From: Myxococcales bacterium
GTDB taxonomy: Bacteria > Myxococcota_A > Polyangia > Polyangiales > JAFGIB01
DNA: 43,304 bases
Direction of reading: 5' to 3'
Assembly: GCA_028817905.1 (NCBI GenBank)
Contig: JAPPOR010000984.1
Span: 1 to 43,304, forward strand
The first letter of the stretch is position 1; every line of letters begins with the position of its first letter. The notes under the pieces are model-generated. The model was given only the letters and a program-made list of their open reading frames with translations. It did not search any database and was not told the origin of the DNA. The translations under genes were made by a program, and so were the position numbers. Shown here in pieces: positions 1 to 43,304 of this stretch.

Positions 1-77
1 AGGAGCAGCAGCGCTTCGCCATTCGCGAGGGTGGTCGCACCGTGGGCGCCGGCGTTGTCACCAAGATCATAGAGTAA
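1..77 (+). CDS. tuf: Elongation factor Tu, C-terminal end (partial)
   Basis: Only the last 24 codons and the TAA stop at 75-77 lie in the window. The frame reads ...RFAIREGGRTVGAGVVTKI.., the highly conserved end of EF-Tu domain 3. EF-Tu is the GTPase that brings aminoacyl-tRNA to the ribosome. Being followed at once by rpmG, trnW, secE and nusG is the standard order for a tuf copy in many bacteria. The rest of the gene, with its GTP-binding motifs, lies upstream of the window. Confidence 0.95.
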   Translation, partial: EQQRFAIREGGRTVGAGVVTKIIE

Positions 78-78
78 G

Positions 79-234
79 GTGGCCAACAGGCAGCGCGTCA
101 CTTTGGTCTGTGACGATTGTGGCGCTCGCAACTACCAGACAACGAAGTCCCCGGCACAAGCCTCGGAGCGGTTAACACTGAAGAAGTTTTGTTCGGTTTG
201 TAACAAGCACACTGTGCACAAGGAGTCGAAATAA
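79..234 (+). CDS. rpmG: 50S ribosomal protein L33
   Basis: This 51-codon gene starts at GTG 79, one base after the tuf stop, and ends at TAA 232-234. The protein reads MANRQRVTLVCDDCG... and carries two CxxC pairs (Cys11/Cys14 and Cys38/Cys41), so it is the zinc-binding (C+) form of L33. Length and the position between tuf and tRNA-Trp are typical. Its stop codon touches the first base of the tRNA, so cutting the tRNA 5' end would trim the rpmG mRNA exactly at its stop codon. Confidence 0.95.
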   Translation: MANRQRVTLVCDDCGARNYQTTKSPAQASERLTLKKFCSVCNKHTVHKESK

Positions 235-307
235 AGGCCAGTAGCTCAATTGGTAGAGCAGCGGATTCCAAATCCGCAGGTCGGGGGTTCGATTCCCTCC
301 TGGCCTG
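235..307 (+). tRNA. trnW: tRNA-Trp (anticodon CCA)
   Basis: A complete 73-base cloverleaf. The acceptor arms AGGCCAG (235-241) and CTGGCCT (300-306) pair perfectly, and the D arm has TAGCTCAATTGGTAGAGC. The anticodon stem GCGGA/TCCGC holds the loop TTCCAAA with CCA at 268-270, and the T arm has GGTTCGATTCC. The discriminator base is G, as expected for bacterial tRNA-Trp. The 3' CCA is not encoded (the sequence continues CTG), so it must be added after transcription. The tRNA is embedded in the tuf-rpmG-secE transcript. Confidence 0.97.
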
Positions 308-319
308 CTGAATTTCACA

Positions 320-775
320 ATGGCAAACGAAATGGCGAACGCGGAGACAAAGCTAGAGCCCTCCGCCCCTGCAGGTGAGGGTGGGGCTGAGGACAAGAGC
401 CAGCAGGCGCGGGCCCTGGGCCTGCTCCGGTGGGTGCAGATGGCCTACATGGTCATTGCTGTCCTGCTGCTCTGGGTCTCTGACAAGCTGATCACCCTGG
501 TGTGGTCCAAGTTTGCGGAGCCCGACTCCGCGCTTGTCACGCTGATTTCCGTTGCCGTGGGATTTGGCGTAGCCTTCCGTTTGTACAAGCACGAGAAGTT
601 CAATCGCGCGACCCATGAGGTGGTCGGTGAGCTCGCCAAGGTGACGTGGCCGTCCCGCCGCGAAACCCAGGTGTCCACGGTGGTCGTGATCATTACTTCG
701 ATGATAGCGGCTGCGATTCTTGGGGCGTTCGACGCGGTTTGGTCGACGATCACAGATCTCATTTACAAGGTCTAA
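320..775 (+). CDS. secE: Preprotein translocase subunit SecE
   Basis: SecE clamps the SecY channel in the cytoplasmic membrane. The 151-residue protein has a charged, low-complexity N-terminus, three likely membrane segments (about 37-56, 68-86 and 118-140) and the diagnostic amphipathic motif ELAKVTWPSRRET just before the last segment. The three-segment form resembles the E. coli type rather than the single-segment Gram-positive type. The ATG lies 12 bases after the tRNA-Trp 3' end and has no Shine-Dalgarno sequence; a second in-frame ATG at 332 also lacks one. nusG starts one base after the stop. Confidence 0.95.
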   Translation: MANEMANAETKLEPSAPAGEGGAEDKSQQARALGLLRWVQMAYMVIAVLLLWVSDKLITLVWSKFAEPDSALVTLISVAVGFGVAFRLYKHEKFNRATHEVVGELAKVTWPSRRETQVSTVVVIITSMIAAAILGAFDAVWSTITDLIYKV

Positions 776-776
776 C

Positions 777-1553
777 GTGTCCGACGAAAACAACGAAAGC
801 ACGACCGAGGCGAAGGATCCACCGCAGGGTGGGCATTCGGCCATGTCTGCTTCGGCGGCGTCCGTCGAGCAAGCGACACCGTCCGGGTCGGGTGGTGTCG
901 AGCGTCCCTCGTCCGAACAGGACGCAGACGCAGGAGATGCCGCTTCTGGCGCTCAGGAAGCGTCGGAAGGTGTCGCTCCGGATGAGGGCCGGCCGGACGT
1001 GGACGCTTCGGGTGCACCGACGGTGCCCCTGCGTTGGTACGTCGTGCAGGTGTATTCGGGCTACGAACAGAAGGTGAAGCTGTCTCTGCTCGAGCGCATC
1101 AAGCAGGCTCACATGGAGCGTCACTTCGGCACCATCCTGATCCCTACCGAAACGGTTCAGGAGAATGCGGGTGGTCGCAAACGCGTGTCTTCCAAGACGT
1201 TCTACCCCGGCTACATCTTTGTTGAGATGGCCCTCGACGATGAAGCGTGGCACGTCGTGCGGGACACGCCGAAGGTGACGGGCTTTGTTGGAGGCAGCCG
1301 ACCGCAGCCGGTTCCCCCGCCTGAGATCCAATCGGTAGTGCAGCAGGTGGAAGAGGGAGCCGCCAAGCCTCGGCCCCGTGTGATGTTCTCGGCGGGCGAC
1401 CACGTGCGCGTGAATGACGGGGCATTCGCCAACTTCACGGGCACCATTGAGGAGGTCAAGCCCGAGAAGCAAAAGGTCCGAGTACTGGTGTCGATTTTCG
1501 GCCGCGCGACGCCCGTGGAGCTGGACTACGGCCAAGTGGAGAAGACGGCGTAG
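777..1553 (+). CDS. nusG: Transcription termination/antitermination protein NusG
   Basis: NusG binds RNA polymerase and couples it to ribosomes or Rho. I start it at GTG 777, directly after the secE stop, giving 258 residues; ATG 843 is an alternative. The NGN domain begins at RWYVVQVYSGYEQKVK (about residue 86), and the C-terminal KOW domain contains GDHVRVNDGAF and GRATPVELDYGQVEK. The first 80 or so residues are an acidic Ser/Ala/Glu-rich low-complexity extension that ordinary NusG (about 180 residues) lacks. The neighbours secE and rplK are canonical. Confidence 0.95.
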   Translation: MSDENNESTTEAKDPPQGGHSAMSASAASVEQATPSGSGGVERPSSEQDADAGDAASGAQEASEGVAPDEGRPDVDASGAPTVPLRWYVVQVYSGYEQKVKLSLLERIKQAHMERHFGTILIPTETVQENAGGRKRVSSKTFYPGYIFVEMALDDEAWHVVRDTPKVTGFVGGSRPQPVPPPEIQSVVQQVEEGAAKPRPRVMFSAGDHVRVNDGAFANFTGTIEEVKPEKQKVRVLVSIFGRATPVELDYGQVEKTA

Positions 1554-1608
1554 GGCGCCGTCCAGATTCGACGGAGCCACCCTGCGTGCGCTCCGCTGGT
1601 GATGCGAG

Positions 1609-2049
1609 ATGAAGAAAGTCGTCGGTGAGATCAAGTTGCAGCTGGCAGCCGGACAGGCCAACCCGGCTCCGCCTGTGGGCCCAGCATTGGGTCAGCACGG
1701 CGTGAACATCATGCAGTTCTGCAAGGAGTTCAACGCGAGGTCGCAGGCCCAGGCGGGCATGATTGTACCGGTGGTGATCAGCGTCTATCAGGACCGCTCG
1801 TTCACCTTCGTGATGAAGACGCCACCGGCGTCCGTTCTGATCAAGAAGGAGCTGGGCCTTAAGATCGGTGGCAAGCCGGGTTCGGGCTCACCGCGTCCGC
1901 ACAAGGACAAGATCGGCAAGCTTACCCAAGCGCAGCTCCGCTCCATCGCCGAAACGAAGATGCAGGACACCAATGCCGCGTCCATCGAAGCATGCATGGC
2001 GAGCATTGCTGGTACGGCGCGCTCCATGGGTGTCGAGATCGCGGACTGA
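1609..2049 (+). CDS. rplK: 50S ribosomal protein L11
   Basis: L11 (146 residues) forms the base of the ribosomal stalk on 23S rRNA domain II, where thiostrepton binds. The protein opens with [20 protein letters not shown] and contains [19 protein letters not shown], the proline-rich conserved block; the C-terminal RNA-binding domain carries [16 protein letters not shown]. Length matches the family. It follows nusG by 55 bases and precedes rplA, the usual L11-operon pairing. Confidence 0.97.
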
Positions 2050-2121
2050 GCCTGGCGACGCCACGCTGTTGGTTTCATCGGTGGGAGGCCCTGGGCCGCA
2101 TGCACCACCTTGGAGGAGATA

Positions 2122-2823
2122 GTGGAAACCGGACGTAGACGAACAGAAGCGGCCAGCAAGGTGGACCGTGGACGTCGCTACTCTCTCGACGAGGCATGTG
2201 GATTGGTCGCGCAAGCCAGTTTTGCGCGCTTCGAAGAGAGCGTCGACATCGCGGTTCGCTTGGGCGTGAACCCTCGCCACGCGGATCAGATGGTCCGAGG
2301 TGCCATCGTGCTGCCGCACGGCACCGGCAAGGAGAAGCGTGTCTTGGTGTTCGCCAAGGGTGACAAAGCCAAGGCGGCGGAAGAGGCTGGCGCTGACCTT
2401 GTTGGGGCCGACGACCTGGTCAAGAAGGTCCAGGAGGGCTTCTTGGACTTCGATACGGTAGTTGCGACCCCGGACATGATGGGACAGGTGGGACGTCTCG
2501 GCAGGATCCTCGGCCCTCGGGGTTTAATGCCAAATCCCAAGGTGGGGACCGTTACGATGGATGTCGAGAAGGCCGTCAAGGAAGCCAAGGCGGGCAAGAT
2601 CGAGTTTCGCGTCGAAAAGGCCGGGATCGTGCACGCGCCGGTGGGCAAGCGCTCATTCGAGCCGCGCAAGCTGGCGGACAACGCCCGGGCCTTGCTGGGT
2701 GCCCTGGTGAAGGCCAAACCGGCCGCTGCCAAGGGCACATATCTTAGAAGCATCACGGTGAGTTCGACCATGGGCCCGGGGATTCGCATTGACCCGAGTA
2801 CGGTCGACACAGTGGAGGCATGA
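2122..2823 (+). CDS. rplA: 50S ribosomal protein L1
   Basis: L1 forms the mobile L1 stalk at the E site, and in many bacteria represses its own operon. I start at GTG 2122 because GGAGG lies at 2112-2116, five bases upstream; this gives 233 residues, close to E. coli L1 (234). Conserved blocks include [36 protein letters not shown] and an end reading [13 protein letters not shown]. The stop overlaps an ATG of the rplJ frame, so rplJ is probably translationally coupled and has no separate leader. Confidence 0.96.
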
Positions 2824-2825
2824 TC

Positions 2826-3374
2826 ATGAGCGTCACACACGCTGGAAAGGGCGAGCAGATCGAGGCCCTTCGCGACCGCTTCTCACGCGCTACCTCGGCG
2901 GTATTGCTCAACTTCCGTGGTCTCGACGTGAAGAATGTCACGGAGCTTCGCAACAAGTTCCGAGCCGCTGGCGTCGACTACAAGGTAGTCAAGAACACGC
3001 TGGTCAAGCTTGCAGTGCAGGACACCCCACTCGACAGCGACGATTTCAGCGCACAGCTCATCGGGGAAACCGCGATTGCTTTCAGCTACGAGGACCCCTC
3101 GGCGGCGGCTAAGATCGTCAAGGAGTTCCGTTCCAGTGATGTCCTTGCGGACAAGCTCCGGGTCAAGTGCGGCGTTCTGGAGAACGAGTTCATGGCGGGT
3201 CCTCGGGTCGAGACCGAGCTCGCAACGATGCCCGGCAAGGACGAGGTGCGAGCGATGTTGCTTGCACAGCTGATGGCTCCGGCGCAGAACTTGGTACGTC
3301 AGCTGCAAGCCTCGGGCCAAAACCTAGCGTTCGCCCTCGATGCGCGGCAGCGGCAGCTCGCAGGAGACGAGTGA
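2826..3374 (+). CDS. rplJ: 50S ribosomal protein L10
   Basis: L10 anchors the L12 dimers of the ribosomal stalk. An ATG at 2820 overlaps the rplA stop, but ATG 2826 is better placed, seven bases after GGAGG at 2814-2818; it gives 182 residues. The N-terminal RNA-binding domain contains [16 protein letters not shown] and [11 protein letters not shown], and the C-terminal helix that binds L12 follows from about residue 135. Because the gene abuts rplA, an E. coli-like L10-binding leader cannot sit directly upstream of it. Confidence 0.95.
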
Positions 3375-3483
3375 GCTGGTGTCTACGCAACCCATCCTAT
3401 TTATTCGAGAAATTGAAAGCAAGTAGTAACCCCATTTTAGGACTTTTGCTGCGCGGCAGCTCAGATTGGTGGAGAACGTTTCG
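3375..3483 (+). other. rplJ-rplL spacer with AT-rich block and small hairpin
   Basis: This 109-base gap is long for the otherwise compact cluster and includes an AT-rich block (about 3400-3440). A TTGAAA at 3413-3418 resembles a -35 box, but the hexamer 17 bases further on (TTTAGG) is a poor -10. A perfect 5-bp stem with a 3-base loop (GCTGC GCG GCAGC) lies at 3448-3460. The rplL ribosome-binding site GGAG is at 3471-3474. An internal promoter or an RNA element raising rplL expression is possible but unproven. Confidence 0.35.
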
Positions 3484-3867
3484 ATGGCAAACATGACGCA
3501 GGAACAGATGGTCGAAGAGCTCAGCTCCTGGACGGTGGCTGAGGTGGCGGGGCTGGTAAAAGCCCTCGAAGAGAGTTGGGGCGTCTCCGCAGCTCCGGTC
3601 GCGGTTGCCGGCGTCGGAGGCCCTGCCGCCGCGGACGCCGCTCCCGAAGAGGAGCAGACGGAGTTCACGGTCGAGCTCGCGTCCGCGGGTGACAAGAAGA
3701 TCCAGGTTATCAAGGCGGTCCGCGAGATTACGTCGCTAGGCCTTGCCGACGCGAAGAAGTTGGTTGAGGATGCTCCCAAGGCAGTCAAGGAAGGGGTTTC
3801 GAAGGAAGAGGCCGAGGAGTACAAGAAGAAGCTCGAAGAAGCGGGCGCCTCGGTCACGCTCAAGTAG
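3484..3867 (+). CDS. rplL: 50S ribosomal protein L7/L12
   Basis: L12 is the multicopy stalk protein that recruits translational GTPases. ATG 3484 lies nine bases after GGAG (3471-3474) and gives 127 residues; an upstream TTG in frame is less likely. The N-terminal dimerisation domain is followed by an Ala/Gly/Pro/Val-rich hinge (about 40-60). The C-terminal domain has [17 protein letters not shown] and [20 protein letters not shown], the factor-binding surface. A large hairpin-rich spacer follows before rpoB. Confidence 0.97.
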
Positions 3868-4104
3868 TGGCCGCTACCTACGCAACATCGATACACTTCC
3901 AATCCGTACTGCGGTCATCGAAACGTGGTGACGGGCGGCGACGCCCCGATCCGCGTTTCGTGCGTTGTTAAAACTATCGCGCAAACGCGCGAACTCAGGC
4001 GAAACCAAGCTGATCCCTAAAACACCCTGGCGCCGAATTGGCGGGCAAGCGGGAGCCCGTGTTCGGCGGCACAACCCCAGGCGCAAATCCAGGAGCCCAT
4101 AGGC
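3868..4104 (+). promoter_or_regulatory. Structured rplL-rpoB intercistronic spacer
   Basis: This 237-base spacer has several perfect or near-perfect inverted repeats: a small hairpin over the rplL stop (3864-3877), a large stem-loop (3919-3960, listed separately), TCGCGC AAAC GCGCGA at 3977-3992, and CGGGC/GCCCG with an 8-base loop at 4042-4059. In E. coli the equivalent spacer holds an attenuator and an RNase III site that lower rpoBC relative to ribosomal protein genes; the same role here is inferred from position and structure. No U-tract follows any of these stems. AGGAG at 4091-4095 serves rpoB. Confidence 0.55.
3919..3960 (+). promoter_or_regulatory. Large RNA stem-loop with tandem G.A step and GNRA loop
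   Basis: The lower stem pairs 3919-3928 with 3951-3960 (10 pairs, nine Watson-Crick and one G.U). A symmetrical 4x4 internal loop (TGAC opposite CGAT) contains a potential tandem sheared G.A/A.G step. The upper stem GGGCG/CGCCC (3933-3937/3942-3946) is closed by the tetraloop GCGA, a GNRA loop. Such order is unlikely by chance and suggests a processing, attenuation or protein-binding site between rplL and rpoB. Confidence 0.55.
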
Positions 4105-8250
<4,146 letters not shown>

Positions 8251-8253
8251 GCC

Positions 8254-12432
<4,179 letters not shown>

Positions 12433-13707
12433 CTAGTGGTCGATCGGCTTGAAGTGCGGGACGACTTTGCCGTCCTCCCGCATGGTCGGCTGGCCAATCA
12501 CAAGGCCCTTCAGATGCAGTAACGGGTCAAGCACTTCGGTTCTCGTGCGAAATTCCAGGTGTAGATGGGGTGCGGACTGCTTGATGCCCGAGCGGCCCAC
12601 TGTGCCGATCAGGTGGCCGCCGGCGACCGTTTCGCCCTGCTTCACGAAGACCCGATCGAGGTGCATGTAGCATGTCCGCAGACCAGTGTCCTTCATGCCG
12701 CCGTGGGCGATGCACACGTATCGCCCTCCGCTCCCCATCGCATCCCGTGGGTAGGTGTTTGTATCCCCGGTGGGAAGGATCAGGTTGTTCTGATGACCGG
12801 GGAGGTCGACGCCAGAGAACACCACGCGTCCTTTCGAAACTGACCGGACGGGTTCGCCCATGTCGGACTCGATGTCGATGCCCTTGTGGGTGCGTTCTCC
12901 CCCTTCGCGTTCGCTGCCCAGCCCACTGCTGATCACGCGCGGTGCACCGTCTAGAGGCGAGTGTAGCGCCAGCCCGAGCCCGAAGCCGTAAATGGGTCCC
13001 GGGCCCACGTGCGAGCCGTAGTATTCGAGCAGGCGTCGGCGGTCGCCGAGGATGCGATCCTCCTGACGTGCGCTTTCGACCTGGTCACCCCAAACCCAGT
13101 GCGAGACATGGTGTCGATGGGCTTCCTGGGGCACGAAGGCGTGAACCGCCTTGGCCTGGTCGCGCCAGGCGCGCAGCAGCCCGGCTGTCAGGTAGAGGTG
13201 AGACTCGGCACCCTTGATGTTGGCGCGCGTGAAGCGAAACCGCGGGAACGGGAGCACCTTCTGCGACAGGCGGCCGTCCTGCAGAGTTCGATAGAGATAC
13301 GCCTGCCCCTTGAAGTCCTTCGCGTACAGGTCCGGAACAAGTTGGGTCAGCCCCACGCCGCCGAAGCGCTCGACTCCGTTCAAGCAGCGGCTCTGGCGGT
13401 GGATCATGGCGCCGATGAGGAACGGGTCGACGTCAAACTCCCTTGCGGCAACAAGAGTCCAACGTGCGTATTGCTGTCCAAGCCTCTCAGGTAGCTTTTC
13501 GCACAGCTCGAGCAATGCCCTGGCGAAGCGCTTGGGGTAGACCACCCCGGGTGACTCCGGTTCGGCTGGCCAGTCGGCGATGTCTACTCGGGCCGCCGCG
13601 ATATCGTTTCGTGAAAGACCTGCCCGTTTGCGTACTTCCCACGGCGAACCGGCCGCGGCCATGCAGAGCACGCTCAGAAGCACCAGTAGCTTCACGCCCA
13701 CGCGCAT
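12433..13707 (-). CDS. Secreted M23 (LytM) peptidase with degenerate lytic-transglycosylase-like domain
   Basis: The 424-residue protein has a Sec signal peptide (about 1-20). A region at about 80-135 resembles a soluble lytic transglycosylase (VDPFLIGAMIHRQSRC, then GVGLTQLVP), but the catalytic Glu of the usual ES motif is Gln105. The C-terminal M23 metallopeptidase has zinc ligands His274 and Asp278 (HKGID) and His381/His383 (HLHLEF), with an insertion between them. It probably cleaves peptide cross-links in peptidoglycan while the N-terminal domain only binds glycan; that division is inference. The start ATG 13707 has a weak ribosome-binding site. rnr lies 238 bases upstream on the same strand. 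Confidence 0.85.
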   Translation of the reverse strand: MRVGVKLLVLLSVLCMAAAGSPWEVRKRAGLSRNDIAAARVDIADWPAEPESPGVVYPKRFARALLELCEKLPERLGQQYARWTLVAAREFDVDPFLIGAMIHRQSRCLNGVERFGGVGLTQLVPDLYAKDFKGQAYLYRTLQDGRLSQKVLPFPRFRFTRANIKGAESHLYLTAGLLRAWRDQAKAVHAFVPQEAHRHHVSHWVWGDQVESARQEDRILGDRRRLLEYYGSHVGPGPIYGFGLGLALHSPLDGAPRVISSGLGSEREGGERTHKGIDIESDMGEPVRSVSKGRVVFSGVDLPGHQNNLILPTGDTNTYPRDAMGSGGRYVCIAHGGMKDTGLRTCYMHLDRVFVKQGETVAGGHLIGTVGRSGIKQSAPHLHLEFRTRTEVLDPLLHLKGLVIGQPTMREDGKVVPHFKPIDH

Positions 13708-13945
13708 CTTGAAACAATGCCACCGCGTGCGAACCTGTCAAGTCGGAGCCCGACGCTTGAGTTCAGCACGTCGAGCCCATTCCCGGCGGTCGCGAAAGCT
13801 CTGAGGAGTCGCGCAGTTGTGTGACTTCTCCGCGTAGAGACAGCCTGGGTGTGCCAGCCAAAGGGCGCCTTCGCCGCGACGGGAGAAAGGGCGCGTGCCC
13901 TGTCCCGGCCGGGATTAGCACGACTTGATCACATCCGACGTGCGC
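13708..13945. other. Spacer between rnr and the M23 peptidase gene
   Basis: No credible gene was seen in these 238 bases. Two self-complementary stretches occur close to the rnr end: AGGGC GCGT GCCCT (13888-13901) and the palindrome CCCGGCCGGG (13904-13913). They lie just downstream of rnr on the minus strand and could protect or end the rnr transcript, but no U-tract follows. The remainder should contain the 5' leader of the peptidase gene. Confidence 0.4.
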
Positions 13946-16336
13946 CTAGCGCGCGAGACCTCGCTTCTGCCTTCGCTTGCGTTCCTTGCTCTTGCGAGCT
14001 CGGTCCCGGTCATGTTGCTTCGCGTACTTACGGCTTCGTGCCCGGCGAACCCGCTTGCTCTCTTGGGGCGGCGACGCCCGTGCGGGCAGGGGCCCGGATT
14101 CGCGTGATTCGGCGGTTCCGGCAAGGACGGGTACGGCTGCGATGCGGCGCTGGGCCAGGGATACTTCTTCGATGCGAACACGAATTCGGTCGCCGAGCGC
14201 AAAGCGGCGGCCCGTGTTGAGCCCGGACAATCGGATCCCGAACGCGTCCATCTCCCACCGGTCGGGGGGCAGTGATGCCAGACGGCAGAGCACGTCGACG
14301 AATGGCGCATCGATGGAAGCATAGACGCCGTGCTCGGCGATTCCGCTGACGGTAGCGGGAAACTCTTCGCCAACGCGATCCTGCATCAGCATGGCGCGGT
14401 AGAGGTCGACGATCTCGCGCTCGATGGACATGGCCCGGCGCTCTAGCTGGCTGCTGGTCTGAGCCTGTTCAGCGAGGCGCTCGGCTAGGCCTTCGGTGTC
14501 GATCCGCTCGTGACGCGCGAGTCTGCGGACAATACGGTGGACGGCCAGGTCGGGGTAGCGTCGGATCGGCGACGTGAAGTGCAGGTAGTTCTTCGCAGCC
14601 AGACCGAAGTGGCCCTGGTTATGGGTATCGTAGACGGCTTGCTGCATCGCGCGCAGCAGTAGGTAGTTCAGGGTACCTGCGTGGGGGCTCTTCGCGACCT
14701 TGGCCAAAAAGCGGGACAACTTGTTGGGCTGCTGGGCATCTTCGGCGTCGAGCTCAAAGCCCAAAGAGGTTGCGAGCTGGGAGAATGTCTCGAGCCGATC
14801 CGGGTCGGGAGGCGCGTGCACGCGATAGATCGTCGGTAGCTTGCGCCGGGTCATCTCGGTTGCGACGACCTCGTTGGCAAGCAGCGCAAGCTCTTCGATC
14901 ATGCCGTAGGCTTGGCGAATCCCGGCGTCCTGGCGGGACCGAAAGACGTCCAAAGGGCGCCCTGTCTCGTCTTCCAGCCGTACCCTCGCCTCCGGCAGGT
15001 CGAACTCGAGCGAGCCGCGCTTTCGCCGCCTCGTATGCAGGACTTTGGCCACGTTCATCAAGGTCTGCAGGAGCGAAAGGCGGGATGATGCACCGGCCTG
15101 CTTCGGTCCCTGGTCGGTGAGCTCCAGGGCGCGGGCCACGCCGGCGTAGGTCAAGCGGGCGCGGGAGCGCACCACCGCTTCCAGTAGTTTCACGTCTCGG
15201 ATTGCGCCCTGCGGCCCGAGGGTGACGTCAACGGCGAGCGCCAGCCGGTCTCGGTTCGGGACCAGCGAAGCCAGGTTCGAAGAGATCTCCTCGGGCAGCA
15301 TGGGGATCGCGCGTGAGGGCAGATAAATCGTGCAGCCTCTCGCGAGGGCTTCGGCGTCGAGAGCACTTCCGGCCTTGACGTAGTGTGAGACGTCTGCGAT
15401 CGCAACGATCACGCGATAGCCTCCGGCTGGGAGCGCTTGCGCCCACACAGCATCGTCGTGGTCCTTCGCGTCCTCCGGATCGATCGTGACCAGGTCGAGC
15501 TGCCTCAGGTCTACCCGTCCGTGCTTGTCTCGGGCGGGTACCGCGGTGGGCAGAGCCTGGGCTTCTTTGAGAGCACCATCCGAGAACTCTTCGAGGGCGC
15601 CTTCTCGCAGAAGGATACGTCGTGTTTCGAAGGCGACGAACTCGCGGGCTTCGAACAGCTCGACGAGCTCAGCTTCGATCAGGTCGTTGATGTGCTCCGG
15701 GTAGTGCACGATCCTTGCGATGACGCCCTGACCGGTCTTGGCACCAGGCGGTAGTTTTCCGCTTACGTGGACCGGATAGTGTATGCGCTCGTCGTCTGCT
15801 TCGATGAATGCTCCCGAACCCGTGATGTGGAGTTGGCCTCCGACGTATTCGGTACCCCGCTTGACCACCTTCTGGACCTGCCCATCCAGACCCTTGGGCC
15901 CCGTCCGTACCTTGACTAGGACCCGGTCGCCATGCATGGCGGTCGCAAGCGCGGTTGCTGGCACGAATACGTCCGGTCCGGGTTCGATCGTCGAGACAAA
16001 GCCGAAGCCCCGGGCGTTGATTACGAGCACGCCCGTTCGGGTCTGTCCGCCATGACGGGTGCGACGCTCGCCGCGCTTGCGCGTTGGGGAAGTCGGGGCG
16101 GCGCCCTGTCCGGCGCGTGGGGCCCCGGTTTTCCGGACACGAAAGCGACCCCCCGGAAGCTGGGCCAGTACGCCCTGCTCCGCCATGGACTCCAGAAGCT
16201 GGAACAACACTGCGTGCTCTTCTCGGTCCATTCCAAGGCGGGAACGCAACTCACCGACATGCATGGCGCGGGACTTGAAACGCGCCAGCGTCGCCATGAC
16301 CCGTTTCCGCAGCTCTTCAGCCTGCTCGGGATTCAT
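13946..16336 (-). CDS. rnr: Ribonuclease R (RNB-family 3'-5' exoribonuclease)
   Basis: This 796-residue enzyme degrades structured RNA processively from the 3' end. It has an N-terminal helix-turn-helix-like region (about 1-60), cold-shock domains containing ARGFGFVSTIEPGPDVFVP (about 108-126), and the RNB catalytic domain. The metal-binding motif is TIDPEDAKDHDD, with Asp286, Asp292, Asp294 and Asp295 positioned as in E. coli RNase R. FTSPIRRYPDL is also present, followed by an S1 domain and a very basic Lys/Arg-rich tail. Domain order and tail favour RNase R over RNase II. The large lipoprotein gene ends 83 bases upstream. Confidence 0.94.
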   Translation of the reverse strand: MNPEQAEELRKRVMATLARFKSRAMHVGELRSRLGMDREEHAVLFQLLESMAEQGVLAQLPGGRFRVRKTGAPRAGQGAAPTSPTRKRGERRTRHGGQTRTGVLVINARGFGFVSTIEPGPDVFVPATALATAMHGDRVLVKVRTGPKGLDGQVQKVVKRGTEYVGGQLHITGSGAFIEADDERIHYPVHVSGKLPPGAKTGQGVIARIVHYPEHINDLIEAELVELFEAREFVAFETRRILLREGALEEFSDGALKEAQALPTAVPARDKHGRVDLRQLDLVTIDPEDAKDHDDAVWAQALPAGGYRVIVAIADVSHYVKAGSALDAEALARGCTIYLPSRAIPMLPEEISSNLASLVPNRDRLALAVDVTLGPQGAIRDVKLLEAVVRSRARLTYAGVARALELTDQGPKQAGASSRLSLLQTLMNVAKVLHTRRRKRGSLEFDLPEARVRLEDETGRPLDVFRSRQDAGIRQAYGMIEELALLANEVVATEMTRRKLPTIYRVHAPPDPDRLETFSQLATSLGFELDAEDAQQPNKLSRFLAKVAKSPHAGTLNYLLLRAMQQAVYDTHNQGHFGLAAKNYLHFTSPIRRYPDLAVHRIVRRLARHERIDTEGLAERLAEQAQTSSQLERRAMSIEREIVDLYRAMLMQDRVGEEFPATVSGIAEHGVYASIDAPFVDVLCRLASLPPDRWEMDAFGIRLSGLNTGRRFALGDRIRVRIEEVSLAQRRIAAVPVLAGTAESRESGPLPARASPPQESKRVRRARSRKYAKQHDRDRARKSKERKRRQKRGLAR

Positions 16337-16419
16337 CGGGCTGCCTTGAGTATAGCCGAGGCCACGCGTGCGCGAGGGATATCGCCATCGTAACCGTCGA
16401 GGGGGTGTGCTTTGTTGCC

Positions 16420-18570
16420 CTATTCGCGACTTGGAGGGCGTGGTAGCGCGCGGGGCGGGGTCGTAGGACGATCTTCCGATGGCGAGGTAGCGGCGGGCGT
16501 GCCTCCTGTGTGGGTCCCGATCCAGACTTGCCGACCCCTCGTAAGAGCCAGGCGTGTGCCCGACGGCGATAGTGCCACGTCTGCGACCTCCCCTTGGGCA
16601 TCCGGAGGGCGGACCAGTTCAACCCGTCCGTTGCGAATGATCGCGATGCCTGCGGGCGTCGGCAGTGCATAGCTTCCCTTCGTGGTGATGGCGATCGGTT
16701 CCTTGCTACGGGGGATGGGCCTGCCGCCTGTCAGGGGTTGAGCGGCGTCGCTTGTGCTTTCGCCCGAGGAATCGAGCGGCAAGGTCAGGAGTTCGGCACC
16801 GCGCCCAAGCAGCAGTCCGGAGTCGCTGTAGTCCAGTACAACAAACCCGCCTGACTGCTGCCGCACATGCGAAGGAAGTTTGTCGCACGGATATCCGCTC
16901 GGCACTTGCGCAGGCATGATCAGCGGCCTGGCCACGTCCGGTCCCGCCACGATGCCGTTGATGATCTGAGTGGCCCTAACGATGCGCGCGCGGTAGCCCT
17001 GGCAGCTACGAAAGACCTCTGCCACGGCCAGGCGCCCCTTCGGGTCGGTCATCGCCAGGCTGGACCGGATTCCTGCTGGCGCCACCTCTTTGGTGCTCAA
17101 GATGTAGATTTGATTTGGGGTGCCGCGCAGAAGCAGACGGCCATCGTCGAGAAACGCCACACGTGGGCGATGCACCGGTGTGGTTCGTGCTGGTGAGAGC
17201 GTCGGACCCTTGCTGAACTGAAACGCCACGGATGTTGGGGCGGCGGCGATCGCCTCCTCGGCACGTTTGCGGTCCGCCGGCGTGGGTCGCAAACGTGGGT
17301 CCTCGAGGGCCTGCCGATGTTCTAGGGCATCCAGGATGCGCTCCCGGGCGATGGCCGTCGCAACCAGTATGCTGTGGGCGCGGGCTACTGCCTGGGAGGG
17401 GGGGCACGGCAGTCCCATCTGTCCGGAGAGTGCGATTTCGCTGGTGCCAGCGCTGCGGCACAGTCGCTTGTGAAGGGCAAGCAACGCGGTAGCTTTCCTG
17501 CCTGCTTCCGGCGCCTTGGTTGTCGCCGCCTCGTCCGCCAGTTGTACGAGGGTACGCTCTGGCTCACCGACTTGCACCGCCAGGCCAGAGGGGCGACTCA
17601 GCCATTGGAGCGGGATTCGCGAGACCAACTGATTCTCGGGGGAAGCATCTGCTGCGTCTCCTGTCCCATTGAGCTGGAGCATCGCTTCGATGTCGGGATG
17701 GTCATCCCCGTCGATCAGTTTGCCCTCGAATCGCAAAGCCAGTGCCGGTGCATCCTGCCCTGGTGGGGCGTGAAGCTCGATGTGCTCCAGCTGCCTAGGG
17801 GACTTTTCCGCGGTCAAGAGCCAATGACTCCGGACAAGGTGCTGGGCGCCGCCGGTCGGTTCGCCATGACTGGCGGTATCCAGCTTCCGCGGGCAGCTCA
17901 GCGTGACGGTCGCGTGCAAATGAGCCGTGGAAAGCGTGTCGAGCCCGCCTGAGACGACTGTGCACTGGCGCGCTGCCGCCACCAGCTCCAGAATCGGCGT
18001 CAGTGGCAGCAGGCCGGGGCGACTGGTTCGGACCGTGCGTTCCACCGCGAGGCGGCCTGAGCGGTCGCTGACTAAGGCCAGAATGTCGAGCTCGTCAGGA
18101 CCGGTGGACAAGGTGGCGTGAATGTGCCCGCCCTTCTTTTCCAGGGTACCTGCTGCCAGCTCCACCCGGCTGGGTGCGTCGACGAAGCGCTGCCCCCGCC
18201 TGAGCCCGGCGTCGCCACTGCCCTCCGGCGGCCGCTCGCCTTGTTCGCTCGATGTGTTCTCTTTCTGGAGGGCGTCTGGGTGCTTGAAGGGTACTGCTGG
18301 TCCCTCGTTGCAGTCGCAGCCTGCGGTCGCCAGCACAACCGCAGCTAGGGTCCACCGGAACTGAAGCCCGCTCGCGCGGAACCGTGAGTTCGGCCTTGGC
18401 CCAGATATCCTGCCAACTCGCGAGCGGAGCGGGCAGGGGTTCGGCTTTACAGGGACTTCGGCGAACGACTGAATACTCGTTGTAATCGCGAGCGAGGACA
18501 AAGCGCTGTGGAGTCGAAGACCAAGCGAGGAGTCGCGACGTCGGTGAGCTATCCGGGTTAGTTCAGCCAC
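16420..18570 (-). CDS. Large lipoprotein with C-terminal beta-propeller-like repeats, function unknown
   Basis: I do not recognise this family. The longest frame is 716 residues from GTG 18570, overlapping the end of the rhomboid-like gene by 13 bases. A lipoprotein signal is visible only at residues 71-85 (FRWTLAAVVLATAGC, Cys85), so the true start may lie downstream (for example TTG 18501); no ATG is close. The middle is Ala/Arg-rich. From about residue 470, repeated strands such as VAFLDDGRLLLRG and DVALSPSGTRLALTRGRQ look like WD40/TolB-type blades. The C-terminus is Pro/Ser/Thr-rich. An outer-membrane or periplasmic scaffold is likely. It sits between the rhomboid-like gene and rnr in the same direction. 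Confidence 0.7.
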   Translation of the reverse strand: MAELTRIAHRRRDSSLGLRLHSALSSLAITTSIQSFAEVPVKPNPCPLRSRVGRISGPRPNSRFRASGLQFRWTLAAVVLATAGCDCNEGPAVPFKHPDALQKENTSSEQGERPPEGSGDAGLRRGQRFVDAPSRVELAAGTLEKKGGHIHATLSTGPDELDILALVSDRSGRLAVERTVRTSRPGLLPLTPILELVAAARQCTVVSGGLDTLSTAHLHATVTLSCPRKLDTASHGEPTGGAQHLVRSHWLLTAEKSPRQLEHIELHAPPGQDAPALALRFEGKLIDGDDHPDIEAMLQLNGTGDAADASPENQLVSRIPLQWLSRPSGLAVQVGEPERTLVQLADEAATTKAPEAGRKATALLALHKRLCRSAGTSEIALSGQMGLPCPPSQAVARAHSILVATAIARERILDALEHRQALEDPRLRPTPADRKRAEEAIAAAPTSVAFQFSKGPTLSPARTTPVHRPRVAFLDDGRLLLRGTPNQIYILSTKEVAPAGIRSSLAMTDPKGRLAVAEVFRSCQGYRARIVRATQIINGIVAGPDVARPLIMPAQVPSGYPCDKLPSHVRQQSGGFVVLDYSDSGLLLGRGAELLTLPLDSSGESTSDAAQPLTGGRPIPRSKEPIAITTKGSYALPTPAGIAIIRNGRVELVRPPDAQGEVADVALSPSGTRLALTRGRQVWIGTHTGGTPAATSPSEDRPTTPPRALPRPPSRE

Positions 18571-19256
18571 GTTGGGGGCTCATCGTCCTCGGACATGCCG
18601 CCTTTGATGACACGCAGGCCCCGATCCTTCGAACGAGGGCGTTTGGGCGTGCGTGCCGGGCTTCGGGGCCGCCGCAGCCAACGGATGAAGCCAACTCCGG
18701 CCGCCATCGCGCCCGCGTCGGCTAGGAAATGCGTCAAGTTCCGGTCGAACAGGAAGTTCAGGACGACAAGGGCGATCAGCCCGAACATGAGTTGACGGCC
18801 TGTCAGGCTGAATGCACCGAATAGTGACAGTTCCTGGTCCCGTCGCAGATAGGTTGTCGCCATGATCGCCCCCAGCCAGAGTGAGCCCGACCCGGCATAC
18901 GCTGGCAGCGGCTGGATCACGAAGCCAGCGAGGTAGGCGACGGCTCCGGCGCCAAGCGTGCACACGCCGCACAGTTGGGCGGTTCGTCTTGCTCCGAAGC
19001 CGACTTCGAAGGGCGAGACAACCCACCACAGGATCAACAAACCGAATAGGAACCAGAGGGGTGGCGAGTGACCTTGGACGATCACGTAGGTGGCTACCTG
19101 CCAGACGCCCGGGCCACCCGGTTGCAGTGCGAGCCACGGGGCAAGGTCGACGCCCTGCAAACGTAGGATCAGTTCGATCACGTAGGCGGCGAAGAGCGTG
19201 ATGATGAGCTTGCGAACAAAGCCGGTCAGGCGGGGTAGTCTCAGCTGGCCCTGCAC
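18558..19256 (-). CDS. Rhomboid-like intramembrane protein
   Basis: The 232-residue protein has about six hydrophobic segments between residues 10 and 195, then an Arg/Lys-rich cytoplasmic tail. AGSG at 121-124 resembles the GxSG serine motif of rhomboid proteases (Ser123), and His176 in LTHFLADAGAMAAG matches the histidine helix with its small-residue face. The segment WFLFGLLILWWVVSPFE..FG resembles rhomboid segment 2, but the usual HxxxN is absent. Either a divergent active protease or a derlin-like pseudoprotease fits. GTG 19256 follows GAGGAG and lies six bases after the preceding lipoprotein stop, so the two are co-transcribed. Confidence 0.65.
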   Translation of the reverse strand: MQGQLRLPRLTGFVRKLIITLFAAYVIELILRLQGVDLAPWLALQPGGPGVWQVATYVIVQGHSPPLWFLFGLLILWWVVSPFEVGFGARRTAQLCGVCTLGAGAVAYLAGFVIQPLPAYAGSGSLWLGAIMATTYLRRDQELSLFGAFSLTGRQLMFGLIALVVLNFLFDRNLTHFLADAGAMAAGVGFIRWLRRPRSPARTPKRPRSKDRGLRVIKGGMSEDDEPPTWLN

Positions 19257-19262
19257 GACGCG

Positions 19263-19847
19263 CTACTCCTCTCCACCATCGAGTCCACCATCGAGTCCAC
19301 CATCGGTTCCGGCGTCCATGCGGCGTCGCCTGTCCGGACTCCGATCGGATTCCCGGTCCCGGCTGGGTGGTGGCCGGAAGGTTCCCTCGGACAGGAAGAC
19401 CTCGCAGGGATACTCCTCGCTGAAGCGATCGACGAAGAGGTCGTCGCAGTTGGCCATCCACTCGAGCTCGTCATCGTTGTCGCCGTCCCCATTGTGCGGG
19501 TTGCGGCCACCGCTAATTTCCAGGCGGTATTCGCCGGCCGGGACTTCGCCGAATTCGATGTAGTTGAGACACGGCTTGTGACCGTCGCTGTCGTCGAAGA
19601 CTTTGCCCTTCCCGTCGCGGTTCACCCGGGACAGACCCCAGGCAAACCAGCTTACACCTGCGGTCATACAGGTTTGGGTCTCGGGTAGGAGCTCGTCGGC
19701 GCCGTCCTCCCAGAACAACACGACCGTGAGCCGCGTTGGCTCGTCGTCCTCCACAACGATGCAGCCGCCTAACGCTGCCAAGATAGGGACCAGCAAGATG
19801 GCCCGAATGCCAGCGTGCCGCCGAGTTGGCTCCGGACCCTTGGCCAA
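19263..19847 (-). CDS. Small lipoprotein with acidic Asp-Gly-Gly repeat tail
   Basis: From TTG 19847 this gives 194 residues with a signal ending in LAALGGC (Cys29). An ATG at 20015 is in frame, but the extra 56 residues look like a shadow of other frames. The mature part holds four further cysteines, acidic stretches such as DGDNDDELE, and a tail built from LDGG units. Such DGG/DAG-rich tails are common in myxobacterial lipoproteins and may bind calcium, which is inference. Function is unknown. The rhomboid-like gene follows after six bases. Confidence 0.6.
   Translation of the reverse strand: MAKGPEPTRRHAGIRAILLVPILAALGGCIVVEDDEPTRLTVVLFWEDGADELLPETQTCMTAGVSWFAWGLSRVNRDGKGKVFDDSDGHKPCLNYIEFGEVPAGEYRLEISGGRNPHNGDGDNDDELEWMANCDDLFVDRFSEEYPCEVFLSEGTFRPPPSRDRESDRSPDRRRRMDAGTDGGLDGGLDGGEE
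19272..19306. repeat. 12-bp tandem repeat encoding LDGG
   Basis: Almost three units of TCCACCATCGAG run head to tail. On the minus strand they encode successive Leu-Asp-Gly-Gly units at the end of the small lipoprotein. The in-frame 12-base period means copy number can change without a frameshift. Confidence 0.8.
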
Positions 19848-19999
19848 CGGTCCCGTGCTTGCTGCGTTTGCGAGCCAGGCGGAGCGACCGCGAAGTCGAA
19901 AACCCCCAGGTGCGCCGCGACGCGGGTGCGACCCTCGGGCCGGCGCCCGCCCGTGGTGGGCGCCCGACTCGTCCGACCGCCACCTGGGTCGCCGGGCGA

Positions 20000-21031
20000 T
20001 CATGTCACAACCCATTTCCCCTGGTTGAGAAGATCCTGCACGCCCTTGCCTGCGGCGTGTCCGGCAGTCGTGAGCTGCTCGTTCAGCAAGTGTTCGTAGG
20101 TAGGGCGCTCTACCGCGCGCATGACACCGATGGGAGTCGGCACGTCAGGGCCCGTCAGGCGGCTAACCACGAGAGAGCACATCTCGTTTGTCTCGTCGAA
20201 CACCATCAGTCGATCCTCGCCAACCTCCGCGACGTCTACGACCTGAGGGTTCAGAGATCCGTCAAGCACGATTCCCTTCTCCCTTTGCTTGCCGAATCGC
20301 ATGGGCTTGCCATGCTCGAGTTCTAGCGTGGTGTCTTCACGGCGCGTCTTGTCGGTGAGCTGCACGAACTCCCCGTCGTTGAAGATCGGGCAGTTTTGGT
20401 AGATTTCGATGAAGGACGTTCCCTTGTGTTCGGCACCACGCTTGAGGATCTCCGGCAGGTGCTTCAAATGGGTGTCCAGTGTGCGTGCGACGAACGTGGC
20501 GCCGGCACCCAGGGCCACGTGGATCGGGTCGAGCGGGTAGTCGATGGAGCCCATCGGTGTCGACTTGGCCTTGGTGCCGAGCTGGGACGTGGGGCTGTAC
20601 TGTCCCTTCGTGAGTCCGTAGATCCGGTTGTTGAAGAGCAGAACGTTGACGTCTACGTTTCGCCGCATCAAGTGGATGAAGTGGTTGCCGCCGATGGACA
20701 GCCCATCGCCGTCGCCAGTGATGAGCCACACCGACAGGTCGGGTCGCTGACTCTTGATGCCTGTGGCGAAGGCCGGACCGCGGCCATGAATACTGTGTAT
20801 CCCGTAGGTATCCATGTAGTAGGGGAACCGACTGGAGCAGCCGATACCGCTGACGAACACGTAGTTCTCCTTGGGAATGCCCAGGCCCGGCAGGACCTTC
20901 TGCACTTGTGCCAGGATGGAGTAGTCACCACAGCCCGGGCACCAACGCGGATCGACGTCGGAGGCGAAATCCTTTTTCGTCTGTCCACTTGGGTCGGTGT
21001 GGGTGACCGCGGGGTACACAGAATGGGCCAT
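20000..21031 (-). CDS. korB: 2-oxoacid:ferredoxin oxidoreductase beta subunit (2-oxoglutarate type)
   Basis: The 343-residue beta subunit binds thiamine diphosphate and a [4Fe-4S] cluster. CPGC (Cys31, Cys34), Cys65 and Cys214 match the four cluster ligands of this family, and GDGDGLSIGGNHFIH (from about residue 106) followed by NVLLFNN is the thiamine diphosphate/magnesium motif. GGAGG lies eight bases before ATG 21031, and the korA stop overlaps this start by one base (TGATG), so the two are translationally coupled. With KorA it converts 2-oxoglutarate to succinyl-CoA or the reverse, using ferredoxin. A related 2-oxoacid (for example pyruvate) as substrate cannot be excluded. Confidence 0.9.
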   Translation of the reverse strand: MAHSVYPAVTHTDPSGQTKKDFASDVDPRWCPGCGDYSILAQVQKVLPGLGIPKENYVFVSGIGCSSRFPYYMDTYGIHSIHGRGPAFATGIKSQRPDLSVWLITGDGDGLSIGGNHFIHLMRRNVDVNVLLFNNRIYGLTKGQYSPTSQLGTKAKSTPMGSIDYPLDPIHVALGAGATFVARTLDTHLKHLPEILKRGAEHKGTSFIEIYQNCPIFNDGEFVQLTDKTRREDTTLELEHGKPMRFGKQREKGIVLDGSLNPQVVDVAEVGEDRLMVFDETNEMCSLVVSRLTGPDVPTPIGVMRAVERPTYEHLLNEQLTTAGHAAGKGVQDLLNQGKWVVT

Positions 21032-22881
21032 CAGTTTGCCTCCAGGTGGGTCGCGAGCGCTTCGACGATCTCTCGTTCCTTGTACGGTTGCCCCTCGATC
21101 TTCGGCAGGCTGACCGCATCAACCAGGAAAGCGGATCGCAGCAGCTTCACGAGCTGGCCGTTGTTGAGTTCAGGCACGAGCACCCGCTCGTAGCGCCCAA
21201 TGACATCGCTGAGATCACGCTTGAACGGATGAAGGTGCCGCAAGTGAACATGCGCGATTTTGTGGCCTCGCGCCCGCATTTGTTGCACGCCAGCGCGAAT
21301 CGCCCCAAACGTGCTTCCCCAGCCGACGACAAGGGTGCCGCTTTCGTCCCCAAAGACCTCGGTTGGGGGTAGGTCTGCCGCTACGTTCATGACCTTTTCG
21401 CTGCGCAGCTTGACCATCCGTTCGTGGTTTTGCGGATCGTAGCTGATGTCGCCGGTGAGGTCCTCCTTCTCGAGTCCTCCGATCCGGTGCTCTAGGCCGG
21501 GCACCCCGGGGATGGCCCAGGGGCGCGCACCTCGCTTGTCGCGCTGGTAGGGCATGTATCCCTCGGGGTCGGTCCTAAACTGGACGTCGATCGGCGGGAT
21601 TTTGGACATGTCGGGGATGGGCCACGGTTCGGAGCTGTTCGCGATGTAGCCATCGCTAAGCAGTAGCACCGGGGTCATGTAGCGGATCGCGATCCGACAC
21701 GCTTCGATCGCCGTGTAGAAGCAATCGCCGGCACTCTGGGGCGCCACGACGGGCACGGGCGCTTCGCCGTTGCGGCCGAACAGGGCCTGCATCAAGTCGG
21801 CTTGCTCGGTCTTCGTCGGCAAGCCCGTGCTCGGTCCTCCGCGCTGGACGTCGACGATGACGAGCGGAACCTCCAGGATATGGGCAAGGCCGATCGCCTC
21901 GGCTTTGAGGGCAAGTCCCGGACCGCTGGTGGTGGTCAGGGCGAGGCCGCCGGCGTAAGCGGCGCCGATGGCGGCGCAGGCCGCGGCGATCTCGTCTTCC
22001 GCCTGGAACGTTCTGACGCCCAGGCCCTTGTGTCGCGCAAGAAAATGCAGAATGTCAGAGGCAGGCGTAATCGGGTAGGAGCCGAGGAACAGCCCAAGCC
22101 CACTGAGTTCAGCGGCGGCCAGGAAGCCCAGGCCAAGCGCCTCGTTGCCGGTAATGCTGCGATAGACTCCCGGCTCGATTTGGGCGCGCTGCACCTCGTA
22201 GTGCTGTTCGAACATCTCGGTCGTCTCGCCGAAATTGTAGCCAGCCCGCAAGGCACGCAAATTGGCTTGCGCCAGCAGCGGCTCCTTGAACTTGTTGTTG
22301 ATCCAGCCTTCGGTGTGGGCCATGTCGCGGTTGTAGAGCCAGTACACGAGCCCCAATGCGAAGAAGTTCTTGCACCGCACCGCCGCTCGCGTATTCAGGC
22401 GCAGCTCCTCGATCGACTTGAGGGTCATGCCCGTGATGTCGGCCGAGAACACCCGATAGTTCTTGAGCGTGCCGTCCTCGAGCGGGTTGGCTTCGTAGCC
22501 CGCCCGTTTGAGGTTCTTTTTTGTGAATTGCTCGGAGTTGGCGATCAGAATACCGCCATGTCGCAGGTCCGGCAGGTTGACGCGTAGCGCGGCAGGGTTC
22601 ATCGCCACGAGTACGTCCGGCTGGTCCCCCGGCGTGTGGACTGCGACGCTGGAGAAATTGATCTGGAATCCAGAGACCCCCGCCAAGCTCCCCGCCGGGG
22701 CCCGGATCTCCGCGGGGAAGTCCGGAAAAGTGGCAAGGTCGTTGCCAGCAAGGGCGGTCGTGTCGCTGAACTGGGTGCCGGTGAGCTGCATGCCATCGCC
22801 GGAATCGCCGGCGAACCGAATCGCGACGGTTTCAACCGTCTGTACTGCTTTGTCCATCTTCCTGTAGTGGCCTTTCTCCAT
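21031..22881 (-). CDS. korA: 2-oxoacid:ferredoxin oxidoreductase alpha subunit (fused gamma-alpha)
   Basis: This 616-residue protein joins a gamma domain (IRFAGDSGDGMQLTG near residue 25; about 1-190) to an alpha domain (about 200-616) with the pyrimidine-binding block LGSYPITPASDILHFLA. This fused arrangement is standard for two-subunit 2-oxoglutarate:ferredoxin oxidoreductases. A second ATG at 22857 (MDKAVQTVETV) is an alternative start; neither has a convincing Shine-Dalgarno. It lies 193 bases downstream of sucA on the same strand, so two enzymes for the same step are adjacent. Confidence 0.92.
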   Translation of the reverse strand: MEKGHYRKMDKAVQTVETVAIRFAGDSGDGMQLTGTQFSDTTALAGNDLATFPDFPAEIRAPAGSLAGVSGFQINFSSVAVHTPGDQPDVLVAMNPAALRVNLPDLRHGGILIANSEQFTKKNLKRAGYEANPLEDGTLKNYRVFSADITGMTLKSIEELRLNTRAAVRCKNFFALGLVYWLYNRDMAHTEGWINNKFKEPLLAQANLRALRAGYNFGETTEMFEQHYEVQRAQIEPGVYRSITGNEALGLGFLAAAELSGLGLFLGSYPITPASDILHFLARHKGLGVRTFQAEDEIAAACAAIGAAYAGGLALTTTSGPGLALKAEAIGLAHILEVPLVIVDVQRGGPSTGLPTKTEQADLMQALFGRNGEAPVPVVAPQSAGDCFYTAIEACRIAIRYMTPVLLLSDGYIANSSEPWPIPDMSKIPPIDVQFRTDPEGYMPYQRDKRGARPWAIPGVPGLEHRIGGLEKEDLTGDISYDPQNHERMVKLRSEKVMNVAADLPPTEVFGDESGTLVVGWGSTFGAIRAGVQQMRARGHKIAHVHLRHLHPFKRDLSDVIGRYERVLVPELNNGQLVKLLRSAFLVDAVSLPKIEGQPYKEREIVEALATHLEAN

Positions 22882-23074
22882 CCGAGCGACAAGCGGGGTG
22901 CCGTCCGAGCACGGTCGCGGGATCAGTTTCTTCTTTCTTGGCCCTGTTCCACAGGGGTGGCCGACGCCTTTGCCGATGCCTCAGGATCGCCGCCCAACCC
23001 GCGGACTCTACTACATGTCGGGGCCTGGTCGCCACTGTCATGGCGCCCCACCAGGGATCCTCGCGGACCCCACT
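22882..23074. other. sucA-korA spacer with a small hairpin
   Basis: No gene was seen in these 193 bases. A perfect 5-bp stem with a 5-base loop (CCCTG TTCCA CAGGG) lies at 22942-22956, without an adjacent U-tract on either strand. The spacer is long enough for a separate korAB promoter, so sucA and korAB need not share one transcript. Confidence 0.35.
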
Positions 23075-26023
23075 TTAGCCTTTCAAATCAAACGCTTCGG
23101 CGATCAACTTGGCCTGTTCGAGCTTGTGCGCTGCCAGGCTTCCCGTCGCTGGGCTGGCGCTTTCAGGTCGCGACACGCAGCGTAGGGTGAAGCGCTCCCC
23201 CACCATTTCTGGCAGCCGGGCGCGCATCATGTACCAGGCCCCCATATTCCATGGTTCTTCCTGGACCCAAATGAGGTCTTTGGTCCCCTCGTACGGCTGC
23301 AGGACTTCTCGAACGTGGTCCGGGTTGAGCGGGTACAATTGCTCGATCCGGATGATGGCCACGTGGTCAGCTCCGCGTGATGCCCGCTCCGCGGCCAGCT
23401 CATAGTAGATCTTGCCCGAGCACATCAACACGCGCGTCACGCTCTTCGGATCGGTGTCTCCCTGGTCGGGAATGATGCGCTGGAACCGTCCTTCTGCGAG
23501 GTCCTCCATCTTGCTCGAGGCGGCCGGGGCGCGCAGTAGGCTCTTTGGGGACATGACGATCAGCGGCTTGCGGAAGGGCCGCAGCACCTGCCTACGCAAC
23601 GCGTGGAAGAACTGCCCCGGCGTCGTCAGGTTGCACACCTGCATGTTGTCTTCGGCGCACAGGGTTAGCCAACGTTCTAGGCGAGCGCTCGAGTGCTCGG
23701 GCCCCTGACCCTCAAAGCCGTGGGGCAACAGGCACACCAGGCCGCTCAGCCGATACCACTTGTCTTCGCTTGATGACAGGAACTGATCGATCAGAACCTG
23801 CGCGCCGTTGCAGAAGTCGCCGAACTGCGCCTCCCAAATGGTGAGGCCATCCGGGGTGTCCAGGCTAAAGCCGTATTCGAAGCCAAGAACTCCGGCTTCG
23901 GAGAGTGGGCTGTCCCAAACCTCGAAGCGGCCCTGATCATGCGAGAGAAACGCCAGCGGCGTGTACAGACGTCCGGTCAGGTTGTCGTGCAGCACCGCGT
24001 GCCGGTGGCTGAATGTCCCCCGTCGAGCGTCCTGGCCGCTGAGTCGGACGGGGGTCCCTTCCGTGACCAGCGAGGCATAGGCGAGCGTCTCGGCTGTGCC
24101 CCAGTCTAGGCCGCGTTTGCCTGTGCCTTGGTCGCGTCGCTGTTGCATCAGGCGCTTGAGTTTCGGGTGGACGTTGAAGTCGCCCGGGACATCCGTGACC
24201 CGTACAAGCAGATCGCGCAACCGATCCATCGGAACGGCCGTTTCCACCTCTTCGCATTCCGGGTCCTTTCCGCCCCTGTATCCAGCCCACAGACCCTGCA
24301 TCGAGTAGGCTGGAGGGACGAACCCCTGTTCGCGCGTAGCTGCAAGCGCCTCTTCGAGCACCGCTCGACGGGCCTTCTCGATGTCCTTGGCCTTGTCTTC
24401 TGTTACGCTGCCCAGTTCGACGAGGCGCCTGACATAGACTTCGCGTACGGATGGCTTGGCGTCGACGGCCGAGTACATGATCGGTTGGGTGAAGCGCGGC
24501 TCGTCCGCCTCATTGTGCCCATAGCGCCGGTAGCAGTACATGTCGATGACGACGTCTCGGCCGTAGCGCTGGCGGAACTCCATGGAGAGCTGGACCACCT
24601 GGGCAACCGCTTCCGGGTCCTCGCCGTTGACGTGGAACACCGGGCAACGCAGCATGCGGGCTATATCCGTGCAGTAGCGCGTCGAGCGTGAATCGTGCCA
24701 GTTGGTCGTGAAGCCGATCTGGTTGTTGATAACGACGTGCACGGTGCCGCCGGTTGTGTAGCCGCGCAGCTCGCCGAGGTTGAGGGTTTCGGCCACGATG
24801 CCTTGACCGATGAAGGCTGCATCGCCATGAATCAGGAGCGGCACGACCTTCTTGCGCTCCAGGTCGCCCCGCCTGTCCTGCTTGGCTCGCACGCGCCCCG
24901 TGACCACCGGGTTGACGAACTCCAGGTGGCTGGGATTGAACGCGAGGGTAAGGTGGATCTTGTGCCCGTTGGCCAGTACCCGGTCCGATGAGTAGCCCAT
25001 GTGGTACTTCACATCCCCGCCGCCCATGACCAGTTCCGGGTTTTCGTCCTCGAAACCGGCGAAGATCTCTTTGAGGCTCTTCTCCATGACGTTGGCCAGG
25101 ACATTGAGGCGGCCGCGGTGGGCCATTCCGATGACGACCTCTTCGATACGGTGCTTGGCCGCCTCGTCGATCACGAGCTCGAGCAATGGGATGATGCTCT
25201 CGGCGCCCTCAAGGGAGAACCGTTTCACGCCCACGTACTTGGTGTGGAGGAACTGCTCGAAGATCTCCGCGTCGATGAGCTTTGACAGAATGCGCACCTG
25301 CTGGTCGTGTGCGAGATCTATCCGGTTGCAAGTCGACTCCATGCGCTCTTGGAGCCAGCCGCGGATCTCGGGCTCCTCGATGTTCCGGTACTCGGCACCG
25401 ATCGTCCGGCAGTACGTCTCTTTGAGGCGGCGAACGAACTCTCGCAGAGGGAGCTTTGAAGGCCCGGCGAAGTTGCCGGTTGCGAACATCGTGTCCGGAT
25501 CTACATCTGCCAGGCGAAAGCGTTCCAGGGACAGCTCGCTCATATCGGGCGGCTCGAGGTCCAGTGGATCCACGTTGGCAAAACGGTGACCACGCATGCG
25601 GTAGCCATTGACCAGGGCGGTCATGTGCTCCTGGTATTCTTGGTTCAGTCCACTCTCGTCCGGCATGACCCACCGGCCGACGCTGGTCGTGGGTGCGTAG
25701 TCGTCCAACGCGCCGCCTCCGCCGAACCCATTGCCATTGGTCGCGTCTTGCGCTCCGTTCTGGGGAGGGTGCGGTTCTGCGGGGAGGGCCGAAGCGTTGT
25801 CGTTGGCGCCCGTGCGACCGGGCCGCTTCGGCCCCGCCAATAGCTCAGCGCCCGGCGAGCATGCTGGAGGTGGTGGAAGGGTTGCTGAGCGTAGCAACTT
25901 CGCCTTGTCTGCGACGGTCATGCTTTCGAAGTACCGCTGCCAGCTCGCGTCAACCGCCCGTGGATTCTCTCGGTAGCGAAGGTACTGCTCCTCGACCAAG
26001 CCCTGGTTTATGCCGAAGTCCAT
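23075..26023 (-). CDS. sucA: 2-oxoglutarate dehydrogenase E1 component
   Basis: E1 decarboxylates 2-oxoglutarate and passes the succinyl group to E2 lipoate in the TCA cycle. The 982-residue length is near the usual 930-1000. The N-terminus (NQGLVEEQYLRYRENPRAVD) is typical for docking to the complex. MAHRGRLNVLANVMEK lies near residue 298 and the thiamine diphosphate/magnesium region GDAAFIGQGIVAETLNLGEL begins near 396. ATG 26023 follows GAAGGA by five bases. The E2 (sucB) and E3 (lpd) genes are not next to it; korAB follows instead. Confidence 0.96.
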   Translation of the reverse strand: MDFGINQGLVEEQYLRYRENPRAVDASWQRYFESMTVADKAKLLRSATLPPPPACSPGAELLAGPKRPGRTGANDNASALPAEPHPPQNGAQDATNGNGFGGGGALDDYAPTTSVGRWVMPDESGLNQEYQEHMTALVNGYRMRGHRFANVDPLDLEPPDMSELSLERFRLADVDPDTMFATGNFAGPSKLPLREFVRRLKETYCRTIGAEYRNIEEPEIRGWLQERMESTCNRIDLAHDQQVRILSKLIDAEIFEQFLHTKYVGVKRFSLEGAESIIPLLELVIDEAAKHRIEEVVIGMAHRGRLNVLANVMEKSLKEIFAGFEDENPELVMGGGDVKYHMGYSSDRVLANGHKIHLTLAFNPSHLEFVNPVVTGRVRAKQDRRGDLERKKVVPLLIHGDAAFIGQGIVAETLNLGELRGYTTGGTVHVVINNQIGFTTNWHDSRSTRYCTDIARMLRCPVFHVNGEDPEAVAQVVQLSMEFRQRYGRDVVIDMYCYRRYGHNEADEPRFTQPIMYSAVDAKPSVREVYVRRLVELGSVTEDKAKDIEKARRAVLEEALAATREQGFVPPAYSMQGLWAGYRGGKDPECEEVETAVPMDRLRDLLVRVTDVPGDFNVHPKLKRLMQQRRDQGTGKRGLDWGTAETLAYASLVTEGTPVRLSGQDARRGTFSHRHAVLHDNLTGRLYTPLAFLSHDQGRFEVWDSPLSEAGVLGFEYGFSLDTPDGLTIWEAQFGDFCNGAQVLIDQFLSSSEDKWYRLSGLVCLLPHGFEGQGPEHSSARLERWLTLCAEDNMQVCNLTTPGQFFHALRRQVLRPFRKPLIVMSPKSLLRAPAASSKMEDLAEGRFQRIIPDQGDTDPKSVTRVLMCSGKIYYELAAERASRGADHVAIIRIEQLYPLNPDHVREVLQPYEGTKDLIWVQEEPWNMGAWYMMRARLPEMVGERFTLRCVSRPESASPATGSLAAHKLEQAKLIAEAFDLKG

Positions 26024-26404
26024 CTTGTCCTTCTCTCGCCGGCGCCGCCGCGCGTCGAAAGCCGGCCATCGAGCTCAGCTTCCAGACGCTGGCTCATCGT
26101 TTTTCCCGGAAGACCATGAAACGCCGCCGCGCATGTCGGTCACAAGGGGCGCAGGTGGGTCTTTCCGCGCCCTTGCGTTCCGGATCCGGGCGATGGCGCG
26201 CCGCGCGTGGTCCATGCGATAGGGGCATAGCTCAGCCGACCGCTATCGGCAATCCGGATCGGAAACCCAACGTGCGCTCCTTTTCCGATAGGTTTCGGAA
26301 GTGGCTAGGCCGGGGTCGTTCCTGACTTCGACGCCTCGCTTGCCCTTCGAGTCCACGGCGCCTCCGTCGCCCTAGAAAGTACGGGGAGTATTCCTGCCGG
26401 GCGT

Positions 26405-26420
26405 CGAAAGCCCTGTGAAG
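26405..26420. repeat. Direct-repeat motif upstream of sucA, copy A
   Basis: CGAAAGCCCTGTGAAG is identical to copy B 149 bases away. Read on the minus strand the similarity continues on both sides for roughly 26-28 bases, and a GGGC/GCCC stem is retained although the loops differ in length. This suggests a conserved regulatory or structured element. Confidence 0.6.
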
Positions 26421-26553
26421 CCGAAACCCTGAAGGGTCGATGCCTACCTGATCGGATGTAGCCTGGACCGACTCCGGGGCCGACAGCGGCGCAGTCCGGC
26501 TTTTCGGCGCTGGCGGGGGGGGGTCCGGCGCTGGTTGCGATCGGGGAGCGGGC

Positions 26554-26569
26554 CGAAAGCCCTGTGAAG
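26554..26569. repeat. Direct-repeat motif upstream of sucA, copy B
   Basis: The second exact copy of the 16-base motif. On the minus strand it reads into GGGC TTTCG GCCC, a compact hairpin; copy A forms GGGC TTTCGAC GCCC. Its distance to the sucA start is about 530 bases. Confidence 0.6.
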
Positions 26570-26681
26570 TCCGAACCCAAGCGAGGCGCCGTGACGTCGT
26601 TTGCCCATTCCGGAATCCGTGCACCCTGATCACGTCGCCACATGGTTGCAAAATCGGGACAGGGCGCCGTTTTACTGCCAC

Positions 26682-27164
26682 ATGGGACACCACGCTGCGG
26701 TCAAGGAAAGCCCCGAAGCCAACGATGCCCCCGACATGTTTCAGGAGCTTGAGTTGAGTCTGGAAGCGTTTCCGCTCTTGACCGAGGCCATCGCCAAGGG
26801 TGGGCGGCGCATGCGAAGCGAATTGCTTGAATTCGCGATGGCGGCGCGCTGGAAGCGTGCACCGCGCATCAAGCGCAATCTGATGGCGCGAGTGTATCTG
26901 CACCAGGACGAGATTCCGGACGTGGCCATTGTTCGAGACATCTCCGAAAGCGGGGTGCGCGTCTGGGTGGACCGCGGTTGCTCGCTCGATGCCGCTGTCA
27001 CCGGCACGATCATGGAGATCAAGGTGCCGGGAACGCGGGAATACGTGGCGGTCACTGCGGAACTCGTTCGCGTTGTGGACGCCAAAACCCGCAGGGGGAT
27101 GGAGCTTGCGTTCCGCTTTGTCGTCCCCAGCCCGATGCTGAGCAAGCTGCTGTCTTCGGTGTAG
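26682..27164 (+). CDS. PilZ-domain protein, putative c-di-GMP receptor
   Basis: From ATG 26682 this gives 160 residues; the frame opens as far back as TTG 26601 and could also start at ATG 26733. None has a clear Shine-Dalgarno sequence. The C-terminal 100 residues look like a PilZ domain: KRAPRIKRNL at 58-67 followed by DISESG at 86-91 (the DxSxxG motif). The first motif is KxxxR rather than the canonical RxxxR, so c-di-GMP binding may be weakened. The first 50 residues are helical and acidic. It is a stand-alone gene, convergent with the prolyl oligopeptidase gene. Confidence 0.75.
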   Translation: MGHHAAVKESPEANDAPDMFQELELSLEAFPLLTEAIAKGGRRMRSELLEFAMAARWKRAPRIKRNLMARVYLHQDEIPDVAIVRDISESGVRVWVDRGCSLDAAVTGTIMEIKVPGTREYVAVTAELVRVVDAKTRRGMELAFRFVVPSPMLSKLLSSV

Positions 27165-27166
27165 GG

Positions 27167-27185
27167 GGCTAGCCCAGGGCTAGCC
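27167..27185. terminator. Perfect hairpin between convergent genes
   Basis: GGCTAGC CCAGG GCTAGCC is a 7-bp perfect stem with a 5-base loop, two bases after the PilZ stop and eight before the stop codon of the opposing gene. Its position suits a shared bidirectional terminator or 3'-end barrier, although no U-tract is present. Confidence 0.45.
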
Positions 27186-27193
27186 TGCGTCCA

Positions 27194-29413
27194 TCACTGC
27201 CCGGCAGGCGCGGGCGGCGAGCCGAGTGCGGCGCGGAGAAAGGCGTGCTGGCGGGCCACCTTTTCGACCAAGTCGGTCAAGCGTGTGCCCCTGCCGTGCC
27301 CCATTTTGCGTTCCATGTGGAAGTAGATCGGTCGCCCGGAGGAGGTTGCCTGCTGTAGCCGCGCCGCGAACTTGGTCGAGTGCGCCCAGTGGACGCGCGT
27401 GTCGTGGTCGGCGGTTTCGATCAACACTGCGGGATAGCGGGTGCCGTCCTTGACTTGATGGTACGGCGAGTAGCTCTGCAGGTAATTCACCATGTCCGGA
27501 TCGGTGGGGTCGCCGTACTCGCTAACCCAGAGCTCCGCCGGTGGAAAGTTCACGTATCGGACCATGTCATACAGCCCCACGCTGGCGATCGCTGCCGCGA
27601 ATCGCTTCGGCGAGCGGGTGATCATCGCGCCCATCAAGAGCCCGCCATTCGAACCGCCAGCGATCGCGATTCGGTCAGGACGGCTCAGGCCACTGTCCGA
27701 GAAGAATGCGATCGCGGCCTCGAAGTCCTCAAACACGTGGTGCTTGTTCTTGAGCATGCCGGCCCGGTGCCAGGTTTCCCCGAACTCGCCGCCGCCACGT
27801 AGGTTTGCAACCGCGAAGACCCCCCCTTGCTCGATCCAGTGCAGGGCGGTGCGAGTAAAGGAGGGTAGCAGTGAGACGTCGAAGCCACCGTAGCCGCGCA
27901 GCAGGACCGGGGCTGTTCCGTTGGGTTTGAGATCCCGCCTGTGTACGTAGAAGACGTTGATCGGCGTGCCATCCTGCGATTTGGCCTGGCCTCTCCGAAG
28001 CGTCAGGTTGGCGGTGTCGAGATTGTGCGCCACCTGGTGGACACGCGTCGGCTGCTCGGCGCCCAGTTGGAACTGATAGATAGTAGGTGGGATGAAGAAC
28101 GAGCTAAATGCGAAGTGCAGCCGGTCGCTGTCATGGGTGGACGACAGGCTTTCCACCGACCCGTCGCTCGGTAGGGCGATATCGCCGACGTGCCGACCAT
28201 CGATGCTGAAGAGCTTCAGCTCCGACCGGACATTGCGGATCATGTGAACCGCCAGGTGACCTTTCAGGATCGTCCACGAGTCGATAGTTGCGTCAGACTG
28301 GGGCACCAGATCGCGCCAGTTGTTGCGGTCGGCGGCGGCGTCGGGAGCGACCCGCACGATGCGGTTGCGTGGCGCGCCTTCGTTGGTGAGCAAGTAGAGC
28401 TGGCCATCGTGCACCACGCCACTTGTTAGTTTGTCGCGACCTTTCGTGAGCGCCTGTAGTGGGTGCGACGAATCCGGCGCGTCTACGCGCTGTGCGGGTG
28501 CCTCACCCCGATCCAGCAGCCACAGGTCCGAGGCGGTCCAACCTCGGAAGTTCGTCAGTAGCAGGTAGCGGTCTGCGTCGCCCACCTCGGGTGTGGGAAA
28601 GTCCGTGCCTGTGTCGCTCTGAAACACCATTGGGTCTGCGCCCGGGTCCGTTCCGAGACGGTGAAAGAACACGCCCGGGAAGTAGCTATCTTCGTGGTTG
28701 GCGTCGTAGTGCGGCTCGCCGGGTTTCGGATAGCGGGTATAGTAGAAACCACTTTCATCGTGGAGCCAGCTGAGCGATGTCCACTTCGCGTGGTCGATCA
28801 CATCCGGCAGCGGCTCGCCAGTGTCTGCGTCGATCACGGACAGCTGCGCGCGCTCGTCGCCGTTCTTGGAGATGCCGAGCGCAACGTAGCGCCCGCCGGG
28901 TGACGGGACGATGTAGTCGAGGGCGGCTCTCGGGCCGGTCGACAGCGGGTCCACCAGCATGCTCGGGCCGTTCTGGCCCAGCATGTACAGGGCGGCCTGC
29001 TCGCGCGCGCCTTCGCGCATGGTGAAGAAGACCCGCTGTCCGCCGCGCCGGACTTCGCCGATCATCCCGATCGCCAGGAGTTCCCGCAGCCTGGCCTCCG
29101 ACTTGGGTTCCCGATGCGGAGCCAGGGCTCGGGCGGTCACGTCGGTTTGGGCGTCGATCCATTCGGACGTCAGGGGTGATTCTGTTTCGAGCGCCCGAAA
29201 GGGATCGACGATCTGGAGCCCGCCCACGCTCTCGGTGACAGAACCCAGTTTGGCCTGGGCGTTGAGCTGGGCAAGCTCGGCACCTACCTTGTCTTCTGGG
29301 CTGGGCTGTGCCGCTCTGGAGTCTTGCCGGGGCATGGTGGCCTGAGGCTCCGGCCGGCCCGTCCGGCAGGAAAGCAAGAGCAGTCCGGCGAGTAGCGCGT
29401 GGAGAGGATGCAT
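27194..29413 (-). CDS. Prolyl oligopeptidase family (S9A) lipoprotein
   Basis: The 739-residue enzyme should cut short peptides after proline. I start at ATG 29413 (MHPLHALLAG...), giving a lipoprotein signal ending LLLLSC (Cys16); a longer frame reaches 29488. The N-terminal VDPFRALE and WIDAQ blocks and a seven-bladed propeller region precede the C-terminal alpha/beta hydrolase domain. The triad is Ser588 in GGSNGG, Asp671 in DHDTRV and His706 in MGHGRG, with spacing close to porcine prolyl oligopeptidase. Lipidation places it in the periplasm or on the surface, unlike the usual cytoplasmic enzyme. Confidence 0.92.
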   Translation of the reverse strand: MHPLHALLAGLLLLSCRTGRPEPQATMPRQDSRAAQPSPEDKVGAELAQLNAQAKLGSVTESVGGLQIVDPFRALETESPLTSEWIDAQTDVTARALAPHREPKSEARLRELLAIGMIGEVRRGGQRVFFTMREGAREQAALYMLGQNGPSMLVDPLSTGPRAALDYIVPSPGGRYVALGISKNGDERAQLSVIDADTGEPLPDVIDHAKWTSLSWLHDESGFYYTRYPKPGEPHYDANHEDSYFPGVFFHRLGTDPGADPMVFQSDTGTDFPTPEVGDADRYLLLTNFRGWTASDLWLLDRGEAPAQRVDAPDSSHPLQALTKGRDKLTSGVVHDGQLYLLTNEGAPRNRIVRVAPDAAADRNNWRDLVPQSDATIDSWTILKGHLAVHMIRNVRSELKLFSIDGRHVGDIALPSDGSVESLSSTHDSDRLHFAFSSFFIPPTIYQFQLGAEQPTRVHQVAHNLDTANLTLRRGQAKSQDGTPINVFYVHRRDLKPNGTAPVLLRGYGGFDVSLLPSFTRTALHWIEQGGVFAVANLRGGGEFGETWHRAGMLKNKHHVFEDFEAAIAFFSDSGLSRPDRIAIAGGSNGGLLMGAMITRSPKRFAAAIASVGLYDMVRYVNFPPAELWVSEYGDPTDPDMVNYLQSYSPYHQVKDGTRYPAVLIETADHDTRVHWAHSTKFAARLQQATSSGRPIYFHMERKMGHGRGTRLTDLVEKVARQHAFLRAALGSPPAPAGQ

Positions 29414-29488
29414 GCGTCCATAGATACCGGGGCGCTCAGGCCTCGAGCAACGGTTTCCTTTTCGCGCCCGCGGATCTATCACCCCCAC

Positions 29489-29881
29489 ATGGAGCGCATG
29501 TTCTTACTGCTTTCGGGGATCTCGGGCTTTCTGGCGGTAGCACTGGGAGCCTTTGGTGCCCACGGGCTCAAGTCGAAGCTGGCGGGGCTTCCTGAAGCGG
29601 TCCAGCGGCTCGGCTGGTGGGAGACGGCCGCGCACTACCACCTGGTACACGCGCTTTCACTTGGCCTCGTCGGGGCGCTTGCCACCCGTCTTTCGCCGGC
29701 CGCACCGACGTTGGTTTCCGTAGCCGGCTACGGGTTCTTGGCAGGTACGCTGCTTTTCAGCGGCAGTCTGTACGTGATGACTCTCACAAACATACGGGTC
29801 CTTGGGGCGGTGACCCCCCTGGGCGGCCTATGTCTGTTGGCTGGCTGGGGTGCGCTCGCGCTCGCCGCATGGAAGCTGTAG
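29489..29881 (+). CDS. DUF423 family membrane protein
   Basis: The 130-residue protein has four hydrophobic segments and the family hallmark VALGAFGAHGLK near the N-terminus, then WETAAHYHLVHALSLG. Members such as E. coli YgdD are inner-membrane proteins of unknown function. ATG 29489 and ATG 29498 are both possible; GGAG sits just before the second. It is divergent from the prolyl oligopeptidase gene across a 75-base promoter region. Its 3' end is followed by copy 1 of the dispersed repeat. Confidence 0.85.
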   Translation: MERMFLLLSGISGFLAVALGAFGAHGLKSKLAGLPEAVQRLGWWETAAHYHLVHALSLGLVGALATRLSPAAPTLVSVAGYGFLAGTLLFSGSLYVMTLTNIRVLGAVTPLGGLCLLAGWGALALAAWKL

Positions 29882-29952
29882 GTAGCGGGGCTCCGTCCGA
29901 GGCCAACGAGGCATGGGACCCCCGGAGCGCGCCAGCGCGACCTAGCGACCTA

Positions 29953-30034
29953 GCGACCTTGTCCAAGCGCATCGAATCAAGGCAACGCGATCAAACTTGA
30001 CGCAAACGCTCGCGAAACGCTGACTCAAGGTCGC
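29953..30034. repeat. Dispersed 82-bp inverted-repeat element, copy 1
   Basis: The element begins GCGACCTTG and ends CAAGGTCGC, a perfect 9-bp terminal inverted repeat. Its reverse complement matches copy 2 with about 12 differences over 83 positions by eye, including a 26-base identical core. It sits between the convergent DUF423 and DUF4340 genes; its last base is part of the DUF4340 stop codon. Extra CTAGCGAC units flank the left end. Confidence 0.85.
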
Positions 30035-31074
30035 TAGGGGTGCCCAGGGATGACCTGCTTCGGATGCACGACATTGACCGGAGGTTTGGCCGAGGCCGAG
30101 GCGCCCTCCTTGGGCGGCGGATCCTTCTTGAAGTCGTCCGGACCCTGGGACAGCCTGTCGCCCATGAAGCTCGAGATCTGGTATAGAACCTCGTCGCCTT
30201 CCTTTCGCAGATAGTAGTTGGAGCCGACTTTCGCGCCGACACGCAGCAGCACCTGGCTGGGTCCGGCGTCATTGCTCAACTCCAACAGGACCTTGGACTT
30301 GCCAGCATCGTCGACGCCAGCGCTCGCCAACGTGACGTCCGGCTTGGCGAAGTCCACGGCACGCAGGTGCACCGCAGTACCGACCATCGACTTGACCTTT
30401 CCGGGGTCAAACTCGGGGATCGCCTTTTCTCCCTCGGCTTGCTTGAATGCATCGCCGTCCTTTTCGAAACGAAGGGTGCCCTTTTCGTTCTCCACTGTCA
30501 CGGCGACCACGTCGTCCTGCTCCAGGTCGGTGATCGTTCGGTCACGCCACTCCTTCACTGCTTTGTCGAAAGCAAAGCGGATGGAGCCCTTGACGGCTGC
30601 GACCTTGTCGTTGCCCTCCATCCGGACCATCGTGTTGCCCGAGCGGTACGCTCCGATCCACAAGTCCGCCAGCACCTTGTCGCCCTGCTTGGCAACGACG
30701 TGGATACCCTTGTCCTGGGTGACTTCCAGCAACTCGTGGTTTTCCTTGCGGGTGGCCGCGACCGCGGTGACCTCGAGACCCGCGAGCTTGCCGAGGGCGG
30801 TCTCTAGGGCGGTCGTCGCGGCTTTTGCCTCTACTGGCGCGGAGACTTTCCAGCCCTTACCCTCTTCCGAACTCGGATCCTTGACGAGGGTTACAGCCTC
30901 CTTCTCCGGCGGCTTCACTTCCAGTCGGTCGATGGAGTCCTTTTCCATCTTCGGCAGCTCGACACTGATATCGGCTCCGCGGCTGTCTTCAGCCTCCCGC
31001 GCATTGAGCTGAACGAGGGTCATTCCTGCGAGAACGACCAACACTCCCAGCGCGATCATCAGTTTCTTCGACAT
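30034..31074 (-). CDS. DUF4340 domain protein of an ABC/GldG-type operon
   Basis: The 346-residue protein has one N-terminal membrane anchor (about 4-24) and a long extracytoplasmic part made of repeated mixed strands (KEAVTLVKDP, GTLRFEKDGDAF, QVLLRVGAKVGSNYYLRK), fitting DUF4340. The C-terminus is Pro/Lys-rich. Proteins of this type are typically encoded next to GldG-like genes. GGGAG lies just before ATG 31074, 15 bases after the GldG-like stop. It probably works with the ABC complex at the membrane; the substrate is unknown. Its stop codon lies at the edge of the dispersed repeat. Confidence 0.75.
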   Translation of the reverse strand: MSKKLMIALGVLVVLAGMTLVQLNAREAEDSRGADISVELPKMEKDSIDRLEVKPPEKEAVTLVKDPSSEEGKGWKVSAPVEAKAATTALETALGKLAGLEVTAVAATRKENHELLEVTQDKGIHVVAKQGDKVLADLWIGAYRSGNTMVRMEGNDKVAAVKGSIRFAFDKAVKEWRDRTITDLEQDDVVAVTVENEKGTLRFEKDGDAFKQAEGEKAIPEFDPGKVKSMVGTAVHLRAVDFAKPDVTLASAGVDDAGKSKVLLELSNDAGPSQVLLRVGAKVGSNYYLRKEGDEVLYQISSFMGDRLSQGPDDFKKDPPPKEGASASAKPPVNVVHPKQVIPGHP

Positions 31075-31089
31075 AGCGTCGTCTCCCTC

Positions 31090-32802
31090 TCAGAGCTTCA
31101 AGTTGGCCTTTTTGGCTTTGCGCATGCGCCAACGGGCGACGCCGAACAGAGCAAACACACCTGGCAGTGCCAAGGTATTGCCCCACTTATAGGCGTCCCG
31201 CTTCGCATCCCACGCTTCCACCGCGGCTTTGCGCTTCTCGAGCGCGGCCTCGAACTTTTCCTCGTCCTGCTCTTCGTATGCTTGGCGCGCGGTGGCTTCG
31301 GCCTCCTTGACGGTCAGCGGCACGGCAAGCGCGGGCTCCTCGATCGTCTTGGCGCGGATCGCGATCAGGTCGTTGTCGTTTGCCAGCCAGTCGATCACGT
31401 TGTGCGAAAATGCGGGGCCTCCGCCGATCAGGCGTCTCCCCTCCCCGGGTTGTGGAAGGAACTCGTCGCGCATGAAAAACCCGGAGCCCATGACGATCAC
31501 ATGTACGGGCTTTTCGGCGCGTGCGGGCGCTTCGATCTGGTTGGCCTCGTCCTCCGAGCTAGAGCTCGCCACGGCAAAGGCACTTGGCAGCTTGCCCTCC
31601 AGGGCGGCCGCAATGGGAAAGGGGCCTTCGTACCCGGGTACCTGCCAGCGCTCGCGTGACTTCAGGTCGATCGTCTCTCCGCGCATGAGCCAGCTGTTCT
31701 TACTGGAGTTCGCCAGCGTGGTCCGCTTCACCTGCGCATCGTCTTTCAGGCTGTCGTTGAAGGTCAGGGGCGCCGGATAGGGCATGCCCACCTGGTTGAG
31801 GCGGAACATGGCGGGATGCTCGGCCTGCTGCTCGCTGAGTAGCGCGATGGGCACTGGCGGGTAGGGCACGGGGATCGCTATCCCAAACTGGGTGGGCAAG
31901 CGGGCCCGACCGCACTGTGCGTCTGCCACGATCGTGTCGTCGATCGCTATGCCCCATTTTTCAAGCAGCGTATTGATACCCGAATCCTGTGGCGTGGCCG
32001 TGGGTGCTCCGGTCGAGACGTCGACCTTCAGGGTACCGCCGAACACGCCGAGCGAACCGCCACGCATGACGTATTGGTCGATATAGCGTAGCTCCGTTTC
32101 GCTGAGAGCCGATTCCGGGTGCATGATCAGGAGCGCTTTGAGTTCCTTGTCGATCTCCTTGTCGGCGGCGACCTCTACGATCTCGTAGGTACGCAGGATC
32201 GTCTTCAAGGTGGTGAGCCCCTCCGTCAAGGTTGGGCCCTCGTGGCCTTTGAGGATGCCGATCTTGACCTTCTCCCCAGTCAACTCCTTGATCGTCTGGG
32301 TGATCTCGTACTCGAGTCCAGCGGTTCCGTCGATGCGCGGAATTGCCTTGGTCTCGCCCAGGTAGTGGAACGACACGCCACGGTAGCTCTCCTGCACGCT
32401 GAAGCTGTCTGCCTTGAGCACCTGGTCTTGGACGCGCTGGACCCCGTCGCGCTCGGCTGCCTGCTTGTCTTCGTCCTCTTCGGGGTGAATGAAGCGAACG
32501 CTGACCTTACCGCCGGACGCGTCGCGATATTCGGCCAACAGGTCGCGCACATAGCGCTCGGTCGATGCGTACTGCGGCGGCACCTCCTTGCTGAAGTACG
32601 CGCGGATCTCCATTTGGTCGCCCAGGCTGGCAGCCAGTCGCCGCGAACCTGTCGATAGGGAAAAGAGCTCGTTCTCCGTAGCGTCCAAGCGGCCGTTTAC
32701 AAATACCCCCAGGCCGTTCAGCGCTACTACAATGCCTGCCAGCACGAGCAGGAAGAACAACGATTCGTTTGCCGCTTTGGCCTGCCTCTTCTGGATAGCC
32801 AT
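31090..32802 (-). CDS. GldG-family ABC transporter auxiliary protein
   Basis: This 570-residue protein has a membrane anchor at about 17-36, a large extracytoplasmic domain and a second membrane segment near the C-terminus (about 542-560) before a Lys/Arg tail. The start of the soluble part (NGRLDATENELFSLSTGSRR) and KVKIGILKGHEGPTLTEGL match the GldG/auxiliary ABC family. In Bacteroidetes GldG works with GldA and GldF in gliding; in other phyla its cargo is unknown. It lies three bases after the permease stop. Confidence 0.82.
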   Translation of the reverse strand: MAIQKRQAKAANESLFFLLVLAGIVVALNGLGVFVNGRLDATENELFSLSTGSRRLAASLGDQMEIRAYFSKEVPPQYASTERYVRDLLAEYRDASGGKVSVRFIHPEEDEDKQAAERDGVQRVQDQVLKADSFSVQESYRGVSFHYLGETKAIPRIDGTAGLEYEITQTIKELTGEKVKIGILKGHEGPTLTEGLTTLKTILRTYEIVEVAADKEIDKELKALLIMHPESALSETELRYIDQYVMRGGSLGVFGGTLKVDVSTGAPTATPQDSGINTLLEKWGIAIDDTIVADAQCGRARLPTQFGIAIPVPYPPVPIALLSEQQAEHPAMFRLNQVGMPYPAPLTFNDSLKDDAQVKRTTLANSSKNSWLMRGETIDLKSRERWQVPGYEGPFPIAAALEGKLPSAFAVASSSSEDEANQIEAPARAEKPVHVIVMGSGFFMRDEFLPQPGEGRRLIGGGPAFSHNVIDWLANDNDLIAIRAKTIEEPALAVPLTVKEAEATARQAYEEQDEEKFEAALEKRKAAVEAWDAKRDAYKWGNTLALPGVFALFGVARWRMRKAKKANLKL

Positions 32803-32805
32803 CGT

Positions 32806-33516
32806 TCAGCTCCACCGGCGGCTCTCGAGCGATCGGAAGGCCATCGCCAGGGCGAGTCCGATCACCGAGAGGAAATAGAAGACGTTGCGGGTATCGATAA
32901 CCCCGCGCACAAGGTTGCGGAAGTGGTAGTCGAATGAGATCCACTCGATGATGCCCGCAGCTTGCTGGGGAATGAACGGCAGGAAGCGCGAGACGATCCA
33001 CAGCGCGAAGCACATCATGCCTGCCACGAAGAACGCGATCAGTTGGTTGTCCGTCCAGCTCGACGCCAGTACTCCGATGGCCAACATGGCCGACCCCTGC
33101 AGCAGCAGGGCCAGGTAGCCGGTCAGGATTGGGCCCCAGTCGATTGTGCCCAAGGTGCTCACGCTCAACGGATAGGCGACCGTCAGAAGCAGCAGCACCG
33201 ACAGCAAGCTCAGGGCGCCCAAGAACTTTCCGAGGATCACCTCGGAATCGCGTACGGGCATTGTGAGCAGCACCTCGATGGTTCCGGTACGCTTCTCTTC
33301 AGAGAGCAGCCCCATCGTCATGGCTGGCGCTGTCGGCAGCAACAGGACGCTCATGAGGTCGAACATGCCGCGCACACTGGCGCGGTTTGCCAGGAAGAAC
33401 GGGCTCCAGAAGAAGAACCCGAGCAGCAGGAGGAACAGGCAAACGACAATGTATGCAGCGGGGCTGTTGAAATAGCCCCTGAATTCGCGTTTTGCGATGG
33501 TGAGGGTGCGGTCCAT
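32806..33516 (-). CDS. ABC-2 type transporter permease (GldF-like)
   Basis: The 236-residue protein has six predicted membrane helices, opening with a cytoplasmic REFRGYFNSPAAYIV followed by a long hydrophobic helix. EEKRTGTIEVLLTMPV is the conserved cytoplasmic coupling segment of ABC-2 permeases. It sits between the ATPase and GldG-like genes, giving the order ATPase-permease-GldG of known exporters. The 66-base gap to the upstream ATPase gene is the longest in the operon. Confidence 0.88.
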   Translation of the reverse strand: MDRTLTIAKREFRGYFNSPAAYIVVCLFLLLLGFFFWSPFFLANRASVRGMFDLMSVLLLPTAPAMTMGLLSEEKRTGTIEVLLTMPVRDSEVILGKFLGALSLLSVLLLLTVAYPLSVSTLGTIDWGPILTGYLALLLQGSAMLAIGVLASSWTDNQLIAFFVAGMMCFALWIVSRFLPFIPQQAAGIIEWISFDYHFRNLVRGVIDTRNVFYFLSVIGLALAMAFRSLESRRWS

Positions 33517-33582
33517 GATGACTTCCTTGTGCGGGTCCTAGCCGGAGATCGAACCGACCGATAGCGGCCGGCAGGCGAGTGC

Positions 33583-34575
33583 CTATTCCGCGGCGGCGTC
33601 GTGGGCTTCGGGGTCAGGGGATTCCGTAGTCGTGAGATCGCGGAAGACCTGCTCGAGGTTCTGGCCTTCGCGGTGCAGGTCGAGCAGCGTGTATCCATTG
33701 TCTACAGCTGCCTTGAACACGGGCGCGCGCAGGTCTTCGTCGGTGGTGGGCAGGAGTTCGAAAGAGAGCTCGTCCTCGGCCTCCGCTGCCAGCGACCGCA
33801 CCCGCTGGACACCCGAGATCTTTTCCAACGCTGCGCATCCGCTGGTCTCGCTCAGCCCGTTGCTCTTCTGGACCGTCACGAGATAGCGGCGTTTGCCCGC
33901 GCGCTCGGATAGGCCGGCGGGGGTGTCATCAGCGACGATCCGTCCTTTGGAGATGATCAATACCCGATCGCAGGCGACCTGGACCTCCGCCAAGTTGTGA
34001 GTCGATAGAATGACCGTGCGTTCGCGGCCGATTTCCTTGATCAGGTCGCGGATCTCAACCGCCTGGTTGGGATCGAGTCCACTCATCGGCTCGTCCAGGA
34101 TCAAGATCGGAGGCTCGTGCAGCAGGGCTTGCGCGAGGCCGACTCGCTGCTTGTAGCCCTTTGAGAGGGTCTGGATACCCTTCGCGAACACGCCTTCGAG
34201 GCCGGTCTCTTCGACGACCTTCTTGACCTGCTTGCGCTGTTCAGCTCCGTTGAGGCCGCGCATCTCGGCCACAAACTGCAGGTACTCGAGCACCAGCATA
34301 TCGTGGTACAGGGCAGTGCTTTCAGGGAGGTAGCCGATAGACTTCCGCACTCCCAGCGAGTCGTCGAAGATGTCGCAGCCGTTGACCTTGGCGGTGCCCT
34401 CGGTCGGGGCGGTGAAGCAGGTCAGGATCTTCATCGTCGTGGACTTGCCTGCACCGTTAGGCCCCAGGAAGCCGAGCACCTCACCGCGGCGAACCTCCAT
34501 GCTGACCTTGTCCAGCGCTAGGGAATCGTCGTACCGCTTGCTGAGGTCCAGAGCCTCAATCATCACCTCACTCAT
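33583..34575 (-). CDS. ABC transporter ATP-binding protein (GldA-like)
   Basis: I start at ATG 34575, nine bases after GGGAGA, giving 330 residues; the longer frame to 34665 has no supporting site. Walker A GPNGAGKS is at 38-45, the signature LSKGYKQR at 137-144, Walker B ILILDEP at 157-163 and the switch His at 193. The extra C-terminal domain (about 225-330) is typical of drug-export/GldA-type ATPases. It is the first gene of the four-gene operon and should power the permease. Confidence 0.93.
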   Translation of the reverse strand: MSEVMIEALDLSKRYDDSLALDKVSMEVRRGEVLGFLGPNGAGKSTTMKILTCFTAPTEGTAKVNGCDIFDDSLGVRKSIGYLPESTALYHDMLVLEYLQFVAEMRGLNGAEQRKQVKKVVEETGLEGVFAKGIQTLSKGYKQRVGLAQALLHEPPILILDEPMSGLDPNQAVEIRDLIKEIGRERTVILSTHNLAEVQVACDRVLIISKGRIVADDTPAGLSERAGKRRYLVTVQKSNGLSETSGCAALEKISGVQRVRSLAAEAEDELSFELLPTTDEDLRAPVFKAAVDNGYTLLDLHREGQNLEQVFRDLTTTESPDPEAHDAAAE

Positions 34576-34897
34576 GTCCAAACTCTCCCGTTGAGCACCC
34601 GCGCGCTTGGGGGTGCGTCCCTCCGCCGGTGCCAGACAGCGGCCGGCGATGGTAGTCGCCGCCATGAACCAGTCAAGCGCATCGACCGCCCCGCTTAACT
34701 CCCGATCGCCCGAGTTATTCCCTGAAATCGGCTAGGGCGCCGAACAGGTTCGGACGCCCGCGATATTCCACGCCTTCTTCGGCCCTGCATCGAGCCAGGC
34801 CACACGAATGGTGAGTGGCCGCGAGGTAGCGACGCACATCGCGATAAGCCATCGAACTTACACACATTTAAAACTGCTCAACCGTCTAGGATTCCTG
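34576..34897. other. Spacer upstream of the ABC operon
   Basis: No gene is supported in these 322 bases. A strong hairpin lies at 34735-34759 (listed separately). An unusually AT-rich patch at about 34845-34915 stands out from the surrounding GC-rich sequence and could carry the ABC operon promoter, although I could not fit a convincing -35/-10 pair. Confidence 0.35.
34735..34759. terminator. Hairpin downstream of the extensin-like gene
   Basis: GGGCG CCGAA, loop CAGG, then TTCGG A CGCCC gives ten base pairs with one bulged A. It lies about 140 bases past the end of the minus-strand extensin-like gene and upstream of the ABC operon, a sensible place for a terminator. There is no U-tract, so a role in mRNA stability is equally possible. 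Confidence 0.4.
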
Positions 34898-35635
34898 TTA
34901 CTGAATGTACGTCCAGTCTTTCGACGGGCGAAATTCGAGATGAACGTGGTTCTGGTGGGCGGCATCGTGATGTGGCGTGAGCACTACCTGGAAGAGCCCG
35001 GCCGTCACGGCTTCGCAGACGACCCCTCGCAGCACGCGACCCGCCCAGGCTTCGTCGTGGCGCATGGGGCAGGGCTCGCCGCCGCGCTGACGCTCCTCCC
35101 AGTCGGTCAGAACGTCCAGGATGGCGCCGTTGCGCATGTGCAGGCGGGCCAGGTCGATAGCGAGCGCGTGGGCATGCCCACTCACCTTCCCGCTACCCCG
35201 GATGCGCGCTCCCGGCCGATACACCGAATAGTGCTCCATGCCGGCCACACCTGCGCGGCGCAAGGTGCCCGACCAGTGGAGAATGCGCAGCGCCAGCCGG
35301 CAATCTAGAATCGAATGCACCCGGCTTCTGTTTCGGGGCGCTACCCAGACTCCGCCGATGGCGCTGGCTAGCCGGATCGGCATCTTCACGCCCGCGGCCC
35401 GGCGCCGGTCGACCAGCTCGAACGTGACGCCGCCGCGCCACAACCGGTCGTAGCAGGCGCGCGCCTCGGGGGGCAGGTCCAGCCCCTCGGCTGCCGGGTT
35501 CGGTGCGACGTGTGGAGCAGGCAGGGCGGCGCGCCCGTGCCCGTGGGCAGATCGTCGCGCCGACGGCTCTGCGTTCGCAGTAGCGCACGCGGTCAGCAGC
35601 GCCGCAACGCTGGCAAGTCGGGACAAACGCACCAT
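34898..35635 (-). CDS. Extensin-like domain lipoprotein
   Basis: From ATG 35635 the protein has 245 residues with a lipoprotein signal ending LLTAC (Cys17); GTG 35644 is an alternative start. The C-terminal half matches the bacterial extensin-like family: CRLALRILHW, then SGHAHALAIDLARL and HHDAAHQNHVHLEFRP. The H...D and HxH pattern suggests a metal site as in LAS-type peptidases that cut peptidoglycan or peptides. Activity and substrate are not shown. A copy of the dispersed repeat lies 53 bases upstream. Confidence 0.75.
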   Translation of the reverse strand: MVRLSRLASVAALLTACATANAEPSARRSAHGHGRAALPAPHVAPNPAAEGLDLPPEARACYDRLWRGGVTFELVDRRRAAGVKMPIRLASAIGGVWVAPRNRSRVHSILDCRLALRILHWSGTLRRAGVAGMEHYSVYRPGARIRGSGKVSGHAHALAIDLARLHMRNGAILDVLTDWEERQRGGEPCPMRHDEAWAGRVLRGVVCEAVTAGLFQVVLTPHHDAAHQNHVHLEFRPSKDWTYIQ

Positions 35636-35688
35636 CTGGACCACATGCCCACAGCCGTTGGCTTCGTCAAATAAGTGGAGCCCCGTTG

Positions 35689-35771
35689 GCGACCTTGAGG
35701 CAGTGTTTCGTGGGCGCTTGCGTCAAGTTTGATCGCGTTGCCTCGAATGGGATGCGTCGGGACAAGGTCGC
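35689..35771. repeat. Dispersed 83-bp inverted-repeat element, copy 2
   Basis: This begins GCGACCTTG and ends CAAGGTCGC, as in copy 1 but in the opposite orientation. The centre GCGTCAAGTTTGATCGC is itself nearly palindromic, so the element can fold both at its ends and in its middle. It lies 59 bases downstream of the DyP peroxidase gene and upstream of the extensin-like gene. Confidence 0.85.
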
Positions 35772-35830
35772 TAGGTCGCACGCCTCGTTAGGCAGGCGCG
35801 CCAAAATGGTGCTGGGCGAAGCCCCGTTGG

Positions 35831-37435
35831 CTATGTTGGATCGACCATCCCCTCGCCGATCAAGCGCAGCGCCGTGATGCTCGGCACAAAGAAATACTCT
35901 CCGCCGCGGGTCTCGACGAAGCGTGGCATGCCTCCACACAGGAACGGGGGCCTACCGCCGCCGGGTTCGGCCTCAATCGTCATGCGACCATCGCCCTTGC
36001 CTTCTGGGGTAGTCCCATGGTTTCCGATGATCGGGTCCCTGTCATTTCCGAGCCGGAAGTCGTTCCCGTAGTTCACCCATTGCTGCTGCACGAACTCGAA
36101 CTGACGACGAATGTTGGCCCCCAACGCCATGAAGACGATCCCGTGCTCGCCGGTATCGTCTTGGGGGTCTACGACCGAGCCGTATGGTAGCCCCCTGCGC
36201 AAGATCCGGCGTCGATTGGTCAGCGCCCCACGGGTATCGAAGGCGAACGCCTCGCCGAACTCGAGCGACCCGCGTGGGTTGGTGCGCCGAATATGAGCGC
36301 CCACCGGGCAACCCGCGCCTGGCAGGTCCTTGGAGTAGTCGAACGCGACGAACTTGGCGTTCAGTTGGGCGAACGCAGCCTTCGCCTCTTCGCGGGCCGG
36401 GCCCTTGGGAGTCTGTTGGATCTTCAGCTTGGCAGCCATCCATTGCTGCGCGAACGCTTCGGCTTCGGCTTCCGTTGGGAACGTCGTTACCGGAGCACCG
36501 TTGCGCCATCGACCCGCGAATTTTGCCGCCAGCGCTTCCTTGCCACCTGGGTACTCCGTGCCGACCGCGTCGAGGTACCGGTTGAAGGAGCCGACATTCT
36601 GATGGAGCTTTCGATACACCATGTAGGTGCCGTTGCGGCCCAGCAGAGGCGGCATGGGCGCTTCGGGGAATTCCTGCGCCTCGTCCTTGTAGCCGAGCAG
36701 GAACTCGCCGGTTTCCAGGGGCTCCCAGCCCGCCCGCGTGGTGGCGTCTCGGCGCGTGACCTTGCCCCCCCCAAGGACGTTTTCGGGGTGTTCCCCGGTG
36801 CCCTTGAAGTATGGATTGCCGATCCCGTCGGTGTACCCAAAGTGCTCCTTGGGGGTCGGCTTGCCATCGATCTCGATCGCCGAAGCTGCCTGGTAGGGCA
36901 TGTCGTTTCGCCCTTCCGGATCGCGATGTCCCGTGAGGCAGCGAACGCCTGCTCGGTAGCGCCCGGTGATATCCGTAACGAAAGCGTAGGCTGTCTCGAT
37001 CGCGTCCCGGGAAACCCCATTTATCGTGATCAGTACGTGGATGCGGTGCGGCTTCCGCCATACCGGGTCCCAACGCTCGGGACCGCTTGGGCCATCATCG
37101 CCGAGGATTGCGCCGCGCCCTCGCATGCCCGTGGCGAACTCTGGCGAGAACGTGAGCAGAGATGCTTGAGGCAGCCCGAGCATGCGCAGACCCGCGAAGG
37201 TCAGGGCGACGTTCAACGTGGACTCCGGACGCTCTTCGGTGCTCCCGCGACCCCACGGCGCTGAGGTGGTGACACGCTCGGCAAGCGTGGCGATGAACCC
37301 TCTTCCTGCCTGGCCATCCGTAATCTCGAACAGCACGTAGCGCGCGTGCGAGTAGTCGTATCGACTGTAGGCCTTGACGATATTGCCTTGAATATCGTGA
37401 AGGTCGAGCGTCACAGGGCTTCCGGGTGTGCTCAT
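35831..37435 (-). CDS. DyP-type heme peroxidase
   Basis: ATG 37435 overlaps the stop of the upstream gene by four bases (ATGA), giving 534 residues; the open frame runs on to 37990, but that part is a shadow. FGYTDG at 199-204 is the DyP GxxDG motif with catalytic Asp203, His381 in VGAHIRRTNPR is the proximal heme ligand, and NRRRILRRG near 407 supplies the distal Arg. The long form resembles large DyPs. No signal peptide was seen, so it is probably cytoplasmic. It should oxidise dyes, phenolics or other donors with hydrogen peroxide; the natural substrate is unknown. Confidence 0.92.
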   Translation of the reverse strand: MSTPGSPVTLDLHDIQGNIVKAYSRYDYSHARYVLFEITDGQAGRGFIATLAERVTTSAPWGRGSTEERPESTLNVALTFAGLRMLGLPQASLLTFSPEFATGMRGRGAILGDDGPSGPERWDPVWRKPHRIHVLITINGVSRDAIETAYAFVTDITGRYRAGVRCLTGHRDPEGRNDMPYQAASAIEIDGKPTPKEHFGYTDGIGNPYFKGTGEHPENVLGGGKVTRRDATTRAGWEPLETGEFLLGYKDEAQEFPEAPMPPLLGRNGTYMVYRKLHQNVGSFNRYLDAVGTEYPGGKEALAAKFAGRWRNGAPVTTFPTEAEAEAFAQQWMAAKLKIQQTPKGPAREEAKAAFAQLNAKFVAFDYSKDLPGAGCPVGAHIRRTNPRGSLEFGEAFAFDTRGALTNRRRILRRGLPYGSVVDPQDDTGEHGIVFMALGANIRRQFEFVQQQWVNYGNDFRLGNDRDPIIGNHGTTPEGKGDGRMTIEAEPGGGRPPFLCGGMPRFVETRGGEYFFVPSITALRLIGEGMVDPT

Positions 37436-38148
37436 CGGCTTGCTCCGGTTGGTACGCTGCGCAGGTATTGGGGTGGCGGGTTCGGGTCGATTACGGCGTC
37501 GTCTAGGGTGCGGGCTCCCGGCTTCCAGGTTGGGCCCGACAGATCGTGGGGTCGCGTTCGCGTGAGAAACTGCCCGAAGGCGGCTTGCAGTTCGGCGCCC
37601 TTCTTGCCCTGATGCTCGAACGCAAAGCGTGAGAACTCCTGCTTCAGATAGAGGTTCTTGAGTTGTTCCGCGAGCGGCTCGTCGGTGGAGCCGTTGAAGT
37701 AGAGGGTGTTCTCCACCTGGCACCGCTTCACATACCTGACAAACGCATCCGATGAAGAAACGGTGTCGAAGCCCACACAGTGCTCCCACAGGCTGCGCAC
37801 CGTAGGTTCGGCATGCTCCCACATTCCTTCCAGGTAGCGCCTGAGCCCCTCTTCGCTCTTCTTTCCTGCGTGTAGGTCTGCGACGAACACCAGGTAGCTC
37901 GAGCGTAGGCGGTCGAGCTTGGCCGGATCGCCCTGGTAGGCGACGTTGTCGAGGACGAGAAACCGACAAAGATAGGTGTTGGGCACGCACGCCATCGGGC
38001 TCTCCGCCGCCTCATTCAGGTCCTGCAGCAGGTCGCGCGTCCGGGCGGCGAACGATCGCGCGGGCTTGCCCGGTTGTGGGGCTTCCGCACCGTGCTTGAT
38101 GGGGCACAGGGCCGTCAGCCCATAGGCGCGGCCGGCTTCATTCGGCAT
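37432..38148 (-). CDS. DyP-operon partner protein 1, function unknown
   Basis: This 238-residue protein matches no family I can name. It starts MPNEAGRAYGLTALCPIKHG, very like its upstream neighbour (MPNIAGKAF...TPIE). Further shared landmarks are a Y..R[FW] block (59-67 here), a L...YL.F stretch, a W near 121, and FVRYVKRCQV at 136-145 against FHRYVEHNEV. The two are therefore diverged paralogues. It has no signal peptide or membrane segment. The start overlaps the upstream gene by 11 bases and the stop overlaps the DyP start by four, so all three are translationally coupled. Confidence 0.75.
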   Translation of the reverse strand: MPNEAGRAYGLTALCPIKHGAEAPQPGKPARSFAARTRDLLQDLNEAAESPMACVPNTYLCRFLVLDNVAYQGDPAKLDRLRSSYLVFVADLHAGKKSEEGLRRYLEGMWEHAEPTVRSLWEHCVGFDTVSSSDAFVRYVKRCQVENTLYFNGSTDEPLAEQLKNLYLKQEFSRFAFEHQGKKGAELQAAFGQFLTRTRPHDLSGPTWKPGARTLDDAVIDPNPPPQYLRSVPTGASR

Positions 38149-38845
38149 GACTGCCTCCCATCATCGCTGGGGCGCGCCCGGAATCCTGCTCGTCACCGGC
38201 CTCGGCATCTTGCCGCATACGCTCCTCGACGGCGGCATTGGCCAAGCTGACGATCGGTGTGGGCGCCATTTGGCTCAGGTCGGCCTGCAGTTCGTTCAAC
38301 AGCTCATTGTACGCTTGCTCAAAGGCGGCGGCCTCCATGTCCTTGGTCCGGCTGGCGAAGCTGGTCAGGGCCTGCTTCACCCTTTGTGCCGACTTCACGT
38401 CGTTGGAGGCTGCCATGGGATAGGCGCTGTAGTAGTGAGAGGTCCAGACCTCATTGTGTTCGACGTAGCGGTGGAAGGGCTGTTCTGGGACCGCCTTCGG
38501 CCAGCCTACGTTGCGGAACCAGAGCAGGTTGAGTCCCGAGGGGATCGCTACCGAAAACGAGTCGACATACTGCGCCCAGCTTCCGTTGAAGTTGCTGAAG
38601 AAGAGCTGATAGGCGTAGTGCAGCTTCTCCTTTGGCTGCGACTCGTCCAGTCTCGGCCACTCAGTGGGTTGGACGATCGCCCAGCGCGCATAGTGGATCA
38701 TCGACAGCGTGACCAGGCCGCGCAGGGAGAAGCTCAAGATCGGTTGCCGGATCGCCCAAAACTGGATCTTGTTGAACGCCGCCTGCCAGCGCTCGATCGG
38801 CGTGATCAAGTTCATGGCGAAGGCCTTACCAGCGATGTTTGGCAT
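38138..38845 (-). CDS. DyP-operon partner protein 2, function unknown
   Basis: First gene of the DyP unit, 235 residues, function unknown. A G-rich ribosome-binding site (AAGGGGGG) precedes ATG 38845. Landmarks are MPNIAGKAF at the N-terminus, IHYARWAIV at 50-58, YQLFFSNFNGSW at 79-90, IPSGLNLLWFRNVGWP near 101-116, and FHRYVEHNEV at 124-133. Conserved His, Arg, Trp and Tyr residues suggest a ligand- or lipid-binding fold or an enzyme active site, which is speculation. A hydrophobic stretch at about 38-52 is too short for a confident membrane segment. Confidence 0.75.
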   Translation of the reverse strand: MPNIAGKAFAMNLITPIERWQAAFNKIQFWAIRQPILSFSLRGLVTLSMIHYARWAIVQPTEWPRLDESQPKEKLHYAYQLFFSNFNGSWAQYVDSFSVAIPSGLNLLWFRNVGWPKAVPEQPFHRYVEHNEVWTSHYYSAYPMAASNDVKSAQRVKQALTSFASRTKDMEAAAFEQAYNELLNELQADLSQMAPTPIVSLANAAVEERMRQDAEAGDEQDSGRAPAMMGGSHAE

Positions 38846-39028
38846 GTTCCCCCCTTCTCAAGATAAGTTGGCCGTCAGGTCGGGCCGAAGCCACGTCCCA
38901 TCACCGCCGGATGTGATCCGGTCAGCACCATAGAGCCCCAGTTTGGTGCACGAGAGCGTGGCACGAGGCGACCGGCTTGGATAGCCGGGATCACCCCGAT
39001 GGACTTTTTTTTCTGCTCGCGACGATAT
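38846..39028. other. Leader of the DyP operon, with plus-strand hairpin and T8 run
   Basis: These 183 bases should contain the DyP operon promoter. A perfect hairpin CCGGCT TGGAT AGCCGG lies at 38972-38988 and a T8 run at 39005-39012. Together they look like a plus-strand terminator, but the 16-base gap between them is too long, and both flanking genes run on the minus strand. A short alternative stem CGGG/CCCG (38986-38998) lies closer to the T run. Confidence 0.35.
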
Positions 39029-39619
39029 CTATTGCGCTTCGAGATTCGTGAGCACGAACTGTAGGCGCATGCCGGTCAATGCATCCATACGTGCGGTTGC
39101 CCGTCCATTCGATACCGGCGCGTTTTCGTATTGCCACTTAGTATGCACGCTATCTTCGGCTCCTACGCGCGCGCCCACCGCGTACTCGTAGGCGATGGCG
39201 GGCTCACCCCATCCATCGGGCAAGGAGGCCATCGGCATCGACACCTCGACATAGTCCCCGTCCGGGGCGACGACGGCCGGGGACAGCACAAAGGTGGGTC
39301 CGATCGGTCGCTCGCTCTCTTCGTTGAAAAAGGCGGTCGTGATGGGTGCGGTCTTGAGGACGTACTCCGCAGCCTCCTCGATCGCACCGGCGGGGATCAC
39401 AACCCGTGGTCCCTCGGTCAGTTCCAGGCGTCCGCCAGCGCTGCCGATCAGGGCGTCGACACTGCCGCTGCCCGACTTGCTGACCGGGCTGACGGGTTTC
39501 GGGGCCGCCACTTCGCCGCCAGAGCTTGCGCTGGCCGCCGGCCGGGCTTCGCCGCCGCCGCACCCGAGGCCCGCGGCGACAGTTCCCATGATTGCCACAC
39601 TCCAAATGAATTTTTCCAT
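39029..39619 (-). CDS. Lipoprotein of unknown function
   Basis: ATG 39619 follows a strong AAGGGAGGG site by five bases and gives 196 residues; the upstream part of the frame is rejected. The signal peptide ends AAGLGC (Cys20), followed by a Gly/Ser/Ala linker. The mature domain contains GGRLELTEGPRVVIPAGAI, a pattern seen in surface beta-sandwich modules of the ZU5 kind, and ends MRLQFVLTNLEAQ. It is divergent from the DUF58 gene across 174 bases. Its function cannot be inferred. Confidence 0.7.
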   Translation of the reverse strand: MEKFIWSVAIMGTVAAGLGCGGGEARPAASASSGGEVAAPKPVSPVSKSGSGSVDALIGSAGGRLELTEGPRVVIPAGAIEEAAEYVLKTAPITTAFFNEESERPIGPTFVLSPAVVAPDGDYVEVSMPMASLPDGWGEPAIAYEYAVGARVGAEDSVHTKWQYENAPVSNGRATARMDALTGMRLQFVLTNLEAQ

Positions 39620-39762
39620 ACCACCCTCCCTTGGCGCGTACCTTCGCCTACGCGTCGCCATCGCCCAAAGGTTTTCGCAAGCCACGAAACGCGACATCAG
39701 TCCGTGGTCGACGGCTCACGCTTTCGCTCGCAGCATAGGTGTCCCGTGGCAAAATGAGAAGG

Positions 39763-39778
39763 ACCGCCGTTTGGCGGT
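39763..39778 (+). promoter_or_regulatory. Hairpin in the leader of the DUF58 gene
   Basis: ACCGCC GTTT GGCGGT is a perfect 6-bp stem with a 4-base loop, 15 bases before ATG 39794. The start has no clear Shine-Dalgarno sequence, so this stem may shape ribosome access or be an operator for the divergent promoters. Confidence 0.35.
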
Positions 39779-39793
39779 GTTCAAGAACCTAGC

Positions 39794-41110
39794 ATGGCCC
39801 CGCTTTTTCGCTTTCAGCTGTTGTCGCGCGTTCCGCGTGTGAGGCACGCCATCGGCGCGGTCGCCCGGTACTTCCCGTGGACGCCCCTGGGTGGGACGGC
39901 CGCCCTTTCCGCGGGCCTGGCAGTTCACCAGTTGGCTTATGGGCAGTTGGACTTCGTCTGGCTGGTGTTGGGACTCTCCTGTTTGGCCCTGTGTGTCCTG
40001 GCCGCACTGTGGGTTGTGCCCGTCGCGTTGTGGCTGCGTTTTCGGGACGATGGCGAGCAGACCCGCGAACACCTGCACCTCGAGACTGGCGTTCCTCGCG
40101 ATACCGGCTATCGCCTTCCTCGCTTGTCGTTGTTTCCGCTCGTGCAGGTCGAAGCCCGTTGGCTGTCGCCGCCGCTCGCAGACCTGTCGCTGCAATCGCT
40201 GGATGGGCAGCGCTCCGAGCATGCGGTCGCCTCCGATCGCGGCAAATATCAGCGCATAGAGCGGCGTTTGACGGTGCAGGACCCGTTCGGCTTGGCCCGC
40301 ATCCATATCGATCGTCCCGCGGCGCGTCCGGTGGACATGTTGCCCCGCCTTGGAGGCCTGAGCCGTCTGCCCAGCCTGTCATCGTTGGCCGCTGGTGACG
40401 AGCTGCCGCACCCCATGGGCCTCGCGGACGGCGACCGGCTTGAGCTTTCACCCTACGTTCCGGGGGATCCAGCGCGCTTCATTCACTGGAAGATCTTTGC
40501 GCGTACACGCAGTCTGAACGTGCGGCGTCCAGAGCGCGCGTTGTCGGTCGCGCGCCGCATGGCTGCGTTCTTTGTGCCGGGCGAGGATGACGATGCGACG
40601 GCTGCCCTGTGCCGCTTGGCGCTCGTTCGTGGCATGCTAGGAGAACAGTGGCGCTTTGGCACCAGCGCGCATCCAGAGGGCACCAGCGATCCCGCGGAAG
40701 CGATCGATCGCCTGCTGCGGACGTCGGGGGAGCGCGCGCGCGCCGCCGAGGGCCTTGCAGCATTCTTCAAAGAGGTCGAGCGAGGCGGGCCGGCTGCCCT
40801 TCTGGTCTTCGTGCCGCCGCGGGCGGGGCCGTGGCTTGCCCAGGTAGTCGCGGCCGCGGCCGCCCGCCGTTTGCGCGTGCTGATCGCCGTGGACACCCTC
40901 GCCGAAGCCGCGCCGCCTGGGCGTTTCGTTCGCCTGGCTCGCTTTTGGCTGCGCCCGCCTCGGGTCCGCGACACCACCCGCGAGGACCTCGCGACGGTGG
41001 TTGAAACGCTCCGACGGGCGGGTTGCGACGTAATGGTCTTCGATCGGCAGCGGGGCTCGATCCTGGCCGAGGGGCGCGGAGGGGCAAGTCCACGCGGGGT
41101 GGCGGCGTGA
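39794..41110 (+). CDS. DUF58 domain protein
   Basis: The 438-residue protein has two membrane segments (about 33-50 and 54-76) and then a soluble part. The family hallmark YVPGDPARFIHWKIFARTR begins at Tyr221, followed by LNVRRPE; a von Willebrand A-like Rossmann region follows. DUF58 proteins usually lie beside a MoxR-type ATPase and a transglutaminase-like membrane protein. The transglutaminase partner is present, with a four-base overlap (GTGA), but no MoxR gene is visible in the window. Proposed roles in assembly or maturation of cell-surface proteins are inference. Confidence 0.85.
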   Translation: MAPLFRFQLLSRVPRVRHAIGAVARYFPWTPLGGTAALSAGLAVHQLAYGQLDFVWLVLGLSCLALCVLAALWVVPVALWLRFRDDGEQTREHLHLETGVPRDTGYRLPRLSLFPLVQVEARWLSPPLADLSLQSLDGQRSEHAVASDRGKYQRIERRLTVQDPFGLARIHIDRPAARPVDMLPRLGGLSRLPSLSSLAAGDELPHPMGLADGDRLELSPYVPGDPARFIHWKIFARTRSLNVRRPERALSVARRMAAFFVPGEDDDATAALCRLALVRGMLGEQWRFGTSAHPEGTSDPAEAIDRLLRTSGERARAAEGLAAFFKEVERGGPAALLVFVPPRAGPWLAQVVAAAAARRLRVLIAVDTLAEAAPPGRFVRLARFWLRPPRVRDTTREDLATVVETLRRAGCDVMVFDRQRGSILAEGRGGASPRGVAA

Positions 41111-43266
41111 CGCGCTCAGAGTTGTGGATCCGGCTGTTGCGGGCACTCATCTATGCCGTCGCGGCCTATGTGGGCGTCTACCCGCTGGCGGTGCCCATGG
41201 TAGCCGCCTCAGCGGCTGCCGCCGCCGCCACCGGTGCCTTGCTAGGCTCGAGTGGGTTCGCCCATCAGCTCCGTCCTCGGGCGGTGGCATCCTTGCTAGG
41301 GCTTGGTCTGCTCGCAGGAGCGGGCCTCAGGACGCTGCTTGCGGGCAGTGAATTGGTTGCGACGGCCCTGGGGCCACTGTCCTTGCTACGGGTCTCTCAG
41401 GCGGCACAGGCGGTCCTGTGGGCGCTGTCCGTGGGATTTGGTCTGCGGGCTCTATCCGCTCGCTACGCGTTCTTGCGTGTCCTGGAGATCGGACTGGTGG
41501 GGGCTGCGTGCGCCCAGCCAGTCATTGCCCACCGGGGCGGCGCCATCAACCGTCCGTTCGAGCTCGCAGACGCGATCTTGGCGGTTGGTGGAGATCCCAC
41601 CGTGGCGTTTCTGGCGATCGGAACGGCGGCCACTGCCCTGGTCGTGACCTTGCTTCTGGGTGAGCGGCGCCCTCTGCGAGCGTTGCTGCAGGTTGCGCTC
41701 GTTGCGGGCCTGCTGGCGTTACTCGCCCGGGGTGCTCCGATGCCCGAGCCGAGCGCGGCGGGCTTGCTTTCCCCCGGCAAGGGCAAGCACGACGGCAGCA
41801 AGCGCAAGGGCAAGGGAGGTCAGGGCCAGTCTGACGGGGAGCGCCGCCGCGATGAGGAGCTGGAGTTCCGCGACAACTACGACAATAGCGGTAAGCAGGT
41901 GCCGCTCGCGGTTGTACTGCTCCACGATGACTATTCGCCTCCGAGCGGGATGTATTACTTTCGCCAGACCGCGTTCAGCCAATTCAACGGGCGTCGTCTT
42001 GTGATGGCGACCCGGGACGACGCGGATCGCGATGTGGCGCCGACCTTCGTCAGCGATCGCGTTGAGGTCGATGGGGTGGCGGGGCGCTCGGTGGACCGTC
42101 GGCCGCTCGCGACGACCGTGGCGCTGCTGGCCGATCACACACGGCCGTTTGCGCTCGAATCCCTGGTCGCGCTCGAACCCGCTCCGAACCACGATCCGGG
42201 TCGTTTTCGGCGAGTCTATCGCACCGAGTCCGCCGTCCTGGTCAGCGACTTTCGGGATTTGCTGTCGTTGTCGACCCGTGATCCCACATGGGAAGCGCCG
42301 CTCACGGAGCACTACTTGGGCCTGCCCGACGATGCGCGGTATGGCGAACTCGCCGACAAGATTATCGAGACACTGCCGTCCGGTCTGCGGTCGATGCCGG
42401 TGGCGCGGGCGTTGTCGGTGAGTCGCTACTTGAGTGAAGAGGGCATCTATAGCCTGCGAAGCAAGCACGCGGATGCCGAGGATCCCACTGCGGATTTCTT
42501 GTTTGGTGACCTGACCGGGTACTGCGTGCATTTTGCGCACGCCGCTGTGTACCTCATGCGCGCCATGGGCGTGCCAGCTCGGGTTGGCGCCGGCTATGTG
42601 ATAGAGGAGGCCGCGCGTCAGGGGGGCTCGGCGCTGCTGCTGACCGGCGCCAACGCGCACGCTTGGCCCGAGATCTACATCGACGGCGTCGGCTGGGTGG
42701 TTGCAGACGTTTCGCCGGAGCAGGCGCTCGACCCGCCGCCGCCGCCGCCTGACCCCGACTTGCAGCGCCTGCTGGGCGAGATGGCCCGCGGTCTGCGGCC
42801 GTTGCCGGCGACCGCAGACAACGTCTTGCAGCCCGTCGTGCACGTTGCGCGCGAGCTGTACGCGGCGCTGAGGGCCGGGGTTGTCTACGGGGTCCCCATC
42901 GTCTTGTTGATGTTCTATCTCGTGAAGCTGTGGCGCCGGCTGGCGCCGCGCTTCGGTCGTGAGCGAGCCCTGCCGCGGCTAGCCTACCGCGCCCAGTTGG
43001 ACCGACTGTCCGAGCTGTCGCTCCGGCGTAGCTACGGCGAATCGCGCGAGGCGTTTGCTGCGCGGGTTGCCGGGCGCTTCCCTGGGTTTTCGAAGCTGAC
43101 GGCGGTGCACGTGGCTGCCGCCTTTCGTCCCGAGGGCCAGGCTGTGGCCAGGAACGAACTGCGTCTTCTCGAGCGGGCAGCGCGGTCGGAGCTGTCGCGG
43201 GCCGCACCAAGTTGGCGAAGGGCGCTCGGATGGCTCACCCCCTGGTCGTTCTTGCTGTCCCGCTAA
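41107..43266 (+). CDS. Transglutaminase-like membrane protein (DUF3488/TgpA type)
   Basis: GTG 41107 overlaps the DUF58 stop and gives 719 residues. Six or so membrane segments fill residues 1-215, followed by a Lys/Gly-rich linker and an extracytoplasmic transglutaminase-like domain. The triad is Cys473 (GYCVHFAHA), His518 (NAHAWPEIY) and Asp534 (VVADVSPEQ). A Pro-rich stretch and a further membrane segment (about 594-612) precede a cytoplasmic tail. This matches TgpA-like proteins, which are likely proteases or transferases acting on surface proteins or peptidoglycan. Confidence 0.88.
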   Translation: MTRSELWIRLLRALIYAVAAYVGVYPLAVPMVAASAAAAAATGALLGSSGFAHQLRPRAVASLLGLGLLAGAGLRTLLAGSELVATALGPLSLLRVSQAAQAVLWALSVGFGLRALSARYAFLRVLEIGLVGAACAQPVIAHRGGAINRPFELADAILAVGGDPTVAFLAIGTAATALVVTLLLGERRPLRALLQVALVAGLLALLARGAPMPEPSAAGLLSPGKGKHDGSKRKGKGGQGQSDGERRRDEELEFRDNYDNSGKQVPLAVVLLHDDYSPPSGMYYFRQTAFSQFNGRRLVMATRDDADRDVAPTFVSDRVEVDGVAGRSVDRRPLATTVALLADHTRPFALESLVALEPAPNHDPGRFRRVYRTESAVLVSDFRDLLSLSTRDPTWEAPLTEHYLGLPDDARYGELADKIIETLPSGLRSMPVARALSVSRYLSEEGIYSLRSKHADAEDPTADFLFGDLTGYCVHFAHAAVYLMRAMGVPARVGAGYVIEEAARQGGSALLLTGANAHAWPEIYIDGVGWVVADVSPEQALDPPPPPPDPDLQRLLGEMARGLRPLPATADNVLQPVVHVARELYAALRAGVVYGVPIVLLMFYLVKLWRRLAPRFGRERALPRLAYRAQLDRLSELSLRRSYGESREAFAARVAGRFPGFSKLTAVHVAAAFRPEGQAVARNELRLLERAARSELSRAAPSWRRALGWLTPWSFLLSR

Positions 43267-43304
43267 CGACCTTGAGTCGGCGTTCTGTGGGCGTTTGCGT
43301 CAAG
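43267..43304. repeat. Dispersed inverted-repeat element, copy 3 (cut by window end)
   Basis: CGACCTTGAG begins one base after the transglutaminase TAA stop, and the 38 visible bases match copies 1 and 2 with about five differences from copy 1. Orientation is as copy 2. The right half lies outside the window. Confidence 0.75.

Follow-up and report, generated by a model that had tools for sequence, protein, structure and literature searches.

A sequence of 82 to 83 bp with inverted repeats at its ends, found three times in the DNA of a Myxococcales bacterium, raises the question of what kind of repeat it is, how it has spread and why its copies lie at the ends of genes. The window, that is, the whole stretch of 43,304 nucleotides that was analysed, comprises all of one contig (JAPPOR010000984.1 of assembly GCA_028817905.1, termed C1039 here). 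The repeat is best explained, with a probability of roughly 0.75, as a non-autonomous element of the REP/MITE class, which inserts at CTAG and in doing so rebuilds amber stop codons. Its unit of 82-83 bp with one long fold is referred to as the core, and a second sequence frequently attached on the right is designated as module B. The relevant features of the window are as follows.

29950-30037, minus strand: copy 1 of the core element, from CTAG to CTAG (from the sequence, aligned with 79 other copies)
29882-29949, minus strand: shortened B module on the right end of copy 1 (from the sequence; the B consensus occurs at at least 46 places in the genome)
junction of copy 1 with this B module, minus strand: 8-bp duplication, CTAGCGAC CTAGCGAC (from the sequence)
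30034-30036, minus strand: TAG stop of gene 30034-31074; copy 1 starts with the final G of this codon
29879-29881, plus strand: TAG stop codon of the convergent gene 29489-29881, immediately adjoining the outer end of the B module (from the sequence and the gene call)
35675-35688, plus strand: remnant of a B-module right end, GTGGAGCCCCGTTG, before copy 2 (from the sequence; the same junction recurs before other nested copies)
35689-35774, plus strand: core element, copy 2, together with the CTAG on its right (from the sequence)
35775-35830, plus strand: B-like, internally deleted stretch after copy 2, ending in CGAAGCCCCGTTGG (from the sequence; boundary approximate)
43263-43304, plus strand: copy 3, cut by the contig end and beginning with CTAACGACCTTG (from the sequence)
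43264-43266, plus strand: TAA stop codon of gene 41107-43266, which shares bases with the left end of copy 3

The two full copies named in the original prediction, at 29953-30034 (minus strand) and 35689-35771 (plus strand), were both confirmed in the sequence and lie in opposite orientation. The ends GCGACCTTG and CAAGGTCGC and the identical 26-base run TTGCGTCAAGTTTGATCGCGTTGCCT, which had been ascribed to all three copies, are indeed common to these two, but copy 3 begins with ACGACCTTG without the first G of the others, carries part of the run only, and has no right end because the contig stops inside it. Likewise, the length of 82-83 bp holds for the core, but the inverted repeat, put at 9 bp, extends to the CTAG on both sides and thus measures 12 bp. 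The placement of the copies outside genes and just past a gene end is correct as to the 3' location, but copies 1 and 3 overlap stop codons, and copy 2, situated 60 bp past the 3' end of gene 35831-37414, is also separated by 45 bp from where gene 34898-35644 starts. On the left side of copy 2, TTG is found in place of CTA, since this copy follows a B-module end. No mobilising enzyme is encoded in the window, in line with the earlier statement.

The existence of further copies, proposed as a check on the family, was readily established. A pattern search of the fragmented assembly (11,144,318 bases in 1110 contigs) disclosed 286 exact CTARCGACCTTG ends (142 + 144), compared with 7 (2 + 5) for the reversed control, and about 0.85 of the ends in readable copies match CTARCGACCTTG exactly, which together suggest an estimate of about 150-170 assembled core copies. 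When copy 2 was used as a BLAST query, 46 matches, all with E <= 1e-8, were obtained in the best 40 of 207 candidate regions. Many core copies are located within 150 bp of contig ends, which indicates that the true copy number is probably higher and that the element is itself a cause of assembly breaks. The counts given here rest on the search outputs together with 79 genome stretches and the window, and the copies read constitute a non-random sample, consisting of those most similar to the query and those on the lowest-numbered contigs. Within this sample, 97 core matches were read, whose flanks are unrelated, and the median pairwise identity among core copies is 89%. One exact 82-bp core sequence occurs at five places, two of which share an upstream end of another repeat (family D, described below); such identical copies imply that the family was still spreading in recent times. 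A candidate 3.1-kb element on contig C40 was ruled out after it proved to consist of separate copies. A CRISPR array was likewise rejected, as the copies are scattered over the genome and what separates tandem cores is another repeat, namely B.

Structurally, the family follows the layout CTAG-CGACCTTG...CAAGGTCG-CTAG, whose left-hand columns CGACCTTG and right-hand columns CAAGGTCG hardly vary among the aligned copies; the ends are also written as the bounding pattern CTAGCGACCTTG. A divergent variant (L127) has kept both the ends and the centre TTTGAGTCAAGTTTG. The left tetranucleotide of the un-nested copies (n=62) is CTAG in 49, TTAG in 6, CTAA in 4, CCAG in 2 and CGAG in 1, while the right one is CTAG in 73 of 77; this difference in variability has p=0.008, or p=0.08 once the right ends followed by B are set aside. 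Neither GTAG nor ATAG precedes any of the copies read. The presence of CTAG (or TA) at both ends is consistent with the target-site duplication that the original prediction had proposed to look for, and falls short of proof. Module B, of up to 100 bp, is present on the right in 40 of the 78 copies with room to show it. The module is frequently incomplete; full modules terminate in GGAGCCCCGCTAR, and where another core comes next, as happens in some cases, direct repeats of 182 bp arise. An integron attC site was also considered on account of size and folding. Such sites carry RYYYAAC/GTTRRRY boxes, and the candidate was dropped as the ends of the core are devoid of them.

The position of the copies relative to genes is the most distinctive property of the family. 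With genes called by a simple codon-score caller made for this analysis, no full core copy was found inside a gene among the copies read. In 38 copies, the last base of the upstream stop codon coincides with the first base of the element, and in 10 more the stop codon ends 4 or 7 bp ahead of it, so that the 3'-end bias is sharper than had been guessed, being exactly at stop codons and oriented. Among the un-nested copies, 47 of 58 have a left end that is fused to the upstream stop codon or no more than 7 bp away from it, against 45 of 181 (25%) non-repeat extragenic CTAGs that lie at stops (p ~4e-19), and in the fused copies the first G of the element usually completes TAG. With regard to orientation, left ends are fused to stops in 53 of 94 cases versus 8 of 120 for right ends. 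This difference is in part attributed to the frequent occupation of the right side by B; where neither a B-like sequence nor TAGG flanks the right end (15 copies), fusion involves 10 left ends and 3 right ends. A palindromic target combined with neutrality alone gives no explanation of this bias. As regards stop usage in general, TAG accounts for about half of the stops (128 of 255) in 80 stretches of the same genome even away from the core element, a share that is unusual for a genome of about 63% G+C; C-preceded TAG makes up 60 of these 255 stops, some of them adjoining other repeats.

Comparison with relatives was subsequently used to judge whether the fused stops are native. A lone 26-bp match aside, the 317 other genomes of the class yielded no core element, and pattern searches of GTDB contigs and viral contigs, as well as searches of phage and plasmid records, returned none either. 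The lone match, in a genome from another family of the class (G122, contig C136:223073-223098, L153), is 96% identical over 26 bp to the left interior of the core and is probably due to chance. SecF of the genome under study ends with ...RRFFRRA-TAG-CGACCTTG. In six genomes belonging to three other genera of the family, SecF ends at the equivalent residue in five and one residue later in one, five of the genomes use TGA as its stop and one uses TAG, and the element follows in none. Ten further fused genes, compared in one search with a query built of C-terminal pieces, each have at least one orthologue with the same end residue, and none of these is followed by the element. As the orthologues end at the same residue, the insertions lie at native gene ends and the proteins are not truncated. 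The orthologue stops of the ten genes are mixed, and CTAG is found in 3 of 17 same-length cases; that most orthologous stops are not CTAG counts against the best explanation.

On this explanation, a hairpin-forming sequence of about 82 bp, with or without B on its right-hand side, would be moved by an enzyme supplied in trans. Insertion would take place at CTAG, or sometimes at TTAG or CTAA, leaving a CTAG-type tetranucleotide on both sides. Where the CTAG contains an amber stop, insertion would rebuild the same stop, so that the upstream protein would remain unchanged and such sites would be harmless and would accumulate. Moreover, each insertion would create two CTAG junctions, by which further copies and other CTAG-ended repeats could join end to end, and the core-B-core arrays would result from such joining. 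The element presumably transposes, and CTAG would be the target of insertion rather than a sequence brought by the element.

As to the class of the enzyme, we lean slightly towards one of the single-strand Y1 (HUH) type, acting in REP or TIR fashion on the coding strand, over a DDE transposase, and the Y1 option is put forward tentatively, at a little under even odds. A Y1 enzyme takes the left tetranucleotide as its target and the right one as part of the element (PMC6006769). Here, the left CTAG would be the target, the right CTAG would belong to the element, and the exposed coding strand would be preferred; the greater variability of the left tetranucleotide and the pointing of the left end to the gene fit a Y1 enzyme, although this is a leaning rather than a finding. 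Fusion to stop codons is also known from GTAG REPs, which often supply a TAG stop to flanking ORFs (PMC3733652). REP-type Y1 genes were found in 75 of 116 genomes of the order, that of the present organism included. Its single Y1_Tnp gene (contig C60, L131, about 1223-1724), which also matches REP_Tyr_transpos and has the motif NHIH, is a relic with a frameshift, and it breaks off immediately ahead of an E-type repeat (see below) at the contig end, not beside a core element. The search for a cognate transposase that had been recommended therefore yielded none except this broken gene without a link to the core family. No RAYT/Y1 gene flanked by the core repeat was encountered in the assembly, whose fragmentation makes such an absence less than certain, and no unpaired core ends stand beside a transposase in the stretches read. 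Against a Y1 enzyme, too, the Y1/RAYT genes inspected in relatives are accompanied by other inverted repeats or by none, with neither CTAG palindromes nor core ends, and the tag is CTAG, not GTAG.

Like the GTAG REPs and REPINs mobilised by RAYT (PMC3733652, PMC2817692, PMC6006769), the core is extragenic, palindromic and of high copy number, forms mosaic and tandem arrangements, resides at 3' ends and has termini that supply a TAG stop. Unlike them, it bears CTAG at both ends instead of GTAG (or GTGG) at one, it consists of one 82-bp hairpin as opposed to a REP of 20-40 bp, and no RAYT gene with a core repeat was found in the fragmented assembly; the conserved ends on a long single hairpin and the strong orientation further set it apart. 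The effect on stop codons is thus known in kind, whereas the CTAG at both ends, the long hairpin, the orientation and the lack of a linked RAYT differ. Certain REP-like Y1 genes have terminal inverted repeats on their flanks, and these constitute repeat families (PMC3733652). These TIRYT repeats, or 'TIRtrons' (PMC3733652), resemble the core as terminal-inverted-repeat families unrelated to GTAG REPs whose spread is presumed to depend on REP-type Y1 enzymes, but no Y1 gene is flanked by the core, and the GGGGWSAS of most described TIRs does not appear in the core ends.

Within the same explanation, a MITE moved by an IS630/Tc1-type DDE transposase, with the TA in CTAG duplicated and the partner lost or unassembled, is possible but doubtful. 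Its terminal repeats are symmetric and resemble protein-binding sites, TA stands at both junctions, and the size is typical of MITEs, in all of which the core parallels IS630/Tc1-type MITEs such as RUP and Correia/NEMIS. On the other hand, DDE_3, DDE_Tnp_1_4 and DDE_Tnp_1 gave no match in the 11.1-Mb assembly, from which, fragmented as it is, insertion sequences may have been lost. The present host yielded no transposase of the IS630 family. The end sequence is different as well. Symmetric ends would predict random orientation, yet left ends dominate at stops and are fused to them in an oriented manner, and the two junctions differ in variability. The core is short, non-coding, dispersed and bounded by terminal inverted repeats, as MITEs are, but no autonomous transposon with the same ends was recognised in the assembly or in the stretches read. 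The assignment to a REP/MITE-like family made in the original prediction is nevertheless upheld by the many copies, unrelated flanks, terminal inverted repeats, non-coding nature and strong 3'-end bias; the core is filed as a variant of that class and not as a GTAG REP, since neither the GTAG tag nor a linked gene was found when tested for.

It is unlikely that the core is a selected RNA element of 3' ends, such as a terminator or an mRNA-stabilising hairpin, whose mobility is old. The position exactly after the stop and the sense orientation would suit such a role, as would the stable fold, which as RNA reaches -40.7 kcal/mol (z -4.9). However, the core fold beats shuffles on both strands, as RNA and as DNA, and the antisense strand has the same z-score. 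Only 3 pairs with two-sided changes were seen in the core stems compared with 2.3 in shuffles, and without covariation the hairpin is not demonstrably selected as RNA. Relatives lack the element after the same genes, and the identical copies imply recent spread. The Rfam family covariance models gave no match to the core, which disposes of the concern that it might be a fragment of a known RNA gene. The proposal that the element brings its own TAG, inserting at gene ends with any stop and replacing the original, draws on the orthologue stops, which outside the three CTAG cases are TGA, TAA or TAG after other bases, and on the TGA of SecF in most relatives, but is judged improbable, because C-preceded TAG is already common away from the copies, partly beside other repeats, and because no copy follows GTAG or ATAG.

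For the preferred reading, that of a REP/MITE-class element inserting at CTAG, several implications may be drawn. The exact, oriented fusion to native stops makes the insertion rule readable from sequence and testable, and it illustrates a way for a selfish repeat to become abundant while leaving genes intact. The element may have an effect on which stop codons are used, and it is a source of breaks in the assembly of such genomes.

The common CTAG junctions also suggest that palindromic repeats from many phyla belong to a broader set, one that may so far be undescribed. In this genome, about a quarter of the extragenic sequence that was read consists of short repeats. It also harbours D (CTAGCCCGGATNATTCATGA...) and E (CTAGCCCGCATCCATCACCA...), two families of larger palindromes that adjoin each other and the core at CTAG. 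An exact search for the D end CTAGCCCGGATNATTCATGA retrieved at least 107 contigs of named genomes (L195-L301), whose hosts include Planctomycetota, Myxococcota, Nitrospira, several classes of Proteobacteria and others. For 67 of 117 D ends, a second, inverted end lies no more than 400 bp away, and the flank beyond it is CTAG in 44 of the 67. The interiors of D differ between genomes, with length modes of about 168 and 183 bp; some copies consist of the palindrome alone, about 33 bp long. No transposase ORF was seen between or beside D ends, RAYT-like proteins gave no match to D-family loci, and the D end did not occur as text in the relevant open-access papers, which is weak evidence of novelty. 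A bolder proposal, which we regard as rather speculative, is that CTAG-tagged palindromes, including the core and the cross-phylum CTAGCCCGGATNATTCATGA family, form, next to the GTAG and CGTC repeats, a third super-family that has yet to be described and whose enzyme places elements in the coding strand at amber stops; were this true, gene ends would be preferred, self-renewing landing sites. Family E is represented by the stretches L120, L126, L041 and L042, and the centre GGGAATACTCGCTGTATTTTC is common to E and D. Two copies of D lie in the window.

18425-18561: copy of family D
26303-26431: copy of family D

The former adjoins the TAA stop of gene 18558-19256.

Follow-up and report, generated by a model that had tools for sequence, protein, structure and literature searches.

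A protein family associated with DyP-type peroxidases in a Myxococcales bacterium and beyond: a possible role with lipid hydroperoxides

The DNA analysed here (the window, 43,304 nucleotides at its full length, from a Myxococcales bacterium) carries the gene of a DyP-type heme peroxidase preceded by two overlapping genes, A and B. Judged by their sequences, A, B and their homologues are a widespread and undescribed protein family, which we call AB. A, B and DyP very probably act as one unit, with AB as the dedicated partner of the peroxidase. The explanation that we find best overall, at a probability of roughly 0.55, is that A and B are a heterodimeric partner which, at the membrane face, would bring a lipid hydroperoxide to DyP. 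Its basis, at the level of sequence, is the coupling of the genes, the paralogy of A and B, the universal association with DyP at the surveyed loci, the way A and B match the two copies of tandem proteins, the recurrent fusion to P450 or catalase-like proteins, the conservation of the predicted catalytic residues of DyP and the recurrent fatty-acid genes. The accessible text of PMC11107159 describes the physiological role of DyP peroxidases as largely unknown.

Organization of the A-B-DyP locus

The three genes and their overlaps are as follows:

38138..38845, minus strand: gene A, 235 aa; AB family, 'copy 2' type, with conserved IHYARW and FFSNFNGSW blocks
37432..38148, minus strand: gene B, 238 aa; AB family, 'copy 1' type
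35831..37435, minus strand: DyP-type heme peroxidase gene, 534 aa
38138..38148, minus strand: overlap of A and B, 11 bases
37432..37435, minus strand: overlap of B and DyP, 4 bases (ATGA)

These coordinates confirm both overlaps as given in a preliminary description of the locus. On one side the trio was flanked by genes for an extensin-like protein and ABC transporters (assigned by Pfam), and on the opposite side by two genes without a Pfam match and a transglutaminase gene. A profile search of the 43 kb of the window found no P450, catalase-like, alpha-dioxygenase or patatin gene, and the window copy is a minimal cassette, consisting of the core A, B and DyP without P450 or catalase. The absence of an encapsulin, previously noted for the vicinity of the genes, extends to the whole genome assembly (95.6% complete), in which PF04454 had no match; the same profile matched in 3 of 14 named genomes in a control search. 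Neither A nor B of the window was found to have a clear transmembrane helix.

The preliminary description had taken A and B for diverged paralogues on the basis of three shared blocks. All of them were found: MPNIAGKAF in A and MPNEAGRAY in B, HYARW (A 51-55) and YLCRF (B 59-63), and FHRYVEHNEV (A 124-133) and FVRYVKRCQV (B 136-145). The paralogy was borne out by BLASTP, by a shuffle test and by profile-profile comparison. BLASTP aligned the two proteins collinearly over residues 1-191 (E 6e-6), and their local alignment scored 74, which none of 2000 shuffles reached (maximum 59). Without the first ten residues the score was 60, equalled by one of 2000 shuffles. The profile-profile comparison gave an E of 4.9e-19 over 192 columns. 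Pfam gave no match for A or B, and NCBIfam none above cut-off; NF041416, which scored 15.3 bits on A (cut-off 140), was rejected.

The AB family and its linkage to DyP

An AB profile was seeded from A and iterated over the fetched loci, resulting in 59 copies in 39 reading frames. The iterated profile matched A, itself one of the initial seeds, with an E of 2e-30, and B, which was recruited through iteration, with an E of 1e-19; both belong to a cassette with an adjacent DyP. We carried out two surveys, one with an A-type profile, which had matches in 23 of 144 related genomes, and one with a broader AB profile, which had matches in 12 of 282 genomes sampled across the phylum. When all matches with E<=1e-3 from both surveys were taken together, each of the 38 distinct AB loci had a DyP, either fused to AB in one chain or no more than about 1.1 kb away. 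The window's own genome had four DyP loci that we could find, and all four carried AB.

The preliminary description was to be given up if the neighbourhood proved to be confined to this genome. The trio was found in the same gene order on a plasmid of the acidobacterium Granulicella (locus L007) and in a proteobacterial MAG (L006), and the wider family was linked to DyP at all the surveyed loci; conservation outside this genome is strong. In L006 the opposite strand carries a P450 gene whose start is 85 bases away from A, and B has a hydrophobic helix at its start. Outside the phylum, further AB-DyP pairs were found in plasmid records of named Alphaproteobacteria, Deinococcus, Acinetobacter and Streptomyces. 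The plasmid records covered (7 of 39 and 11 of 44) were picked for variety and stand outside the count of 38; in two of the seven records from the 39-record list the search match itself bore a DyP name. Loci L101 and L100 came from a P450 search and were not counted as independent. For mapping, the 38 survey loci were combined with eight plasmid or MAG loci, giving 46 loci.

Tandem copies and conserved residues

The mapped loci contained 73 AB copies, 48 of them in 24 tandem two-copy proteins. A maximum-likelihood tree of 57 copies, left unrooted, separated B and the first tandem copies from A, the second tandem copies and the single copies (ultrafast bootstrap 97, SH-aLRT 84); the grouping of A with copy 2 had values of 90/80. 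Since A thus goes with the second copy and B with the first, A and B together look like the split form of one tandem protein, with a gene order in the window (A first) that is reversed relative to the tandem copies. Domains that are fused in many genomes usually work together, and an A:B pair is therefore the simplest reading. The heterodimer proposed in the preliminary description thus has indirect support, from the tandem proteins and from the tree.

Several tandem AB proteins had a strongly hydrophobic segment between the copies; segments of transmembrane type were restricted to some of the tandem proteins and B of L006. The His of the HFAR block was kept in 67 of the 73 copies. Both the window B and the L006 B have Tyr at this position, and A of Granulicella has Glu.

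The AB family had no convincing match in Pfam, NCBIfam or the PDB, and neither small nor large profiles of AB and DyP showed similarity to each other. A Pfam scan of 52 AB copies returned four families with one or two members each, which were rejected, and the match of PDB 3pe7 (oligogalacturonate lyase) to the AB profile (E 9.8e-5 overall) was ascribed to chance, its best single stretch having an E of 0.037 over 42 columns. AlphaFold models made from a four-row alignment of window and L006 sequences were of low confidence, with a b-a-b-b-a order for A (pLDDT 42.6) and an all-helical model for B (pLDDT 40.5). By eye, the order of the AB motifs is compatible with a candidate beta-alpha-beta-beta-alpha-beta fold (dimeric alpha+beta barrel, ferredoxin-like), for which the Pfam and PDB searches gave no support.

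The DyP peroxidase

The window DyP matched PF21105 (DyP_N; 39.4 bits, cut-off 27.5) and PF20628 (Dyp_perox_C; 26.2 bits, cut-off 20), and its score for TIGR01413 was slightly below the cut-off (95.9 against 100.5). The assignment as EfeB deferrochelatase/peroxidase does not apply, with TIGR01412 at 22.6 against 428 bits. No signal peptide was seen by eye. The predicted catalytic residues are D203 (the Asp of GXXDG), H381 (proximal His) and R413 (distal Arg); across 45 DyPs, counting DyP stretches of more than 300 residues only, the His and the Arg were present in 45 and the Asp in 43. Both Pfam domains and the catalytic residues are shared with the class V-like DyP family (PF21105/PF20628), from which the present DyP differs in having an AB partner at every surveyed locus and in being neither encapsulin cargo nor EfeB.

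The best solved relative was the DyP of Deinococcus radiodurans (DR_A0145; PDB 8re2 and 8re3; E 2.1e-52), which has the catalytic residues in common: D203, H381 and R413 align with its D189, H324 and R348, as named in the accessible text of PMC10820274. According to the same text this enzyme, studied without a partner protein, was inactive with H2O2 at pH 7.5, and the authors ask what its physiological substrate is. In a D. radiodurans isolate, the gene of a DyP that matches PDB 8re3 across all 445 residues of the chain lies between an AB gene, which it follows directly, and a catalase-like gene. The locus differs from the window in having just one AB gene, of the catalase-linked type, instead of the A and B pair. 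None of the words operon, catalase and neighbor is used in PMC10820274. A missing AB partner may therefore be a simple, testable reason for this inactivity.

A third heme enzyme: P450 or catalase-like protein

The best lead to function comes from features absent from the preliminary description: the third enzyme, the fatty-acid genes nearby and the neighbouring signalling genes. A third enzyme was present in 26 of the 46 mapped loci, as a P450 in 20 and a catalase-like protein in 6, and never as both together; the remaining 20 loci had neither gene, a few of them being cut by contig ends. The third enzyme was often fused. P450-AB-AB-DyP (L009, L013, L101), AB-DyP-P450 (L049, L089, L091), patatin-AB-DyP-P450 (L050; patatin E 1.9e-22) and AB-AB-DyP-catalase-like (L059) occur as single chains, while elsewhere AB stands beside a DyP-P450 fusion (L047, L048, L054, L055, L095-L097) or a catalase-like-AB-AB chain stands beside DyP (L058). 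The DyP-P450 proteins of the window's own genome, on contigs C473 and C243, have a strongly diverged P450 half that was reached by iteration of the P450 profile and was missed by Pfam in the one such protein scanned (L054).

All 20 P450s kept the Cys ligand, but 19 of them, all except that of L034, lacked the acid of the I-helix acid-alcohol pair, which serves O2 activation. P450s without this acid tend to use peroxides and not O2 and NADPH. This agrees with the self-sufficient P450s discussed in the accessible text of PMC13049297. For the catalase-like proteins, the idea that the distal His is preceded by a residue of the allene-oxide-synthase type was dropped because the identity of that His was ambiguous.

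The arrangement resembles known systems. In fungal dioxygenase-P450 fusions (linoleate diol synthases and allene oxide synthases) a heme dioxygenase is joined to a self-sufficient P450, and the 10S-dioxygenase of Nostoc is paired with a catalase-related lyase, according to the accessible text of PMC13049297. The AB-DyP loci are like these described systems in that P450 and catalase-related folds alternate, and unlike them in that the heme peroxidase is a DyP and not of the cyclooxygenase type and that AB is always present. The window itself holds neither a cyclooxygenase-type dioxygenase nor a P450 and so is no dioxygenase-P450 oxylipin synthase, and in related loci DyP takes the place of the dioxygenase. 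The pairing of heme dioxygenases with P450s or catalase-related proteins is thus already known, and what is new is the undescribed AB family as the core.

Fatty-acid genes next to AB-DyP

Homologues of the plant fatty-acid alpha-dioxygenase (PDB 4kvj, 4hhr) flank AB-DyP in three loci (L041, L042 and L045), where they lie beside AB-AB and DyP; there is none in the window. The homologue of L042 matched PF03098 (E 2.9e-116) and, as its best PDB match, 4kvj (E 3.1e-119), and in the alignment to 4kvj its YRLH stands opposite YRMH, which contains the Tyr of the dioxygenase. Two of the three loci also have a catalase-like gene. On another contig of the window's own genome, the one full-length alpha-dioxygenase found was fused to the same catalase-like domain.

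A fatty-acid gene was found beside the cassette in 7 of the 18 annotated AB records (L101 left out), from Alphaproteobacteria, Deinococcus and Acinetobacter; all seven are catalase-linked and some are closely related to each other, and the other 11 had no such gene. Catalase-AB-DyP adjoined oleate hydratase, 3-hydroxyacyl-CoA dehydrogenase and a thioesterase in some records, the first two of these in one record, a thioesterase and a patatin in others, and 3-hydroxyacyl-CoA dehydrogenase alone in further records, including that of the D. radiodurans isolate.

Discussion

On balance we lean towards the AB-DyP unit acting on lipid hydroperoxides. Most likely, this DyP subgroup has a heterodimer of A and B as its dedicated partner, probably located at the membrane face. 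The pair would hand a lipid (fatty-acid) hydroperoxide to the heme of DyP or, alternatively, pass the oxidised product to a second heme enzyme, either a catalase-like protein or a P450 that uses peroxide. As a whole, the module would give bacteria an NADPH-independent pathway for producing or removing oxidised fatty acids; with only the core in the window, further steps would come from elsewhere in the genome. The physical complex, the membrane position, the lipid hydroperoxide substrate and the order of the steps are what we infer.

General peroxide defence is a rather unlikely function. DyP would then remove H2O2, AB would be a heme-loading chaperone or assembly factor, and the P450 and catalase-like genes would be unrelated oxidative-stress neighbours. 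This fits with the closest solved relative being from the radiation-resistant D. radiodurans, with Fur, a TonB receptor and katG downstream of the Granulicella cassette, and with the nearly constant AB His, which could touch heme. However, the D. radiodurans DyP is described as inactive with H2O2 at physiological pH in the accessible text of PMC10820274, the P450s form part of one chain with AB and DyP, and genes for patatin, alpha-dioxygenase and oleate hydratase do not belong to H2O2 defence.

We also doubt that the cassette serves the tailoring of secondary metabolites, in which DyP with a P450 or catalase-like protein would oxidise a natural product carried by AB. P450s and large genomes of the myxobacterial kind are typical of such chemistry, and different partners are carried by the same cassette, but no polyketide or peptide synthetase was found next to any cassette that had annotation or Pfam results, and lipid genes recur instead.

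An adenylate-cyclase or Ser/Thr-kinase gene was found within 400 bp of the cassette in 20 of the 46 loci, with a cyclase-AAA-TPR or kinase-AAA architecture by Pfam in example loci. Such genes are common in large myxobacterial genomes. Since they are frequent and the loci are related, chance and kinship inflate this count, which we treat as a lead. An anti-phage system was considered and rejected: kinase, cyclase and patatin domains matched PADLOC profiles, as such domains generally do. A signalling or conflict system, in which the oxidised product would be a message read by these neighbouring proteins, is very improbable despite their proximity in many loci, as no such cyclase or kinase gene was found at the window, L006 or Granulicella, none of the three window proteins has a PADLOC match, and the count is inflated as stated.

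A wider version of the preferred reading, with AB-DyP acting on lipid hydroperoxides, is possible but tentative. In it, AB would be the obligate partner of the whole DyP subgroup, and AB-DyP with a P450 or catalase-like protein would form a bacterial oxylipin machine that feeds the cyclase or kinase signalling neighbours. Such a machine would be built on DyP in place of a cyclooxygenase or lipoxygenase, and would account for the inactivity of the lone D. radiodurans DyP at physiological pH. In searches of open-access full texts, judged by titles and abstract openings and with subscription papers and preprints outside the scope, no description was found of an AB-like partner, a DyP-P450 unit or a DyP-catalase unit.

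With an AB partner universal to the surveyed loci, and with repeated fusions to P450s or catalase-like proteins and to a lipid-releasing enzyme, the question of what DyP peroxidases do becomes directly testable. If the proposed action on lipid hydroperoxides is right, AB-DyP would represent a further bacterial route to oxidised fatty-acid products, one based on DyP.

Further AB-DyP cassettes and related genes in the genome of the window

Two highly similar cassettes of AB, the family of window genes A and B, and DyP, the dye-decolorizing-type heme peroxidase, were found elsewhere in the same genome (L054:3524-10515 and L055:646-7643). Each comprises AB and a DyP protein whose P450 half has diverged strongly, with a gene for a cyclase located 13 bp downstream. 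The domain order of the cyclase gene product was established for L054 as adenylate-cyclase-AAA-TPR. A fourth cassette, interrupted by the end of contig C755, encodes AB-DyP as one chain (L056:9804-12225). On contig C513 a single 998-aa chain (L063:105-3101, minus strand) combines a catalase-like domain (PF00199, 7.4e-12) with a fatty-acid alpha-dioxygenase-type domain (PF03098, 1.1e-95). Within the window itself, genes that appear to encode subunits of a 2-oxoacid:ferredoxin oxidoreductase adjoin one that appears to encode the 2-oxoglutarate dehydrogenase E1 subunit (20000-26023).

Gene arrangements at other loci

The cassettes of the alpha-dioxygenase type contain two conserved genes, located in L042 at 7048-8235 and 11056-11532; L041 and L045 hold relatives of them. 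Neither gene had a Pfam match, the 7048-8235 gene being scanned in its L041 form.

A relative of the cassette P450s was found in Sinorhizobium (L100:4857-7774), where it overlaps a gene annotated as "peroxidase family protein" that matches the alpha-dioxygenase profile weakly. Neither AB nor DyP was found in the 11 kb analysed at this locus. At another Sinorhizobium locus (L107:4950-7956) DyP is flanked on both sides by AB genes, with a NIPSNAP gene located between DyP and the second AB gene.
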